Positions 1 through 64,000 of a stretch of 64,000 nucleotides of DNA are shown piece by piece. Where the stretch lies: the NCBI GenBank assembly GCA_016125275.1, contig WGMB01000002.1:62001-126000 (forward strand), written 5' to 3'. Made by a program: the position numbers and the translations under genes. Under the pieces are notes generated by a model. That model did no database searches, had not been told where the DNA came from, and worked only from the letters and a program-made list of their open reading frames with translations. Position 1 is the first letter of the stretch. Every line of letters begins with the position of its first letter. The DNA comes from Acidobacteriota bacterium (lineage in GTDB: Bacteria > Acidobacteriota > Terriglobia > Bryobacterales > UBA6623).

Positions 1-1856
1 ACTGGGGCATCAGGGAATCTATTAGGACGAATCTGTGGATCTAACTTTCTTCTGCTTCGGCTAGGCACGATGTCGCGATGCAGTTGAGCCGAAACCGACT
101 CGGAGTAAAGAAAAGTCTTCACAATTTGAATCAGAGGCAGTCGGTGCCCAACGCGCTCTTCTATTAAAGCCCAGTCGTTGTCAATCAAACTAACCGCCTT
201 CGCCACATGGGCCAAGCCTGGATTGGCATCCCTGATCGCCACAAGATGCGCTCGAACGATGTCGCGAGCCCTATATATGGAATTCCCGGGGTCTGAAATG
301 TGGAGCGCGACAACGGCGGCGATCGTGCGAATAAGATAGAAAGATACTCGATTACCCACATCTGGTATAACCCCCCACGAATGCCATATGCTCGAAATAT
401 ATTTTTGAGGTTGACCGCGATAAAAATACAGGAAGTCAAACACGTGCACCATAATCTCCGTGACCTCTTCGTAATGACGGGTAATAATGTTAGCAAGTTT
501 ATCACTGTCGAGATTCTTTACGATTAGCCTACTTGGATTGCCAGCGTCAGATTTGCCGGCGAGCGTAAGAAAAGTCAAGAGGAGATATTGACGAATGGAA
601 TCAAGCAAGTTGTCAGGCCGAGTAGCTCCCTCAATAAGACTCAACGCCAGGGCGGCATCACCAGAAATTATCCCATCAGTCGGAGAGAATTCTGGAAGCA
701 ACGCGTTGAAAACACCGTCAATGAAGCAATGCGAGATTTCGTGAGTCAATGTCAGAAGGGTCCACGAGAGGGAGTTGCACGAAGTCAAGATCGGACGGGG
801 CGCACTCAACGTCAAGCCGGTCGTACGGAAGTGGTCGATGTCGCTGAGATACGTCAAGAGGGGATAAATAGGCTCGGACCCCAGGTCCGCGGCGGCGGTT
901 GCTGACGCGAGGCTCGATCTGTCGATGATATAGGTCTCTGTCCATATCGGATCGTCAGTGGGAAGTCTCGCCAAGGAGCCGATGACCGGTCGTGACGCAA
1001 AACCCTTGAGTTGGCTCGGGATGCGCGCCTCTCCTACGATCTCCTGGACAAAGGCACGAAGGCGGGCCAGAGCCATCTCCGCAATGCCCGTGCCGAGGAG
1101 GGAGTAGAAGCGAGGATGGCCAGAGGACTGGTGTATCGGCGAAGCTCCAGCCAATGCATGGCAGCAGAGGCTTTCCAGAGCGGCGGTGGAATTTGTAACG
1201 ATGGTGAACTGTGTATGTGGATCCTTCTCGCTAGTCAGGTGATGTGACAATTGGATACATGAGTGCGAGACATCGCTAGCAAACCAGGTCGGAGCTATTG
1301 CTCTGGATAGCTCACTAGCAGTAAGAGAAATAGCGGCGAAATCAGAAAGGAGACCGTTCAAGGGTTCGTCGTCCGTGATTGTCGTTAAGGTGACGAGGGT
1401 GTCGCGAATCGCACGGTCACGAGCTATTCGATCTGAGGTATTGGGGGGAGATATAACCTTGCCGTCGAGGATTTCCCATTGCTCGAATTGCAGGGTGTGA
1501 TCGCGACAATAGCGGAGTACGGCATCTGCCGATGCTGGGTCCTTCGAGTGGATGACGATATTGAGGAAACCGAGGGCTAGCCAAGCTTGAGAATCGGGCG
1601 GCAGTAGAAGAGCACGAACGCGAGAAGGAGGTATCGGTCCGAGCATCGTGAGCCAATGCCTACCCGGAAAGTTATTCGCGACCGAATGGCTCAGGCGTTC
1701 TTTTGTGAGCGCGAGCGGAAAAATGGCCGATGACCGACTTGCTGGGCCCCAGTCGGCTAGGACCGAACTCGAATGCGGCTCAAGCCGAACGCTACCGGGG
1801 GCTCCCGAGGGACCGAGGGTGATCAGAAGATGAGTTGAATTGTCACTTATGATCAT
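1..1856 (-). CDS. Large unknown protein with HEISH zincin-like motif (C-terminus beyond left edge)
   Basis: Reading the minus strand by hand from the ATG at 1856, I find no stop in 618 codons down to position 3, so this is one long gene cut by the window edge. I do not recognise the family. Residues 372-376 read HEISH, preceded by a hydrophobic LLTLT stretch, which is the zinc-binding and catalytic helix pattern of zincin metallopeptidases. Glutamates at about 463, 464 and 467, in a predicted helix with the sequence RHYEEVTE, could supply the third metal ligand. There is no signal peptide or clear membrane helix, so a cytoplasmic location is likely. The start overlaps the stop of the small upstream gene by 14 bases, which implies translational coupling. 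Codon use (ATA, AGA, TTG) and base composition differ from the genes to the right, a sign of horizontal transfer. A peptidase, or a metal-dependent peptide-modifying enzyme, is inference only. Confidence 0.8.
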   Translation of the reverse strand, partial: MIISDNSTHLLITLGPSGAPGSVRLEPHSSSVLADWGPASRSSAIFPLALTKERLSHSVANNFPGRHWLTMLGPIPPSRVRALLLPPDSQAWLALGFLNIVIHSKDPASADAVLRYCRDHTLQFEQWEILDGKVISPPNTSDRIARDRAIRDTLVTLTTITDDEPLNGLLSDFAAISLTASELSRAIAPTWFASDVSHSCIQLSHHLTSEKDPHTQFTIVTNSTAALESLCCHALAGASPIHQSSGHPRFYSLLGTGIAEMALARLRAFVQEIVGEARIPSQLKGFASRPVIGSLARLPTDDPIWTETYIIDRSSLASATAAADLGSEPIYPLLTYLSDIDHFRTTGLTLSAPRPILTSCNSLSWTLLTLTHEISHCFIDGVFNALLPEFSPTDGIISGDAALALSLIEGATRPDNLLDSIRQYLLLTFLTLAGKSDAGNPSRLIVKNLDSDKLANIITRHYEEVTEIMVHVFDFLYFYRGQPQKYISSIWHSWGVIPDVGNRVSFYLIRTIAAVVALHISDPGNSIYRARDIVRAHLVAIRDANPGLAHVAKAVSLIDNDWALIEERVGHRLPLIQIVKTFLYSESVSAQLHRDIVPSRSRRKLDPQIRPNRFPDAP

Positions 1857-2082
1857 CTTCGGGCGGTATAACTTGAACGGGTCGTAAGGTACCAGACGAA
1901 TCCCGTACGATCTCGATGATAACGTCGCGCCCGCCCGGGTTGGGGGATGCATCTCCCGAAGAATAAGAGACCTTGTCCCTTGGGCCAACGAACTTGGCTC
2001 CGCCGAGGTTTAGGCCCAGACCAGTATCTCCAACGATTCGCTCACGACGGATTGCGGAGACGATATCTCTCAGTGGTAACAT
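1843..2082 (-). CDS. Small protein (79 aa) coupled to the HEISH gene
   Basis: A 79-codon gene of unknown function. I chose the ATG at 2082 because an AAGGAG ribosome binding site lies eight bases upstream; the open frame continues upstream to 2166, but that part looks non-coding. The protein begins MLPLRDIVSAIRRERIVGD, then has a Gly/Asn-rich stretch (GLGLNLGGAK), a Ser/Pro/Gly-rich middle, a beta-like strand DVIIEIV, and ends PPEDDHK. The stop overlaps the start of the large HEISH protein, so the two are probably made together. The Gly-Gly after a short basic/hydrophobic N-terminus faintly recalls a RiPP leader, but the residue at position -4 (Asn) does not fit the usual double-glycine rule. 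A small partner, inhibitor or substrate of the HEISH protein is equally possible. Confidence 0.7.
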   Translation of the reverse strand: MLPLRDIVSAIRRERIVGDTGLGLNLGGAKFVGPRDKVSYSSGDASPNPGGRDVIIEIVRDSSGTLRPVQVIPPEDDHK

Positions 2083-2221
2083 TGGCGAACTCCTTGTTCC
2101 TGTGTCGCTTTTCGCAAAGGATCGGCCGGCGTCGCCGTGGCGCGGCGCGATACCCGTTGGGCCCAATGATCGTTGGGAAGTACTGAGCCCTCAGATCGCG
2201 ACTATCGTGAAGGTAATCCTC

Positions 2222-2263
2222 AAAAAAAGACGGACTACGTACGCGCGGCGGCCAGTAGCCGCC
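2222..2263 (-). terminator. Possible terminator downstream of the PIG-L gene
   Basis: On the minus strand a perfect 6-bp stem with a 5-base loop (GGCGGC-TACTG-GCCGCC, plus-strand 2247-2263) is followed 18 bases later by a run of seven T (plus-strand A-run at 2222-2228). The gap between stem and T-run is longer than in a classical terminator, so this is tentative. Confidence 0.3.
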
Positions 2264-2326
2264 ACGAGCTGAGCATATCGTACTTCGGGAATTTTGGCAA
2301 GAGCGGAGCTAGGCGGTGGGACGGGA

Positions 2327-2345
2327 AACCGGGGGAAACCCGGTT
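2327..2345. other. Perfect 7-bp hairpin
   Basis: AACCGGG, loop GGAAA, CCCGGTT. It lies 133 bases downstream of the PIG-L gene stop. No T-run follows on either strand, so a role as an RNA end or processing site is uncertain. Confidence 0.35.
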
Positions 2346-2477
2346 CCGCCCTCCCCGACCACACGCGCTTGGCGCGACATGGTGACTGCCGGCAGGCTAC
2401 GGACGACCTTTCGGAACGTAGGCCGGGACGGCCCACGCGGCTCGCCTGGAGGCGCGCGCCACGGGGCCGCCCAGCCA

Positions 2478-3518
2478 TCAGAGCCGAACGGCGTTCTTGC
2501 TGACGTAGTCGTCGATCGTCGACGGAATCGGGCCCCTGTAGTAGTAGCGCTCGGCCCACTCGAGGCCGAACGGACGGCCTACTTCCCGGTCCGAAGGAGT
2601 CAGGCGCTGCGCTTCCGAGTCGGTATCCAGCACAAAGTGCTTGATGTAGTTGAAATCCGCCGTCTCATCGTCGTCGCCCAGGATCGGCAGCTTCATTCCT
2701 TTTTCAGCCAATTGCTGCTTCAGACGCCGTCCGTGCTGCCCCGCCGGCCCCTGCGTCACGTTGCACATGTTGGCGCGCACCTTGGTGTCGATATGGCTTG
2801 TAATCTCGACGATCCGGTTGATGAATTGCGGTCCGCGGCGGGTGAAGTAGTACCGCTCGCGGATGGAGTGCGGCTCGACCACGTCCAACTGCTCCGGATA
2901 GTCGAGCCTCCCGGTGTAGGCCGCTTCCACCGCCCGGGCGGTGATGTAGTGGTCCGGATTGTTGTCGTACGGAGCCCAGGGATCGTAGCTGATGATCGTA
3001 TCGATCTTCAGGCTCCGGATCAGAAACACGAACCGCGCCGTGAGCTCCTTGATGTTGATCTCGTCGAGGTTGTGGTTGCGGTAGGAGAGGTCGTAAACCC
3101 TCTCGAGCCCCAGCGCCTCGGCGACGGCCGCAGTGTCCCGCTCATCGTTCAACATGGACTCGGCGCGAGTGCGGCCGGCTCCGGCGGAATCGTCATTGGT
3201 GGTGCGGATCAGGTAGCCCTTGTACCCTTCGTGGATCAGCTTGGCGACCAGACCGCCGGCAAAGATCGGGATGTCGTCGCAATGCGGCTGGATGGCGGCC
3301 AGGACTTTTCCCGCATGCGGCTTGCCCTGCTGTTCCCGCTCAATGACCAGCTCGTCGTTCGAGAACCGGTGATGCGGGTGAAACCGGTATTTTTCCAGGT
3401 CCGCTGTCTGGCCGCTTGCCTGGGCCGGCGCGGCGGAGGCTGCCGAGGAGGCGGCCGGGGCTGCCGCCAGCGCTCCTGCGGCTAACCCTGTTTTCAGGAA
3501 GTCCTTGCGATTCATCAT
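2478..3518 (-). CDS. PIG-L (LmbE-like) family deacetylase, secreted
   Basis: A zinc-dependent N-acetylglucosaminyl-type deacetylase of the PIG-L/LmbE family, 346 residues. The N-terminus MMNRKDFLKTGLAAGALAAA is a signal with a hydrophobic Ala-rich core, so the enzyme probably acts outside the cytoplasm. The family zinc/catalytic motif appears as PHCDD at residues 78-82 (usually PHPDD, so the middle Pro is Cys here), followed by the typical FAGGLVAKL stretch. The second family signature, DPWAPYDNNPDHYITARAV, resembles the usual HPDH metal-ligand segment. The substrate cannot be read from the sequence; secreted members often act on sugar amides. A second Met follows the first directly and may be the true start. 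It is the first gene of normal composition to the right of the A/T-rich segment. Confidence 0.85.
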   Translation of the reverse strand: MMNRKDFLKTGLAAGALAAAPAASSAASAAPAQASGQTADLEKYRFHPHHRFSNDELVIEREQQGKPHAGKVLAAIQPHCDDIPIFAGGLVAKLIHEGYKGYLIRTTNDDSAGAGRTRAESMLNDERDTAAVAEALGLERVYDLSYRNHNLDEINIKELTARFVFLIRSLKIDTIISYDPWAPYDNNPDHYITARAVEAAYTGRLDYPEQLDVVEPHSIRERYYFTRRGPQFINRIVEITSHIDTKVRANMCNVTQGPAGQHGRRLKQQLAEKGMKLPILGDDDETADFNYIKHFVLDTDSEAQRLTPSDREVGRPFGLEWAERYYYRGPIPSTIDDYVSKNAVRL

Positions 3519-3593
3519 GGGCGATTGGTGACGGGCGGTCGGTGACAGCCGGCCATATCGATTATCCTACAGCCGCAGGCGCCAAACGCGCCG

Positions 3594-4591
3594 TCAGTCT
3601 TCGATGTGCAGCCGGGTGACCGACTCGGCTTCGCCGGCGGCGAAGATCGAACTCGGCGCGACCTTGCCGGCCAGGATGCGGCCGCCGCCCACCAGCAGGC
3701 CTCCGGCGATGCACAGCAGCACCAGGATGCCGCAGAGCACGGCGATGTCCATCAGCAGCAGGTAGGGGTCGTCGTGGCGCTTGGGCTCGGCGTAGTCCAT
3801 CGTCACTTCGGCTTCGTAGCGCACCTTGGCGAGCAGCCGCTGCGCCTCGTCGGCCGAAGGCGCCGCCACGACCGCGGCGATCAGCGGCCCGGTGCGTTTG
3901 GCGACCACGCCGTCGACCTTGTACATCTGCTCCACCTGCTCGCGGGCCATCTGCGGCGTGGGGTAGCTGAACAGCAGCATGCGGGTGGGCCCGGCGGGCG
4001 TCCGGTACTCCGCGAAATGGGCCTCGGCGCCGAAGTTGAATCCGGCCGCCGACGGCGAGACCTCGGGCGCCAGGCGCTCCAGCGCCACCGGTCCCAAAAT
4101 GTGGCGCTCGGTGCCGGGGACCACGTCGGCCTGCGGCACGTAGGCCAGCACGGGCGGATCGACCGTCACCCGGATCTTCGGCAAGTAGGCCAGCATCAGC
4201 TCGACGTGCTCGTCGACCGGCGCGTCGCCGCTCATCTCCACCAAGTAGTTGCCGAGCTGGATCAGCGTCGAGTCCGGCCCCTTCCAGGCGCGCTTGCCGT
4301 GCTCGGCCGCCTGGCCGTCGGGCGCGCGCAGCCACTCGAAGGCGGAGTAGGCGCCGGTGTCGTCGTAGTAGCGGGTGGCGGTGATGACGGCCCGGCGGCC
4401 GTCGTTGGTTTCGTAGACGCCGGTTTCGGCCTCTTCAAAGCCGAACTCGTCGAACAGCGGCTTGTCCGGCGTGGTGGCGGGCTCGACGGACTTGCGCGTG
4501 AACTCGCCCAAGGCCTCCGGCAGCAGGGCCGCTTGGGCCGCGCCGACCGCCACGAACAGCAACAGGATCAGCGCCGCCGACGAGCATCGTT

Positions 4592-4595
<4 letters not shown>
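3594..4595 (-). CDS. Membrane-anchored secreted protein coupled to secA
   Basis: A 333-residue protein starting at the ATG that overlaps the secA stop (ATGA). It has an N-terminal signal ([22 protein letters not shown]), an extracytoplasmic region of about 260 residues and one transmembrane helix near the C-terminus ([27 protein letters not shown]), followed by a short basic/acidic tail. The motif DEFGFEEAE with later YxTPxG segments resembles acidobacterial proteins I associate with DUF6599; that assignment is from memory and is not secure. No catalytic motif is evident. The overlap with secA suggests co-translation, but the protein is not a known Sec component. Confidence 0.75.
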
Positions 4596-7426
<2,831 letters not shown>

Positions 7427-7528
7427 TTCGTGGGGGCTCGAGCCCGGAGGCGCTCCCTCGTATTCTATCCCACGCGCCGCCGCATCCCTTAAGACGCCGA
7501 CAGGCGGCAGGAAGTTCCCCAAGGGGGA

Positions 7529-7551
7529 GGCCGGACAGGGAGCGTCCGGCC
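7529..7551. terminator. 8-bp palindromic hairpin between the sigma operon and secA
   Basis: GGCCGGAC, loop AGGGAGC, GTCCGGCC. It sits downstream of the secretin-like gene and upstream of secA on the same strand, where a terminator would be expected, but there is no T-run. A related palindrome occurs at 19084-19099. Confidence 0.4.
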
Positions 7552-7574
7552 CCACGAAGGCCGCCGGGCCGGCC

Positions 7575-8375
7575 TCAGTCCACGGGCCGGGCTTCCAGCA
7601 CCAGGAAGATGCCTTTGTCCTCGCCGGGCAGGCCGGCCTTGCCCAGTACGACCAGCTTGCCTTCGGGTAAGTCGACGTTGGTCTGAATCTCGGCATCCCT
7701 GTATTCGAATCGTCCGTTGTCGTCGGTGGGAACCGGGAACCTCCAATGGGCCCTCAGCCTCCGTATCATCGCTACGCGATTGGGCTCCTCGCCCTCGAGC
7801 ATGGGGAGCTCGAATGAGATCTCATAGGCCGCCACCGGCCGATGGCCCGCATTCGGATCAGGCGCCTCGTAGCCCATCGGCGGCATTGCGCCCGACGCCT
7901 CGACCTTGGCGCCGCCACTGACCACGGCGCGAATCATGTAGCTGGACAGTAGCGTGAAGCTGTCGTAGGGAAAGCTCTCCCGTAGTTGCTCAACGACGGC
8001 GTTCAGACGGCTTCCGGCCGGGATCGCCTGCGTCCCCACATCCGCGCCGAGATAGTGCACCATGACCTCGACGTTCTTCTTGACCTCCTGTGTCTTTGGC
8101 CTCACGCTCGCCAGATCCAGCAATTGGATCTGCTGGGCGGCCCAATCGACCTGCTCTTTTGTTCCGGTGAGCGAGACGACTCCCAGCGCATTGCTGGGCA
8201 TGACGCGGAATTGATTGCCGGCGAACAGCTGAGGCAGCTCACTGGGAGCGATGTGATGCACCTTGACGATGCGCGTCTCCAGCGGCTCCTTCGGCGGCGC
8301 CGTCTCCTTCTTCTCCGCCTCCTGAGCGACGGCCAAGGGAATCAGCATCAAGAGTAGAATCCAACGTTGCAGCAT
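7575..8375 (-). CDS. Secreted protein with secretin-N-like domain
   Basis: A 266-residue protein with a clear signal peptide ([18 protein letters not shown]). After it comes a segment ([17 protein letters not shown]...[22 protein letters not shown], about residues 34-86) that looks like the short N-domain of secretins: a strand-helix-strand unit with a conserved VxGTxEQV-type turn. The rest contains a second alpha/beta unit ([10 protein letters not shown]...[18 protein letters not shown]) and a beta-rich C-terminus. There is no secretin gate domain, so it is not a pore. It is the last gene of an operon with an ECF sigma factor and a single-pass membrane protein (3-bp gap), so it may act in envelope stress sensing or be the operon's output; that role is inference. 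Confidence 0.75.
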
Positions 8376-8378
8376 GAG

Positions 8379-8795
8379 TCACTCTCCAGGGTTGTCGAGA
8401 AAGTAGTACAGGATCACGTCCGGGTTGCTGGAGGCGATCCGGAGTTGCACGCCGCCCTCGGTCTGCCCCACGACCTCGATGGCGGGCTCGTCGACCGGAC
8501 GGACCGAGGGCTTCGCCGGCCTCGGGCGCGGCATCGGCCGGCGCGGGGGCGTCAGCCGGTAGGCGAACGCCGGCGGCTCGATCGTCCACGCCGGCAGGGA
8601 AAACTCGAGCGTCCTCGGCCGCGGCCAGAACGCCCACACGGCCATCGCCAGGCTGAGGGCGGCCACAGCCCACAGCCGGCCCGGCCAAACCGTTTCGGCA
8701 TCGGCGGCGATCTCCGCCAGCACGCGCCGCCGCATCGCCAGCATCCGCTCCGGATCGGGCGCGATCGCGCGCAGGGGGCTGAGCTCGTCGTTCAT
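8379..8795 (-). CDS. Single-pass membrane protein, putative anti-sigma factor
   Basis: A 138-residue protein whose ATG overlaps the sigma factor stop (ATGA). The N-terminal 50 residues are predicted cytoplasmic (MNDELSPLRAIAPDPERML...), followed by one membrane helix (LWAVAALSLAMAVWAFW) and a Pro/Arg-rich periplasmic linker ending in a small beta-rich segment (EVVGQTEGGVQLRIASS). This layout, directly behind an ECF sigma gene, fits an anti-sigma factor, but I see no zinc-finger (HxxxCxxC) anti-sigma domain, so the function is inferred from position and topology. Confidence 0.7.
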   Translation of the reverse strand: MNDELSPLRAIAPDPERMLAMRRRVLAEIAADAETVWPGRLWAVAALSLAMAVWAFWPRPRTLEFSLPAWTIEPPAFAYRLTPPRRPMPRPRPAKPSVRPVDEPAIEVVGQTEGGVQLRIASSNPDVILYYFLDNPGE

Positions 8796-9391
8796 CGCGC
8801 CCCCTTGCCCAGCCATTCGCGCAGACGGGCGCGGCCGCGGCTGGCGTGGGCGCGGACCGTTCCCTCGGAGATCCCCAAGACGCGGCCCGCCTCCGCCGCG
8901 CTCAGCCCTTCCACCTCGCGCAGCACCACGGCCGCCCGCTCGCGCTCGGACAGCCGGGCCAGGGCGGCGGCGATCTCGGCCGTCCGCGGGTCGCCCCCGG
9001 CCGCCGCGGGCTCAGGGCCTCCGCCGGAGAGCCAGCCATCGAGCGAAACCCATTGCCGCCAGCGCCGCCGCCGCGCCAGGTCCCGGCAGACGTTCACCGC
9101 AATGCGATAGAGCCAGGGCTCGAAGGCCCGCTCGGCGTCGAAACTCTTCAGGTTGCGGAACAGCCGCAGGAACGTCTCCTGCACGGCGTCGTCGGCGTCC
9201 TGCGCGCCGCCCAGCAGCAGCGTGGCCGTGCGAAAGACCCTCCGCTCGTGCAACTGCATCAGCCGGTCGAAGGCGTTCAAGTCGCCTTCCCGCGCCCGGC
9301 GCGCCAGCCCAGCCGACTCTTCGGCGCCCGGCGACTCCGCCCGGCTCATCCAGAGCAGGAGCGCGTCGCCGAAGATGGGGCTGAGGCTCAT
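8792..9391 (-). CDS. ECF-family RNA polymerase sigma factor
   Basis: A 199-residue extracytoplasmic-function sigma factor. Region 2 includes DADDAVQETFLRLFRNLKSFD and EPWLYRIAVNVCRDLARRR (core binding and -10 recognition). Region 4 includes LSERERAAVVLREVEGLSAAEAGRVLGISEGTVRAHASRGRARLRE, a helix-turn-helix for the -35 element. The ATG at 9391 gives MSLSPIFG; a TTG four codons upstream is also possible. It heads a three-gene operon with a membrane protein and a secreted protein, the usual arrangement for a sigma factor held by an anti-sigma partner and released by an envelope signal. Confidence 0.93.
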   Translation of the reverse strand: MSLSPIFGDALLLWMSRAESPGAEESAGLARRAREGDLNAFDRLMQLHERRVFRTATLLLGGAQDADDAVQETFLRLFRNLKSFDAERAFEPWLYRIAVNVCRDLARRRRWRQWVSLDGWLSGGGPEPAAAGGDPRTAEIAAALARLSERERAAVVLREVEGLSAAEAGRVLGISEGTVRAHASRGRARLREWLGKGAR

Positions 9392-9419
9392 CGCTTGTTC
9401 CAAAAGACTGGTTACAAGG

Positions 9420-9446
9420 GAATACTCCTCGCGGCCCGCAAACGTT
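9420..9446 (-). promoter_or_regulatory. Candidate ECF-type promoter of the sigma operon
   Basis: Upstream of the sigma gene, the minus strand reads AAC (plus-strand 9444-9446), 18 bases, then GTATTC (plus-strand 9420-9425). This resembles an AAC / GT-rich ECF promoter and would allow autoregulation. It rests on pattern only. Confidence 0.28.
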
Positions 9447-9470
9447 GAAAGGAATTTTCGCGGAGCGGTC

Positions 9471-10490
9471 TCAGCCGGCCATGTCGCAGGCCCGCAGCAG
9501 GGTCTCCTGAACGGTCAGATCGTGCTCGGCGGAGTAGCTCGGCTTTTCGCCGTGGCGGATGACACGCGCCATCTCCCGAAAATCCTCGTCGTAGCGCCCG
9601 CGGTCCGCGGGCACATGCAGCGGAACCTTACGCGGGCCGTCCCCGAGGTCCAGCTCCAGGCGGCCGTCGGGCGAAAACGGCTGGACGGTGGCCGTACCGG
9701 CCGTCCCCAGGATCTGGAACGTGCGGTAGGCGTTGCCGTTGGGCTGCATGGCGGCGATGTAGACTTCCGCCAGGGCTCGGTCGTATTCCAGGATCGCCAG
9801 CGTGTTGTCCGCCAAGCCGTCGCCAGCGTCCGCGTCGTGGCGCAGGATGCCGCGAACGCTGTAGGGTTTGCCCAGCACGTCGACTACGCGGTCGAGCAGG
9901 TGGCAGCCGAGCTCGAACATCATGCCCCCGCGAAAGGCCGCCAGCTCGTGCCGTTCCTGCGGCGTGATCGGCTTGTTGATCGTGGCCTTGATCCCGTAGA
10001 TCTGGCCCAGCTCGCCCGAGCGGGCGCGGCGAATCGCGTCGCTCATGGCGATGTGATAGCGCCACATGTAGCCCATCTGCACGATGCGGCCTCGGGCGGC
10101 GGCCTTGTCGAAAAGATCTCGCAAGGACGCCAAGTCCTGACCGGGAGGCTTGTCGAGGTGGACGAACTTGCCGGCGTCGACCGCCTGGTGGGCGTAGGCC
10201 AGGCCGTGCTGCACGTCAGCCTCGACGGCGATGAGCTCGATGGCGGGGTCGTCGAGCATTTGCCGAGCAGTCAGCCTCGGCAGGCCGGCGAAGTCGGGTT
10301 TGGCGAACAGATCGGGCCGTTCCGGCTCGCACAGGCCGACCAGGGAGTACTCCGGCAGGCTTTGCAGCGTCCGCACCTTGCCGGCGGCGTGGGCGTGCCC
10401 CAAGCCGTAGACGGCGGCGGAGATGGGGGCTTCGGAGGCGGAGGCCGCGGAAGCTGCGGCGGCCAGCAGGAAGGTTCGGCGCGGGAGCAT
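9471..10490 (-). CDS. Gfo/Idh/MocA-family oxidoreductase, exported
   Basis: An NAD(P)-dependent sugar-type oxidoreductase of the glucose-fructose oxidoreductase family, 339 residues. The N-terminus MLPRRTFLLAAAASAASASEA has a twin-Arg-like signal, which suits export with a bound cofactor. The Rossmann segment is ISAAVYGLGHAHAAGKVRTL. The catalytic-loop motif usually read as EKP is HLDKPPGQD here (Asp for Glu). The C-terminal domain segment GGMMFELGCHLLDRVVDVLG carries the family His/Asp motif. The substrate is unknown. It is probably transcribed on its own or behind the glycosyltransferase gene. Confidence 0.88.
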   Translation of the reverse strand: MLPRRTFLLAAAASAASASEAPISAAVYGLGHAHAAGKVRTLQSLPEYSLVGLCEPERPDLFAKPDFAGLPRLTARQMLDDPAIELIAVEADVQHGLAYAHQAVDAGKFVHLDKPPGQDLASLRDLFDKAAARGRIVQMGYMWRYHIAMSDAIRRARSGELGQIYGIKATINKPITPQERHELAAFRGGMMFELGCHLLDRVVDVLGKPYSVRGILRHDADAGDGLADNTLAILEYDRALAEVYIAAMQPNGNAYRTFQILGTAGTATVQPFSPDGRLELDLGDGPRKVPLHVPADRGRYDEDFREMARVIRHGEKPSYSAEHDLTVQETLLRACDMAG

Positions 10491-10547
10491 GGCGCCTTGG
10501 ATTTTAGTCGAGAGCCGAACGAGAAGTCCGGCCTCAGCGAGACTGCC

Positions 10548-11687
10548 CTACTTCCAGGCCCGCCGGCCGGTCAGCAGGCGAAGCAGCCCGACCAGCGCGG
10601 CCAGGTTGATCATGGTGAAGTAGTACGGCAGCCGCAGGGCCTTGATCGGCAGCAGCCCCAGCCCGCCGGCGGCCGCCAGCGCGTAGAAGCCCAGTTGTCC
10701 GGCCATCGTGAGCTGGTAGAGCGGCTGGTCGAGCAGAAAGGAGTTGGCGACCAGGGCCGCGATCATCGCCGGCGGCGCAAACATCCGGCCCGCCTTGTGC
10801 GACAGCAGAAAGAACAGCGTGAGCCACTGCTTGGGCGGCCACAAGAAGCCGAACACCTCGGTGAGCTGCTCGATGTTGCCCGTCATGATGCGGATGCGCC
10901 TGCCGAAGCCGCCCATCTCGTGCGCTTCTTCCACAGCCACCGCGGCGGGCTCATAGGCCACCCGCCAGCCGGCGCGGGCGATGCGCAGCGGGATGACGAA
11001 GTCGTCGTTGATCACGCCGGGGTCGAGCTGGGGATACAGCTCGCGACGAATGGCGTACAGGGCGCCGTGCGCGCCCAGGATCGAGCCGATCTCCGCCTCC
11101 TTCTGCTTGATCCAGGTTTCGTAGCGCCAGTAGAACCCGGCCTGCTGGCCGAGCTGGTGGCTGTCACGGTTCTCGATGCGGTAGACGCCGCTGACGGCGC
11201 CGACGGCGGGGTCCGCGAAATTGCTCGCCAGGTCGCGAACGGCGTTCGGCGAGGGCATGCTGGCGGCGTCGGAGAAGACCACGATCTCCCCGTGCAGCTC
11301 CGGCACGACGGCGTTGAGCATCGCCAGCTTGCCGCGGTTCTGCTGGAAGTCGAGCAGCCGCACGCGCGCGCCGTCGGCGTGCGGACGCACCAGCTCGCAG
11401 GTGGCGTCAGTGGAGCCGTCGGAGGCGACCACCACCTCGATCTTCTCTGCCGGGTAGTCCAGCCGACGGCAGGCGGCCAGTTTCTCTTCGATGACGTCGG
11501 CCTCGTTGTAGGCCGGAATCAACAGCGAGACGAAAGGCTCTACCGGCCCTTTGCGGACCGGCCGGGCGAAGAGCTTCGACAAAACCGCCAGCAGCAGCGG
11601 GAACCCGAAATAGAGGTACGCCGTCGCCAGGACCGAAAGCCAGAAGACCCACTGCATCGGCAACGTCAGGGCCGGGAGAGACATCAA
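10548..11687 (-). CDS. Membrane glycosyltransferase, family 2
   Basis: A processive-type GT2 glycosyltransferase, 379 residues. One membrane helix lies at the N-terminus (MQWVFWLSVLATAYLYFGFPLLLAVL), then the GT-A catalytic domain starting SLLIPAYNEADVIEEKL, with VVVASDGSTDAT (nucleotide-sugar binding Asp), FSDAASMPSP (metal/acceptor Asp) and a later INDDFVIPLRIARAG segment (catalytic-base Asp pair). At least three helices follow at the C-terminus. Such enzymes build polysaccharide or lipid-linked sugars at the inner membrane. The donor and acceptor cannot be deduced. The neighbouring MATE exporter lies 45 bases upstream on the same strand. Confidence 0.9.
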   Translation of the reverse strand: MMSLPALTLPMQWVFWLSVLATAYLYFGFPLLLAVLSKLFARPVRKGPVEPFVSLLIPAYNEADVIEEKLAACRRLDYPAEKIEVVVASDGSTDATCELVRPHADGARVRLLDFQQNRGKLAMLNAVVPELHGEIVVFSDAASMPSPNAVRDLASNFADPAVGAVSGVYRIENRDSHQLGQQAGFYWRYETWIKQKEAEIGSILGAHGALYAIRRELYPQLDPGVINDDFVIPLRIARAGWRVAYEPAAVAVEEAHEMGGFGRRIRIMTGNIEQLTEVFGFLWPPKQWLTLFFLLSHKAGRMFAPPAMIAALVANSFLLDQPLYQLTMAGQLGFYALAAAGGLGLLPIKALRLPYYFTMINLAALVGLLRLLTGRRAWK

Positions 11688-11732
11688 GAAACTCTTCGGC
11701 CGACGCCGGCCCGTCCGTCCAGTATCGCTCGC

Positions 11733-13127
11733 TCAGGCCAGCGGCGAGGCCGGCTGCGGCAAGCGGCTGACGTGGCTGCGGAACTTCTCCAGCCTGGTGG
11801 ACCAGAAATAGGCCAACACCGCGCCCACCGAGATCAGTCCGAGCGACAAGCCGACCCAGACGCCGGCCACGCCCCAACCCATCCGAAAACAAAGCCACCA
11901 GCCGACGGGCAGACCCAGGAACCAGTGGCCGACCAGATTGGTGACCAGCGGCGTGCGGGTGTCTCCCGCGCCGCGCAGGGCGCCGGTCGCCACCACCTGA
12001 AAGCCGTCAAAGAGCTGGAAGGCGGCCGCGATGTACAGCAGCGTCGAGCCGATGGCGATCACGTGGACCTCGTTGGTGAAGATCCGCAGAATGGTCTCGT
12101 CGAAAAGCACGAACGCCAGCCCGGCCACGAGCATGAAGGCCGCGCCCAGCCCCAGCGCCGTCCAGCCGGCGCGGTGCGCGCCCTCGGGATCGCGGCGCCC
12201 CAGCGCCTGTCCCACCCGCACGGCCGCCGCCGAGGAGATTCCCAGCGGCGCCATGAAGCTCACGCTGGCCGCCTGCAGGGCGATCTGGTGAGCCGCCAGC
12301 GAGACCGCGTCCAGCGTGCCGACCATCGCCGTCGCCAGCGCGAACACGCCGATCTCCAGCGCCCTCTGCATGGCCGCCGGAAAGCCCAGCCCGGCCAACT
12401 GCCGCAGCCGAGGGAAATCCAGCCCAAGTTTGGCCTCCCATAGCCCCGTATTCCGCTTGCGGGCGTCGTAGAGCATATAGACGAACAGCGCCACGCACAT
12501 ATAGATGCGCGAGGCGCAACTGGCCCAGCCCGCGCCGGCCACGCCGAAGGCCGGCATGCCCCACTCGCCGTAGATGAACAGCCAGTTGGCGAAAGCGTTC
12601 ACCAGATTCGCCGAGATCAACGTGAACATTACGGCCTTGACCCGGTCGATCGCCTGCAAATACTGCCGGAAGGCCATGTAGAGCAGCAGCGGCGGAGCGC
12701 TCCACAACAGGGCCTCGGTGTAGGGCTTGGCCAGCCGCGCCACCTCCGGGTCGAGGCCGAAACGGTCCAACCAGGGCAGCAGCACGAACATCGGAACCAT
12801 CAGCAGAGGCCCCATCACGAGCGAGCCGTAGGCCGCCTGGATGAGCGAATGGTTGCAGTCCTCCAGGTCTCCCGCGCCGTAGGCTTGGGGCGCCAAAGTG
12901 TCCAGTCCCAGTAGCATCCCGGCTCCGAACACGCCCACGGTATAGAACAGCACCGCGCCGATGGAGACCGCCCCGATGGCCTCGGCGCTCAGCCGCCCGA
13001 CCATGATCGTGTCGACGACGCTCATGGACATCCAGCCCAGCTCCGCAATCACCACCGGGACGGCGACAGAGAGCATCGGCCGGAGCTCCTTGCGAAGCGC
13101 CGCGCGTATGCGCTGGACGAGAAGCAT
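11733..13127 (-). CDS. MATE-family multidrug/cation antiporter
   Basis: A 464-residue transporter of the multidrug and toxic compound extrusion family, which exports drugs or metabolites in exchange for H+ or Na+. Family features include the N-terminal PVVIAELGWMSMSVVDTIMVGRLSAEAIGAV segment, the matching second-half start FPAAMQRALEIGVFALATAMVGTLDAVSLAAHQIAL, and about twelve hydrophobic helices. The second-half segment GALRGAGDTRTPLVTNLVGHW is also typical. It is divergent from the plus-strand DUF1501 gene, with 114 bases between them. Confidence 0.95.
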   Translation of the reverse strand: MLLVQRIRAALRKELRPMLSVAVPVVIAELGWMSMSVVDTIMVGRLSAEAIGAVSIGAVLFYTVGVFGAGMLLGLDTLAPQAYGAGDLEDCNHSLIQAAYGSLVMGPLLMVPMFVLLPWLDRFGLDPEVARLAKPYTEALLWSAPPLLLYMAFRQYLQAIDRVKAVMFTLISANLVNAFANWLFIYGEWGMPAFGVAGAGWASCASRIYMCVALFVYMLYDARKRNTGLWEAKLGLDFPRLRQLAGLGFPAAMQRALEIGVFALATAMVGTLDAVSLAAHQIALQAASVSFMAPLGISSAAAVRVGQALGRRDPEGAHRAGWTALGLGAAFMLVAGLAFVLFDETILRIFTNEVHVIAIGSTLLYIAAAFQLFDGFQVVATGALRGAGDTRTPLVTNLVGHWFLGLPVGWWLCFRMGWGVAGVWVGLSLGLISVGAVLAYFWSTRLEKFRSHVSRLPQPASPLA

Positions 13128-13220
13128 CGGGAAAGGCTGCGAGCCCAGCTTCGATGATCCGCGCTAGCCCCCCGCCATTGCAACCCGCGCCGAGCCGAAC
13201 CCCAAACTGCTGTAGAATGG

Positions 13221-13235
13221 CCCCCAAGCAGGGGG
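13221..13235 (+). promoter_or_regulatory. Hairpin overlapping the ribosome binding site of the DUF1501 gene
   Basis: CCCCC, loop AAGCA, GGGGG. The 3' arm is the G-rich Shine-Dalgarno-like sequence six bases before the ATG at 13242, so folding would mask it. A -10-like TAGAAT lies at 13213-13218. If transcription starts just after that box, only part of the hairpin is in the mRNA. Confidence 0.3.
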
Positions 13236-13241
13236 ACGCCT

Positions 13242-14534
13242 ATGTTTCGGCTCGATCATCACCGCTCGGTGGAGTTTTGCGACGGCTGGCGACGCCGGGA
13301 TTTCCTGCGCGTCGGCTCGGCGGGCCTGCTGGGCCTGAGCGAGCTTGCCGGCCTGAAGGCCCGCGGCGCCGTCGCCGACTCCGGCGTCAACGTCATCTGG
13401 ATCAACCTGGTCGGCGGCCCCAGCCAGCTCGACACTTTCGACCCCAAGCCGGACGCGCCCAGCGAGATCCGCGGGCCCTTCCGCCCGATCCGCACCAACG
13501 TCGCCGGGGTGGAGATCAGCGATATCTTCCCGCGGCTGGCTCGGCGCGCCGACCGCTACGCCATCCTGCGGACGCTGCACCACGACGGCTCGGCGGTGCA
13601 CGACGTGGGGCATCAGTTGATGCAGACCGGACGGAGCATCCGCCGTGGCGAGCAGAGTCCCAACCTGGGCTGCTCGTTGAGCCGGCTCGACGGCGCGCCG
13701 CCGCCGGTGATTTTGCCGGCGCCGATCGGCGCGACCGGCGGCAACATGTCCCACGGGCAGGACGCCGGCTGCCTGGGCGCCGCCTGCGACCCCTTCGTGC
13801 TCTCGGCCGACGGCGCCGGCTTCACGCCCTGGCGCGAACAGGCCGACCGCGCCGTCCACGACCTCGAGCAGGCCCGCGACCCGCGCCTCGACGATCCGCA
13901 CTTTCAGGCCGCCTACGCTGCGGTGAGCTCTTCGGCGGCCCGCCAAGCCCTGGATCTGCGCGCGGTCGCCGACCACGATCGCGCCCGCTACGGCCTCAAT
14001 CGCTTTGGCGAGAGCTGCTTGCTGGCCCGGCGCCTCACGGGCGCCGGCGTGCGCTTTGTGACCGTCAACATGTTCGAGACGGTCTTCGACGAGATCACCT
14101 GGGATATCCACGGCACGGCGCCGTTCAGCCCCATCGACGCCTACGCCGGCCAAGTCGGGCCGATGTTCGACCGGGCCTTCTCGGCGCTGCTCGACGACCT
14201 TTCCGCCGAGGGTCGCCTGGAGCGCACCTTGCTGGTCGCCGCCGGCGAGTTCGGCCGGACGCCGCGGATCAATCCGGCCGGCGGACGCGACCACTGGACC
14301 AACTGCTGGTCGATCCTGATGGCGGGCGGCGGAGTGCGGGGCGGCCAAGTCATCGGCGCCTCCGACGCCAAGGGCGCCGAGCCCGCCGAGCGGCCGATCG
14401 AGCCGGCGCAGATCGCCGCCAGCGTCTGCCATGCCCTGGGCGTCGCGCCGGACGCCGCAGCGCCCACCGCCGACGGAGGGAGCGTGCGGCTGGTGGAAGA
14501 AGGCGTGGAGCCGATCCACGAGCTGTTCGGCTAG
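13242..14534 (+). CDS. DUF1501 domain protein with Tat signal
   Basis: A 430-residue DUF1501 protein, a family distantly related to alkaline phosphatase/sulfatase folds and common in Planctomycetes and Acidobacteria. The N-terminus contains the twin-Arg signal RRRDFLRVGSAGLLGLSEL. Family segments include VIWINLVGGPSQLDTFDPKPDAP, the Gly/Asp strand LVAAGEFGRTPRINPAGGRDHW, and a C-terminal IDRP-like helix region. Unlike the second DUF1501 gene in this window (27797-29170), no DUF1549/1553 cytochrome partner lies beside it; it is followed instead by a 3-keto-disaccharide hydrolase. The biochemical activity of the family is not established. Confidence 0.9.
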   Translation: MFRLDHHRSVEFCDGWRRRDFLRVGSAGLLGLSELAGLKARGAVADSGVNVIWINLVGGPSQLDTFDPKPDAPSEIRGPFRPIRTNVAGVEISDIFPRLARRADRYAILRTLHHDGSAVHDVGHQLMQTGRSIRRGEQSPNLGCSLSRLDGAPPPVILPAPIGATGGNMSHGQDAGCLGAACDPFVLSADGAGFTPWREQADRAVHDLEQARDPRLDDPHFQAAYAAVSSSAARQALDLRAVADHDRARYGLNRFGESCLLARRLTGAGVRFVTVNMFETVFDEITWDIHGTAPFSPIDAYAGQVGPMFDRAFSALLDDLSAEGRLERTLLVAAGEFGRTPRINPAGGRDHWTNCWSILMAGGGVRGGQVIGASDAKGAEPAERPIEPAQIAASVCHALGVAPDAAAPTADGGSVRLVEEGVEPIHELFG

Positions 14535-14548
14535 GAGAAGACCCCGCG

Positions 14549-15370
14549 ATGCGAAGCCTCCTGTTTCTGGCCCTTCTCGGCGGCTCCCTGGCCGCCCAAG
14601 CCGCCGACTTCGAGGCTGCCAACGGCCCCACGCCGGAGTTCCTGGCGCTGCGGTCCTCGTTCGAGAACCCCGCGGAGGGCTGGACGCCGCTGTTCAACGG
14701 CAAGGATCTCTCCGGCTGGCATCCGCAGGACTACTCTCCGCGTCCGCAACGGCCTTGGGACTGGACGGTTCCGGCGCTGATCGCCCTGGACCCGTCCGAC
14801 GACCACTTTCTGCTCGCTAAGGCCTTTCCGGCCGGCTCGCCGCTGACGCCCGCCGTTGTCGCCGACCACGAAGGCAAGTCCGCCAACCTGGTCAGCGACC
14901 GCGAATTCGCCGACGCCGAGGTCTACGTGGAGTATGTGATGTCGCGCAAGACCAACGCCGGGGTCTGCCTGATGGGCAACTACGAGATCCAGCTCTATGA
15001 CAGCGTCGGCGTGGCCGACAGCGACCTGACCGTCACCGACAACGGAGCGATCTACGCCTACCGCGGCAAGAAGGGCCGCGTGGGCGGCTCGCCGCCGCGC
15101 GTGAACGCGAGCCGCGGCGCGGGCGAGTGGCAGAGCGTGCACATCTGGTTCCGCGCGCCGCGCTTCCAGGACGGCAAGAAGGTCGAGAACGCTCGCTTCC
15201 TCAAAGTCTTGCTCAACGGCGTGGAGGTCCAGCGCAACTACGAGCTGCTGTACTCCACCCGAGCGGTTCCGCCCTGGGAGGAGCGCCCGGTGGCGCCGCT
15301 GCTGCTGCAGGGCGACCACGGCCCGGTCGCCTTTCGCAACGGGTGGATTCGCGAGCTGCGGCCCCAGTGA
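14549..15370 (+). CDS. 3-keto-disaccharide hydrolase (DUF1080) family protein
   Basis: A 273-residue secreted protein. The signal peptide is MRSLLFLALLGGSLAAQA. The family signature GWTPLFNGKDLSGWH starts at about residue 43; DAEVYVEYVMSRKTNAGVCLMGNYEIQLYDS and the C-terminal PLLLQGDHGPVAFRNGWIREL are typical of the concanavalin-like fold. The family hydrolyses 3-keto-glycosides after oxidation of a sugar. The start at 14549 follows the DUF1501 stop by 14 bases, so the two are probably one operon. The Gfo/Idh/MocA oxidoreductases elsewhere in the window would be natural partners for making the 3-keto substrate, but that link is inference. Confidence 0.9.
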   Translation: MRSLLFLALLGGSLAAQAADFEAANGPTPEFLALRSSFENPAEGWTPLFNGKDLSGWHPQDYSPRPQRPWDWTVPALIALDPSDDHFLLAKAFPAGSPLTPAVVADHEGKSANLVSDREFADAEVYVEYVMSRKTNAGVCLMGNYEIQLYDSVGVADSDLTVTDNGAIYAYRGKKGRVGGSPPRVNASRGAGEWQSVHIWFRAPRFQDGKKVENARFLKVLLNGVEVQRNYELLYSTRAVPPWEERPVAPLLLQGDHGPVAFRNGWIRELRPQ

Positions 15371-15430
15371 GCGGCGGCGCGTGACGCGCCGGGCCGGACG
15401 GCCGTCAGGCTATGCTGGGGGGACGAAACC

Positions 15431-15961
15431 ATGCGGAAACTCGTCGCCTGCTCGCTGCTCGCCCTCACTCTCTTCGGCTGCGCCGCGCCGCCTCCCGCGC
15501 CTCCGGCCGAAGCGCCTGCCCAGATCCTGCTCGTGCGCCACGCCGAAAAGGACGGCGAAGACGGCGACGTGCCGCTCTCCGAGCAAGGCCACGCCCGCGC
15601 CCGCGAGCTGGCCCGCACCCTGGCCGACGCCGGCGTCAGCGCCATCTACACCTCCCAGTTCGAGCGCAACGTCGATACCGCCAAGCCCTTGGCCGAGACG
15701 CTGAACATTCAGCCCACGGTCATTCCGGCCGACGACATCCAGGTCCTGGTCGACAAGCTCAAAGCGTCGCCGGCGGGCTCGACCACCCTGGTCGTCAGCC
15801 ACCAGAACAAGCTGCCGCAGCTCGTCGCCGGTCTGGGCGCGGAGACGCCCGCTCTGACTCCCACCGAATACGATCGGCTCGTGGTGGTGACCCTGGGCGC
15901 CGGCAAGCCCAAGGCGTTGACGCTGCGCTACGGCGCGCCCTCGGAGCTGGCCCCCGAGTAA
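15431..15961 (+). CDS. Histidine phosphatase family lipoprotein (SixA-like)
   Basis: A 176-residue member of the histidine phosphatase superfamily. The lipobox LTLFGCAAP places the lipidated Cys at residue 17, so it is probably membrane-anchored outside the cytoplasm. The catalytic RHAEK motif is at 36-40 and the second catalytic His is in VVSHQNK. The middle segment SAIYTSQFERNVDTAKPLAE is the usual SixA/phosphoglycerate-mutase-like phosphate pocket. The short length fits the SixA branch rather than full phytases. Its substrate is unknown. It is followed after 22 bases by the peptidase MA-like gene. Confidence 0.9.
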   Translation: MRKLVACSLLALTLFGCAAPPPAPPAEAPAQILLVRHAEKDGEDGDVPLSEQGHARARELARTLADAGVSAIYTSQFERNVDTAKPLAETLNIQPTVIPADDIQVLVDKLKASPAGSTTLVVSHQNKLPQLVAGLGAETPALTPTEYDRLVVVTLGAGKPKALTLRYGAPSELAPE

Positions 15962-15983
15962 GCTCGGGCGACGGAGCCTGCTG

Positions 15984-16748
15984 ATGAGCCGCACGGCCAT
16001 CGTCCTGGGATCGCTGCTCGCGCTGGGCGCGGCGGGTTTCCTCGCGGACCGCATCGCGCTGAGCGGCGTGGGCGCCCACAGCGAGAAGACAGGGCATTTC
16101 GAGATCCGCTACGGCGCCGTGTCTCCGGAGGAGGTCCGGAGTCTGGCCGAGAGCCTGGAAGAAGGCTACGAGCGCATCGGCCGCGACCTGGGGACCGCCC
16201 CGCCGGCGACGATCCGGGTGACGCTGTATGACAGCCGCTGGGCCTACGCCCGCTCCACGGGCCACTGGGGAGCCTCCGGCAACGTGGAGGGCCCGGAGGT
16301 CCTGCACGTACTGTGGGAGGGCGACCGTACGGCGGCGAACGCCGTCCATGAGCTGGCCCACGCGATCACCCTGCAATTGTTGATCGACCAAGAGCCCCAG
16401 CCGTTCGACGCCGCGGCCTTCGACCGCAAGTTCTCGACCCTGCCCGTTTGGCTGTGGGAAGCCGTCGCTTGCTACGAAGCCGGCCAAAGCCAAGACGCGC
16501 TGAGCCTGCCCTACATGCAGGACGGCCGCTACCCGAGCTTGGCCGAGCTCAGCGACCGCGGCAAAGGGCAGAAGATCTATGCCGTGGGCTCGTCGATCCT
16601 CTCGTTCTTGCGCGCCTCCTGGGGCGAGAATGTGACGGTTCGGCTCCTGACCAGCTACGGCGACCTCCCCGCGACGCTCGGTGTGAGCGACGAGGAGTTC
16701 GCCGCCCGCTGGAACGAGTGGCTGCGATCCGGGTCGACCAAGCCCTGA
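15984..16748 (+). CDS. Peptidase MA-like zinc metalloprotease domain protein
   Basis: A 254-residue secreted or membrane-tethered protein. A hydrophobic N-terminus (TAIVLGSLLALGAAGFLADRIAL) acts as signal or anchor. The zinc motif HELAH is at 122-126, and WLWEAVACYEAG (Glu at about 159) is the likely third-ligand segment, matching the peptidase MA-like gluzincin group. It lies in a plus-strand run with the phosphatase lipoprotein and a methyltransferase (8-base gap downstream). Proteolytic activity is expected from the intact motif; the target is not known. Confidence 0.85.
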   Translation: MSRTAIVLGSLLALGAAGFLADRIALSGVGAHSEKTGHFEIRYGAVSPEEVRSLAESLEEGYERIGRDLGTAPPATIRVTLYDSRWAYARSTGHWGASGNVEGPEVLHVLWEGDRTAANAVHELAHAITLQLLIDQEPQPFDAAAFDRKFSTLPVWLWEAVACYEAGQSQDALSLPYMQDGRYPSLAELSDRGKGQKIYAVGSSILSFLRASWGENVTVRLLTSYGDLPATLGVSDEEFAARWNEWLRSGSTKP

Positions 16749-16755
16749 GACGCCG

Positions 16756-17409
16756 ATGCAGAGCCCGAAGACCGTCCGCGCCGCCTATGACGAGGTCGCT
16801 TCGCAGTACGCGGAGAAGTTCTCGGACGAGCTGGCGCACAAGCCGCTCGACCGCGAGCTGCTGACGCGCTTCGCCGCATCGGTTCGCCCGGGCGGGGCCG
16901 TCTACGACCTCGGCTGCGGCCCGGGCCAAACCACCGCGTTTCTACACGCCTGCGGAGCGGCGGCGCAAGGGATCGACCTGTCGCCCCGGCTCTTGGGACA
17001 GGCGCGAGCCCGGCATCCCGCGATCAACTTCCTCGCAGGGGATATGCTGGCACTGCCGCTTCCGGACTCCTCCGCCCACGGTCTGCTGTCCTTCTATTCG
17101 ATCGTTCACTTCACGCCGCCGCAGCTCGGCTTGGCGCTGCGGGAGATGGCCCGCGCGCTCGCCCCGGGCGGCCTCCTGTTGTTGGCGTTTCACGTTGGGG
17201 ACCAGGTGATCGCGCTCGAAGAGTTCCTGGGCCGAGCCGGCCGTCTCGATTTCGTGTTTCACGACCCCCAGGCGGTCTCGGCGCAGCTCGCCGGCAGCGG
17301 CTTTGTCGACGTCGAGGTCGTGGAGCGGGAGCCGTACGCGGGGGTGGAGCATCCCAGCCGCCGGGCCTACGTCTTCGCGCGCCGAGCGAGCGGACCTCCG
17401 GGGCGCTGA
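16756..17409 (+). CDS. Class I SAM-dependent methyltransferase
   Basis: A 217-residue cytoplasmic methyltransferase. The SAM-binding motif I is VYDLGCGPGQTTAFL (49-63), with the acidic post-I loop AAAQGIDLSPRLL. Later FLAGDMLALPLPDSSAHGLLSFYSIVHF matches motifs II-III. The overall pattern is that of Methyltransf_11/25 enzymes; the substrate cannot be inferred. It is the last gene of the plus-strand run and converges with the amidohydrolase 12 bases away. Confidence 0.88.
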   Translation: MQSPKTVRAAYDEVASQYAEKFSDELAHKPLDRELLTRFAASVRPGGAVYDLGCGPGQTTAFLHACGAAAQGIDLSPRLLGQARARHPAINFLAGDMLALPLPDSSAHGLLSFYSIVHFTPPQLGLALREMARALAPGGLLLLAFHVGDQVIALEEFLGRAGRLDFVFHDPQAVSAQLAGSGFVDVEVVEREPYAGVEHPSRRAYVFARRASGPPGR

Positions 17410-17421
17410 CTCGGCTCCGCC

Positions 17422-18750
17422 TCACTTCTCCACGACCACGGCGCCGCCCTTCATCACGAACCGCACGCCGTCGAGGGCGCGAATGTCTTCCAAAGGGTCG
17501 CCCTGAACGGCCAGCAGGTCCGCGAAGCGACCGGGGTAGATCCGTCCCACCTGCTGCCGCCAACCCAGCAAGCTCGCGGCGTTGACCGTGGCCGCGCGGA
17601 GGATCTCCCAGCGGTCCAGCCCCGCCTCCTGGTAGGCGTGCAGCACGAGCTTGGCCGCTTGGCCGCGATCCAAGCCCGGCCGTTTGGTGTAGCTGTCCGA
17701 ACCGGAGGCGATCGGAACGCCCAGTTCCACGGCGCGGCGCAGCAGCCGATGCTTCCGGTCGCGATAGTCGGCGCCGCGAGCCAACAACTGCTCCACGGAG
17801 AGACCCAGCCGGGCCGCCACGACCGGCAGGACCGGATCGTCCACGCTCTCCTCGGTGGGAACCCAGTAGACGCCCTTCTCGGCCATCAACTGCAAGGTCT
17901 TTTCGGAGATCCCGTAGCCGTGCTCGATCGAGTCCACGCCCGCCTCGACGGCCGTGCGAATCGAGAGGTCGTCCACCGCATGCGCCGCCACCGGCCGCTC
18001 GCCGAAGCCTGCCCGGCTCATGCGCCGAGCCTCCTCCACGATGGCCCCCAGCTCTTCGACCGACACGGGGCGTCCGTGGTCGCCGACGATCACCTTCAAG
18101 CACGTCGCGCCGTCGACCAAGGCTTGGCGCGCCGCCCGGCGAGCCGCTTCGACGCCGCTGAACACGGCGTACTCCCGCTCGACCAGCCCTTGCGCCGCCG
18201 GGGCCAACCGGCCGAACTGCCCACCCGGAGGCGACAGCGCACGCGTGGAGACCATCATCCGGGGGCCGGCGATCCATCCGGCCTCGATGGCGTCACGGAG
18301 AGCGACGTCGCCGTTCACGCCGGAATTGCCGAGATCGCGAACCGTCGTAAAGCCCGCCCGCAGCATCTCGCCGGCGACGCGGGCGCCCAGCAAAGCCCGC
18401 TGCGCTTCGCTCATCTGGGCGGCTTCGAGCAGCAGGTCGTCGTCGCCCCTCGCCCGGTCCATGTCGGACTCGTGCAGCAGGTGGGTGTGACTGTCGATCA
18501 GCCCCGGCAGCAGAGTCGCGTCGGAGAGATCGAGTAGACGGGCGTCGGCGGGCGCTTTGTACTCGGCGTAGGGGACGACCATCTCGATGCGCTGTTTGGA
18601 GACGACGACGGCTTGGTCGGTGAGAACCTCCCTGGTCTGGACGTCCAGGACCTTGCCGGCCCGAATGACGATCGTTTCGGCGGGGCTAGGAGGCGCCCAA
18701 GCGACCCAGCAAACGGCGGCTACGAGGAATAGGTTGGGGCGCGCGGGCAT
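17422..18750 (-). CDS. Amidohydrolase family protein, secreted
   Basis: A 442-residue metal-dependent amidohydrolase of the imidazolonepropionase-like group. The signal-like N-terminus is PNLFLVAAVCWVAWAPPSPAE. Metal ligands include the first strand motif LIDSHTHLLHE (His 88, His 90), CLKVIVGDHG (candidate Lys region), AAHAVDD and IEHGYGIS (His after strands 5 and 6), and IASGSDSYTK (Asp after strand 8). Such secreted members often cleave peptidic or cyclic amide substrates. An upstream small gene overlaps its first 65 bases. Confidence 0.92.
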   Translation of the reverse strand: MPARPNLFLVAAVCWVAWAPPSPAETIVIRAGKVLDVQTREVLTDQAVVVSKQRIEMVVPYAEYKAPADARLLDLSDATLLPGLIDSHTHLLHESDMDRARGDDDLLLEAAQMSEAQRALLGARVAGEMLRAGFTTVRDLGNSGVNGDVALRDAIEAGWIAGPRMMVSTRALSPPGGQFGRLAPAAQGLVEREYAVFSGVEAARRAARQALVDGATCLKVIVGDHGRPVSVEELGAIVEEARRMSRAGFGERPVAAHAVDDLSIRTAVEAGVDSIEHGYGISEKTLQLMAEKGVYWVPTEESVDDPVLPVVAARLGLSVEQLLARGADYRDRKHRLLRRAVELGVPIASGSDSYTKRPGLDRGQAAKLVLHAYQEAGLDRWEILRAATVNAASLLGWRQQVGRIYPGRFADLLAVQGDPLEDIRALDGVRFVMKGGAVVVEK

Positions 18751-19003
18751 GTCGCTCTTCTACGGGCTCGTGCGCCAATTGGTTTCGACCGATCATTCCA
18801 GGTGAGCCGCTCGAGAGGCATGCATCATCGACTGTCAGCTCATAGCCGCCATCGGCGGGCAGCTCGGCCTCCACCGTCTCCATGATGTCCGGGATCTTGC
18901 GGCTGCTGACGCCGGTTCGCTCCGCGTCCTCGATCATCCGCCGAAGGCTCTCGCCGGCTTGCCGCCTTTCCTGCTCGCTTCCACCGAAGTCTCGGAAGTC
19001 CAT
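18686..19003 (-). CDS. Small hypothetical protein overlapping the amidohydrolase start
   Basis: A 105-codon open frame with a good ribosome binding site (AGAGGGA) upstream of the ATG at 19003. The first half (MDFRDFGGSEQERRQAGES...) is charged and helical, and the stretch GVSSRKIPDIMETVEAEL faintly resembles the C-terminal part of ParD-type antitoxins. The last third overlaps the amidohydrolase gene in another frame and looks like out-of-frame sequence. It may be a genuine short gene, or a remnant. No toxin partner lies beside it. Confidence 0.35.
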   Translation of the reverse strand: MDFRDFGGSEQERRQAGESLRRMIEDAERTGVSSRKIPDIMETVEAELPADGGYELTVDDACLSSGSPGMIGRNQLAHEPVEERHARAPQPIPRSRRLLGRLGAS

Positions 19004-19083
19004 TGAGATCCCTCTCGCAAGGTAAGGACTGCTCGGGTTCTATCACCCGATACCCCGCGCGGCGCTCCCCGCGCAATGGCCGA

Positions 19084-19099
19084 CGGACAGGAATGTCCG
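19084..19099. terminator. Palindrome downstream of the serine hydrolase gene
   Basis: CGGACA, loop GGAA, TGTCCG, flanked by GCC and GGC-like bases. It lies 18 bases past the stop of the minus-strand serine hydrolase gene. No T-run follows. It is similar in sequence and position to the palindrome at 7529-7551. Confidence 0.35.
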
Positions 19100-19116
19100 G
19101 CTCCACCACGGAAACC

Positions 19117-20352
19117 CTACTTCCGCAGCAGCCGATCGATCAGCGTGGCCATGGTCTGGTGCTCCACCGCGCCGTTGACCTTGCGCACGTCCGACGTCAT
19201 CGTCACTAGGTAGACCTGCCCCGGCCGCTCCACGATCGCCACCGAGTGCATCAGATTCAGCTTGTTGCCCGCGTAGGCCTTGCAGGTATAGCCTTCTTCC
19301 GGCTCGCACTGGAACAGCGAGCCCGACTTGAAGAACACCGCCGCGTCGTCCAGCGCCGGCGACGAGGCGTAGCGGTAGCGCGGCCGGGTGAAGTAGAGCA
19401 GCTTCTTGATCTCGAGGCTCGACCATTCGTCCACGATCTTGCCCTGCTCCAGCTTGATCAGCCAGCGCATCAGCTCCCAGGGGCTGCCGTAGCTGGCCGT
19501 GCCCGGAATGCGGGCCGAGCCGTTGCGCGTGAACATCGTGCCCAGCCGCAAATTGTCGGTGTCGATGCCGGCGTCGTGCAGAGGGGTCTCCAGCGTCGAG
19601 AGCGCCATGTCCCGCAGCTCGGTTTTGGGGGTCTCACTCAGGAATTTCTCCTGCTGGGCGGCCGTCAGAGGGTAATCCGCGCCGAACTTCCGCAGCAGGA
19701 TCGCCTCCTTCCAGACCTCGGAGCCGGCCGCGTTGGAGCTCTGCGACAGCATGTGGTCCAGCCACTCGTAGAGGTTGAACACGTCGCCGGTCTCGACCCG
19801 CCGGTTGGTCAAGGTCTTGGTCTGCGCGTCGTAGAGCGGCACGGTCTTGCCGTCGGTGTGCACGAAGGCGTCGGCGGTGATCTTGGTGTCGCGGAGAAAA
19901 GTCCGGCGGGCGTCCGTATCTCCCGGAAAACGCAGCCGCAGGGCGTCAAAGAAGCCCGTCGCCACCAGCAGCTTGCCCAGGCTGCCCGGGATGCGCTTGA
20001 CCTCCGGCCGCACGGCGGCGAAACGCGGACGCAGCGGGTTCGAGATATCCAGCAGCGCGATCGAGTACGACGGGTCGCGGCCCGCCATCACTTTCTCCAG
20101 GCCGGCTTGCAGCTCCGGGTCGCGCGGCGTCGCCGGGCCCAGGTCGAAGTCGTCGTTGGCGCCGTGCAAATGCAGGCGGATGTCTTCGGTCGAGAGATAG
20201 CAGCCCGGCTTGAGCGCGATCGTCCGGTTGATCTTGCCTTCGGCCGCCAGCTTGTAGCCGACCAGCCGCCGGATGCCCGTCGCCTCGGCGCCGTCGAGCG
20301 GATAAGCCGCCGCCGCGCAGGCGGTCGCCAACACCAGTGCAAGCAGGCGCAT
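19117..20352 (-). CDS. Secreted serine hydrolase of the class A beta-lactamase fold
   Basis: A 411-residue protein with a signal peptide (MRLLALVLATACAAAAYP). The three penicillin-interacting motifs are present in order: SLGK at 124-127 (nucleophile Ser and general-base Lys), SSN at 205-207, and KSG at 342-344. The long N-terminal stretch before SxxK and the spacing exceed those of ordinary class A beta-lactamases, so a peptidase or esterase is as likely as a resistance enzyme. The start at 20352 follows the dikinase-like gene stop by two bases, so the two are surely one operon and both are exported. Confidence 0.85.
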   Translation of the reverse strand: MRLLALVLATACAAAAYPLDGAEATGIRRLVGYKLAAEGKINRTIALKPGCYLSTEDIRLHLHGANDDFDLGPATPRDPELQAGLEKVMAGRDPSYSIALLDISNPLRPRFAAVRPEVKRIPGSLGKLLVATGFFDALRLRFPGDTDARRTFLRDTKITADAFVHTDGKTVPLYDAQTKTLTNRRVETGDVFNLYEWLDHMLSQSSNAAGSEVWKEAILLRKFGADYPLTAAQQEKFLSETPKTELRDMALSTLETPLHDAGIDTDNLRLGTMFTRNGSARIPGTASYGSPWELMRWLIKLEQGKIVDEWSSLEIKKLLYFTRPRYRYASSPALDDAAVFFKSGSLFQCEPEEGYTCKAYAGNKLNLMHSVAIVERPGQVYLVTMTSDVRKVNGAVEHQTMATLIDRLLRK

Positions 20353-20354
20353 CG

Positions 20355-23231
20355 CTAGAGAACCTCGTCGAGCTTCACGGGCGCGCTGTTCCGGATCGGT
20401 TGGGGCGAGCGCCAGCGCACCAAGGGGCGAATCTGGAACAGCCGCAGTTCCCCGCCCTGGAACCCCAGCTCGATGTCCCACGGCAGCGGCTTGCCGTCCG
20501 GCCCCATCGACGGCGGATACTTGGCCTCCACTTCGGCGACCAGGGCGCGCACCTGCTCGATCTCGTTCGGCTGCAGCACGGCCGCGTCGCCGATCGGCGG
20601 CACGATGGCGAAGCCGCCCTCGGGCCGCGCCACCTTGCGGTAGGTCGCCCGCGCCTGCTGCAGCAGCGTGACCTTGCCGTTCGGCCCCAGCAGCAGGGAT
20701 TCGGCCACGCCGCCGTCGACCACCGCGCTGACGCCTTCGTTGACGTTGATGGTGATCTCGTCGCGGGCGCCGGTGTCGAGGTTGACGGTGGCGATCACGC
20801 CCGACTTGTCCGACTGCACGGTCTTCTGCAGCAGCACCGAAGGGTAGACGCGGTCCTGCCGGTCGAGCATGCGGCTGCGCCAGTCATAGGCGCGCTCCTG
20901 CAGCGGCGACGCCCATACGTCGCGAATCGCTTGCAGAATCTTCTCCTCGCCCACGACGTTCGGCACGGTCAGGTTCAGGCCCGCGCCGCTGAACTGCGGC
21001 AGATCCTCGGCGTTGGTGTCGCTGCGCACGAAGACGCCGTAGGAGCGGTCCGCGCCGAACGTCCCGCGCAGGGCCGCGCGCAGCTTGGCCTCGAAGGCCG
21101 GCTCGAACGGCATCCGCCGAATCCAGGCCCGGAACCGGTCGAGCTGCGGGTAGATGTAGGCCTGGACCTCTTGCTCCGGGGCCCCGGAGGCGCGCATCTG
21201 CTCGGCCCGATCGAACGCCTCGGAGATCCGCGCCGCCAGCGGCACCGTGTCGCCCTCCATCGGCCGCTGGATGTGCTCGACGTAGACGCCGAACGGCACG
21301 ACCAGGCCGGGCGAGACGCGGCCGGGAAACATCTGCGCCAGCCGCCCCAGATTGGCCGCCTTCGGGCCGCAGGTCACGCCCGCCTGGGTCTCGCTCAAGT
21401 CCTCCAGGCGCAGCAGGTCGCGGACCTCCAGCTTCAGGCGGCTCACGTCCAGGCTCAAGCGGCGGGCCGGCGCTTCGTTGAGCGCCGGCTTGGCCAGCTC
21501 GGACGGCTCGGGAACCCGCAGGGTGACCTCGCCGCGCCGGCCGACTTCGAACAGGACCTCCTGCCCGACGTGCTCGCGCAGCACGGGCAGCAGCGACGAC
21601 GGCGCCACGGCGTTCGGCAGCCCCAGGTTGGCCGCCAGCAACTGCGCGTGCGAGAGAGCGTTGCCCGAATCCAGCGTCAGCACGCCCGCCATCGGCTTCA
21701 GGTCGGAGACCGTCTCCGGGATCACGTAGATCCGGTCGGAGTGGATCGGCTGGTCCGGGCTGTCGAGAATCTCCAGCCGGGCCAGGGCGCGGCCCGGGTT
21801 GAGACCGAAGACGCCGGCGGCCGAATCGCTGCCGAAGATCTGATGCCGCAGGCCGGCGGCCCGGGCCGCGTCGTCCACCACGGCCTGCGCGCGGGTGGAG
21901 AGCGGCAGGGCCGGCGAGCTGCGCAACAGGTGGTCGAGCAGCCCGGCCGTCCGCGGCTCGAAGGCCCGAAAGCGCTGCTCCACCGGCGAAAACTCGCGCG
22001 CGGCCGTCGCCCGGCACCATTCCGCGGCGCGGCTCAAGTAGCGCACGGCCTCGAAGTACTCGTCCGCGGCCGGCTGCGGGTCGCTGAGCAGAGCGTCCAG
22101 GCGCTGCTCCAGAGCGCCGAGCTGGCGTTCGGAGAGCAGCCCGGCGCCGAAGGCGTAGTAGAAGTCGTTGCGCATCTGCTCCAGCAGCTCGCGCCGCGTA
22201 TGGCTGTGGGCCTCGTGGGGGTCGTAGCCGTGCCGGAAGCTCGCCTCCGTCACCAGTGCGTTGAAGTCCAGCAGCTCCAGGTTGCCGGCGCCGTCGGTCG
22301 ATTGCAGCACTTCGCGGACGATCCCCGCGCTCAGCCGCGATCCGGCGGCGTGGATGGCTTCGTCCTCGTTGCGCCGCAGGGCGTCAGCAAAAGCCTCCAC
22401 CAGGGGGCTGAGCGGGCTGTCGGGCCGCTTGCGGACCACGGCCAGGCGCGCCGAGAGCAGCCGCCCGGCGTTCTCTTCCTGCAAGATCGCAGCCAGCTCC
22501 CGCAGCATCTTCTGGACGGCCTCGGTCGGCTGGCGAGTCTTGATGTAGTCTTCCACCGCAACCCGGTCCTGCTCGAAGTCCGGCGACGAATGGATCTTCG
22601 CGCGCAGGGGCTGGAACGAGGGATCGACGTCCGCGACGGCCTTGGCCAGATTGCGGGCGCGCTTGAGGGCGCTGGACGGCAAGCCGTGCGGGACCGCGCC
22701 GGCCACTTGCTGCGCCAGAAACAACCGCTTGCGCAGCCAATCCGGCCGGCTGAAGGCCTGGATCAACAGGCGTCGGCCGTCGCGCTCCTCGTCCTCGGCC
22801 TGGCGCGCGCCGCGATAGGTGTAAGCCTTGCGGTAGATCCAGCCGTCCTGGGTCTCCTCCAAGTAGCGTTCAGCGACCAGCTCCTTGAGGCGATGGTGGT
22901 CGCGGGCGGCGTCGAAAAACTCGTCGAACGTCATCGCCGCGAAGATCGTCCCCACGTCGATGTTCCACTTCTCGAGCTGAAGCGCTTCGGCGCTCAGCGT
23001 GGCGTGCTGGCGGCCGGTTCCCTTCTTCTCGCAGGGGTAAGGGGACGGCGGGTAGTCCTTGCCGTCGGGGCAGAACCAGCGAATGCGGTAGAAAGGCCCG
23101 CGCGGGTTGGCCTCGAAGCCCGCCACGATCTTGGCCGCCTCGGCGGCCTGCTGCGGCTCCAGCGGCGGCAGCAACGACTCCGCCCCCAAGGTCGCGACGG
23201 CGGCGAACACGATCAGGGCGGTGCGTATCAT
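20355..23231 (-). CDS. Secreted dikinase-like protein (phosphohistidine domain plus PPDK-type ATP-binding domain)
   Basis: A 958-residue protein. A short signal peptide (MIRTALIVFAAVATLGA) is followed by a region with Cys 54 and Cys 67 that could form a disulfide. Residues about 100-480 are helical and unfamiliar. A swivelling phosphohistidine domain follows, with the motif SGNALSHAQLLAANLGLPN (His 528), as in PEP-utilising dikinases. The C-terminal third is a PPDK-type ATP-binding domain: GPKAANLGRL at about 622-631, VRSDTNAEDLPQFSGAG at 735-751, and the closing GGELRLFQIRPLVRW. The order His-domain then ATP-domain is that of glucan water dikinase, not PPDK or PEP synthase, and there is no PEP-binding barrel. 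Export of an ATP-using enzyme is odd. It is co-transcribed with a secreted serine hydrolase. Confidence 0.85.
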   Translation of the reverse strand: MIRTALIVFAAVATLGAESLLPPLEPQQAAEAAKIVAGFEANPRGPFYRIRWFCPDGKDYPPSPYPCEKKGTGRQHATLSAEALQLEKWNIDVGTIFAAMTFDEFFDAARDHHRLKELVAERYLEETQDGWIYRKAYTYRGARQAEDEERDGRRLLIQAFSRPDWLRKRLFLAQQVAGAVPHGLPSSALKRARNLAKAVADVDPSFQPLRAKIHSSPDFEQDRVAVEDYIKTRQPTEAVQKMLRELAAILQEENAGRLLSARLAVVRKRPDSPLSPLVEAFADALRRNEDEAIHAAGSRLSAGIVREVLQSTDGAGNLELLDFNALVTEASFRHGYDPHEAHSHTRRELLEQMRNDFYYAFGAGLLSERQLGALEQRLDALLSDPQPAADEYFEAVRYLSRAAEWCRATAAREFSPVEQRFRAFEPRTAGLLDHLLRSSPALPLSTRAQAVVDDAARAAGLRHQIFGSDSAAGVFGLNPGRALARLEILDSPDQPIHSDRIYVIPETVSDLKPMAGVLTLDSGNALSHAQLLAANLGLPNAVAPSSLLPVLREHVGQEVLFEVGRRGEVTLRVPEPSELAKPALNEAPARRLSLDVSRLKLEVRDLLRLEDLSETQAGVTCGPKAANLGRLAQMFPGRVSPGLVVPFGVYVEHIQRPMEGDTVPLAARISEAFDRAEQMRASGAPEQEVQAYIYPQLDRFRAWIRRMPFEPAFEAKLRAALRGTFGADRSYGVFVRSDTNAEDLPQFSGAGLNLTVPNVVGEEKILQAIRDVWASPLQERAYDWRSRMLDRQDRVYPSVLLQKTVQSDKSGVIATVNLDTGARDEITINVNEGVSAVVDGGVAESLLLGPNGKVTLLQQARATYRKVARPEGGFAIVPPIGDAAVLQPNEIEQVRALVAEVEAKYPPSMGPDGKPLPWDIELGFQGGELRLFQIRPLVRWRSPQPIRNSAPVKLDEVL

Positions 23232-23284
23232 TGCTACTCTCTTCGACGCCCGAAGCCCCGGTTGCAGTTACTTCGAGCGCGGCG

Positions 23285-24292
23285 TCAGACGGCGATCTCC
23301 ACCCACTGGCCGGTAGCCCCCGAGCGATACACGGCGTCGATGACTTCCATGTTCCGGACAGTATCCTCCAAGGGGAACTCCGGGGTCTTCCCCTCCTGGA
23401 CGCACTCGGAGAAAAGGTCACCCTGGATGGTGTACTGGTCGCACACCGGCAACAGCTCCTCGCGGGCGCTGGCGTCGCCGAGGCCCGAGCCGTCGTCCAC
23501 GAACAGCCGGCAGGCCTTGTCCGGCGGCGCGTTGAAGGGGATCTGCAACTCGATGCGCCCCTTCGTGCCGAAAGCCTGCAGCCGCTGGTAGCCCACCAGT
23601 TGGGTGGAGCACATCCAGCTCGCCTGCCCGCCGGGGAACTCCATCAAGGCGCTCGCCAGCCGGTCGGTCTTCATCACCGGGTCGCGTTCCAGCAGCGCCG
23701 ACACCCGCCGGGGCTCCTGCTCGAACAGGTACCGCGCGCCGACGATGGGGTAGCAGCCGATGTCATACACGCCGCCGCCGCCGATGTCCGCCTGATTGCG
23801 GATGTTGGCGGGGTCGGCGTTGAAGTAGCTGAAGAACCCCTGCACGGCCCGCAGCTCGCCGATCGCGCCGCTGCGGATGATCTCGCGCGCCCGCAGCCAC
23901 TGCGGATGGCCGCGGACCATGAAGGCTTCCTGGATCACCATGCCGGTGCGGTCCCGGGCCGCCAGCAGCTTGCGCGCTTCGGCGGCGTCGAGCCCGATGG
24001 GCTTCTCGCACAGCACGTGCTTGCCGGCCTCGGCGGCGCGGATCGACCACTCCACGTGCAGGTGGTTCGGCAGAGGGTTGTAGACGGCTTCGATCTCGGG
24101 GTCGGCCAGCAGCTCGTCGTAGGAGCCGTAGGCCTTGGGGATGCCCAGCGCCTGGGCCGCTTCCTGCGCCCGGCCCAGGTCGCGCGAGGCGATGCCCACG
24201 ACCTCGCTGCGTTCCCCGCGCTGCATGGCCGGGATGACCTTGACGGTTCCGATCTTGGCGACGCTCAGGACGCCCCACTTGAGTTTCCGCAT
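23285..24292 (-). CDS. Gfo/Idh/MocA-family oxidoreductase
   Basis: A 335-residue NAD(P)-dependent oxidoreductase without a signal peptide, so cytoplasmic. The Rossmann start is KWGVLSVAKIGTVKVIPAM, and the catalytic motif CEKPIG (EKP at 96-98) is intact, unlike the DKP of the exported homologue at 9471-10490. The segment GGGGVYDIGCYPIVGARYLF carries the family Asp/Tyr active-site pattern seen in xylose/trans-dihydrodiol dehydrogenases. It probably oxidises a sugar or inositol-like substrate. The frame is open further upstream, but MRKLKWG is the natural start. Confidence 0.92.
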   Translation of the reverse strand: MRKLKWGVLSVAKIGTVKVIPAMQRGERSEVVGIASRDLGRAQEAAQALGIPKAYGSYDELLADPEIEAVYNPLPNHLHVEWSIRAAEAGKHVLCEKPIGLDAAEARKLLAARDRTGMVIQEAFMVRGHPQWLRAREIIRSGAIGELRAVQGFFSYFNADPANIRNQADIGGGGVYDIGCYPIVGARYLFEQEPRRVSALLERDPVMKTDRLASALMEFPGGQASWMCSTQLVGYQRLQAFGTKGRIELQIPFNAPPDKACRLFVDDGSGLGDASAREELLPVCDQYTIQGDLFSECVQEGKTPEFPLEDTVRNMEVIDAVYRSGATGQWVEIAV

Positions 24293-24338
24293 GGTGTTCC
24301 GGCCCTCAATCTTCGCACAGCGGGCCGCCCGTCCAAGG

Positions 24339-24761
24339 CTAGTCGCCGAACCAATCACGGCGCCGGGCGCGCATCCAATCGCGCAGGTCGTCGACGCCCT
24401 TCTTGGCGCCGTCGGCGGCGTCGTCGAACCAGTCCGCGACGCTCCTGCGCCGCTTCTCGGTGCGCTGCACGGCCTTCTCTCCCCGCGACTGGAGAGAGCG
24501 CGCGGCGTCGTCGGCCCGGGCCTGCAGCCGGCGAGACTCGGCCAGCAGCGACTCGATGCGGGCGTTGGCCTGCTCGCCCACGTCGCCCGCCGTCTCCAGG
24601 CCGGCGTCGCGCAGATCCTCGGCCTGTTCCCTGAGCTGCTGGGCCTGCCGCTCGAGCTCCTTCTGCATGGTCTCGTCGCTGCGGTCGCTATGCTCGATCG
24701 CCACGTAGGCAAGCCCCAGCAGGGCCGCCGCGAACACCACGAAGTTGAAGACAGTCCGCAC
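24339..24761 (-). CDS. Small membrane protein with coiled coil
   Basis: A 140-residue protein that must use a GTG start at 24761, since no in-frame ATG gives the N-terminal helix. It has one transmembrane helix (VFNFVVFAAALLGLAYVAIEH), then a long charged heptad-like region (QKELERQAQQLREQAEDLRD and on) predicted to form a coiled coil, and a basic, Trp-containing tail (RDWMRARRRDWFGD). No known domain was recognised. It is divergent from accD across 72 bases. Confidence 0.65.
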   Translation of the reverse strand: MRTVFNFVVFAAALLGLAYVAIEHSDRSDETMQKELERQAQQLREQAEDLRDAGLETAGDVGEQANARIESLLAESRRLQARADDAARSLQSRGEKAVQRTEKRRRSVADWFDDAADGAKKGVDDLRDWMRARRRDWFGD

Positions 24762-24783
24762 GGCGTCATTATCGCCGAGGAAA

Positions 24784-24811
24784 TCGACAGCGGCGCCGCT
24801 CTTGCTATGAT
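24784..24811 (+). promoter_or_regulatory. Candidate sigma-70 promoter of accD
   Basis: TCGACA at 24784-24789, a 16-base spacer, then TATGAT at 24806-24811 preceded by TGC, giving an extended -10. It lies 23 bases before the accD ATG. This is the best housekeeping-type promoter match I noticed in the window. Confidence 0.5.
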
Positions 24812-24812
24812 C

Positions 24813-24832
24813 GGGCGGAGGCCTTCCCGCCC
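24813..24832 (+). promoter_or_regulatory. Leader hairpin holding the accD ribosome binding site
   Basis: GGGCGG (24813-24818), an 8-base loop, and CCGCCC (24827-24832), ending one base before the accD ATG. The GGAGG at 24817-24821 is half in the stem, so pairing could lower accD translation. Confidence 0.3.
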
Positions 24833-24833
24833 A

Positions 24834-25688
24834 ATGTCTTGGTTTCGCAAGGATAAGGATAAAGATCAGCCGCTGCCCGAGCCCAAAAAGGTTCGGACCG
24901 AGGGGCTTTGGATCAAGTGCGATTCCTGCGGAGCGATCATCTGGAAGAAGGACCTGGAAGCCGGCCAGTCGGTCTGCTCGAAGTGCGGCTTTCACTTCAA
25001 GATCACTGCCGCCGAGCGGCTCAAGCAGCTCTTTGACGGCGGCGCCTACCAGGAGTTCGCCGAAAGGCTCCGCGCCACGGACCCGTTGAGCTTCGTGGAC
25101 CAGAAGCCCTACGGCGAGCGGCTCGAACAGGCGCGCTCCAAGACCGGGCTCCAGGACGCCATCATCACGGCCGAAGGGCGCATCGAAGGGCGCACGGTCG
25201 TGGTCGCCGCCCTGGAATACCGCTTCATCGGCGGCAGCATGGGGTCGGTGGTGGGCGAGAAGATCACCCGCGCCATCGAGCGCGCCATCGAGCGCAAGGC
25301 GCCGCTGGTGATCGTGTCCGCTTCCGGCGGCGCGCGGATGATGGAGGGCATGGCCAGCCTCATCCAGATGGCCAAGATCTCCGCCGCGCTCACGCACTTG
25401 AGCGACGCCAAGCTGCCGTTCATCAGCGTGCTCACGGACCCCACCACGGGCGGCGTCACCGCCAGCTTCGCCATGCTGGGCGACCTGAACATCGCCGAGC
25501 CGGGCGCCTTGATCGGCTTCGCCGGCCCGCGCGTGATCGAACAGACCATCCGCCAGAAGCTGCCCAAAGGCTTCCAGCGCGCGGAGTTCCTGCTCACGCA
25601 CGGCATGGTGGACGCCGTGGTGCCGCGCACGGAGATGCGGGATTATCTCAGCCGCGCCTTCGGCTTCTTCTGCGGCCCCGTCGCATGA
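24834..25688 (+). CDS. accD: Acetyl-CoA carboxylase carboxyltransferase subunit beta
   Basis: The beta subunit of the carboxyltransferase that makes malonyl-CoA, the first step of fatty acid synthesis; it works with AccA. It is 284 residues, a normal length. The N-terminal zinc ribbon is CDSCGAIIWKKDLEAGQSVCSKCGFHF, followed by the crotonase-like core with SASGGARMMEGMASLIQM and LTDPTTGGVTASFAMLGD (CoA/biotin pocket), then GPRVIEQTIRQKLPKGFQ. Its stop overlaps the folC start (ATGA), as in many bacteria. Confidence 0.97.
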   Translation: MSWFRKDKDKDQPLPEPKKVRTEGLWIKCDSCGAIIWKKDLEAGQSVCSKCGFHFKITAAERLKQLFDGGAYQEFAERLRATDPLSFVDQKPYGERLEQARSKTGLQDAIITAEGRIEGRTVVVAALEYRFIGGSMGSVVGEKITRAIERAIERKAPLVIVSASGGARMMEGMASLIQMAKISAALTHLSDAKLPFISVLTDPTTGGVTASFAMLGDLNIAEPGALIGFAGPRVIEQTIRQKLPKGFQRAEFLLTHGMVDAVVPRTEMRDYLSRAFGFFCGPVA

Positions 25689-26968
25689 CCTACGAGCAGT
25701 CGATACGGTACCTGCTGTCGCTGCTGGGCGAGAGCGGCGGGGCCGGACTCGGCCTCCAGCGCATGCAGGCCCTGGTAGAGCGCCTGGGCCGCCCCGACAA
25801 AGCCTTCCGCGTCGTGCACGTGGCCGGCACCAACGGCAAGGGCTCGACGGCCGCCATGATCGCCTCCGGGCTGCGCGCCGCCGGCTTCCGCACCGGCTTC
25901 CACAGCTCGCCGCACCTGACCCGCTTCAACGAACGCATCGAGATCGACGGCGCCCCCGTCGACGACGAGGCCTTCGTAAGGGCTGTTGAAGAGGTCCGCG
26001 CCGCCATCGAAGCCCTCACCGTCGACGCCGACCGCAGCTCCCACCCCACTCTTTTCGAGGCCGTCACGGCGGCGGCCTTCTGCGCCTTCCGCAACGCCGG
26101 CGTCGCCTGGGGAGTGATCGAGGTGGGCCTGGGCGGGCGGCTCGACGCCACCAACGTGGTCGACTCCGAGCTGGCCGTCATCACCGCCATCGACCTCGAC
26201 CACGAGGCCTGGCTCGGCAAGGGCCTGCGGCGCATCGCCGGGGAGAAGGCCGGCATCCTGCGCCCGAGCGGCGCGGCCGTCTCCGCGCGCCAGCAGCCCG
26301 AAGCCGCCGCGGCGCTGCTCGAACGAGCCGGAGAGCTCGGGACCGACCTGGTGTTCGCGCCGGAACAGCTGCCCCTGCAGCCGCCCGCGCCCGACTCCCG
26401 CGGACGCTTTCGCATCGCCGCCACCGACGGCTCCTTCGCCGCCCGGCTGGCCTTGGCCGGCGAGCACCAGGTGGACAACGCCGTCACCGCTTGGTGCGCG
26501 CTCGAGCGCCTCGGCGTCGAGCGCGAGGCCATCCGCCAAGGGCTCGAGACGGCGCAGTGGCCGGGCCGCCTGGAGTGGTTCGAGGGCCCGCCGCCGGCGC
26601 TGCTCGACGCCGCGCACAACCCCTCCGGCGCGCGCGCGCTGGCCGCCCACCTGCGCCGCTTCCACGCCGACCGGAAGATCCGGCTGGTCTATGGGGCCTC
26701 CCGCGACAAAGCCGTCGACGAGGTGGCCGGCCTGCTGTTCCCGCTCGCCGACCGCGTGCTGCTCACCCGCGCCGCCCTGCCCCGCGCGGTGAGCCCGGAG
26801 ACGTTGCTCTCCCTGACCGATCACCTCCACGCCGAGATCGAGTGCGTCCCGAGCGCCGCCGAAGCCCTGCGCAGGGCGCGGCAAGGCGCCGAGCCCGACA
26901 CGCTGCTCGTGGTCGCCGGCTCGATCTTCCTGCTGGGAGAAATTCGACCGCTACTCCTGGCAGACTAG
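25685..26968 (+). CDS. folC: Bifunctional dihydrofolate/folylpolyglutamate synthase
   Basis: A 427-residue Mur-ligase-family enzyme that adds glutamate to dihydropteroate and to folates. The P-loop is AGTNGKGSTAAM at about 47-58; the family motifs THLTRFNER-like (SSPHLTRFNERIEIDG), WGVIEVGLGGRLDATNVV and LLDAAHNPSGARALA are all present. It is translationally coupled to accD and followed after 74 bases by the acyltransferase gene, an accD-folC arrangement common in bacteria. Confidence 0.97.
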   Translation: MTYEQSIRYLLSLLGESGGAGLGLQRMQALVERLGRPDKAFRVVHVAGTNGKGSTAAMIASGLRAAGFRTGFHSSPHLTRFNERIEIDGAPVDDEAFVRAVEEVRAAIEALTVDADRSSHPTLFEAVTAAAFCAFRNAGVAWGVIEVGLGGRLDATNVVDSELAVITAIDLDHEAWLGKGLRRIAGEKAGILRPSGAAVSARQQPEAAAALLERAGELGTDLVFAPEQLPLQPPAPDSRGRFRIAATDGSFAARLALAGEHQVDNAVTAWCALERLGVEREAIRQGLETAQWPGRLEWFEGPPPALLDAAHNPSGARALAAHLRRFHADRKIRLVYGASRDKAVDEVAGLLFPLADRVLLTRAALPRAVSPETLLSLTDHLHAEIECVPSAAEALRRARQGAEPDTLLVVAGSIFLLGEIRPLLLAD

Positions 26969-27042
26969 GAGATGGTCCACGTTCCCGAGAGTCCCCTCGG
27001 CGCCGCCGCAGCAGTCCCCTCCGGCCCGGACCGAATGTTTCC

Positions 27043-27777
27043 ATGCGAGAGTTTCTGAGCCACGCCCGCTCGGTGCTGATCATGATCCCTTGGCTGATCG
27101 TGGCGACGATCGCCATGGGGGCCTTGTCCTTCGTATGCTCGCTGTTCGATTCGAGCGGCAAGCTGCAACACAAGGTCGCCGTGACCTGGGCCCGCATGCT
27201 GCTGAAGGTCTTCCTGGTGAAGGTGGACGTGATCGGCGCCGAGCGCCTCGACCCGGCCCAGCCGTACGTCTTCGTCTCCAACCACTTCAGCCTCATCGAC
27301 ACGCCGCTGATGTTCGGCAACATGCCCAGGGAGTTCCGTATCATGGCGCGGCACGGGCTGTGGGGGATTCCGTTCCTGGGCTGGCACCTCAACCGCGCCG
27401 GCCACGTGCCCGTCAACCGCGAGAACCCGCGGGAGGCGCACAAGAGCATCGGCCGGGCGGCGGACAAGCTCCGCGAGGGCTATTCGATCCTGCTGTTCCC
27501 CGAAGGCGGCCGGACGCGCGTGGAAGTGATGCGGCCGTTCAAGGCGGGCGCGGCCTACATCGCCATCGCCGCCGGCGTCCCGATCGTGCCGATGGCGATC
27601 GTGGGCACGCGCAGCATCCTGGCGCCGTCGTCCACGCACCTGCGCCCCGGCCGAGCCGAGCTGCGGGTGGGCGACCCGGTCCCCACCGAAGGCCTCAAGA
27701 ACCGCGACGCCAAGGAGCTCATCGCCGGCGTCCAGCAAGAGATCCAGCGCATCTGGGAATCGCCGAGCTGGCGGTAA
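27043..27777 (+). CDS. plsC: 1-acyl-sn-glycerol-3-phosphate acyltransferase
   Basis: A 244-residue membrane acyltransferase that makes phosphatidic acid from lysophosphatidic acid. An N-terminal membrane helix (VLIMIPWLIVATIAMGALSFVCSLF) precedes the catalytic NHFSLIDTPL motif, in which His 81 and Asp 86 form the HX4D pair. The glycerol-phosphate binding motif is FPEGGRTR (about 152-159), and IVPMAIVG is the last family block. The start MREFLSHARS was chosen at 27043. It lies behind accD and folC, and so in a lipid/folate housekeeping cluster. Confidence 0.93.
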   Translation: MREFLSHARSVLIMIPWLIVATIAMGALSFVCSLFDSSGKLQHKVAVTWARMLLKVFLVKVDVIGAERLDPAQPYVFVSNHFSLIDTPLMFGNMPREFRIMARHGLWGIPFLGWHLNRAGHVPVNRENPREAHKSIGRAADKLREGYSILLFPEGGRTRVEVMRPFKAGAAYIAIAAGVPIVPMAIVGTRSILAPSSTHLRPGRAELRVGDPVPTEGLKNRDAKELIAGVQQEIQRIWESPSWR

Positions 27778-27796
27778 GCCGCCGAGCGCTTGCCCC

Positions 27797-29170
27797 TCAG
27801 CTCAGGATCTCTTCCACCACGCGGCCGTGTACGTCGGTCAGGCGGAAGTCCCGGCCGGAGTAGCGGTAGGTCAGCCGCTTGTGGTCCAGGCCCAGCAGAT
27901 GCAGCATGGTCGCGTGCAGGTCGTGCAGGTGCACCTTGCCCTCCACCGCCTGCCCGGTGGCGTCGCAGCGGCCGTGGCGCAGGCCGCCCTTCACGCCGCC
28001 GCCGGCCATCCACATCGAGTAGCCGCGGTTGTTGTGTCGGCGGCCGTCGCCGGAGTTGTTCTGCTGGAAGGTCGAGCGGCCGAACTCGCCGCCCCACACG
28101 ATCAGGGTGTCTTCAAAGAGTCCCCGCTGCTTGAGGTCCGTCAGCAACGCCGCGATCGGCTGGTCGATCGCCGCGCAGTTCGAGGCGATCTTGGCCCGCA
28201 GTTGCGTGTGCTGGTCCCAGCCCTGCATGCCCAGCTCGATGAACCGCACGCCCGCTTCGGCCATCCGCCGCGCTAGCAGGCATTGCGTGCCGAAGTCCTG
28301 GGTCTCCTTGCGGTCAAGCCCGTACATGGCCCGCACGCTCTCGGGCTCCTTGGAGACGTCCATCACCGCCGGCACCGACGTCTGCATCCGAAAGGCCAGC
28401 TCGTAGGACTGGATCACGCCCTCGACCTCGTTGTCGACCCGCGAGCGCTCCAGCATCTCCCGGTTCATCTGCTGCACGAAGTCCAGCTCGGCTCGCTGGG
28501 CCCCTTGCGACAGCCGCGCGTTGCGGATGTTGTCGATGGGGTCCTGTCCCTTGGCGATGTTGATGCGGGTGCCCTGGAAGCTCGCCGGCAGGAAGGCCGC
28601 GCCGTAGCTCAGCGCTCCGCCCACCGGGGCGGGGTTCATCGTCACGAACCCGGGCAGATCCTGGTTCTCCGTGCCCAGCCCGTAGAGGGCCCAAGCGCCC
28701 ATCGAGGGCCGCACGAAGGTGATGTTGCCGCAGTGGGTGAAGATCGACGCCTGCGGATGCGCCGGCGTATCCGTCGCCATGCCGTTGAGCAGGCACAGGC
28801 TGTCGGCGTGCTTGGACAGGTGCGGGAACGTCTCGGAGATCTCGATGCCGCTCTCGCCGCATTTGTTGAACTTGTAGACCGACGGCAGGATCTTGCCGGC
28901 CTGCTTGGAGCCGCCGTCCGCCGCGGCGGTCTGGCCGGCGGCCTGCTCGAGCTCCGGGTTGTAGTCGAAGGTCTCGTGCTGGCTCGGCGCGCCCTGCATG
29001 AACAGGAAGATCACCCGCTTGACCTTGGGCGCGAAGTGCGGCCGGCGCGGCGCCAACGGCGCCTCGGCTCCCGTGGCGCGGGCGAGCTCTTCGGCGGCCA
29101 GCCCGGCGAAAGCCGTGTAGCCGAACCCGCAGGCCGTGTTCTTCAAGAAATTGCGTCGGCTCCAACTCAT
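27797..29170 (-). CDS. DUF1501 domain protein with Tat signal, paired with PSD1 cytochrome
   Basis: A 457-residue DUF1501 protein. The twin-Arg signal is SRRNFLKNTACGFGYTAFAG. Core segments include VIFLFMQGAPSQHETFDYNPELEQ, LGTENQDLPGFVTMNP, LIVWGGEFGRSTFQQNNSGDGRRHNN, and the C-terminal HDLHATMLHLLGLDHKRLTYRYSGRDFRLTDV, all characteristic. It lies 34 bases downstream of the DUF1549/DUF1553 cytochrome gene on the same strand; this pairing is very common in Planctomycetes and Acidobacteria and implies a joint extracytoplasmic role, probably in polymer breakdown, whose chemistry is not established. Confidence 0.93.
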   Translation of the reverse strand: MSWSRRNFLKNTACGFGYTAFAGLAAEELARATGAEAPLAPRRPHFAPKVKRVIFLFMQGAPSQHETFDYNPELEQAAGQTAAADGGSKQAGKILPSVYKFNKCGESGIEISETFPHLSKHADSLCLLNGMATDTPAHPQASIFTHCGNITFVRPSMGAWALYGLGTENQDLPGFVTMNPAPVGGALSYGAAFLPASFQGTRINIAKGQDPIDNIRNARLSQGAQRAELDFVQQMNREMLERSRVDNEVEGVIQSYELAFRMQTSVPAVMDVSKEPESVRAMYGLDRKETQDFGTQCLLARRMAEAGVRFIELGMQGWDQHTQLRAKIASNCAAIDQPIAALLTDLKQRGLFEDTLIVWGGEFGRSTFQQNNSGDGRRHNNRGYSMWMAGGGVKGGLRHGRCDATGQAVEGKVHLHDLHATMLHLLGLDHKRLTYRYSGRDFRLTDVHGRVVEEILS

Positions 29171-29204
29171 CGCTTTCGATCCCCCATCACCCCTGCTGTC
29201 GCCG

Positions 29205-31730
29205 TCAACCCCTGTAGCGAAACTCGGCGCTGTTGAACAGCGCGTGGTAGAAGCGCGTCCAAGCCGCTTGCTCGGCGCCGACCGCAGGCGCGGCGCCGGC
29301 CGTCTCGGCTTCGCCGGCGTCGGCCTTCGCCTTGCGGGCGGCCTTGCCCTTGGCGGCGCGCTTGCGGGCCTTGTCAGCGCCGGCCTTCTCCTTGCGCGCC
29401 TTGCGCCCCGCTCGCGCCGGCGCGGGCGGTTCGCTGTAGCCCTCCTTCACCGCCGCCAAGAACCTCTCCGCGGCGGCGACCTCGGCTTCGGAGGCGTCGC
29501 GGGAGAGCGTCCGGCGATACGCTTGCCGAATCCGCTCGGCGTCGGTCGAGGCGGCGGCCAAGGTCCGCTCGGCCGCCACGGCCGCCTGGCGCAGCGTGAA
29601 GTCGCTGTTCATCAGGAAGAGGGCCTGCGGCGCCACCGTGGTTACGTCCCGCGCACCATGGGTCTCGCTGGGCTCGGGGAAGTCGAACGTCTCGTAGAAG
29701 CGGTTGACGACGTTGCGCACGATCGGCACATAGACGCTGCGGTAGGAGACCTCTGTCTCCCACGCCTGCATCTGCTTGTTGCCCGGCCGCACCAGCTCGT
29801 TGCGGCGCCAGCCGGAGACCGGCGAGCCCTCCGGCCGCGCCAGGCTCAGCTCGCCGCTGGCCCGCAGCACGGCGTCGCGCAGCGCCTCCACCTCCAGCCT
29901 GCGGCGATTCATGCGCCAGACCAGGGCGTTGTCGGGCTCCTTCTGAAAGTTGTCTTCGTCGAAATCGGTGGAGAGCTGGTAGGCCCGGCTCAGCACGATC
30001 TCGCGGATCAAGGCCTTCACGGACCAGCCCTGGTCCATGAGCTGCACCGCCAGGTAGTCGAGCAGCTCCGGGTGCGTGGGCGCTTCGCCCATCTTGCCGA
30101 AGTTGTCGACGGTCTTCACCAGCCCGCGGCCGAACAAGTGATGCCAAGCGCGGTTCGCCAGCACCCGCGCCGTCAGCGGATTGTCGCGCCGCGTCAGCCA
30201 GTCGGCCAGCTCCAGCCGCCCGCTGGCCTTCCTGGGGATCTTCGGCAGCCGCGCCTCGGGCTCATAGAGAGCCTGCACGAACCCGCGCGGAACCTCCTCG
30301 CCCAGCTCATGCGGGTCGCCGCCGATGTTCACCTTGCTGTGCACCGCCTTGCGGGCCTCGGCTACGCCCATAGCCAAGTTACCGGGCAGTTGCAACGAGC
30401 CGATCTGCTTGGCCAGCGCCCGGACGCGGTCGCGGTCCTTGGCCTTCTCGGCTTCCCGCAGCTCGGCCCACAGGCGCTCGTACTCGGGGTCCTGAGACTC
30501 TTCCAAGCCCGCCAACGGCACGGCCAACGAACGGTCGAAGTAGGCGGCGTTGAACTGCGGCCGCTGCCGCAGCCCCTGTCGCACCTGGGTGGAGTGGAAG
30601 ATGCCGGCCAGGGCGTAGTAGTCCTTCTGCGGAATGGGGTCGAACTTGTGGTCGTGGCAGCGCGCGCAGCCCACCGTCAGCGCCAGCACGCTGCGCGTGG
30701 TGACGTTGATCATCTCGTCGGCCACGTCGGCGGGAAAGAGCTTGCGGTCCGGCTCGTTGAGGTCGTGCGCCCCCAGCGCCAAAAAGCCCGTGGCGATCTG
30801 CAGCTCGCGCCTTGCGGCGTCGTCGGCCGCCGGCATGAGGTCGCCGGCGATCTGCTCGCGGATGAACCGGTCGTACGGCTTGTCCCGGTTGAACGAGTCG
30901 ATCACATAGTCCCGGTAGCGCCAGGCCAGCGGGAACGGCGCGTTGCGGGTGCGGCCGATCGACTCGGCGTAGCGCGCCACATCGAGCCAATGCCGCCCCC
31001 AACGCTCGCCGAACTGGGGCGAGTCCAGCAGCCGGTCCACGACGCGCCGAAAGGCCTCCGGCGTCGGCGCCGGATCGGCCCGAAACGCCTCGACCTCCTC
31101 CACCGTCGGCTGCAACCCCGTCAGGTCAAAGCTCACCCGCCGCAACAGCGCGTCGCGGTCCGCGTCGGCCACCGGCCGCAGCCCCTTCTCCTCCATCCGG
31201 CTGAGCAGGAACTGGTCAATCGTTCCGCGGGGCCAGCTCGCGTCGCGGACCTCGGGCGCCTTGGGCCGCCGCGGCGGCTGAAACGCCCAGAATCGCCGGC
31301 CTTGCGCCACGTCGATCGTGGAGGCCGCCTGCGTCTTGCCCTCGCGCGGGTCCGGCGCCCCCATCGCGATCCAACGTTCGAAGTCGGCGATCACGGCGTC
31401 GGGCAGCTTGCCCATCGGGGGCATCTTCAGCTTGCCGTCGTAGCGGATGGCTTCGAGCAGGACGCTCGCCTGGGCGTCGCCGGGAACCACGGCGTGGCCC
31501 CGCTGCCCGCCGCTGCGCAAGCCCTCGCGGGTGTCCGCCGTCAGCCCGCCCATACGGGTCTTGGCCTCAGCGGAGTGGCAGGCGTAGCAGTTTTTCGCCA
31601 GAACCGGCCGAATCTTGGTCTCGAAGAGCTCCAGCCCTTCCGGATTCGCCGGTTGAGCCTGCAGCAGGCAGGAAGAAAGCAGCAAGGCCCCCGCCAATGC
31701 GGGACCTCGCGGCGCCGAGAAGTGCATCAT
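29205..31730 (-). CDS. PSD1 / cytochrome c-type protein (DUF1549, DUF1553)
   Basis: An 841-residue secreted protein. After the signal (GALLLSSCLLQAQPA) comes a planctomycete-type cytochrome c domain with one heme site NCYACHSAEAKTRMGG, then DUF1549 (ASWPRGTIDQFLLSRMEEKGLRP...DPAPTPEAFRRVVDRLLDSPQFGERWGRHWLDVARYAES) and DUF1553 (RLELADWLTRRDNPLTARVLANRAWHHLFGRGLVKTVDNFG). Near the C-terminus an unusual run very rich in Lys, Arg and Ala interrupts the sequence before the closing WTRFYHALFNSAEFRYRG. It is the upstream partner of the DUF1501 gene. The heme suggests electron transfer during an extracellular oxidation, which is inference. Confidence 0.93.
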   Translation of the reverse strand: MMHFSAPRGPALAGALLLSSCLLQAQPANPEGLELFETKIRPVLAKNCYACHSAEAKTRMGGLTADTREGLRSGGQRGHAVVPGDAQASVLLEAIRYDGKLKMPPMGKLPDAVIADFERWIAMGAPDPREGKTQAASTIDVAQGRRFWAFQPPRRPKAPEVRDASWPRGTIDQFLLSRMEEKGLRPVADADRDALLRRVSFDLTGLQPTVEEVEAFRADPAPTPEAFRRVVDRLLDSPQFGERWGRHWLDVARYAESIGRTRNAPFPLAWRYRDYVIDSFNRDKPYDRFIREQIAGDLMPAADDAARRELQIATGFLALGAHDLNEPDRKLFPADVADEMINVTTRSVLALTVGCARCHDHKFDPIPQKDYYALAGIFHSTQVRQGLRQRPQFNAAYFDRSLAVPLAGLEESQDPEYERLWAELREAEKAKDRDRVRALAKQIGSLQLPGNLAMGVAEARKAVHSKVNIGGDPHELGEEVPRGFVQALYEPEARLPKIPRKASGRLELADWLTRRDNPLTARVLANRAWHHLFGRGLVKTVDNFGKMGEAPTHPELLDYLAVQLMDQGWSVKALIREIVLSRAYQLSTDFDEDNFQKEPDNALVWRMNRRRLEVEALRDAVLRASGELSLARPEGSPVSGWRRNELVRPGNKQMQAWETEVSYRSVYVPIVRNVVNRFYETFDFPEPSETHGARDVTTVAPQALFLMNSDFTLRQAAVAAERTLAAASTDAERIRQAYRRTLSRDASEAEVAAAERFLAAVKEGYSEPPAPARAGRKARKEKAGADKARKRAAKGKAARKAKADAGEAETAGAAPAVGAEQAAWTRFYHALFNSAEFRYRG

Positions 31731-31845
31731 GGCGTTTCGGACCGCGAAAATCGATCCGTGGGAAGATTACCAGAGCCGCCCGAGAGCTGTAAAGTAAGAT
31801 TTCAGTAAACAGCTCGGAATCAACGGCTTGCCGTCGGCGGCCGGG

Positions 31846-32451
31846 CTAGCGGTGTTCGGGCGTCTCCGGCGCTCGCAGGTCCACCCCGATCCGCGCCATC
31901 TCCTGCTCGTAGTAGCGGCGGTGCAGCACCTGCCACTCTTCCCCGCCCTCCACGATCTCGCGCTTCTGCTTCTGGATGGTCTGCCGCGCTCGCTCGTCGA
32001 TCTTCTGCTCCATCGCCAGGATGTTCGTCAGCTCCCGGCCGATCTCTAGCCGCACGGCGTTCCAGCCCTTGGCCACCCGCACCCCTTGCAGGCGCGGCAG
32101 CCGTCCGGCGATCTCGTGCGAAAGCTCCAGCAGCTTCTCCCGAGAGATCTTCGTATCGCCTTCCCGCCCGGCCACCGGCGTGATCTTGCGCTCGGCCAGG
32201 ATGTTGCGCTTCACCTTCCGGAACATCTCCGTGTAGGTGATGCCGTTCTGGCGCATGAAGTCGGTGTACTGGTTGAGCAGCGCGCGCGCTTCGGCGTTGA
32301 TCTCTTCTTCCACGCGCAGGGCGTCGTTGAGGATCTCCTCGAAGGCCTGCACGGCGACGGCGGGCGTCTTCAGCTCCAGCGCTCCGCTGGCCCCCAGACG
32401 CCGCGTCAACTCACGCGCTATCCAGTGAACGAACGGGGCCGGCAGCAGCAT
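31846..32451 (-). CDS. DUF507 family protein
   Basis: A 201-residue protein that looks like DUF507: LLNQYTDFMRQNGITYTEMFRKVKRNILAERKI matches the conserved helix-turn of the family. Both halves are helical and share a pattern of charged helices, as in other members with an internal duplication. There is no signal peptide. The function is unknown. I chose the ATG at 32451 because upstream codons look non-coding. Confidence 0.7.
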   Translation of the reverse strand: MLLPAPFVHWIARELTRRLGASGALELKTPAVAVQAFEEILNDALRVEEEINAEARALLNQYTDFMRQNGITYTEMFRKVKRNILAERKITPVAGREGDTKISREKLLELSHEIAGRLPRLQGVRVAKGWNAVRLEIGRELTNILAMEQKIDERARQTIQKQKREIVEGGEEWQVLHRRYYEQEMARIGVDLRAPETPEHR

Positions 32452-32510
32452 AGGCCCAGCGTATCGGCCGGTTCGCAAAGGTGTCAATCGAGGCCGGGGA
32501 ACGGGCCGGG

Positions 32511-33338
32511 TCAGTTCAGGTGCGCCAGCGTACGCCGCAGCTTGTTCATCCAGTCCTGCACCTGTTCGGCGTCGGCGCCGTTGGGCCGCAGGTCGACGTA
32601 GCGCTCCAGGTCCCGCAGCGCCGAGCCCCTCTCGCCCAGCTCATAGCGCACCCAGGCGCGCTGCTTGATCTCCTCGGCCGAATCCGGCTCGAGCGCCAGA
32701 ATCGTATCCAGCACCTCGAGCGCCAAGCGGTGGCGCCGCGCCGACAGGTAGATCGCACGCAGGTTGTTGAGCATCCGCAGCACGATGGAACGGTTTTCGA
32801 CGGCCGCGAAGTGCAGGTCGTGCAGGTCCACGGGCCGCCCGTGCAGGGTCTTCACCAGCTCGCGGCAGCCCTGCTGATTCAGCACCCGGCCCTCGTGATA
32901 GGGATCCACGAAGAACAGCCGCGAGCGGTCGTCGTACTTCACCACGAAGTGGCTCGGCAGCCCGACGCCGTAGATCGGCAGCTCGAGCCTCTTGGCGATC
33001 TCCAGGTAGAGCACAGACAGCGAAATGGGGATGCCGGTCCGCCGCTCCAGCACGTCGTTGAGAAAGCTGTTGCGCGGGTCGTAGTAGTCCTCGCGGTTGC
33101 CGCGAAAGCCCAACTCCTCGAACAGCAGCTTGTTGATGGCCGAGACGGCCGTCTCCCGCGGACGCCCCTTGTCCAACCGCGCGCCCACCTTGCCGGCGTA
33201 GGCGTCGATGCGGCGCATGCAGGCCTCGATGTCGGCGTCGGGGTACTCCAGCCGGGCCAGAGTGGCGGCGGCGCGGCCCAAATCCACCTCGGCGTCGGGG
33301 CGGTCGAAGAGCTCGCGGATCTGATCGGCGACGTGCAC
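32511..33338 (-). CDS. SirB1-like transglutaminase-fold protein with TPR-like tail
   Basis: A 275-residue protein starting at a GTG. The central part NREDYYDPRNSFLNDVLERRTGIPISLSVLYLEIAKRLELPIYGVGLPSHFVVKY is the hallmark of the SirB1 N-terminal, transglutaminase-like domain; the usual catalytic Cys position reads Ser in GIPISLSVLY, as is common in SirB1. The C-terminal part (ILALEPDSAEEIKQRAWVRYELGERGSALRDLERYVDLRP) forms tetratricopeptide-like helices. The role of the family is not established. Confidence 0.88.
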   Translation of the reverse strand: MHVADQIRELFDRPDAEVDLGRAAATLARLEYPDADIEACMRRIDAYAGKVGARLDKGRPRETAVSAINKLLFEELGFRGNREDYYDPRNSFLNDVLERRTGIPISLSVLYLEIAKRLELPIYGVGLPSHFVVKYDDRSRLFFVDPYHEGRVLNQQGCRELVKTLHGRPVDLHDLHFAAVENRSIVLRMLNNLRAIYLSARRHRLALEVLDTILALEPDSAEEIKQRAWVRYELGERGSALRDLERYVDLRPNGADAEQVQDWMNKLRRTLAHLN

Positions 33339-33399
33339 GACTATTCGGCAGCATAGCAGGCCCGCTCACGGCGTTCCCCGGGGAGGGAGTCGGCGCAGT

Positions 33400-33472
33400 G
33401 CGGCGCCCGAGCGCCGCCGGGAGCAACGCCTTTCGCCCCGGCCGAGTGCGCGATTTGCCCCACTTCGGTGGG
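33400..33472. other. Two stable hairpins in the 224-base intergenic region
   Basis: GCGGCGC-CCGA-GCGCCGC lies at 33400-33417 and CCCAC-TTCG-GTGGG, a UUCG tetraloop hairpin, at 33459-33472. They lie upstream of the 88-codon plus-strand gene, between divergent genes. No coding sequence is evident. A structured leader or small RNA is possible. Confidence 0.35.
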
Positions 33473-33562
33473 ACCTTCGCCCTCCAAGCGGCCTTCGGAC
33501 GCCTCGCTCCATTTGGCGCCCGGCTTGCTTTCTATGCCACTCGAGAAAGCGGAGGTAGAGCA

Positions 33563-33829
33563 ATGGAACTGACGACATTGATCATTGGCTGGGTGCTGGT
33601 CACGACGACGGTCGTGGTGCTGGCCTACATGCGGATGACGATGGGGTTGCACGACATTCTCGCCGTGCGCTTCACGGGCCAAGGCCCCGCCGTGGACCCG
33701 AAGGAATCCCAAAGGACCTCGCGGATGACCAAGATCGACCGCGTGGGCATCCCCTTGACGATCGTTTCGGCCGCCATGGCTCTGGCGATCCTGGTCGTCT
33801 GGGCGATGCAGCAGGCCGGCCCTGCGTAG
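33563..33829 (+). CDS. Small two-helix membrane protein
   Basis: An 88-residue protein with a strong ribosome binding site (GGAGG) seven bases before its ATG. Two hydrophobic helices (LIIGWVLVTTTVVVLAYMRM and IPLTIVSAAMALAILVVWAM) flank a polar loop with DPKESQRTSRMTKIDR. I know no family for it. It stands alone between the SirB1-like gene and the SRPBCC gene. Confidence 0.75.
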   Translation: MELTTLIIGWVLVTTTVVVLAYMRMTMGLHDILAVRFTGQGPAVDPKESQRTSRMTKIDRVGIPLTIVSAAMALAILVVWAMQQAGPA

Positions 33830-33867
33830 AGGTCTGTCTAGAGGTGAGTGGGATACCATCGTGAACA

Positions 33868-34566
33868 ATGTCTCGCATGCTCAACGCGGCGGCCGGAGGG
33901 GCTCTGGCCGCCGCCTATATTGGCCTCATTCGCCCTCGCATGTTGCGCTGGGGGGCGAGTCGGAGCGATGTCGAACGCAACTGGCCGGGGGACGAGTACT
34001 GCCGCCACCCGGCGCATCAGGCGACGCGCGCGATTGCGATCGACGCCCCGGCCGCGGCGGTCTGGCCCTGGATCTTGCAGATTGGGCAGGACCGCGGGGG
34101 ATTCTATAGCTACTCGGCGCTCGAGAATTTGGTCGGCTGCGACATGCCCGACGTCGACTGGATTGTGCCGGAGTGGCAGCAGCGAGCCGTCGGCGACATC
34201 ATCTGGATGGCCCCGCGCGAGCGCTACGCCGGCAAAGCCCGCATGCTGGTGGCATGGCTCGAGCCCGAGCGCGCCATGACGCTGATCATGCCCGAGGACG
34301 CCGAGGAGGTGGCCACCGGCGGCGAGGCTCGTCACGGCCTCTGGTCGTTCCTGCTCGATCCGATTGACGACCACTCCTGCCGCTTGGTGATGCGGTCACG
34401 CGCCGGCCGGGAGCCGTTCGGCGGGCCGCTGGGGCAGTGGCTGTTCTTCGAGCCGGCGCACTTCGTGATGGAGCGCGCCATGATGTTCAAGATCCGCGAC
34501 TTGGCCGAAGCCCGCTACTCCGCCGGCCTGACTTCTTGGTGGAGCGCGGAGCCGTCCACGCCGTAG
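33868..34566 (+). CDS. SRPBCC-fold protein
   Basis: A 232-residue protein with a hydrophobic N-terminus (MLNAAAGGALAAAYIGLI) and then an SRPBCC (START/Bet v1-like) lipid-pocket domain: ATRAIAIDAPAAAVWPWILQIGQDRGGFYSYSALENLVGC is the typical first strand-helix unit, and ARHGLWSFLLDPIDDHSCRLVMRSR the sheet edge. It may bind a hydrophobic ligand. Its 3' end overlaps the convergent PhoD-like gene by 52 bases. Confidence 0.8.
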   Translation: MSRMLNAAAGGALAAAYIGLIRPRMLRWGASRSDVERNWPGDEYCRHPAHQATRAIAIDAPAAAVWPWILQIGQDRGGFYSYSALENLVGCDMPDVDWIVPEWQQRAVGDIIWMAPRERYAGKARMLVAWLEPERAMTLIMPEDAEEVATGGEARHGLWSFLLDPIDDHSCRLVMRSRAGREPFGGPLGQWLFFEPAHFVMERAMMFKIRDLAEARYSAGLTSWWSAEPSTP

Positions 34567-35981
34567 TGCGTCCAGGTGAGCTGCGGCTTGCCCTCCACGC
34601 GCTCGACGGTCCCGGCCAGAAACCCTCCGATCACGTTCAGATAGGCGTGCTCCTCGGTGCGCTGGTCCTGCGAAAAGCCCCCGGCGTGCTCATCGCTGGC
34701 CGGGCCGGAGGAGTACTCCCGCAAGCCCGTCTCGGCGTCCTGCGAGACGTACTGCCAGTGGCGGTCTCCGCAGGCGACGTAGGCGTTCTTCAACCCCGCC
34801 AGAAAGCTTCGAATCTCGTCGCCTTCGTGCTGAAAACCCTTATTGGCGTGGTTGTCGTTCTTGTTGCCGCGGTCCGGACCGACGATCGGAGTGGCGCTGA
34901 TAAGCACCCGGAAGGTGGCGTCGGACTCAGCCATCGACTTCTTTAGCCAAGCCTTCTGCTCCGCTCCCCAAATCGACTTCTCCGGGCCGTCTTCCATGGT
35001 GTTGGGGCTGCGGAAGTCGCGGCCCTCGGGGAACCAGACCTGCAGGTCCTTGCCCCAGCGAATGGTGCGAAACGTCGGCCCTTGAATCCCGGTCTGTTCC
35101 AGGAAGATTTTTTGCCCCTGGGCGAAGGTGAAATCCCCCATGAAGCGGCTTTGCAGGGTCGGCCAGCAGTCGTTCATCCACACATCGTGGTCGTCCTTGA
35201 TCATGTAGCAGGCGACCTGGCGGTGGAAGGCCACGTTGGTCGGCAGCGAGTACATCCGCTGCCAGTGCCAGCGCGCCAGCGCCTCGTTCTTGGCGAGTTG
35301 ATCGTAGTAGATGATGTCGCCGGTGTGGACGAAGAAGCTGGGGTCGAGCTTCAGCATCTGGGCGTACATCTTGTAGCCGCCGCCGGGCGCATCCTGGTCC
35401 GGGTAGGCCGTCCCGGTGGTCACCGTGAAGACCACCCGCGCCGGGTCGTCGGCCGCCGGGGCGGTCTTGAAGCCGCCGACGATGGTGGAGGTGGTATCGG
35501 CGTCGGGCCCCGGGCGAGCGTCCACCTCCAGCTCATAGCGGCTCCCGGGCCGCAGATCCTCCAGCGGAAAGACCGTCGTGCAGTCTTGGGCGCAGTCCAC
35601 CGTCTGCCAGCCCTTGTACGTCCAGTCCGGCTCCCCGGCCAGACGGTAGCGCGCGCGGGTCTGCCCCGGCGCGCCCGGCGCCGCGCCTTCGAACTTGTCG
35701 ACCGCAGCCTGGTCGGGGAACGGCCCTAGAGCCTCCGCGCGCCGTCCCTTGGGGCTCGTCGTCGTCTCGCCGGTCTTGTCGTCCCGGTACTGGAATACCG
35801 GCTCGCCGCCCTCCGGCCCCACCCGATGTTCAGCCGCGGTGATCCGCGTCCAGACCAGCGCCGAGTCCTGGTCGACCTCGGCGATCTTGATGCCGGTGGC
35901 CTGGAACACCGGCGCGGGAGGCTCGGCGCAACCCGCCAGCCAGAGCAGGAAGAAGCAGGACCATCCCTTGGGGCGGCGCAT
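34515..35981 (-). CDS. PhoD-like alkaline phosphatase family lipoprotein
   Basis: A 488-residue metallophosphoesterase of the alkaline phosphatase D type. The lipobox FLLWLAGCAEP makes it a lipoprotein. An N-terminal fibronectin-like domain (KIAEVDQDSALVWTRITAAEH...) precedes the catalytic part: FFVHTGDIIYYD (metal-binding Asp), MIKDDHDVWMNDCWP (DDH motif), LISATPIVGPDRGNKNDNHANKGF and YVACGDRHWQYVS (GDxH motif). The start at 35981 gives a clean lipoprotein signal. It probably releases phosphate from phosphodiesters or monoesters at the cell surface. Confidence 0.9.
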   Translation of the reverse strand: MRRPKGWSCFFLLWLAGCAEPPAPVFQATGIKIAEVDQDSALVWTRITAAEHRVGPEGGEPVFQYRDDKTGETTTSPKGRRAEALGPFPDQAAVDKFEGAAPGAPGQTRARYRLAGEPDWTYKGWQTVDCAQDCTTVFPLEDLRPGSRYELEVDARPGPDADTTSTIVGGFKTAPAADDPARVVFTVTTGTAYPDQDAPGGGYKMYAQMLKLDPSFFVHTGDIIYYDQLAKNEALARWHWQRMYSLPTNVAFHRQVACYMIKDDHDVWMNDCWPTLQSRFMGDFTFAQGQKIFLEQTGIQGPTFRTIRWGKDLQVWFPEGRDFRSPNTMEDGPEKSIWGAEQKAWLKKSMAESDATFRVLISATPIVGPDRGNKNDNHANKGFQHEGDEIRSFLAGLKNAYVACGDRHWQYVSQDAETGLREYSSGPASDEHAGGFSQDQRTEEHAYLNVIGGFLAGTVERVEGKPQLTWTHYGVDGSALHQEVRPAE

Positions 35982-36025
35982 GGCGCTGAGAGAGTAGCAC
36001 GGTCCGCCGCGGCGCGCCGACGGAT

Positions 36026-36655
36026 TCAGCGCGAATGCCCCGGCCGCCGCCGCAGCCAAGCCGTCGCGGCCAAACCCGCCGCCAGCAACGGCAGCGCGCC
36101 GGGCTCCGGAATGGCCGTCATCGCCTCCGGCAGCGTCAGGTCCACCGCCCACTCTCGCGACCGGTCGTTGCCGTCGAAATCGCAAAACTCGCCCGCCGGA
36201 CACCCGGAGAACGCCGTGAAATTCGAGTCGAAGTCGTACAGGAACCCGCTGATCAGGTCGCCCACCGGGTAGTTGTCGTACTGCGTCACGGCGAACTGGT
36301 AGTCCCCGGCGACCAGGAACAGCTCGAGCTCGGCGTCCACGGGCAGGCCGGTCAACGGGTCGAGCGCCACCGTCGCGCCGTCGTCGTTGAAGTCGATGAA
36401 GTCGCCGGCGGCGCTGTACAGCGTCAGTACGGTGTCGAACCCGCCCGACGGAATCGTCGCCGCGTCGGCGTTCACGCCGCCCGAGCCCCCCAGGCTGATC
36501 AGGTGCACGACGCCGTCGACCGGAACGGTGAAGCTCTGCAGCGCCACGTCGTTGTCGAAGTCGAAAGCGCCAGTGAAGGAAATCGTCGCCGCCGGAGCCC
36601 CCGCGGCAAGCAGCGCCGTCGCCACGACGGCTCGCAATGTGAGAAAGCGTGTCAT
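36026..36655 (-). CDS. DVUA0089-like protein with PEP-CTERM sorting signal
   Basis: A 209-residue secreted protein. After the signal (LRAVVATALLAAGAPAA) comes a beta-rich domain in which FDNDVALQSFTVPVDGVVHL and PVDAELELFLVAGDYQFAVTQYDNYP are like the DVUA0089 family. The C-terminus is a PEP-CTERM tag: IPEPGALPLLAAGLAATAWLRRR. This tag is normally cut by an exosortase, for which no gene lies in the window. It sits 18 bases downstream of the large unknown secreted protein and is probably co-transcribed with it. Confidence 0.85.
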   Translation of the reverse strand: MTRFLTLRAVVATALLAAGAPAATISFTGAFDFDNDVALQSFTVPVDGVVHLISLGGSGGVNADAATIPSGGFDTVLTLYSAAGDFIDFNDDGATVALDPLTGLPVDAELELFLVAGDYQFAVTQYDNYPVGDLISGFLYDFDSNFTAFSGCPAGEFCDFDGNDRSREWAVDLTLPEAMTAIPEPGALPLLAAGLAATAWLRRRPGHSR

Positions 36656-36673
36656 AAGTCGATCTCCCCGTGG

Positions 36674-39301
36674 TTATTCCTGGGTGACGCCGAAGCGGCC
36701 GAACATCGTGTAGCGCGAGCCGCCCCAGGCCAGATTCGACAGATGCTCCACCTGGACATAGACTGTCGCCTTGCCGTCGGCGTCCCACAACTGCGGGCCC
36801 GGGATGTCTTCGAGCAGGCTGTAAAAGCGATCCAGCAGTTGCGGCGTCAGCAGCGAGGCCACGCGCGAGTTCAGGTCGCTCATGCAGTCGCCGGCGGGCG
36901 CCTCGTGGCCCACCGGAACGCGGATCGGGCACCCGGGGATCTTCGAGAACAACGGCAGGAAGCGGACCGACGGCGCGACGTTACGAATCACTTCGAGCGT
37001 CTTGGAACGCGGCTCGCTGTTGAACCGCAACTGCACGCCGGGGTCGTAGATGTCGACCGCATAGCGCGCCGCTTCCACCCAAGGCTTGCCGGGCGCAGAG
37101 CGCACCGCCACCGTCACCTGCAGGTCGCCGACGCTGTAGGTCATCGGCAGCTCGCCCTCGCGCGGGGGGTGCTGCTGGCCGAGCAACGGCACGGGATCCG
37201 GGTGGATGAACAGGAACGGCGCCAAGTTCGGCTCCACGCGGAACGCGATCTCAGCGTTCTGGAAGGTCATCAGTTGCGGCAGGAACTGGCCCCAGGCCGT
37301 GCCCGTCGTCGGCGTTCCGGCCGGCGGGGGCCCGCCCGGCGCCACCAGCCGCAACAAGTCGATCTCGCCCGCGATGAAGTCGAAGCGCAGCCGGTCCGTG
37401 CTCATCTGCGCCCCAAGGATCTGGTTGAGCGCGTTCACGCTGAAGGTGTAAGCCACGTCGTAGGCGTCGCCTTGGTAGTCGAAGCGGCTGTCCCACAGCG
37501 CCGTGGAGGGCCGGTCGGCCTGCGCGAAGCCGTGGTGCTGGTGGAAGAAGGTCTGCGTCGGCGGCACGACCAGCGCCTGCCGGCGCGGACGAGCCTCGGC
37601 GTTCATCAACCCGAAGATGCCGTAGACGTCCGGCACGCCGTTCGGAGGGCCGCTGTAGGGAAGGTCGTCGTCCGTGCCGGTGTCCAGAAAGGGCCACCGC
37701 GTCTCGTACTTCGCCGGCTCCTGCGTCCCCACCTCGAAGGGCTGGAAGAGCAGGTCCATCGCCTGCGCGTGCCGGCTCGGGGAGCCTTCGTCCCAGGTCG
37801 AGCCCAGCGCGGCCTCGATCACGGGGTAGAACTGGGCCAGCAGATCCTCGGCGGCGTCCTGCAGCGGATCGCTCAGCGCGCAAGCGCCGGTGTTCGCCGT
37901 CATGTCGCCTTCGTCGGTGAGGTCGAAGTAGGTCTGCGGGTCGAGCTGGCTGAAGGTCACCTTTTCCGGGTTGGTCCCGTCGATCTCCAGCAGCAGCTCC
38001 ACCGGCGTCTGCTCGAACTGGTTGATCCCCACCGGCCGCCGGTTGACGGCGCCCTCGGCGCGGAACGTGACGTTGGGGCAGCGCGCGAAGTTGTAGCGCG
38101 TCGCGTCAGTGAACGTCTGCTGGTTGTCGAGCTCGGCTTCCGGACGATGGAAGATCCCGGGGAAGCCGCAGCCTTGACGCCCGGACTTGTAGCGCAACAC
38201 CGCGTCGCGCAACAGCAGGTTCGCCGAGCCCTCCACCACGCCGAGCTCGATCGGGTCGGCGTCCACCTGCCCGGACTGCGCGCCCAGTTGCAGATCCACC
38301 GAATTGACCCAGTACAGATTGGCGTCCACGATGTCCGCCTCGAGCTTCGCGAAGCAGAGCTCGAAGTCGCCGGGCACGGGAACCTGCTTGACGCAGGCGT
38401 TGTCGACCGCCTGCTGTGCGCCGAGGGCGGCCAAGGCGTTCAGCGGCGGCGGCAGCGCCGCGAGGGCGCCGGCCACGGCCAGCACTCCTCCCGGCGTACC
38501 GAGCGCATCGTCGAGCGACTCGTAGGCGAGATACTGCGCCGTGGCGTCGGCGAACAGAGACGTCACCGGCCCGTAGGTCGCCGGGAACGCCGCGGCCACG
38601 TCGGAGTAGGCGAAGCAGATGCGGTCGTCGTTCACCTGCTGCCCGTTGAAGAGGCGTATGTCGAGGTCGTCCTCGAGGCCGCTCGCGCTCAGCTCCGCGC
38701 GGAAGGAGTCGTTGAACTCCTCGAGGTTGCGGCGCGGCAGCGTGGTCAGGTGCAGTTCCTCGAGCTTCTCCAGTCCCTCCGGCGTCAACTGCACGCCCAC
38801 GCCGTGCGGAATCGCCAGCGTCGAGGCGGGAATGATGTTCTCGTCCGGCCGTACGTCATACAGCAGCGTCCGGTTGCGCTGGATGACGTAACCGCGCGCG
38901 GTGTCCACCGTGTCGGCCACCACCGGCGACATCAAGTTGTAGCGGTCCAAGAAGTAATCCCGGAACGGGTACTGATAGCCGGCCCCCTGAGGCCACCCCC
39001 CGGGAGGCGCCAACGGCCCCACCGGAACCAGCGGCAGCGCCCCGCCCGCGCTCAGGTCGATGCCGTTGAGGTACGCCTTGTAGCGGCCGGGCTGCTTCTG
39101 AGCCCCGGGGATGACGGGCGCCGCGAACTGAATCGACAAGGCCGGGTCAGAGTAGAACGGCGAATCCGTCTTGAAGGTCGACCCCGGCGCCTTGGGCGCG
39201 AAGCCCTGTTGCGCCCACAGCGGATCGGCCGCAGCCCACGCCGCCCCAAGGGTCAGCAGGGCCAGAACCATCGAAGTAGAAGAGGAAGAATGCGGTCTCA
39301 T
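36674..39301 (-). CDS. Large secreted protein of unknown family (875 aa)
   Basis: An 875-residue protein that I cannot place. The start at 39301 gives a signal peptide (SMVLALLTLGAAWAAADPLWAQ). The mature part has no low complexity and reads as a folded enzyme-like or surface protein: TFFHQHHGFAQADRPSTALWD has a His cluster, DADPIELGVVEGSANLLLRD and LLEIDGTNPEKVTFSQLDP are beta-like, and LRFNSEPRSKTLEVIRNVAPSVRFLPLFSKIPGCPIRVP closes with Cys. Several Cys (ACVKQVP, LCFAKLE, QGCGFPG, CPNVTF) suggest disulfides. The closing VEHLSNLAWGGSRYTMFGRFGVTQE has a beta-strand character. It is followed by the PEP-CTERM gene and is divergent from the HTH-PD40 sensor. Confidence 0.75.
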   Translation of the reverse strand: MRPHSSSSTSMVLALLTLGAAWAAADPLWAQQGFAPKAPGSTFKTDSPFYSDPALSIQFAAPVIPGAQKQPGRYKAYLNGIDLSAGGALPLVPVGPLAPPGGWPQGAGYQYPFRDYFLDRYNLMSPVVADTVDTARGYVIQRNRTLLYDVRPDENIIPASTLAIPHGVGVQLTPEGLEKLEELHLTTLPRRNLEEFNDSFRAELSASGLEDDLDIRLFNGQQVNDDRICFAYSDVAAAFPATYGPVTSLFADATAQYLAYESLDDALGTPGGVLAVAGALAALPPPLNALAALGAQQAVDNACVKQVPVPGDFELCFAKLEADIVDANLYWVNSVDLQLGAQSGQVDADPIELGVVEGSANLLLRDAVLRYKSGRQGCGFPGIFHRPEAELDNQQTFTDATRYNFARCPNVTFRAEGAVNRRPVGINQFEQTPVELLLEIDGTNPEKVTFSQLDPQTYFDLTDEGDMTANTGACALSDPLQDAAEDLLAQFYPVIEAALGSTWDEGSPSRHAQAMDLLFQPFEVGTQEPAKYETRWPFLDTGTDDDLPYSGPPNGVPDVYGIFGLMNAEARPRRQALVVPPTQTFFHQHHGFAQADRPSTALWDSRFDYQGDAYDVAYTFSVNALNQILGAQMSTDRLRFDFIAGEIDLLRLVAPGGPPPAGTPTTGTAWGQFLPQLMTFQNAEIAFRVEPNLAPFLFIHPDPVPLLGQQHPPREGELPMTYSVGDLQVTVAVRSAPGKPWVEAARYAVDIYDPGVQLRFNSEPRSKTLEVIRNVAPSVRFLPLFSKIPGCPIRVPVGHEAPAGDCMSDLNSRVASLLTPQLLDRFYSLLEDIPGPQLWDADGKATVYVQVEHLSNLAWGGSRYTMFGRFGVTQE

Positions 39302-39456
39302 GAGGCTCCTCGCCCCACCACTGTCGAAACCCCTCCCGAGGCCCGGCAACCGACAAGTGACGACACGCGGCCGAAAACCGCTGAAAACGCTCGATGTCGT
39401 CCGATGTCGCCTCTTTTCGTCCTCCCTGCCGGGGCTGCGTCCGCCGCCGGGGGGCC

Positions 39457-39465
39457 TGATACGAT
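39457..39465 (+). promoter_or_regulatory. Extended -10-like element of the HTH-PD40 gene
   Basis: TGATACGAT is an extended -10 pattern, 61 bases before the TTG start at 39526. No good -35 box sits upstream, as is common for extended -10 promoters. It lies in the 224-base region between divergent genes. Confidence 0.3.
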
Positions 39466-39525
39466 ACGTGGGACAGGCCACACCGGCCGGGCAGGCCCCA
39501 GGGCCCCTCGACGGGTGGGACTCCC

Positions 39526-41562
39526 TTGCCCGACCAAGAAGCCGACGATAGCCTGCCGTCTCCGCCGCACGACATCCTGCAGTCGTGGAAGGAGATCGCG
39601 GCCTACCTCAACGCCACCGAACGTTCGGCGCAGCGCTGGGAACAGCTCGAAGGTCTGCCCGTCCACCGCCAAGCCCGCAGCCGCCGGGCCGCCGTCTACG
39701 CCTATAAGTCGGAGATCGAGGCTTGGCGACGCCGTCGCTCGGAGCCCCCCGCCGCGTTCCAGCCGGCGCCGGACGAACCTGAGGACCTGCCGCCGCCGCC
39801 CGCTCGCCCTTCCGGGCGCCGCCTCGCGTGGTGGGCCGCCGGAGCCGCCGCCGCACTATTGGCCGGGGGGTGGATGTGGCTGGGCTGGGGCCGCAGCGCC
39901 GAACCTCCCGCGCTGGTCTCGGCCAAGCCCCTCCCGGATTGGCCCGGTTTGGCGGTCTCCCCCGCCCTCTCGCCCGACGGCTCCAAGATCGCCTTCGGCT
40001 GGAGGACCGCAACGTCCGCGGGATTCGCCTTGGCCGTCGCCGACGTCGCCGGCGGCGAGCCGCGGGTGCTCACCGACAGTGCGGGCAACGAGACGTCCCC
40101 GGCCTGGTCTCCCAACGGAAGCCGGCTCGCCTATTGCCGCACCGCCGCCGAAGAGGGCTCGCGCGTCGCCGAGGTCGTCATCCTCCCCGCAGAGGGAGGC
40201 CCGGAGAAAGTGCTGGCGCGGGTCGGCATCCCCACGCGCTTCACGCCCTGGAGCTTCGGCTCCTACTTGGCTTGGACCGCCGACGGCTCCGCACTGATCA
40301 CGCCGCCGCCGGAGAGGGGCAAGGGCAACGGCCTGTTCCGCATCGACGTCGAGACCGGCCAGGCGCAACCGCTCACCGAGCCGGGCCCCGGCCTGCGGGA
40401 CGGCGCTCCTTCGGTCTCGCCCGACGGCCGCCACCTGGCCTTTCTGCGGAACCTCACGCCGATCCAGACGGATCTCTACGCCCTCGATCTCCAGACCGAA
40501 GGCGCCGCGCCGGTGCGCCTGACGCGCGAGGGCGCCTGGGCCGGCCCGCCGACCTTCACGCCCGATTCCGCCTTCGTGCTGGCGACGACGGGTAAGTTCA
40601 GCGGCGCCCGGCGGGCGCTCGCGCTCGAGCCTTCAGGCCGCCGTCCGCCGGTCGAGCTGGCCGGCGCCCCGGAGAATCTCTACGCCCTCAGCGCGTCCCG
40701 GGATCTCTCGGCTCCCCGCCTGGTGGGCTTCCAGGGCCGTCTCGACGTGGACCTCTACCGGGCCGTCCTGGAGGGAACCGACGCACACATCGAGAAACTG
40801 CTGACCATGCCGGGCGTGCAGGGCATGCCTGCGATCTCACCCGACGGGTCCCGCATCGCCTTCGAGTCCACCGGCGGCGGCCAGCCCGAAGGCCTCTGGG
40901 TCGCCAACCGCGACGGCGAGGACGCGCGCCCGCTCGTCACCGCCATCGGCATGCTCGGCGGCCCGGCCGCTTGGTCGCCCGACGGCCGAACCCTGGCCGC
41001 GTCGGCCACCGACGCCGAGGGCCAGCACGTCTACGCCGTCAACGCCAACGACGGGGCGATTCGCGCGCTGACCGCCGGCCCGGAGCGGACCTTTCCGCCA
41101 CGCTGGCGGGCCGACGGCGCGGCCCTGCTGTTCTCCACCGCGGACGCCTCGTTGCTGCCCCAACCGCTGTCGTTGGCGTATCCCGAAGGCCCCAGCGAAA
41201 GCGTCTCCCGCGAGGAGGCCGTCATGCTGGAGCCGGTGGGCGCCACGGGCGCCTACGCCATGGTCAGCAACTCGCGCGATCTCACCCTCCATCGCGACGG
41301 GGTCTCCGAACCCTTGGCGAGGCTCTACTGGCGCCACAGCTTCCAGGCCGCCGGCGAGGCAGTCTATTTCCTGCGGCACAACGGGCGCAGGCGTCCGCCC
41401 ACCGCCGAGGTCCACGACGTCCGCACCGGGCGCTCGCGCGTGCTCGCCCAACTGCCTTGGGTCTGGCGCGGCTTCGCCGTCTCGCCCGATGGCTCCGCGA
41501 TCTACTTCGATCGCTTGGAGGCCGAATCCGCCGGCCTAACCCTGCTCGAGCTCGGCCGTTGA
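39526..41562 (+). CDS. Membrane sensor: MerR-like HTH plus TM helix plus PD40 propeller
   Basis: A 678-residue protein starting at TTG. The N-terminus (about 18-70) is a MerR/excisionase-like winged helix: SWKEIAAYLNATERSAQRWEQ, then GLPVHRQARSRRAAVYAYKSEIEAWRR. A Pro-rich linker leads to one membrane helix (LAWWAAGAAAALLAGGWMWLGW). The rest is a TolB-type beta propeller with repeated SPDGSKIAF, SPNGSRLAY, SPDGRHLAF, SPDGSRIAF, SPDGRTLAA and SPDGSAIYF blades outside the membrane. A DNA-binding domain and an external sensor in one chain suggest a one-component transmembrane regulator; targets are unknown. It is divergent from the large unknown secreted protein gene, a likely target by position. 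Confidence 0.88.
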   Translation: MPDQEADDSLPSPPHDILQSWKEIAAYLNATERSAQRWEQLEGLPVHRQARSRRAAVYAYKSEIEAWRRRRSEPPAAFQPAPDEPEDLPPPPARPSGRRLAWWAAGAAAALLAGGWMWLGWGRSAEPPALVSAKPLPDWPGLAVSPALSPDGSKIAFGWRTATSAGFALAVADVAGGEPRVLTDSAGNETSPAWSPNGSRLAYCRTAAEEGSRVAEVVILPAEGGPEKVLARVGIPTRFTPWSFGSYLAWTADGSALITPPPERGKGNGLFRIDVETGQAQPLTEPGPGLRDGAPSVSPDGRHLAFLRNLTPIQTDLYALDLQTEGAAPVRLTREGAWAGPPTFTPDSAFVLATTGKFSGARRALALEPSGRRPPVELAGAPENLYALSASRDLSAPRLVGFQGRLDVDLYRAVLEGTDAHIEKLLTMPGVQGMPAISPDGSRIAFESTGGGQPEGLWVANRDGEDARPLVTAIGMLGGPAAWSPDGRTLAASATDAEGQHVYAVNANDGAIRALTAGPERTFPPRWRADGAALLFSTADASLLPQPLSLAYPEGPSESVSREEAVMLEPVGATGAYAMVSNSRDLTLHRDGVSEPLARLYWRHSFQAAGEAVYFLRHNGRRRPPTAEVHDVRTGRSRVLAQLPWVWRGFAVSPDGSAIYFDRLEAESAGLTLLELGR

Positions 41563-41663
41563 CCAATCCCGCCCGCGCCCATGCCCGGCGTGAGCGGGGA
41601 CCCTCCCGAGACCCTTGCCGCCTTGACTCCGCGCGCCGCCGCGTAGAAGACTAACCCTTCGCC

Positions 41664-43112
41664 ATGCGTAAAGCCCTGCCGCTTCTCTTCCTGCTCGCCG
41701 CAGCCCTCCCGGCCCAGCATCCGAACATCGTCTTCCTGCTCGCCGACGACATGGGCTTCGGCGACGTGCAGGCGCTCAACCCCGACTCCAAGATCCCCAC
41801 GCCCAACCTCAACCGCCTCGCCGGCCAGGGCATGACCTTCACCGACGCCCACACCGGCTCGGCCGTCTGCACGCCCACCCGCTACGGCCTCATCACCGGC
41901 CGCTACTCCTGGCGCGGCAAGCTCAAGAGCGGCGTGCTCGACGGCTATGGCTTTCCGCTCATCGAGGACGGCCGCGAAACCGTCGCCTCGTTCCTGAAAA
42001 AGCAGGGCTACTCGACCGGCATCGTCGGCAAATGGCACCTCGGGCTGGGCTTCGTGCGCGGCGCCGACGAGCACGACATCGACTTCACCCAAGGCCTCAC
42101 CGACGGTCCGCACACGCGCGGCTTCGACTTCTCGTTCATCATCCCGGCCTCGCTCGACTTTCCGCCCTACGTCTTCATCCGCAACGGCCAGATCACGCGC
42201 AGCACCACGCTGCAGTCGGCCACGCAGTTCCCCGGCTTCCTGCGCAACGGTCCCCGCGGACGCGACCTGACCGTCCAGGACGCTCTGGACGACCTGACCG
42301 CCGAAGCCGTCAACTACATCCAGCAGCGCGCCGACGAGGACAAGCCCTTCTTCCTCTACTTCCCGCTCACGGCGCCGCACAAGCCCGCGCTGCCGCACCC
42401 GCGCTTTACCGGCGCCACGCGGCTGGGCCCCTACGCGAACTTCGTGAGCCAGGTGGACTGGACCGTCGGCGAGGTGCTCAACGCTTTGGAGTCCGCCGGC
42501 GTGGCCGAGGAGACGCTGGTGTTCTACTCGAGCGACAACGGCTCCTATATGTATCGCCTGAAGCCCGGCGAGCCGGATCACGTCTCCGACCCCACCATCC
42601 AGGGCTTCGACGAAACGCACCACACCTCCAACAGCGGCTTCCGCGGCACCAAGGCGGACATCTACGAGGCCGGCCACCACGTGCCGTTCCTGGTCCGCTG
42701 GCCGGGCAAGGTGCGCCCGGGGTCTCGCACCGACGCCACCATCTGCCTCACGGACTTCTTCGCCACCGTGGCCGAGGTCACCGGGGCCGCCTTGCCGCAC
42801 GACGCCGCGGAGGACAGCTTCAGCCTGCTGCCGCTGCTGACCGGCAAGGGAGAGTTCTCGCGAGCGCCGGTGATCCACCACTCCTCGGCCGGCATGTTCG
42901 CCCTGCGCGACGGCAAGTGGAAATTCATCGCCGGCAACGGCTCGGGCGGCCGGCAGAAGCCGCTGGGCAAGCCCTTCGAGCGGCCCTACCAGCTCTATGA
43001 CTTGAGCGAGGACGTCGGCGAGATGCACAACCGCATCGAGCAAGTCCCCGATGTGGCCCAGCGCATGGAAAAGGAGCTCGACCGGCTACGCTCGGCCGGC
43101 CGTAGCCGTTGA
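41664..43112 (+). CDS. Sulfatase (arylsulfatase type), active-site motif intact
   Basis: A 482-residue secreted sulfatase. The signal is MRKALPLLFLLAAALPAQ. Metal ligands start with LLADDMGFGD (Asp 28, Asp 29), and the formylglycine motif C-T-P-T-R (Cys 69) is intact within SAVCTPTRYGLITGR; IVGKWHLG supplies the usual Lys/His, and YSSDNG the later Asp-Asn metal ligands. Activation would need a formylglycine-generating enzyme, not in the window. It probably desulfates a polysaccharide outside the cytoplasm. It converges with the Nramp-like gene one base past its stop. Confidence 0.95.
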   Translation: MRKALPLLFLLAAALPAQHPNIVFLLADDMGFGDVQALNPDSKIPTPNLNRLAGQGMTFTDAHTGSAVCTPTRYGLITGRYSWRGKLKSGVLDGYGFPLIEDGRETVASFLKKQGYSTGIVGKWHLGLGFVRGADEHDIDFTQGLTDGPHTRGFDFSFIIPASLDFPPYVFIRNGQITRSTTLQSATQFPGFLRNGPRGRDLTVQDALDDLTAEAVNYIQQRADEDKPFFLYFPLTAPHKPALPHPRFTGATRLGPYANFVSQVDWTVGEVLNALESAGVAEETLVFYSSDNGSYMYRLKPGEPDHVSDPTIQGFDETHHTSNSGFRGTKADIYEAGHHVPFLVRWPGKVRPGSRTDATICLTDFFATVAEVTGAALPHDAAEDSFSLLPLLTGKGEFSRAPVIHHSSAGMFALRDGKWKFIAGNGSGGRQKPLGKPFERPYQLYDLSEDVGEMHNRIEQVPDVAQRMEKELDRLRSAGRSR

Positions 43113-43113
43113 G

Positions 43114-44352
43114 CTAGCCGGCCAGCAACTCGTTGAGCCCCAGGAAGGTGAACAGCAGCAGCGCGCCGAGGAGAATGGCGTTCAAGACCCAGGGAGTGCG
43201 GTAGCCTTCGCCGACCCAGCTCTTGCGGTTGTTCATGATCAGCAACGTGAGCGCCAGCAGCGGCAGGAAGAGCGCGCCGAAGACGCCGTAGATGAGCTGG
43301 ATCTGCTTGACCGGGGTCTCCAGGAAAAACAACGGCACGATCGCCAGCACGCAGACGTAGATCTTGTAGGGCGCCTGCGTGCGCAGATCCGTCTTGCCGC
43401 GCTGGCCGGACTGGCCCTTCTGCAGGTCCACGAAGTCCGCGAACAGGTAGGGGATGCTCTGCCAAACGCCCAGCAGCGACGAGAACACCGCGCCCCAGAA
43501 GCCCAGCAGGAAGATCCAGCGGCCGGCCGGTCCGATGGCGGCGGCGAGCTGATCGGCCATCGCCAGGGCCAGCATCGAGCCCTGCCCCTGCAACTCCAGC
43601 CGCGAGCCGATGATGATGACGGCCACGCCGAAAAGCCCCGTCACACCGTTGCCCACCGCCAGGTCGATGCGGCAGATCGGCAGCATACCCTTGCCTTTGC
43701 GGCCTTGCTCCTGAATCCAGTAGCCGTAGGAGAGCAGCGTGACCGTGCCGCCGACGCCGCCCAGCACCGCCAGCACCCATTCGGATCCGTTGGCCGGCAT
43801 GCTCGGGATGAAGCCGAGCGCGACCGCGCCCCAGTCCGGGCTGATGACCACGGCGGTCAGCAAGACCGTGACGAACATGATGCCGATCAGCGCCGACATT
43901 ACCTTCTCGAATAGCGCGAAGCTGCCCAGCAGTACCATCGCCAAGCCGACCAGGGAGTGGATGACGGCCCAGATGAGCACGGAGGTCTGGGGATCATCGC
44001 CGATCTGATAGAACCCGGTCCCGGCCACGCCGCAGGCGCTGGTCAGGGCGCGGCCGACGACGGCGGTGAACAGCAGCAGGTAGCACAGAAAAACCCAACG
44101 GATCCAGCCGCCCAGACGCCAGCTCCAGCCCTCCAGGATCGTCATTCCGGTGGCCAACTGCCAGCGCGCGATGCCTTCGGTGAGGGTCCACTTGAGGATG
44201 GCGCCGACGGCGACGCACCAGAGTACGGCGAGGCCGGCCTCCGAGCCCGCCAGGGTGGATGTGAGCAGATCTCCCGCTCCCACGCCGGTGGCCGCCAGCA
44301 GGATTCCGGGCGCAATGATGCGATACCAGGAGAGTTGATCGTTTTGCATCAA
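43114..44352 (-). CDS. Nramp-related membrane transporter
   Basis: A 412-residue protein with about eleven hydrophobic helices and an overall Nramp-family pattern. The first helix reads APGILLAATGVGAGDLLTST, where true manganese/iron Nramps have a DPGN motif, and the TM6 region reads LSYGYWIQE in place of the MPH-type metal ligands. It is therefore a divergent member whose substrate may not be Mn2+ or Fe2+. It lies between two sulfatase-type genes, convergent with the first. Confidence 0.85.
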   Translation of the reverse strand: MMQNDQLSWYRIIAPGILLAATGVGAGDLLTSTLAGSEAGLAVLWCVAVGAILKWTLTEGIARWQLATGMTILEGWSWRLGGWIRWVFLCYLLLFTAVVGRALTSACGVAGTGFYQIGDDPQTSVLIWAVIHSLVGLAMVLLGSFALFEKVMSALIGIMFVTVLLTAVVISPDWGAVALGFIPSMPANGSEWVLAVLGGVGGTVTLLSYGYWIQEQGRKGKGMLPICRIDLAVGNGVTGLFGVAVIIIGSRLELQGQGSMLALAMADQLAAAIGPAGRWIFLLGFWGAVFSSLLGVWQSIPYLFADFVDLQKGQSGQRGKTDLRTQAPYKIYVCVLAIVPLFFLETPVKQIQLIYGVFGALFLPLLALTLLIMNNRKSWVGEGYRTPWVLNAILLGALLLFTFLGLNELLAG

Positions 44353-44409
44353 GATCCCCGATCATAGTCGATCCGGGACCTTCGGCGGGGCGCGGCGCGC
44401 CGGGCGCGT

Positions 44410-45837
44410 TTAGGAGTTCGCCGTGCCGCGCGGGTCGGTGGGCGGCAGCGAGACCTGCCAGCCTTCCTGCAACATGCCGGCCAAGCCGTTGACCAAGCTG
44501 GCGGCCTGCGGGCTGGGGGCCAGGTTGCGGGTCTCGTGCGGGTCCTCGCGGTAGTCGTAGACCTCGGCGGCGCGGAACGAAGAGCCCTCGGCGGTCCACT
44601 CGGTGTAGCGGAAGCGGGAGGTCCGCATGGTGCGGCCCACGCCTGCGCCGACGCCGGGGATTTCGCGGGGTTGGCGGCTGAAGACAGCGCGTTTCCAGAG
44701 CCGGTCGGGGTCCTCGAACAGCGGCGTGAAGGCGGCGCCCTCCAGCCCTTGCGGCATGGGCACTTCGCACAGGTCGCACAGCGAGGGGTACAGGTCCACC
44801 AGCTCGGTCAGGGCGAAGGTCTTGCGGCCGGAGCCGCGCTGGCCCGGCGCGCGAACGATCAGCGGCACGCGCAGGGCGTTTTCGTACGCCGTGGCCGGCC
44901 CCCACAGGCCGTGCTCGCCCAGGTGGCAGCCGTGATCGCCCCACAGCACGACGGTGGTCTTGTCGGCCACTTCGAGCTGGTCGAGGGTGTCGAGCAGGCG
45001 GCCGACCTGCGCGTCGGCGTAGCTGACGGAGGCGTAGTAGGCCCGGATGAGCTCGCGGGCCTTCTCGTCCGGCAGAGCGCCTTGCTCAGGGATGTCCTTG
45101 AAGCGGCGCAGGGTCTCCGAGCCGTGCAGGGCGAAGCGCGGCGCGGACGCCGGCGGCGCGGGATACTCGGTCGGCTTGATGAGCCCCTTGGGATAGAGGT
45201 CCAGGTAGCCTTTGGGGGCTAGGAACGGCGAGCGCGGCGCCTGCAGACCCACGGCCAAGAAGAACAGCCCCTTGCCCCGGAGCTCGCGCATGGCCTGGAT
45301 GGCGGCCGAGACGGCGCGGCCGTCGGGCAGCTCGTCGTCGGGCGCGTCGGGGCAGCGCCAACTGGCGTCGCCGTGATCGGGCGGAGGCGGCGCGTGCGGC
45401 GGCAGGGTCCAGGAATCGGCGGCGTCGGTGTGGGGATCGTCGAAAACCCTTCCGAACGAACCGGTGGCGTAGCCGTATTCGCGAAAGCGCTCCGGCAGGG
45501 TCTTGGCGTCGCCTGCGAAGCGGCGGAAGTCGGCGCCGTCGGCCCCGGCGCGCTCGGGACGCAGCCCGGTCAGGGTGGAGTTTCGGGAGGCCCGCGCCGT
45601 GGACTGCTGGCAGTAGGCCCGCAGCATGGTGAGCCCGCGGGAAGCCAGCCGGTCGATGCGCGGCGACAGGACGTCCGCGTTGCCGTAGCAGCCCAGGTCC
45701 GGACGCAAGCCGTCCACCACCAGAAACAGGACGTTCTGGTCCGGCGCGGGACGCTTCTTCTTGGCCGAGGCGAGGGGCGCGCCGGCGGTCGCGGCAAGCC
45801 CGGCGCCCAGAAACCGGCGACGAGTCAGGCGGCTCAT
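44410..45837 (-). CDS. Sulfatase-family protein lacking the catalytic Cys/Ser
   Basis: A 475-residue protein of the iduronate-2-sulfatase-like type with a Tat signal (LTRRRFLGAGLAATAGAPLASA). The family position QQAVCAPSR reads QQSTARASR here: the nucleophile Cys is Ala 81 and the Pro is Ala 83, while the final Arg 85 is kept. The first metal motif reads VVDGLRPDLG, with Gly where a second Asp is usual. Later ligands are kept: LWGDHGCHLGEHGLWG has the Asp-His and His. The reading frame is otherwise intact and well conserved, which argues for a non-sulfatase role (binding, or another hydrolase) rather than decay. Confidence 0.88.
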   Translation of the reverse strand: MSRLTRRRFLGAGLAATAGAPLASAKKKRPAPDQNVLFLVVDGLRPDLGCYGNADVLSPRIDRLASRGLTMLRAYCQQSTARASRNSTLTGLRPERAGADGADFRRFAGDAKTLPERFREYGYATGSFGRVFDDPHTDAADSWTLPPHAPPPPDHGDASWRCPDAPDDELPDGRAVSAAIQAMRELRGKGLFFLAVGLQAPRSPFLAPKGYLDLYPKGLIKPTEYPAPPASAPRFALHGSETLRRFKDIPEQGALPDEKARELIRAYYASVSYADAQVGRLLDTLDQLEVADKTTVVLWGDHGCHLGEHGLWGPATAYENALRVPLIVRAPGQRGSGRKTFALTELVDLYPSLCDLCEVPMPQGLEGAAFTPLFEDPDRLWKRAVFSRQPREIPGVGAGVGRTMRTSRFRYTEWTAEGSSFRAAEVYDYREDPHETRNLAPSPQAASLVNGLAGMLQEGWQVSLPPTDPRGTANS

Positions 45838-45899
45838 GGCGAGCGAACTAACCCTCAGCGTACCATCCCCCCCGGTTGAAGGTCTTGAAAAATCAGCCC

Positions 45900-46850
45900 C
45901 TAGGCGAAGCCGCGGCGCTTGCGGAAGCCCTGGATCGCGTTCTGGGTTTCCGCCAACGGCAGCCCCAGTCTTTGCGCCAGGCGGATGACGCTATCCTCTT
46001 CCGCCACGGTCATGTGGAAGTCCGAGAAAACGTCCTCGAGGGTCTTCTCGAGCAAGTGGTACTGGGCGCGATTGCGCAGCTCGGCGGCGCGATCGACGGA
46101 AATGCCCAGCGCCCGCCGGAACAGCTCCAGCAGCTCCTGCTCGTGCGATTCGAGCATGCCGTCCACATAGGCGGCCGCCCAGCAGATCATCAGCACGCTG
46201 TCGCGGCGCGAACCGTGCACCGTCTCGATCTCTTCGAACTCGGGATTGGGCTGCGCCGCGATCTGGTCCACGGTGAAGCCGCCGGCCGAGGCGAACGGGG
46301 CCAGGAAGCCGCGCTCCTCCTCGCCGAAAACGCCGTCGGCGCGCGCGATGGCGGCCAACATGCGCAGCAGGACCTCGAGATCCGGCGTGCCGCGAACGGG
46401 GCGTACGGCGAGCTGGCTCTCGAACCGCGTGAGGGTATCCTCTTCGGCGTCGACGGCCACCCAGCGCAGCTTCAGCCGCTCCCAGCGAAACAAGCTCGAG
46501 ACCGAGCGGAAGGCGCGGGTGATCGAGTACCGGCGGGCTTCCTCATCCGGGGCCAAGTGCGCGGCGCCGGACTCATCGGCGGCGGCCACCTCGATCTGGG
46601 CTTCGGCGTGCTCGCTCGTGCCCAATACGCCCGAGAGGGCCGCGGCCACCGAGCGGCGCAGGCCGCCGATCACGCCGCGTTGGGCGACAGGATCCTCGGC
46701 GTGGGAAGGAGGCGGCGAAACGAGCGGAAACGATGCCGACACGGAACGGCCCGTGACGGGGCACGTAAACTTGCAAAAGACGGCGGAGCCACGGACCTCG
46801 GCGATGGTCAGAAGGGGCTCAATGAACTTGTAGTCAAAGGGATTCGGCAT
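45900..46850 (-). CDS. TerB-like (tellurite resistance/co-chaperone-like) domain protein
   Basis: A 316-residue cytoplasmic protein. The C-terminal half has two TerB-like helical repeats: MLAAIARADGVFGEEERGFLAPFA and CWAAAYVDGMLESHEQELLELFRRAL, each with the acidic DG..E..E pattern. The N-terminal half contains a Cys pair (FCKFTCPVTG) that could bind zinc. The start at 46850 was chosen for MPNPFDYKF. The function is not known; TerB domains often serve in stress responses or as DnaJ-like partners. Confidence 0.75.
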   Translation of the reverse strand: MPNPFDYKFIEPLLTIAEVRGSAVFCKFTCPVTGRSVSASFPLVSPPPSHAEDPVAQRGVIGGLRRSVAAALSGVLGTSEHAEAQIEVAAADESGAAHLAPDEEARRYSITRAFRSVSSLFRWERLKLRWVAVDAEEDTLTRFESQLAVRPVRGTPDLEVLLRMLAAIARADGVFGEEERGFLAPFASAGGFTVDQIAAQPNPEFEEIETVHGSRRDSVLMICWAAAYVDGMLESHEQELLELFRRALGISVDRAAELRNRAQYHLLEKTLEDVFSDFHMTVAEEDSVIRLAQRLGLPLAETQNAIQGFRKRRGFA

Positions 46851-46924
46851 CGCGGGCGCCCCGTTCCAGGCGCAATCATACCAACCTAGCAGACCGCGGG
46901 CCAGCCGAGGATGCGCGGGTAAAT

Positions 46925-46952
46925 CTTTCAGTACGCCGCGGATTGCTACGAT
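46925..46952 (+). promoter_or_regulatory. Candidate extended -10 promoter of the SDR gene
   Basis: TGCTACGAT (46944-46952) gives a TGn-TACGAT extended -10, with a weak CTTTCA at 46925-46930 as -35, spacer 16. It lies 45 bases before the ATG. Confidence 0.35.
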
Positions 46953-46996
46953 GGTGGGGCCCTGCGGCACAGACGGAAGCGGATCAAGGACCCCCG

Positions 46997-47782
46997 ATGG
47001 ACTACGAAAAGATGTTCTCGCTGGCCGGCAAGAAGGCCCTCGTCGCCGGCGCGAGCCGCGGTATCGGTTTGGCGATCGCACAGGCCGTCGCCGCGCAGGG
47101 CGCTCACACCGTCCTAGCGGCCCGTTCGGCGGACGCCCTCGAAACCGAAGCTGCGGCGCTGCGCGAGAAGGGCTATCAGGCCGAGACCCAAGCGCTCGAC
47201 ATGAAGGACCGCGCTTCGATCGACGCCTGCGCCGCCGCCCATGCCGACTGCGACATCCTGCTCAACGTGGCCGGCACGAACATCCGCAAGAAGTTCCAGG
47301 ACTATACCGACGACGAGTACGAGCACATCATGCAGACCAACCTGCACGGGCTGGTGCGGCTGACGCAGAAGGTCGGCGCGAGCATGATCGAGCGCGGCAA
47401 GGGCGGCAAGATCGTGCATATCGGCAGCTTGATGTCCGTGCTCGGGCTGCCCTATCTCTCGGTCTACGCGATGACCAAGAGCGCCCTGGCCGGGCTGACC
47501 CGGGTGCTGGCGGCGGAATGGGCCGCGCACGACATTCAGGTGAACTGCATCGCTCCCGGCTTCATCCTCACCGATCTGAACCGAGCCATGTGGCAGCCGC
47601 CGGAGATGAAGCAGTGGCTGGCCGGAGCGCAGCCGAATCCTCGGCTGGGCGCGCCCGAAGACATCGCCGGGCTGGCGGCATTCTTGTCGAGCCCCGCGGC
47701 CGACTACATCACGGGACAGGTGATCGCCTCCGACGGGGGCTACACGACCACGGCGAAGTGGCCGTTCGGGCCGGCGCAGTAG
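46997..47782 (+). CDS. Short-chain dehydrogenase/reductase (gluconate 5-dehydrogenase-like)
   Basis: A 261-residue classical SDR. The NAD(P) motif is VAGASRGIGLAIA; LLNVAGTNIRKKF is the NNAG-like strand; the catalytic Ser is in IVHIGSLMSVLG, and Tyr/Lys in YAMTKSALAG. The closing segment GQVIASDGGYTTTAKWP is typical of gluconate 5-dehydrogenase-like enzymes, so a sugar-acid role is likely. The start is the ATG at 46997. Confidence 0.92.
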   Translation: MDYEKMFSLAGKKALVAGASRGIGLAIAQAVAAQGAHTVLAARSADALETEAAALREKGYQAETQALDMKDRASIDACAAAHADCDILLNVAGTNIRKKFQDYTDDEYEHIMQTNLHGLVRLTQKVGASMIERGKGGKIVHIGSLMSVLGLPYLSVYAMTKSALAGLTRVLAAEWAAHDIQVNCIAPGFILTDLNRAMWQPPEMKQWLAGAQPNPRLGAPEDIAGLAAFLSSPAADYITGQVIASDGGYTTTAKWPFGPAQ

Positions 47783-47842
47783 AGACGTCCGCCGCGCGGA
47801 AACTCTCAGGCCGCGGTTGCGTCTGAAGAACTAGCCCCGTTC

Positions 47843-49891
47843 ATGTTCCTGTTTGCGATCACCGTCTTCCTGGGCGCTTTCCTTCTGTTCCAGGTGCAGC
47901 CGCTGCTCGGCCGCTACATCCTGCCTTGGTTCGGCGGCGGTCCCAGCGTTTGGACGAGCTGCATGCTGTTCTTCCAGACGCTGCTGCTGGGCGGCTACGC
48001 CTACGCCCACGGCATCGCCTCGCGGCTGTCTCCCCGTTGGCAAGCGCGGCTGCACTTGGCGCTGCTGGCGGCTTCGCTGTTCGCGCTGCCGCTGGACCCC
48101 GACGCGGAGCTGTGGTCGGGCCGGGTGTTCGACGATCCGACCGAATCGATTCTTCTTCTGCTGCTGGTGACGGCCGGGCTGCCGTACGTGATGCTTTCGG
48201 CGACGTCGCCGCTGGTGCAACGCTGGTTCGACCTGTCGATGCCGGGGCGCTCGGCGTACCGGCTGTACGCACTATCCAACGCGGGCTCGCTGCTGGCGCT
48301 GCTTAGCTATCCCTTCGTGGTGGAGCCGCTGCTGGCGGTGCGGACGCAAAGCAAGGTGTGGTCAGCGGCGTACGCTTTGTTCGTGGCGACCTGCGGCCTC
48401 TGCGCCTGGCGGGTTTCGCGGACGGCGGCGGCTGCGCCCGCGCCGGTGGCGACGCGTTCAGCCGTACCGGCCACGGCCTCGCAGCTCACCCTGTGGCTGG
48501 CGCTTTCGGCCTGCGGCTCCACGCTGCTGCTGGCGACGACGAACCAGATGTCGCAGGAGATCGCGGTGGTGCCGTTCCTGTGGATTCTGCCGCTGTCGCT
48601 GTATCTGCTGTCGTTCATCCTGACGTTCGAGAGCGACCGCTGGTACCGGCCGAAGCTGTTCGGCTACCTGCTGGCGGTGGCCGTTCCCGGCGCCTGCGCG
48701 GCGATGGCCGCGGGAGGCCTGCTGCCACTGGAAGTGCAGATCGTGCTGTTCTCGCTGGCGCTGTTCGCGGCTTGCATGAGCTGCCACGGCGAGCTGGCCC
48801 GGGCCAAGCCGCCGGCGGCTCTGGCCACGGTGTTCTACTTGACGATTGCGGCCGGGGGCGCGCTGGGCGGGCTGTTCGTGGCGCTGATCGCCCCGCGGGT
48901 GTTTCCGGGCTATTGGGAGTATCCGCTGGGGTTGGCGGCCTGCTGTGTGCTGACGCTGATCGCCTGGGTCCGCTCCGGCGCCTGGACGCCTTCGCTGCGT
49001 CCGGAGGCGCTGTGGGGGCCGCCGCCGGCGCTGCTGCTGGCGCTGCTGACGGTGGGCTACGCCTTTGACGCCCAGGTCGCCGAGCCCTCGGTGGCGTTGA
49101 CCCGCAACTTCTACGGCGTGCTACGGGTCAGCGAGGGCGCGGACCACAACGGCGCCTTCCGCATCCTGACGCACGGCCGCACCGAGCACGGCACGCAGTA
49201 TCTGGACGCCAAGCAGCGCTTCTGGCCGACGACCTACTTCGGTCCTGACAGCGGCGCGGCCTTGGCGATCGAGCAGCATCCCAAGCGGCGCCGCGGGGAG
49301 CCTCTGAACGTGGGCGTGATCGGGCTCGGCGCCGGAACCTTGGCGGCGTACGGCCGCCCGGGCGACCAGTTCCGCTTCTATGAGATCAACCCGCAGGTCG
49401 TGAGCGTGGCGCGCTCGCAGTTCACCTACCTCAGCGACAGCCCGGCGCACGTGGACGTTGTGGTGGGCGACGCCCGCATCCGGCTCGAGGAGGAGCTGGC
49501 CGCCGACCGCCGGCCGCTGTTCGACATCCTGATCGTGGACGCCTTCTCGAGCGGCGCCATCCCCATGCACCTGCTCACCGCCGAGGCCGGGGAGATCTAC
49601 GCCCAGCGGATGACCGAGAAGGGGCTGCTGGTCTTTCACATCACCAACCGATTCTTGGATCTCGAGCCGGTGCTGGAAGGCATGGCCGAGCACCTGGGGA
49701 TGACGGCGATCCGCACTGACGCCTCGCCGAACCCTTCCATCGGCGCCAGCGCCTCGCGTTGGATGATCTTGACGCGCAACGAGAGCTTTCTGGCCGAGCC
49801 GCCCGTGCAGCGCGCCGGTCACAGGCTGGCCGGGCTGTCTCCGCTGCGCTGGACGGACAACTTCGCGGGCCTGTGGCAAGCCTTGCGCTGA
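47843..49891 (+). CDS. Fused membrane protein / spermidine synthase-like protein
   Basis: A 682-residue protein. The N-terminal half has about ten hydrophobic helices starting FLFAITVFLGAFLLFQVQPLLGRYILPWFGGGPSVWTSCMLFFQ, a pattern specific to the bacterial membrane-fused SpeE-like proteins. The C-terminal part is a SAM-binding aminopropyltransferase-type domain: NVGVIGLGAGTLAAYGRPGDQFRFYEINPQVVSVA and the later LIVDAFSSGAIPMHLLTAEA (Asp in the active-site loop). Real spermidine synthase activity has not been shown for most such fusions. It lies 23 bases upstream of the nitrilase gene and is likely co-transcribed. Confidence 0.9.
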   Translation: MFLFAITVFLGAFLLFQVQPLLGRYILPWFGGGPSVWTSCMLFFQTLLLGGYAYAHGIASRLSPRWQARLHLALLAASLFALPLDPDAELWSGRVFDDPTESILLLLLVTAGLPYVMLSATSPLVQRWFDLSMPGRSAYRLYALSNAGSLLALLSYPFVVEPLLAVRTQSKVWSAAYALFVATCGLCAWRVSRTAAAAPAPVATRSAVPATASQLTLWLALSACGSTLLLATTNQMSQEIAVVPFLWILPLSLYLLSFILTFESDRWYRPKLFGYLLAVAVPGACAAMAAGGLLPLEVQIVLFSLALFAACMSCHGELARAKPPAALATVFYLTIAAGGALGGLFVALIAPRVFPGYWEYPLGLAACCVLTLIAWVRSGAWTPSLRPEALWGPPPALLLALLTVGYAFDAQVAEPSVALTRNFYGVLRVSEGADHNGAFRILTHGRTEHGTQYLDAKQRFWPTTYFGPDSGAALAIEQHPKRRRGEPLNVGVIGLGAGTLAAYGRPGDQFRFYEINPQVVSVARSQFTYLSDSPAHVDVVVGDARIRLEEELAADRRPLFDILIVDAFSSGAIPMHLLTAEAGEIYAQRMTEKGLLVFHITNRFLDLEPVLEGMAEHLGMTAIRTDASPNPSIGASASRWMILTRNESFLAEPPVQRAGHRLAGLSPLRWTDNFAGLWQALR

Positions 49892-49914
49892 TTGCGTCAC
49901 ACTCCAAGGCGTAT

Positions 49915-50889
49915 ATGCAGCCCATACGCCTCGCCACCACCCAGTTCGAAGCTCGCGACGGAGACAAGGAGTACAATCTCGCCCGCATGGAAGCCTTGGC
50001 CGCCGAAGCGGCGGCTCAGGGGGCGGAGCTGGTCTGCTTCCACGAGTGCGCCATTCCCGGCTACACCTACCTGGAGACGCTCGACCGCGACGCTTTGGCC
50101 GCCCTGGCCGAGCCCCTCGACGCCAGCCCTTCGCTGGAGCGGCTGCGGCGACTGGCCGCGCGGCTGGGCGTGGGGATCGGCGCCGGTTTGGTGGAGATCG
50201 ACGACGACCGGCTGTATAACACTTGGGCCCTGGTGGACGCCGACGGCGTGGTGGCGCGCCACCGCAAGATCCACGCCTTCATCAGCCCGCACCTCGACTG
50301 CGGCGACTCCTTCACCGTCTTCGATTGGCGCGGCAGCCGCTTCGGCATCCTCATCTGCTACGACTGCAACCTGCCTGAAAACGTGCGGATGAACGCCCTC
50401 GAGGGCGTGGAGATTCTGCTGGCGCCGCACGTGACCGGCTGCTTGCCTTCGCCGATGCCGGGCCGCGGCGTGGTGGAGCCGGCCGTGTGGGAGGCCCGCG
50501 AGGCCGACCCGGTGCGCTGCCGGCAGGAGTTCGACGGGCCCAAGGGGCGCGGCTGGCTCATGCGCTGGCTGCCGGCGAGGGCTTTCGAAAACGGACTCTA
50601 CTTGGTCTACGCCAACCCCATCGGTGTGGAAGGCGGCACGATCAAGCCCGGCGGATCGCTCATCCTCGACCCCTACGGCGAGATTCTGGCCGAGTGCCGG
50701 CGCCTGGGCGACGAGGTCGTCACGGCCTTGTGCGACCCGGCCAAGCTCGAATCGGCCCCGGGGCGCTCCTACATCGACGCGCGGCGGCCGGAGCTCTACG
50801 GGCGCATGCTCGCCCCCAATCCGAAGCTGCGGCCCGACGGCAAACCCGACGTTTGGTGGCAGCGCCAGGCCCGCGCGAAATCCGCGTGA
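49915..50889 (+). CDS. Nitrilase-superfamily amidohydrolase
   Basis: A 324-residue carbon-nitrogen hydrolase. The catalytic triad Glu-Lys-Cys is read as Glu 44 (CFHECAIPGY), Lys 118 (RHRKIHAF) and Cys 148 (LICYDCNLPE), all intact. The start MQPIRLATTQFEA is the standard family N-terminus. It probably hydrolyses an amide (N-carbamoyl, omega-amide or similar) in the cytoplasm; the SpeE-like neighbour hints at polyamine metabolism, as many nitrilases cleave N-carbamoylputrescine, but the link is inference. Confidence 0.92.
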   Translation: MQPIRLATTQFEARDGDKEYNLARMEALAAEAAAQGAELVCFHECAIPGYTYLETLDRDALAALAEPLDASPSLERLRRLAARLGVGIGAGLVEIDDDRLYNTWALVDADGVVARHRKIHAFISPHLDCGDSFTVFDWRGSRFGILICYDCNLPENVRMNALEGVEILLAPHVTGCLPSPMPGRGVVEPAVWEAREADPVRCRQEFDGPKGRGWLMRWLPARAFENGLYLVYANPIGVEGGTIKPGGSLILDPYGEILAECRRLGDEVVTALCDPAKLESAPGRSYIDARRPELYGRMLAPNPKLRPDGKPDVWWQRQARAKSA

Positions 50890-50916
50890 CGCAGCGATGG
50901 GATTTTCGGGTAAAAT
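50886..50916 (+). promoter_or_regulatory. Weak promoter candidate of the DUF937 gene
   Basis: GTGACG (50886-50891), a 19-base gap, then TAAAAT (50911-50916). The spacing is long. The downstream leader has AGGGAGG before the ATG at 50962. Confidence 0.3.
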
Positions 50917-50961
50917 TCAGACACGGCAAGCTCGATTTTCTCAGAACATAGGGAGGCGGAA

Positions 50962-51519
50962 ATGAATCTTCTGGAGACGATCCTCGAGGCCCAAGGCGGC
51001 GGCGCGGTGCGTGGTTTGGCGCAGAATTTCGGCATCGACGAGAGGCAGGCCACGGCAGCGATTCAGCAGTTCCTGCCGGCGCTTTCGTCCGGATTGAAAC
51101 GCAACGTCGGCTCCGAAGGGGGCCTGCAGGCGCTGCTGGGGGCGCTCGAAAAGGGCAGCCACGACCAGTACTTGCAGCAGCCCGAGCGGTTGACGCGGCC
51201 GGAGACTGTCTCCGACGGCAACGCCATTCTCGGCCATCTGCTCGGCGGCAAGGACGTCAGCCGCCAAGTGGCGGGCAACGCCGCGGCCAGCACCGGCTTG
51301 CCGGTGGATCTGCTCAAGCAGATGCTGCCGATCGTCGCCACCATGGCGATGGGCGCGCTGAGCAAGAACACGGCGCAACAAGGCATCCAGAGCCGCGCCG
51401 CCGCGCAACAGCCGGCCAACGACCTGCTGGGCATGCTCACGCCGATGCTCGACGCCGACGGCGACGGCTCGGTGGCCGACGACCTGCTCGGCATGGCGGC
51501 GAAGTTCTTCTCGCGCTAG
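50962..51519 (+). CDS. DUF937 family protein
   Basis: A 185-residue protein with a strong ribosome binding site (AGGGAGG). MNLLETILEAQGGGAVRGLAQNFGIDERQATAAIQQFLPALSSGLKRN is the DUF937 pattern of short helices, and DLLGMLTPMLDADGDGSVADDLLGMAAKFF closes with an acidic DxDxDG-like loop that could bind calcium. The function is unknown. It begins a run with an M48 protease and a LysM protein (9 and 29 base gaps) that suggests an envelope role. Confidence 0.82.
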   Translation: MNLLETILEAQGGGAVRGLAQNFGIDERQATAAIQQFLPALSSGLKRNVGSEGGLQALLGALEKGSHDQYLQQPERLTRPETVSDGNAILGHLLGGKDVSRQVAGNAAASTGLPVDLLKQMLPIVATMAMGALSKNTAQQGIQSRAAAQQPANDLLGMLTPMLDADGDGSVADDLLGMAAKFFSR

Positions 51520-51528
51520 GGCTCAGCC

Positions 51529-52374
51529 ATGTCAGGCAATCCCTTCGGCGGCTTGGGCGGCCGCGCGCCGGTCCGGCGGCGAGGCCACATCAAGTGGCTG
51601 CCGATCCTGCTTTTTCTGCTGTATTTGGGTTACTATTTCACGGCCAATCAAGAGCAGGTTCCGATCACGGGACGCTCGCAATTGGTGGACATGTCGCGCG
51701 AGCAGGAGGCCGCCCTGGGCGTGCAGTCCTACCAGCAGATTCTGGCCGAGGAGCGCGTGGTCGGCTCCGGTGCGGAGGTGGATCTGGTGCGCGAGGTCGG
51801 CCGCCGCATCGCGCAGGCCGCCTCCACCGAAGACCCCGGCTTCGAGTGGGACTTCAACCTGATCGACTCCGACCAGGCCAACGCCTTCTGTCTGCCGGGC
51901 GGCAAGGTGGCCGTGTATACCGGGATCCTGCCCATCGCCCAGAACCCGGACGGCCTCGCCGTGGTGATGGGCCACGAGATCGCTCACGCCATCGCGCGGC
52001 ACGGCGCCGAGCGGATCGCGCACCAGAAGCTGGTGCAGATCGGCTCGATGGCGGCGACCTACGCGCTCAGCGACATGGACTACCAGACCCAGAATATGGT
52101 GATGGGCGCGCTCGGCGTGGGGGCTCAGTACGGCGTGCTGCTGCCGTTTTCGCGCGAGCACGAGTCCGAAGCCGACTACATGGGACTGATTTACGCCGCC
52201 AGGGCCTGCTTCGACCCGACCGAGGCGCCGGCCCTGTGGCAACGGATGGGCGAGGCCTCCGGCGGTCAGCCGGCGGAGTTCCTGTCCACCCACCCCAGTC
52301 ACGAAACGCGCGTTCGGCAGTTCGACGAGTGGATGCCGGAAGCGCTCGAGATTCGCAAGCAGTTCTGCGAGTAG
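51529..52374 (+). CDS. M48-family zinc metallopeptidase
   Basis: A 281-residue membrane-anchored or secreted metalloprotease. One N-terminal helix (WLPILLFLLYLGYYF) is a signal-anchor. The zinc site is VVMGHEIAHAIARHGAER (HEIAH at 149-153), with EHESEADYMGLIYAARA giving the third-ligand Glu. This pattern is that of the periplasmic Oma1/YcaL/LoiP-type subgroup, which helps with outer-membrane quality control. It lies directly behind the DUF937 gene. Confidence 0.93.
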   Translation: MSGNPFGGLGGRAPVRRRGHIKWLPILLFLLYLGYYFTANQEQVPITGRSQLVDMSREQEAALGVQSYQQILAEERVVGSGAEVDLVREVGRRIAQAASTEDPGFEWDFNLIDSDQANAFCLPGGKVAVYTGILPIAQNPDGLAVVMGHEIAHAIARHGAERIAHQKLVQIGSMAATYALSDMDYQTQNMVMGALGVGAQYGVLLPFSREHESEADYMGLIYAARACFDPTEAPALWQRMGEASGGQPAEFLSTHPSHETRVRQFDEWMPEALEIRKQFCE

Positions 52375-52403
52375 CCAACTCAACCAGTGGAGACGCAATA
52401 CCC

Positions 52404-52859
52404 ATGGGACTTTTTGATTTCATTCGCGAGCTCGGTAAGAAGGTCATGCCGGGCAACGAGGCCGAAGAGATTCAGGCCGACATTACCAAGCTGCTCGGCG
52501 ACCGCGTCGAGAACCTCTCCGTGAAGTACGACGACGGCGCGGTGACCCTGGGCGGCTTGGTGGACAGCCAGGCGACCAAGGAGAAAGTAGTGCTGCTGGC
52601 CGGCAACGTGAAGGGCGTGGCCAAGGTCGACGACGCCGGCTTGAGCGTGAAGCCCGCGCCCGAGCCGCCCAAGGAGCCCGAGCCCGAGTTCACCTTCTAC
52701 ACCATCGTCTCCGGCGACAGCCTGTGGAAGATCGCCTCCAAGTTCTACGGCAACGGCGCCAAGTGGAACGCGCTGTTCGAGGCCAACCGAGAGGTCATCC
52801 AAGACCCGGACAAGATCTACCCCGGGCAAGTCATTCGCGTCCCCAAGGCGTCCGCCTGA
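52404..52859 (+). CDS. BON and LysM domain protein (Kbp/YgaU-like)
   Basis: A 151-residue protein with two domains. A BON domain lies at about 20-80 (EEIQADITKLLGDRVENLSVKYDDGAVTLGGLVDSQATKEKVVLLAGNVKGVAKVDD), a Pro/Glu linker follows, and a LysM domain ends the protein (YTIVSGDSLWKIASKFYGNGAKWNALFEANREVIQDPDKIYPGQVIRVP). This is the Kbp (YgaU) architecture, a potassium-binding protein in E. coli. The start at 52404 has no signal peptide, as in Kbp. A terminator follows. Confidence 0.92.
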   Translation: MGLFDFIRELGKKVMPGNEAEEIQADITKLLGDRVENLSVKYDDGAVTLGGLVDSQATKEKVVLLAGNVKGVAKVDDAGLSVKPAPEPPKEPEPEFTFYTIVSGDSLWKIASKFYGNGAKWNALFEANREVIQDPDKIYPGQVIRVPKASA

Positions 52860-52876
52860 GGCGCTGCGGTCCTTCC

Positions 52877-52907
52877 AGGCGGCCCCTGCAATTGGGGGCC
52901 GCCTTTC
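52877..52907 (+). terminator. Strong hairpin terminator after the LysM gene
   Basis: A 10-bp perfect stem AGGCGGCCCC / GGGGCCGCCT with an 8-base loop, followed by TTT. It ends the DUF937-M48-LysM run 18 bases past the last stop. Confidence 0.8.
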
Positions 52908-53006
52908 CGCTTCTTGCGCCTCGGTCGCCCGAGAACAGCGCCTCCTCCTCCCCGCCGGCGCGCATACTCCGCTCGCCGCCATCCCGGAATAGACACCACT
53001 TAATTA

Positions 53007-53091
53007 GGGGGGTTCATACCCCACTGTTCGGGTTGTACCGATTCCGGGGAGCCCCTACCCTACGACAGCTTTCTATTCCCGATAGTAGGGG
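53007..53091 (+). promoter_or_regulatory. Hairpin-rich leader of the first TonB receptor
   Basis: Two inverted repeats lie here: GGGGT-TCAT-ACCCC at about 53009-53022, and CCCCTAC (53052-53058) pairing with GTAGGGG (53085-53091). A TAGGGGG motif just before the first one recurs before the second receptor gene at 56969-56975. They lie in the 248 bases between the terminator and the receptor start. Whether they control transcription or form an mRNA leader is unknown. Confidence 0.3.
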
Positions 53092-53155
53092 ATGGGCCGC
53101 GGCCCAATTCGGCCGGCCCTTGGGGAGTCCGTCGTTGAGGAGGAAAAGCATTGTG

Positions 53156-56100
53156 ATGAGACGCAACCTAGCCGTACGCGTGCTCGGACTGGGGATCGGC
53201 CTGCTGTGCCTGACGGCCGCAGGGTGGGCCCAGGGAGTCCAAGGGGTGATCACCGGACAGGTGATCGACCCGAGCGGGGCCGCCATTCCGGGGGCCAAGA
53301 TCATTGCCACCAACATCGCTACCAACGTCAGCTCGGCCACCGAGTCGGCGGCCAGCGGCGACTTTACATTGCCGGCTTATCCGGGGACTTACCGTTTGGA
53401 GGCCGAAGCCGACGGCTTCAAGCGTTATCGCCGCGACCAGGTGACCGTCGCGGCCTCGACCACGGTCCGCGTGGATGTGCTGCTCGAGCTCGGTTCGGTC
53501 TCGGAGACCGTGGAAGTTTCCGGCAGCCTGCTGACGGTGCAGACCGAAGACGCCAAGGTCAGCACGTCGGTGGAGAACAAGCTCGTCGACGAGCTGCCAC
53601 TGGTGGTTTCAGGCACCTTGCGCAGCCCATTCAACCTGATTACGATCGCCGCCCAGGCCAATCAGCTCAGCGGCTCGGATATGTCGATCGGCGGCGGCCA
53701 GTCCGGCGCCTGGAACGCCACCATGGACGGCTTGTCGATCGCCACCAACCGCACGGCCAACCAGGACGAGATCGCCTACACGGCGCCGTCTGTGGAGGCG
53801 ATTACGGAAGTCACCGTCGACACCAACGGCTTCAAGGCCGAGTACGGCCAGGCCGGCGGCGGCGTGCTGACGTTCTCATCCAAGTCGGGCACGAATGATT
53901 TTCACGGCACCGCTTATGAGTTTCTGCGCAACGAAAAGCTCGACGCGCGCGGCTTCTTCGCCGGCACCCGCGCCGTGCTCAAGCAGCATGACTACGGGGC
54001 CTCCGGCGGCGGGCCGATCATCAAGAACCGCACTTTCTTCTACACCGCCTACGAAGCCTTCCGCAATCGTGACGGCGCCAACGACATCATCCAGAGCGTA
54101 GCCACGCCGGAGATGTACAACGGCGACTTCTCCAACTGGGTGAACCCCGCCGGAGACGTCCTCCAAATCTACGATCCGTCGACCACCCAGGCCTCGCCCA
54201 GTGGCGGCTTTCTGCGTGACCCGTTCGCGAACAACCAGATTCCCCAGTCGCGCTTCTCGCCGCTCGCGATGGGAGTGATCCCGTACGCCCAAGACATCAC
54301 CCCGAATCGGGGCGGTGCGGCGGGTAGTGTGGACTACGTCCGCAACAACTGGATCACTACCAACGGAACCCTGGTCCGTCCGCAGGACAAGTTCTCGGCC
54401 AAAGTCGACCACTTGTTCAACGACGCGCACCGCATCGCCTACTTCTTCAACATCACCAAGTTCCGCCTGAAGCCCGGCCCCGGCGGACCTCCCGGGCTGC
54501 CGACGCCGCTGTGGACCGGCCAAGTGCAGAAGTTCGACACCCAGGCCCACCGTATGACCTACGACTGGGTAGTCACGCCCACGATGGTCAACCACATGTC
54601 GTTCGGCTGGAACAAGTTCTACAAGGTCTCGCAGTCGTCGGCCTACGACGCCAACGGCGACTGGGGCTCGAAGGTGGGCTGCTTCCCCAACGTGATCGAC
54701 TGCAACCGCAACTTTCCGATGATCACCTTCTCGGAGTTCAGCGGCTGGGGCGGCGCGGCGCTGAACGGAACGGGGCAGCCGATGCTCGCCATCAAGGACG
54801 ACCTGAGCATCGTGAAGGGCAAGCACACCATCAAGTTCGGCGGCTCCTTCCAGCGACAGGAAGCCAACGGCTTCGGCGAGCAGTGCATCGCCGGCTGCAT
54901 CGACTTCAGCTTCAAGGGCACCAGCATCCCCGGCAACACGAGCTTCAACTCGGGCAGCTCGTTCGCCTCCTTCCTGCTCGGCGAAGCCAACAGCGGCGGC
55001 ACCGAGACGGTTCGCGACGTCAACCAGATCTACAACTACTTCGGCTTCTACATTCAGGACGACTGGCGGCTGAGCTCCAAGCTGACCATGAACATCGGTC
55101 TGCGCTGGGACTACACCGCGCCGCCGTACTCGGGCAAGGACGAGTACTCGGACTTCACGCCCGACCGGCCCAACCCGGCCGTCAACGGATTCCCCGGCGC
55201 GCTGCGCTTCTCGGGCTTCGGCGAGGGCACCGAGAACAGCCGCACGCTGGTGGGCAAGTGGCCCTGGGGCTTCGGCCCGCGGATCGGCTTGGCCTACCAG
55301 TTGGATTCCAAGACGACGATGCGAGCGGCCTTCGGACGTTCGTTCAGCCGCGTGACGGCCGTGGCCGGCTCCGGACACTTTGCCGGCTTCATCGGCAACT
55401 GGCGCTTCAACAGCCTCGACGACGGCATCACGCCGGCGTTCCGCTGGGACCAGGGCCTGCCCTACTATCCTCTGCCGCGCACGCTCGACCCGAACGCGCC
55501 GCTCGACCCGTCGTTCGCCAACAACCAGAACGTGCACCACTGGCAGCAGCCCGACGCCACCCGCGCGCCGGAGAACTACTACTGGACCTTCAACCTGCAG
55601 CGCGAAGTCTTCCGCAACACGGTGTTCGAGGCGGCCTACACGGCCAACATCGGCGCCAACCTGCAAGCCGGCCTGGTGAACATGAACCAGGTGCCGACGC
55701 CGATCTGGAACGACCTGGTCTCGCGCTATGGCGCCACCCAGGCGGCCAGCCTGCTGCGCGGCTCGATCACCTCGGCCGCGGCGCAGAACGCCGGCATCAA
55801 CGCGCCGTACGCCAACTTCTTCGACCCCAGCGTGCAGCAGGTGCGTTCGGTCAACCAGGCGCTGCGGCCCTACCCGCAGTACTTGGGGATTCAGACCGGC
55901 GGCCAGGGCGGCGACAAGTCCGGGCACTCGAGCTACCACGCCATGGTGCTGCGGGCGACCCGGCGCTTCTCCGACGGTCTGGCCTTCGAGTGGAACTACA
56001 CCTTCTCGAAGCTCATCACCGACGCCGATGACTACAACGAAGGCGACGGCACCACCCAGGACCAGTACAACCGCCGCAACGAGAAGTCGATCGGCGAGTT

Positions 56101-56665
56101 CGACCTGACCCACGTGGTGAAGATGTCAACGGTGTATGAGCTGCCGTTCGGCAAGGGCAAGCGCTTCGCGGGCAACGCCGGCAAGGCTGTCAACGCCGTG
56201 ATCGGCGGCTGGCGGGTCGGTTTCATCCAGACCTACCAAAGCGGCTTCCCGTACCGTTTGCAGCGCAACAACCCATTGCCGATCTTCAACCGCGACACCC
56301 GGCCGACGATCACCTCCTACGACGGCTGGCGGGCGCCGCTGGCCGGAGGCAGCTTCGACCCCTCGGTCGACCGCTTCATCGACAAGAGCATCTTCCCTGC
56401 CCAGCCGACCGATTTCGGCAACGCCACGCGGCTCAACCCCAAGGTGCGGCTGTTCCCGCGCTTCAATGAGAACGTCAGCCTGGCGAAAACCTTCGGGCTC
56501 ACTGAGAAATTCCGTCTGGACCTGCGTTGGGAAGCCTTCAATCTTCTCAACCGGACGGTGTTTTCCGAAGGCAACCACAACATCAACAGCAACAGCTTCG
56601 GGGTCGTGACGAGCCAGGTCAACCAGGCTCGTTCGATGCAGGTGGGCTTGAAGTTGTACTGGTAA
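53156..56665 (+). CDS. TonB-dependent receptor with carboxypeptidase-regulatory domain (copy 1)
   Basis: A 1169-residue outer-membrane receptor. After the signal (LAVRVLGLGIGLLCLTAAGWAQ) comes a carboxypeptidase-regulatory-like domain (GVITGQVIDPSGAAIPGAKIIATN...), then a plug domain (KLVDELPLVVSGTLRSPFNLITIAAQ... and AITEVTVDTNGFKAEYGQAGGGVLTF), then a large beta-barrel ending in an aromatic residue, LKLYW, as outer-membrane barrels do. A GAGGAGG ribosome binding site precedes ATG 53156; GTG 53153 is also possible. This Oar-like family takes up large substrates in Acidobacteria. It is one of two tandem copies of equal length. No TonB, ExbB/D or SusD gene is nearby. Confidence 0.95.
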   Translation: MRRNLAVRVLGLGIGLLCLTAAGWAQGVQGVITGQVIDPSGAAIPGAKIIATNIATNVSSATESAASGDFTLPAYPGTYRLEAEADGFKRYRRDQVTVAASTTVRVDVLLELGSVSETVEVSGSLLTVQTEDAKVSTSVENKLVDELPLVVSGTLRSPFNLITIAAQANQLSGSDMSIGGGQSGAWNATMDGLSIATNRTANQDEIAYTAPSVEAITEVTVDTNGFKAEYGQAGGGVLTFSSKSGTNDFHGTAYEFLRNEKLDARGFFAGTRAVLKQHDYGASGGGPIIKNRTFFYTAYEAFRNRDGANDIIQSVATPEMYNGDFSNWVNPAGDVLQIYDPSTTQASPSGGFLRDPFANNQIPQSRFSPLAMGVIPYAQDITPNRGGAAGSVDYVRNNWITTNGTLVRPQDKFSAKVDHLFNDAHRIAYFFNITKFRLKPGPGGPPGLPTPLWTGQVQKFDTQAHRMTYDWVVTPTMVNHMSFGWNKFYKVSQSSAYDANGDWGSKVGCFPNVIDCNRNFPMITFSEFSGWGGAALNGTGQPMLAIKDDLSIVKGKHTIKFGGSFQRQEANGFGEQCIAGCIDFSFKGTSIPGNTSFNSGSSFASFLLGEANSGGTETVRDVNQIYNYFGFYIQDDWRLSSKLTMNIGLRWDYTAPPYSGKDEYSDFTPDRPNPAVNGFPGALRFSGFGEGTENSRTLVGKWPWGFGPRIGLAYQLDSKTTMRAAFGRSFSRVTAVAGSGHFAGFIGNWRFNSLDDGITPAFRWDQGLPYYPLPRTLDPNAPLDPSFANNQNVHHWQQPDATRAPENYYWTFNLQREVFRNTVFEAAYTANIGANLQAGLVNMNQVPTPIWNDLVSRYGATQAASLLRGSITSAAAQNAGINAPYANFFDPSVQQVRSVNQALRPYPQYLGIQTGGQGGDKSGHSSYHAMVLRATRRFSDGLAFEWNYTFSKLITDADDYNEGDGTTQDQYNRRNEKSIGEFDLTHVVKMSTVYELPFGKGKRFAGNAGKAVNAVIGGWRVGFIQTYQSGFPYRLQRNNPLPIFNRDTRPTITSYDGWRAPLAGGSFDPSVDRFIDKSIFPAQPTDFGNATRLNPKVRLFPRFNENVSLAKTFGLTEKFRLDLRWEAFNLLNRTVFSEGNHNINSNSFGVVTSQVNQARSMQVGLKLYW

Positions 56666-57028
56666 ACCGGAAAAGGCGGGCCCCGGGATGCAGGGGGCTC
56701 TCGCCCGGAGCTGCGCTGCAAATTCGCGGGCGGGCTCCCCGGGTTGGGATGGCAAAAGGCCGGTCGCTGGGCGTTTGACGCGCCCCGGCCGGCCTTCGTC
56801 ATTTCCGCCGTTCGGACGCGGCCCGCATCTCCCAGCCTTCTGAAATCAGAGAGTTACGATTCTGAAAGCCTCTCCTCGCCATGCCTTTTCGCCGTGATTC
56901 TCCTCGTTTAGAGGGATTGCTGCGAAAACGGCGCGGGACTAATCTTACAGCCGCTCTGTTCGCAGAACTAGGGGGAAGTCGGCGTCTATCCGCCGGCTTC
57001 GAGGTTGTTTGGAGGAGGAAAGTCTAGA
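56666..57028. other. Intergenic region between the two receptors
   Basis: 363 bases without a gene. The left part has the copy 1 terminator; the right part is A/T-richer and carries the copy 2 leader with a GGAGGAGG ribosome binding site just before the ATG. Confidence 0.7.
56756..56796 (+). terminator. Terminator hairpin of receptor copy 1
   Basis: AAGGCCGG pairs with CCGGCCTT across 25 bases that contain a second small stem (GGGCG / CGCCC). It ends with TTCGTC rather than a long T-run. Confidence 0.6.
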
Positions 57029-60000
57029 ATGCTACGGAACCTAGCTGTCCGTGTAATTGCATTTGCATTCGCGTTCAGCGTGCTCACCCCGTCGGTTTGG
57101 GCGCAAGGCGCACAAGGCGTCATCACCGGACAGGTGATCGACCCCACCGGCGCTGCCATTCCCGGCGCGCAAATCGTGGCGACCAACATCGCCACCAATA
57201 TCAGCTCCACCACGGAGTCAGCCGCCACCGGCGACTTTACATTGCCGGCCTATCCCGGCGTCTATCGGCTGGAAGCCGAAGCCGACGGATTCAAACGCTA
57301 CCGCCGCGACCAGGTGACGGTCGCCGCCTCGACCACCGTCCGCGTGGACGTGACGCTCGAGCTCGGCTCGGTGTCGGAGACGATCGAGGTCTCGGGCAGC
57401 CTGTTGACGGTCCAGACCGAGGACGCCAAGGTCAGCACGTCGGTGGAGAACAAGCTCGTCGACGAGCTGCCGCTGGTGGTTTCAGGCACCTTGCGCAGCC
57501 CGTTCAACCTGATCACCATCGCCGCCCAGGCCAATGAGGTCAGCGGCTCGAAGATGTCGCTGGGCGGCGGCCAGGTCGGCGCCTGGAACGCCACCATGGA
57601 CGGGTTGTCGATCAACACCAACCGCACGGCCAACCAGGAGGAGATCGCCTATACGGCGCCTTCGGTGGAAGCCATTACGGAAGTCACGGTGGACACCAAC
57701 GGCTTCAAGGCCGAGTACGGGCAAGCCGGCGGCGGCGTGCTGACGTTCTCGTCCAAGTCGGGCACCAACGAGTTCCACGGCACGGCCTATGAGTTCCTGC
57801 GCAACGAAAAGCTCGATGCGCGCGGCTTCTTCGCCGGCACCCGCGCCGTGCTCAAGCAGCATGACTACGGCGTCTCCGGCGGCGGGCCGATCATCAAGAA
57901 CCGCACGTTTTTCTACTCGGCCTACGAGGCCTTCCGCAACCGCCAGGGCTCCAACGCGATCATCCAGAGCATCGCCACGCCGGAGATGTACAACGGAGAC
58001 TTCTCCAACTGGGTCAGCTCGTCGGGCAGCGTATTGCAGATCTACGATCCCGCCACGACGCAGGCCTCGCCCAGCGGCGGCTTCATGCGCGACCCGTTCG
58101 CGAACAACCAGATCCCAAAGTCGCGCTTCTCGTCGTTGGCCGCCGGCGTGATTCCCTTCGCGCAGGACGTGACGCCCAACCGCGGCGGCGTGCTCGGCAC
58201 CAGCGACTACGTGCGCAACAACTGGATCACCACCAACGGCACGCTGGTCCGCCCGCAGGACAAGTTCTCTACCAAGGTGGACCACTTGTTCAACGACGCG
58301 CACCGGATCGCTTACTTTTTCAACATCACCAAGTTCCGCGAGCGGCCCGGCCCGGGCGGACCTCCCGGGTTGCCCGAGCCCTTGTGGACCGGCCAGGTGC
58401 AGAAGTTCAACACCCAGGCCCACCGCATGACCTATGACTGGGTGGTCACACCCACGATGGTCAACCACCTCTCGGTCGGCTGGAACAAGTTCTACAAGGT
58501 GTCTCAATCGTCGGTTTACGACGTGAACGGCGACTGGGGCTCGCAGGTGGGCTGCTTCCCCAACGTGATCGACTGCAACCGCAACTTCCCCAACATCTCC
58601 TTCTCGGAGTTCAGCTCGTGGGGCGGCGCGGCGCTCAACGGCACCGGCCAGCCAATGCTCGCCATCAAAGACGACTTCAGCGTGGTCAAGGGCAAGCACA
58701 CCATCAAGTTCGGCGGTTCGTTCCAGCGCCAGGAAGCCAACGGCTTTGGCGAGCAGTGCATCGCCGGCTGCATCGGGTTCAGCTTCAAGGGCACCAGCAT
58801 CCCCGGCAACACGAGCTTCAACTCGGGCAGCTCGTTCGCGTCGTTCCTGCTCGGCGAGGCCTTCAGCGGCGGCACCGAGACGGAGCGCTTCGTCAACCAG
58901 ATCTACAACTACTCCGGCTTCTACGTGCAGGACGACTGGCGTCTGACGCCCAAGCTGACCATGAACATCGGTCTGCGTTGGGACTACACGGCGCCGCCGT
59001 ACTCGGGCAAGAACGAGTACTCGGACTTCACGCCCGACCGGCCCAACCCGGCCGTCAACAACTACCCCGGCGCGCTGCGCTTTGCGGGCTTCGGCGACGG
59101 CACCGAGAACAGCCGCACGCTGGTGAAGAACTGGCCCTGGGGCTTCGGTCCGCGGCTCGGCTTGGCCTACCAGTTGGACTCCAAGACGACCATCCGCTCG
59201 GCCTTCGGGCGCTCGTTCAGCCGCGTGACGGCCGTGGCCGGCTCCGGCCACTTCGCCGGTTTCATCGGCAACTGGAGCTTCAACAGCCAGGACGACGGCA
59301 TCACGCCGGCGTTCCGTTGGGATCAGGGCCTGCCCTTCTATCCGCTGCCGCGCACGCTCGACCCGAACGCGCCGCTCGACCCGTCGTTCGCCAACAACCA
59401 GGCCGTGCACTTCTGGCAGCAGTCCGACGCCGCCCGCGCGCCGGAGAACTACTACTGGACGTTCAACATCCAGCGCCAGGTGGCCAAGAACACGGTGTTC
59501 GAGGCGGCCTACACGGCCAACATCGGCGCCCGTCTCCAGACCGGCCTGGTGAACCTGAATCAGGTGCCGACTCCGGTCTGGAACGATCTGGTCTCGCGCT
59601 ACGGCGTCACCCAAGCGGGCGCCCTTTTGCGCGGCTCGATCACCTCGGCGGCCGCGCAGAACGCCGGCATCAACGCACCGTACGCCAACTTCTTCGACCC
59701 CAGCGTGCAGCAGGTGCGTTCGGTCAATCAGGCGCTCCGGCCCTACCCGCAGTACCTGCAGATTCAGACCGGCGGACAAGGCGGCGACAAGTCCGGCCAT
59801 TCCGCCTACCACGCGATGGTGCTGCGGGCGACCCGGCGCTTCTCCGACGGCCTAGCCTTCGAGTGGAACTACACCTTCTCCAAGCTCATCACCGACGCCG
59901 ACGACTACAACGAAGGCGACGGTACGACGCAGGACCAGTACAACCGCCGCAACGAGAAGTCGATCGGCGAGTTCGACCTGACCCACGTGGTGAAGATGTC

Positions 60001-60538
60001 GACCGTGTATGAGCTGCCGTTCGGCAAGGGCAAGCGCTTTGCGGGAGGGGCCAACAAGGCCGTCAACGCCGTGATCGGCGGCTGGCGCATCGGCCTGATC
60101 CAGATCTACCAGAGCGGCTCGCCCTACCGCTTGCAGCGCAACAACCCCTTGCCGATCTTCAACCGCGAGACGCGGCCGACGATCACCTCCTACGACGACT
60201 GGCGCGCGCCGATCGCGGGCGACAAGTTCGACCCGGCGGTGGACGTCTTCGTCGACAAGAGCATCTTCCCGACGCAGCCCACCGACTTCGGCAACGCCAC
60301 CCGTCACAACCCGAAGCTTCGCTCGTTCCCGCTGTTCAACGAGAACATCAGCCTGGCGAAGACCTTCGCGGTGACGGAGAAGTTCCGGCTGGACCTGCGC
60401 GGCGAGGCCTTCAACCTGCTCAACCGCACCGTGTTTTCGGTCGGCAGCACGAACATCAACAGCAACACGTTCGGCGTCGTGACCAGTCAGGTCAACCAGC
60501 CGCGGTCGATGCAGATCGGCCTCAAGCTGTACTGGTAG
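57029..60538 (+). CDS. TonB-dependent receptor with carboxypeptidase-regulatory domain (copy 2)
   Basis: A 1169-residue paralogue of copy 1, starting at ATG 57029 behind a GGAGGAGG ribosome binding site. The signal differs most (LAVRVIAFAFAFSVLTPSVWAQ), while the carboxypeptidase-regulatory domain, plug (KLVDELPLVVSGTLRSPF) and barrel are nearly the same. Scattered replacements occur in barrel loops (for example KMSLGGGQVGAW for DMSIGGGQSGAW, and NNYPGALRFAGFGDG for NGFPGALRFSGFGEG), which suggest a shift in ligand preference rather than decay. The barrel end LKLYW is retained. Confidence 0.95.
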   Translation: MLRNLAVRVIAFAFAFSVLTPSVWAQGAQGVITGQVIDPTGAAIPGAQIVATNIATNISSTTESAATGDFTLPAYPGVYRLEAEADGFKRYRRDQVTVAASTTVRVDVTLELGSVSETIEVSGSLLTVQTEDAKVSTSVENKLVDELPLVVSGTLRSPFNLITIAAQANEVSGSKMSLGGGQVGAWNATMDGLSINTNRTANQEEIAYTAPSVEAITEVTVDTNGFKAEYGQAGGGVLTFSSKSGTNEFHGTAYEFLRNEKLDARGFFAGTRAVLKQHDYGVSGGGPIIKNRTFFYSAYEAFRNRQGSNAIIQSIATPEMYNGDFSNWVSSSGSVLQIYDPATTQASPSGGFMRDPFANNQIPKSRFSSLAAGVIPFAQDVTPNRGGVLGTSDYVRNNWITTNGTLVRPQDKFSTKVDHLFNDAHRIAYFFNITKFRERPGPGGPPGLPEPLWTGQVQKFNTQAHRMTYDWVVTPTMVNHLSVGWNKFYKVSQSSVYDVNGDWGSQVGCFPNVIDCNRNFPNISFSEFSSWGGAALNGTGQPMLAIKDDFSVVKGKHTIKFGGSFQRQEANGFGEQCIAGCIGFSFKGTSIPGNTSFNSGSSFASFLLGEAFSGGTETERFVNQIYNYSGFYVQDDWRLTPKLTMNIGLRWDYTAPPYSGKNEYSDFTPDRPNPAVNNYPGALRFAGFGDGTENSRTLVKNWPWGFGPRLGLAYQLDSKTTIRSAFGRSFSRVTAVAGSGHFAGFIGNWSFNSQDDGITPAFRWDQGLPFYPLPRTLDPNAPLDPSFANNQAVHFWQQSDAARAPENYYWTFNIQRQVAKNTVFEAAYTANIGARLQTGLVNLNQVPTPVWNDLVSRYGVTQAGALLRGSITSAAAQNAGINAPYANFFDPSVQQVRSVNQALRPYPQYLQIQTGGQGGDKSGHSAYHAMVLRATRRFSDGLAFEWNYTFSKLITDADDYNEGDGTTQDQYNRRNEKSIGEFDLTHVVKMSTVYELPFGKGKRFAGGANKAVNAVIGGWRIGLIQIYQSGSPYRLQRNNPLPIFNRETRPTITSYDDWRAPIAGDKFDPAVDVFVDKSIFPTQPTDFGNATRHNPKLRSFPLFNENISLAKTFAVTEKFRLDLRGEAFNLLNRTVFSVGSTNINSNTFGVVTSQVNQPRSMQIGLKLYW

Positions 60539-60551
60539 TCCGGCAAGAAAG

Positions 60552-60589
60552 CCCGCTCATGGCCGCCGAGCCACGGCGCCATGAGCGGG
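60552..60589. terminator. 12-bp perfect hairpin between convergent genes
   Basis: CCCGCTCATGGC pairs with GCCATGAGCGGG, with a 14-base loop. It lies between the receptor copy 2 and the oppositely oriented cytochrome operon and may end both transcripts. Confidence 0.7.
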
Positions 60590-60596
60590 TCGCCGG

Positions 60597-61958
60597 TCAG
60601 TTGTCCCCGGCGGCGGGGGCCGAGGGCCGGCGGACCATCTCCGTGAGGTAGCCCGTCAACGCCTCGATCTCCGTGGGCTGACCCACCAGGGGCGGCATGT
60701 AGGCCTTGTAGGGCGAATCGTCGCCGGCTTGATGCAGGGTCTTGAGCACGTTGGCGATGGAGTCGTGGTCGCGTCCCGCCAGCAGCGACCGCATCGAACG
60801 GTAGCCGTCGACGGTATGGCACGACAGGCACTGCCCCTTGAACATCAACCGGCCGGTCTCGTTGCTTCCCTGCGCCCAGGGGCTATTGCTCAAGTAGCCG
60901 CTCTGGTTGAAGCCCGCTACTTGGCTCTTGCGCACCCCGTTCGAATACATGTGCTGGCCGATGGTGTAGGGCTTGCGGAGCATCTCGCGCGCCTGCTCCG
61001 TCGCAGCCGTCGCCGCCAACGCCAGGAACAGCACCGAACAGGCGTGGCCGAAGGTGAAGTCGCGCGGATTGCGATAGGCCAGAAAGTAGGAGATGCCCAG
61101 AATCGTCGCCGAGGTCATCACCGTGACCAGAGCCGCCCGGGTGACCTGCGTGAACACTCCGGCGCCGATGGTCGAAACGCCCAACTGCAGCAGTTGGCGT
61201 TGGGATTCAGGAACTGACCACAGGTACCAGACGAACACGAACGGCATCAGGGTAAACGCTGGCACGAGCCACTTGGTCGACCAGCGCAGGATCTCCGCCT
61301 TGAGCTGCGGCTTCTCGAAGCCGTCGATGCGGCTGGCGGTCACCATGGCCCACACTCCGGCCAGCGCCACGCAGACCAGGGTCCGCAGAATCAGGCTGGG
61401 CCAGTAGGTGGGGTTGAAGAAGGCGTACCAAAAGGCCGACGGCTCGGTTCCGCTGCCGGCGACGGACAGCCAGGTCGAGCCCGGCGTGAGCATGAAGGTC
61501 AAGATCCCGTTGATGATCACCAGGCTGAGCCAGGCCGCGCCGGCGTAGATGTAGCCGATGGTCAGGTGCAGTTGGTTCGAGATGCGGCCCCAGGTGTAGT
61601 AGTAGACCAGCGCCGCCGTGATCTCGATGATGAAGAAGGTCCACTCGATCGCCCAGCCGAACACGAAGTTGTGGATGAGCGTGGAGGTCGACTCCGGGCT
61701 CGCCAGCCCGATGGAGAACCAGATGGCGACGCCGGTGACGGCGCCGAACACCAGCGTCAGCACCAGAAAGAACTTGGCGTGCATGCGCACGGCTTCCATC
61801 CAGTCGTCGCGGCCTTCTTTGAGGGCCTTGCGCTCGGCGAGCGGCAGGTAGAGGCCGCCGCCGACGGCGAAGTGCGAGACCAGCACGTGGAAGATGGCGA
61901 TCATGCCGATCACCCAGCCCGAGCCGATCACGGGAACGTCCCACATCGGATAGTTCAC
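60597..61958 (-). CDS. Cytochrome bd subunit I-like protein fused to cytochrome c
   Basis: A 453-residue membrane protein starting at GTG. The first 330 residues have about nine helices and resemble subunit I of cytochrome bd oxidases (GWVIGMIAIFHVLVSHFAVGG with His 24 and His 29; FGWAIEWTFFIIEITAALVYYYTWGR). The Q-loop GRQPW motif of true CydA is absent. The C-terminal 80 residues are a mono-heme cytochrome c: CLSCH at 377-381, with AYMPPL (Met about 421) as likely axial ligand. It is the last gene of an operon with a Rieske protein and cytochrome b, four bases behind the latter. It may pass electrons between the quinone pool and cytochrome c; there is no CydB-type gene. Confidence 0.85.
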   Translation of the reverse strand: MNYPMWDVPVIGSGWVIGMIAIFHVLVSHFAVGGGLYLPLAERKALKEGRDDWMEAVRMHAKFFLVLTLVFGAVTGVAIWFSIGLASPESTSTLIHNFVFGWAIEWTFFIIEITAALVYYYTWGRISNQLHLTIGYIYAGAAWLSLVIINGILTFMLTPGSTWLSVAGSGTEPSAFWYAFFNPTYWPSLILRTLVCVALAGVWAMVTASRIDGFEKPQLKAEILRWSTKWLVPAFTLMPFVFVWYLWSVPESQRQLLQLGVSTIGAGVFTQVTRAALVTVMTSATILGISYFLAYRNPRDFTFGHACSVLFLALAATAATEQAREMLRKPYTIGQHMYSNGVRKSQVAGFNQSGYLSNSPWAQGSNETGRLMFKGQCLSCHTVDGYRSMRSLLAGRDHDSIANVLKTLHQAGDDSPYKAYMPPLVGQPTEIEALTGYLTEMVRRPSAPAAGDN

Positions 61959-61962
61959 GGCT

Positions 61963-63069
61963 TCAAACCTCCCAGTAGCCCCAGACGGTCAACAGGACTA
62001 CTGCGCCGATAGCGCAGAAGCCGAACCAGGTTGCAGCGCGCGCCTTGCGTTGGCTCGCGCTGGCCGTATCGAACAGCGGAACCAAGGCCCAGGCCGCCAG
62101 CATCGCCGTGAACAGCCCGATGCCCACGAACTCGCCGGCCAGCCCGGGGACGATCCGGCCCAACACCTTCAGGAACTGGAACTGGGCCATGAAGTACCAC
62201 TCCGGGTGAATCCCCAGCGGCGCCGGCGTCAGCGGGTCCGCCTGCGGCCCCAGTGACCAGGGGAACATGGAAGCCAGAATGGCGACCACGTTCAGCGCGA
62301 TCAGCCACATCGCCAAGTCCTTGGCCAGGAAGTTGGGGAAGAACGGAATCGCCCGCCGCATGGCCGGATCCTTGGCCTCCTCCGACGGCGGCACGGCGTT
62401 GCCGTGCTTCTGCACCAGCATCAGATGGAACATCAGAATCGGGATGAACAGCAGCGGCAGCACCACTACGTGCAGCGCGAAGAAGCGCTGGACCGTTTCG
62501 GCGCCGACCGTCGGGCCGCCGCGCACCAGGTCGGCGATGAGCGGGCCCAGCACCGGAACCATCGCCGGGATCTCCAGGCCGATCTTGGTGGCGAAGTACG
62601 ACAACTCATCCATCGGCAGCAGGTAGCCGGAGAAGCCGAACACCATCGTCACGCCCAGCAGCGCCAGCCCCGACCACCAGCCCAGCTCGCGCGGGTTGCG
62701 GTAGGCCTTCATCAAGAAGACCGAGAACATGTGGACGAACACAGCCAGCACCATCAGGTTGGCGGACCAGTTGTGCGCCGAGCGGATGAGCCAGCCGAAC
62801 TCGACGTCGTAGGTGATCTGGCGAACCGAGTTGTAGGCGTCCGGGCCGGGCCGGAAGTACACCAGCAGCAACACGCCGGTGGTCACCTGGATGAGGAAGA
62901 AGAACAGCGACAGGCCGCCCCAGTAGTACCAGAAGGAGTGCGCGTGCAGCGGCACCATCTTCTTGCGGCCGAAGGCGGCCAGCTCTTCCAGGCCCAGCCG
63001 CTGGTCCAGCCAGCCGTACAGCCCGGAGGAGGGGCGCGGCTCAGACCCTGGATATGATGATGTCGCCAT
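61963..63069 (-). CDS. Cytochrome b (b6-type) of a bc complex
   Basis: A 368-residue quinol-oxidising cytochrome b. The heme ligands are HNWSANLMVLAVFVH (H-x13-H) and HVVVLPLLFIPILMFH (H-x14-H); the x14 spacing is that of cytochrome b6. The Qo-site motif PEWY is in IHPEWYFMAQFQFLK. N- and C-terminal parts are fused in one chain. The start at 63069 overlaps the Rieske gene by 29 bases. It forms the core of the quinol-cytochrome c reductase with the Rieske subunit. Confidence 0.95.
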   Translation of the reverse strand: MATSSYPGSEPRPSSGLYGWLDQRLGLEELAAFGRKKMVPLHAHSFWYYWGGLSLFFFLIQVTTGVLLLVYFRPGPDAYNSVRQITYDVEFGWLIRSAHNWSANLMVLAVFVHMFSVFLMKAYRNPRELGWWSGLALLGVTMVFGFSGYLLPMDELSYFATKIGLEIPAMVPVLGPLIADLVRGGPTVGAETVQRFFALHVVVLPLLFIPILMFHLMLVQKHGNAVPPSEEAKDPAMRRAIPFFPNFLAKDLAMWLIALNVVAILASMFPWSLGPQADPLTPAPLGIHPEWYFMAQFQFLKVLGRIVPGLAGEFVGIGLFTAMLAAWALVPLFDTASASQRKARAATWFGFCAIGAVVLLTVWGYWEV

Positions 63070-63523
63070 CGGTCGCCTCCACGTGATAGACGCCCAGCGA
63101 ACGGGGCGGAGGGCCGCCGACCACTTGGCCGGTGCGCATGTCGTACACGCCGGAGTGGCAGGCGCAGAAGATGCGCTTCTGGTCGGGCTCGAACTGCACT
63201 GTGCAGCCCAGGTGGGTGCAGACGGCGTCAAAGCAGACCAGCGATCCGTCGGCGTGGTGGATCAGCATCGCCGGGCGGGCGCCGAACTGGAGCATCAGGG
63301 CCGAACCGGCCGGCGGCTCGTCGGTCTTGGGGATCGAGATCTGGGTCACGGCGCCGGCTTCGGCCGCCCGCTCCACCGGAGTCGCCAGATAGCGATAGAC
63401 GGGATAGGCGAGGGCCGCTCCGTAACCGGCCGCCGCCGCCCCCAAGCCTACCCGCAGCAGCGTGCGCCGGGTGCTGGGCTCGTCCAGGGGCGCCGCCGGC
63501 AGCGTCGTCGATGACTCAGACAT
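63041..63523 (-). CDS. Rieske [2Fe-2S] protein of a bc complex
   Basis: A 160-residue Rieske protein with an N-terminal anchor (TLLRVGLGAAAAGYGAALAYPVY). The cluster motifs are CTHLGC (102-107) and CACHSG (120-125), giving two Cys and two His ligands. GPPPRSLGVYHVE is the Pro-loop. It is co-translated with the cytochrome b and the upstream membrane gene. Confidence 0.96.
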   Translation of the reverse strand: MSESSTTLPAAPLDEPSTRRTLLRVGLGAAAAGYGAALAYPVYRYLATPVERAAEAGAVTQISIPKTDEPPAGSALMLQFGARPAMLIHHADGSLVCFDAVCTHLGCTVQFEPDQKRIFCACHSGVYDMRTGQVVGGPPPRSLGVYHVEATDGDIIISRV

Positions 63524-64000
63524 ACTTTTCCTCCACCTTGCGCGCGGAGAACGCCACTCGCGCCATCCAGACCACCAGCCCGACGGCGATGACGAACAGC
63601 AGCAGGAACAGGCCGACCACCGACCAGTTCGTGTAGACCTGCCGGTCCCACACATCGAAGCCCGCGCGCAGCAGCGTCGTGTCCCGAATGCCGTCGCGCA
63701 CCATCACCAGCGCCAGCGTCTGCACAAAGGCCGCCAGGGCAGCGCCCCCGGCCGCCAGCGGCAGGGCCGCCGAGGCCTTGCCCGCCTGTCGGGCGCCGAC
63801 CGCGATCAGCAAAGCGACGGCAGCCCACCAGACGTAGCCGAACCCGGCGTACACAGCGTTGTCGGCCAAGCCCTCGCGGACTCCTTCCGGCAGCGCGCCG
63901 AGCACCACGAACGCCATCACGCCGACCGCCGCCGCGCCGCCGGCCGCCAGCGCGCCGCCCCAAAACCGCAGCAGCCGCCCCACCGCCGGCGCCAAGTCTG
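63516..64000 (-). CDS. Membrane subunit of the cytochrome operon (N-terminus beyond right edge)
   Basis: At least 161 codons of a membrane protein that probably continues past the window. It has about four hydrophobic helices: LLRFWGGALAAGGAAAVGVMAFVVLG, YAGFGYVWWAAVALLIAV, ALPLAAGGAALAAFVQTLALVMV and VVGLFLLLFVIAVGLVVWMARVAF. The FDVWDRQVYTNWSVVG segment before the last helix looks conserved. There is no heme motif in the visible part. It overlaps the Rieske start by eight bases. It is likely a subunit of the same respiratory complex; the family was not identified. Confidence 0.7.
   Translation of the reverse strand, partial: DLAPAVGRLLRFWGGALAAGGAAAVGVMAFVVLGALPEGVREGLADNAVYAGFGYVWWAAVALLIAVGARQAGKASAALPLAAGGAALAAFVQTLALVMVRDGIRDTTLLRAGFDVWDRQVYTNWSVVGLFLLLFVIAVGLVVWMARVAFSARKVEEKYV

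Follow-up and report, generated by a model that had tools for sequence, protein, structure and literature searches.

A rare, apparently mobile cassette joins an unrecognised HExxH protein to a SIR2 protein in three bacterial phyla

The window analysed here is a stretch of 64,000 nucleotides (C10:62001-126000) from an Acidobacteriota genome of 7.55 Mb in 20 contigs. An earlier note had described a large frame running off its left edge and encoding the motif HEISH. This frame is real and lies on the minus strand, and the sequence to the left (L002, C10:47001-66000; window position equals L002 position minus 15000) completes it to 655 codons followed by a TAA stop. The frameshift or stop just past the edge that was named as a possible refutation did not occur; the gene is free of frameshifts and internal stops and ends normally 111 bases beyond the window. 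The motif stands exactly where it had been placed, at residues 372-376, and the absence of a signal agrees by eye with the sequence. A frame of 655 codons in DNA of about 0.52 GC would far exceed chance origin, and since other phyla hold full-length relatives (blastp 3e-68 and 2e-43), the product is a conserved protein. The features of the locus are as follows.

Window 1..1856, minus strand: HEISH gene, part within the window; ATG at 1856, exits at base 1
L002:14889-16856 (C10:61889-63856), minus strand: complete HEISH gene, 655 aa
Window 729..743, minus strand: HEISH motif, residues 372-376, with H372, E373 and H376 invariant in four members
Window 435..458, minus strand: second invariant motif, E467-xxx-H471-xx-D474, on a helix (451-478) predicted with low confidence
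Window 1843..2082, minus strand: g1, 79 aa, possibly a short leader gene; overlap of 14 nt between its stop end and the HEISH start
L002:14159-14896 (C10:61159-61896), minus strand: g3, unrecognised, 245 aa; left of the window, after the HEISH gene
L002:13216-14124 (C10:60216-61124), minus strand: SIR2_2 protein, 302 aa, Pfam 5.7e-13; after g3
Window 1..2082, minus strand: low-GC cassette island, part within the window; continues about 1.8 kb to the left

The ATG of g3 overlaps the HEISH stop as ATGACTAA. The start of g1 is preceded by AAGGAG, a good ribosome-binding site, its codon-position GC (0.64/0.47/0.51) is like that of the cassette, and a weak sigma-70-like site lies about 190 nt above it; no family match was obtained for g1. 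Across the island GC is about 0.46-0.57 against 0.61-0.70 in the flanks, and GC3 is 0.51-0.54 against 0.82-0.94, and the block was therefore probably acquired from elsewhere. Neither a tRNA nor a clear flanking repeat bounding the island was found at this locus, nor any Rfam RNA. At the island edge, adjoining the SIR2 gene downstream (L002:12751-13018), stand two 27-nt copies, 85% alike and 241 nt apart, of CGCCTTCAGGATA...TGTCAAG. The possibility that g3 is a duplicate of part of the HExxH protein received no support from their comparison.

The claim that the HEISH gene fits no known family stood up throughout: Pfam, NCBIfam (2026), PADLOC, PHROGs and PDB sequences all lacked a match. Its relatives, and the profile built from them, were equally without a family match in Pfam, NCBIfam, PADLOC and PDB sequences. 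None of the Pfam peptidase families matched at E values up to 10, and no known-family profile of gluzincin-type metallopeptidases did so in Pfam, NCBIfam or PDB sequences. Since neither a profile nor a fold match was obtained, the protein is not filed here in any peptidase family. A system combining SIR2 with HEXXH was not found in the open-access literature.

Searches with the single protein recovered no relative in 99 near relatives of the source genome, 395 other genomes of the phylum, plasmids or phages, and exact 8-mer peptide scans of viral and genome contigs were likewise without relatives. Degenerate patterns were then derived from artificial alignments with variable motif positions. 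They were centred on HExxH and on a Trp-rich stretch (YISSIWHSW) because these seemed the likeliest conserved places; the artificial rows served to make patterns only, and matches were confirmed by tblastn with the true HEISH protein. On viral contigs these patterns matched nothing, and on genome contigs two of 43 matches encode real full-length relatives: L017, from a PVC-group metagenome-assembled genome (MAG; 28% identity, tblastn 2e-64), and L018, from a Gemmatimonadetes MAG (25%, 1e-41). The three full-length proteins match each other pairwise at blastp 3e-68, 2e-43 and 9e-52. From their real alignment a fourth member, L019, was found on a contig of the IMG/VR viral collection (22% identity over residues 220-625, blastp 1e-21).

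Although these three relatives span only 19-29% identity to the HEISH protein, 52 of the 655 columns are invariant in the four members. Invariant residues include W365, T369-L370-T371-H372-E373, H376, E467, H471 and D474, and further on F478-Y479, Y486, W491 and S493-W494. The motif itself reads HEISH, HELAH, HELSH or HEFMH, always with H372, E373 and H376. The earlier proposal of possible third ligands at 463-467 survives in part: E467, which stands 91 residues downstream of HExxH, is invariant in all four members, whereas the neighbouring Glu residues are not conserved. E467 is the best candidate for a third metal ligand, and HExxH followed about 90 residues on by ExxxHxxD could have the look of a gluzincin-type site. 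If invariant columns fell at random, all three named positions would be invariant with a probability of about 5e-4.

Structure prediction adds little. The AlphaFold model of the HEISH protein from four sequences has a mean pLDDT of 51, and that of g3 a pLDDT of 45; both are too poor for fold assignment. In the former, N-terminal residues 1-140 take an alpha/beta form, residues from about 370 to 590 make up a helical C-terminal region with pLDDT blocks up to 91, and the middle lacks resolved structure; a fold search of the PDB with this model gave no significant match. The same model puts HEISH in helix 363-386 and E467/H471 in helix 451-478. Zincins likewise carry such motifs on two separate long helices, though at this model confidence the arrangement is weak evidence.

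The gene gains its meaning from its neighbours, which were invisible to the earlier note. The order HExxH, g3, SIR2 in the same orientation is found in the source genome, L017 and L018, that is in three phyla, with g3 of about 245 aa and a SIR2_2 protein of about 300 aa. Since neither g3 nor SIR2 had been used in finding L017 and L018, the operon order is independent evidence. Across the cassettes the g3 proteins show a weak but genuine similarity (blastp 7e-7, 6e-6 and 6e-14; shuffle z 9-23). In L017 the HExxH gene and g3 overlap by 14 nt and g3 and SIR2 by ATGA, and in L018 the genes nearly abut. No complete cassette is known beyond these three, and two of them come from MAGs; beside L019 g3 and SIR2 cannot be seen because its contig stops where the HExxH gene does. 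Small ORFs upstream of the HExxH gene also occur in L017, L018 and L019. Homology of these g1-like leader genes received no support, as they show no sequence similarity. In L018 a strong hairpin with a T run at about 2110-2160, terminator-like by eye, separates the HExxH gene from a 76-aa ORF upstream, and this small ORF is therefore probably transcribed on its own.

Upstream of the L017 cassette are a tyrosine integrase, an HTH_17 ORF and a tRNA-Arg; the 5′ edge of L018 holds, by reading, the end of a transposase-like ORF; and in L019 the stretch 1424-3435, just upstream of the HExxH gene, encodes a large serine recombinase together with a DUF2924 protein, a setting like that where a prophage or other integrated element ends. 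With a low-GC island in one case and an integrase, a transposase or a recombinase beside the others, the cassette loci look mobile. The HExxH family is very rare and patchily distributed. It was absent from all 99 near relatives of the source genome, had no carrier besides the source genome in a 396-genome sample of the phylum, and was found only in their own genomes among 241 genomes of the phylum of L017 and 249 of that of L018. Closer relatives of L017 (126) and L018 (128) yielded no further carrier, and none was found in 72,556 plasmids and 50,697 phages. Similarly, g3 was absent from 198 other genomes of the phylum.

The SIR2 protein is the one recognisable member of the cassette. SIR2_2 (PF13289) scores 49.6, 44.3 and 31.8 bits in the three cassettes against a cut-off of 24.5, and all three proteins keep the Rossmann GxG (GAG/GSG), N133 and H170, the catalytic Asn and His aligning with those of ThsA. 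They share 33-36% identity with each other (blastp, 164 and 147 bits); other SIR2 proteins of the phylum reach at best about 32%, along part of their length, and about 63 bits against the cassette SIR2, and their flanks (about 1.5 kb) hold nothing like the HEISH protein or g3. The solved proteins closest to the cassette SIR2s include ThsA, KomC, FAM118B and DSR2. In Thoeris, DSR2, SPARSA and other systems such SIR2 proteins deplete NAD+, and the cassette SIR2 is likely an NAD-destroying enzyme.

Known systems resemble the cassette in parts. Like Thoeris, it has an NADase-type SIR2 effector in a compact operon. However, the cassette SIR2 lacks a SLOG domain, and its partners, one of which carries HExxH, are unrelated proteins; profile searches gave no match to the TIR domain of a ThsB in the partner genes, SIR2_2 being the only domain found. 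The SIR2 domain is homologous to that of DSR1 and DSR2 (NCBIfam Dsr1, E 1.5e-6), but the 302-aa protein scores 26 bits against the NCBIfam cut-off of 1400 and falls outside DSR1, and DSRs are single proteins of about 1000-1275 aa with a built-in sensor, whereas the cassette SIR2 of about 300 aa has two separate partners. In Kongming, KomC is also a short stand-alone SIR2 NADase (264 aa) and works with separate partners, but similarity to KomC is confined to the SIR2 core, and we know of no HExxH protein or g3 relative in that system. The nearest plasmid SIR2 proteins (26-28% identity) lie in small operons as well, with nucleoside 2-deoxyribosyltransferase instead, and no HExxH protein or g3 is annotated there; the different partners of these plasmid proteins show that SIR2 is a swappable effector.

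Taken together, the cassette is proposed to be a horizontally moved operon, (g1?)-HExxH-g3-SIR2, serving most likely in abortive-infection defence with a SIR2 NADase gated by its partners, a reading to which we give an even chance. The SIR2 protein would be the killing part and degrade NAD+. Being only about 300 aa and without a sensor domain such as ThsA or DSR2 has, it needs partners for restraint and switching. The HExxH protein, predicted to be a gluzincin-like metal enzyme with H372, H376 and E467 as ligands and E373 as catalytic residue, would sense infection, presumably by phage, together with g3, its putative adaptor or substrate, and the two would then release or activate the NADase. 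As the target of cleavage, g3, SIR2, a phage protein or a host protein would all be compatible. One may further speculate that a new metallopeptidase family senses infection, cleaves g3 or a bound inhibitor and so unleashes SIR2, a tentative and rather doubtful extension that would provide a bacterial counterpart of protease-triggered cell-death pathways. The cassette, if confirmed, would connect NAD+ depletion with metalloproteolysis in the immunity of bacteria. Against partner-gated defence count the small number of complete cassettes, the poor structure model, the fact that HExxH motifs can be non-catalytic or part of other metal enzymes, and the result that no known defence system was seen neighbouring the cassette in the source genome. 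SIR2 NADases are established anti-phage effectors whose sensing differs in each known system, and new here are two unrecognised protein families as candidate sensor or activator, one with a conserved metal-enzyme motif. With the HEISH gene at the head of a conserved cassette with a SIR2 effector, the earlier suggestion of an undescribed system is plausible, and the cassette is small enough for direct cloning and testing.

Other explanations must be weighed against partner-gated defence. The HExxH protein could itself be a toxin, a protease attacking an essential host protein, and SIR2 would then be another effector acting on its own. A precedent is Lit, the zincin-like metallopeptidase of a defective prophage that acts in phage exclusion by cleaving EF-Tu and aborting T4 infection (PMC3506569), and the L019 copy adjoins a phage-type serine recombinase. 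Still, the lack of any Pfam peptidase match, and of detectable Pfam similarity to Lit, speaks against such a toxin, and the repeated pairing with SIR2 across three phyla points to a single pathway more than to a pair of toxins. Lit moreover acts without a SIR2 partner and is much smaller than the 655-aa HExxH protein, and we consider this explanation unlikely. It is similarly improbable that the protein is a non-protease metal enzyme, a hydrolase or nucleotide-modifying enzyme, making or removing a signal read by SIR2. Thoeris does pair its SIR2 effector with a protein that makes a signal (PMC11204291), and, the fold evidence being weak, the HExxH protein is only a putative protease, but the SIR2 protein of about 300 aa has no SLOG/STALD sensor like that of ThsA, Pfam showing SIR2_2 only.

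The genes for integrase, transposase or recombinase that adjoin three of the four members, together with the low GC at the source locus and the patchy distribution, would also suit a toxin-antitoxin or other element-stabilising module of mobile elements rather than an anti-phage system. At 245-655 aa, however, the three proteins are big for a module of this kind, and roles in defence and stabilisation overlap, so that we assign it a low probability. As HExxH is a short motif and the structure model is poor, HEISH might have arisen by chance or be a remnant within a sensor protein of purely structural role, leaving SIR2 as the sole enzyme. The invariance of the HExxH residues and of E467, H471 and D474 at 19-29% identity, with a random probability of about 5e-4 for the three HExxH positions, makes this highly improbable.

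Two observations concern neighbouring genes elsewhere. The two plasmid SIR2 relatives (L026:4824-6982 and L027:4920-7033) are each followed, with a 4-nt overlap, by a gene annotated as nucleoside 2-deoxyribosyltransferase, a further pairing in which SIR2 recurs, and one of these loci has a large P-loop NTPase upstream. Of the cassette loci, only L017 has a neighbour with best matches to defence models: on the strand opposite to the PVC cassette (11499-15286, minus strand) lie a UvrD-like helicase, whose best PADLOC match is the NERD+UvrD candidate model C3a187 (3.6e-22), and, by reading, an Hsp70-like protein, possibly a second defence unit or an accessory unit of the same element.
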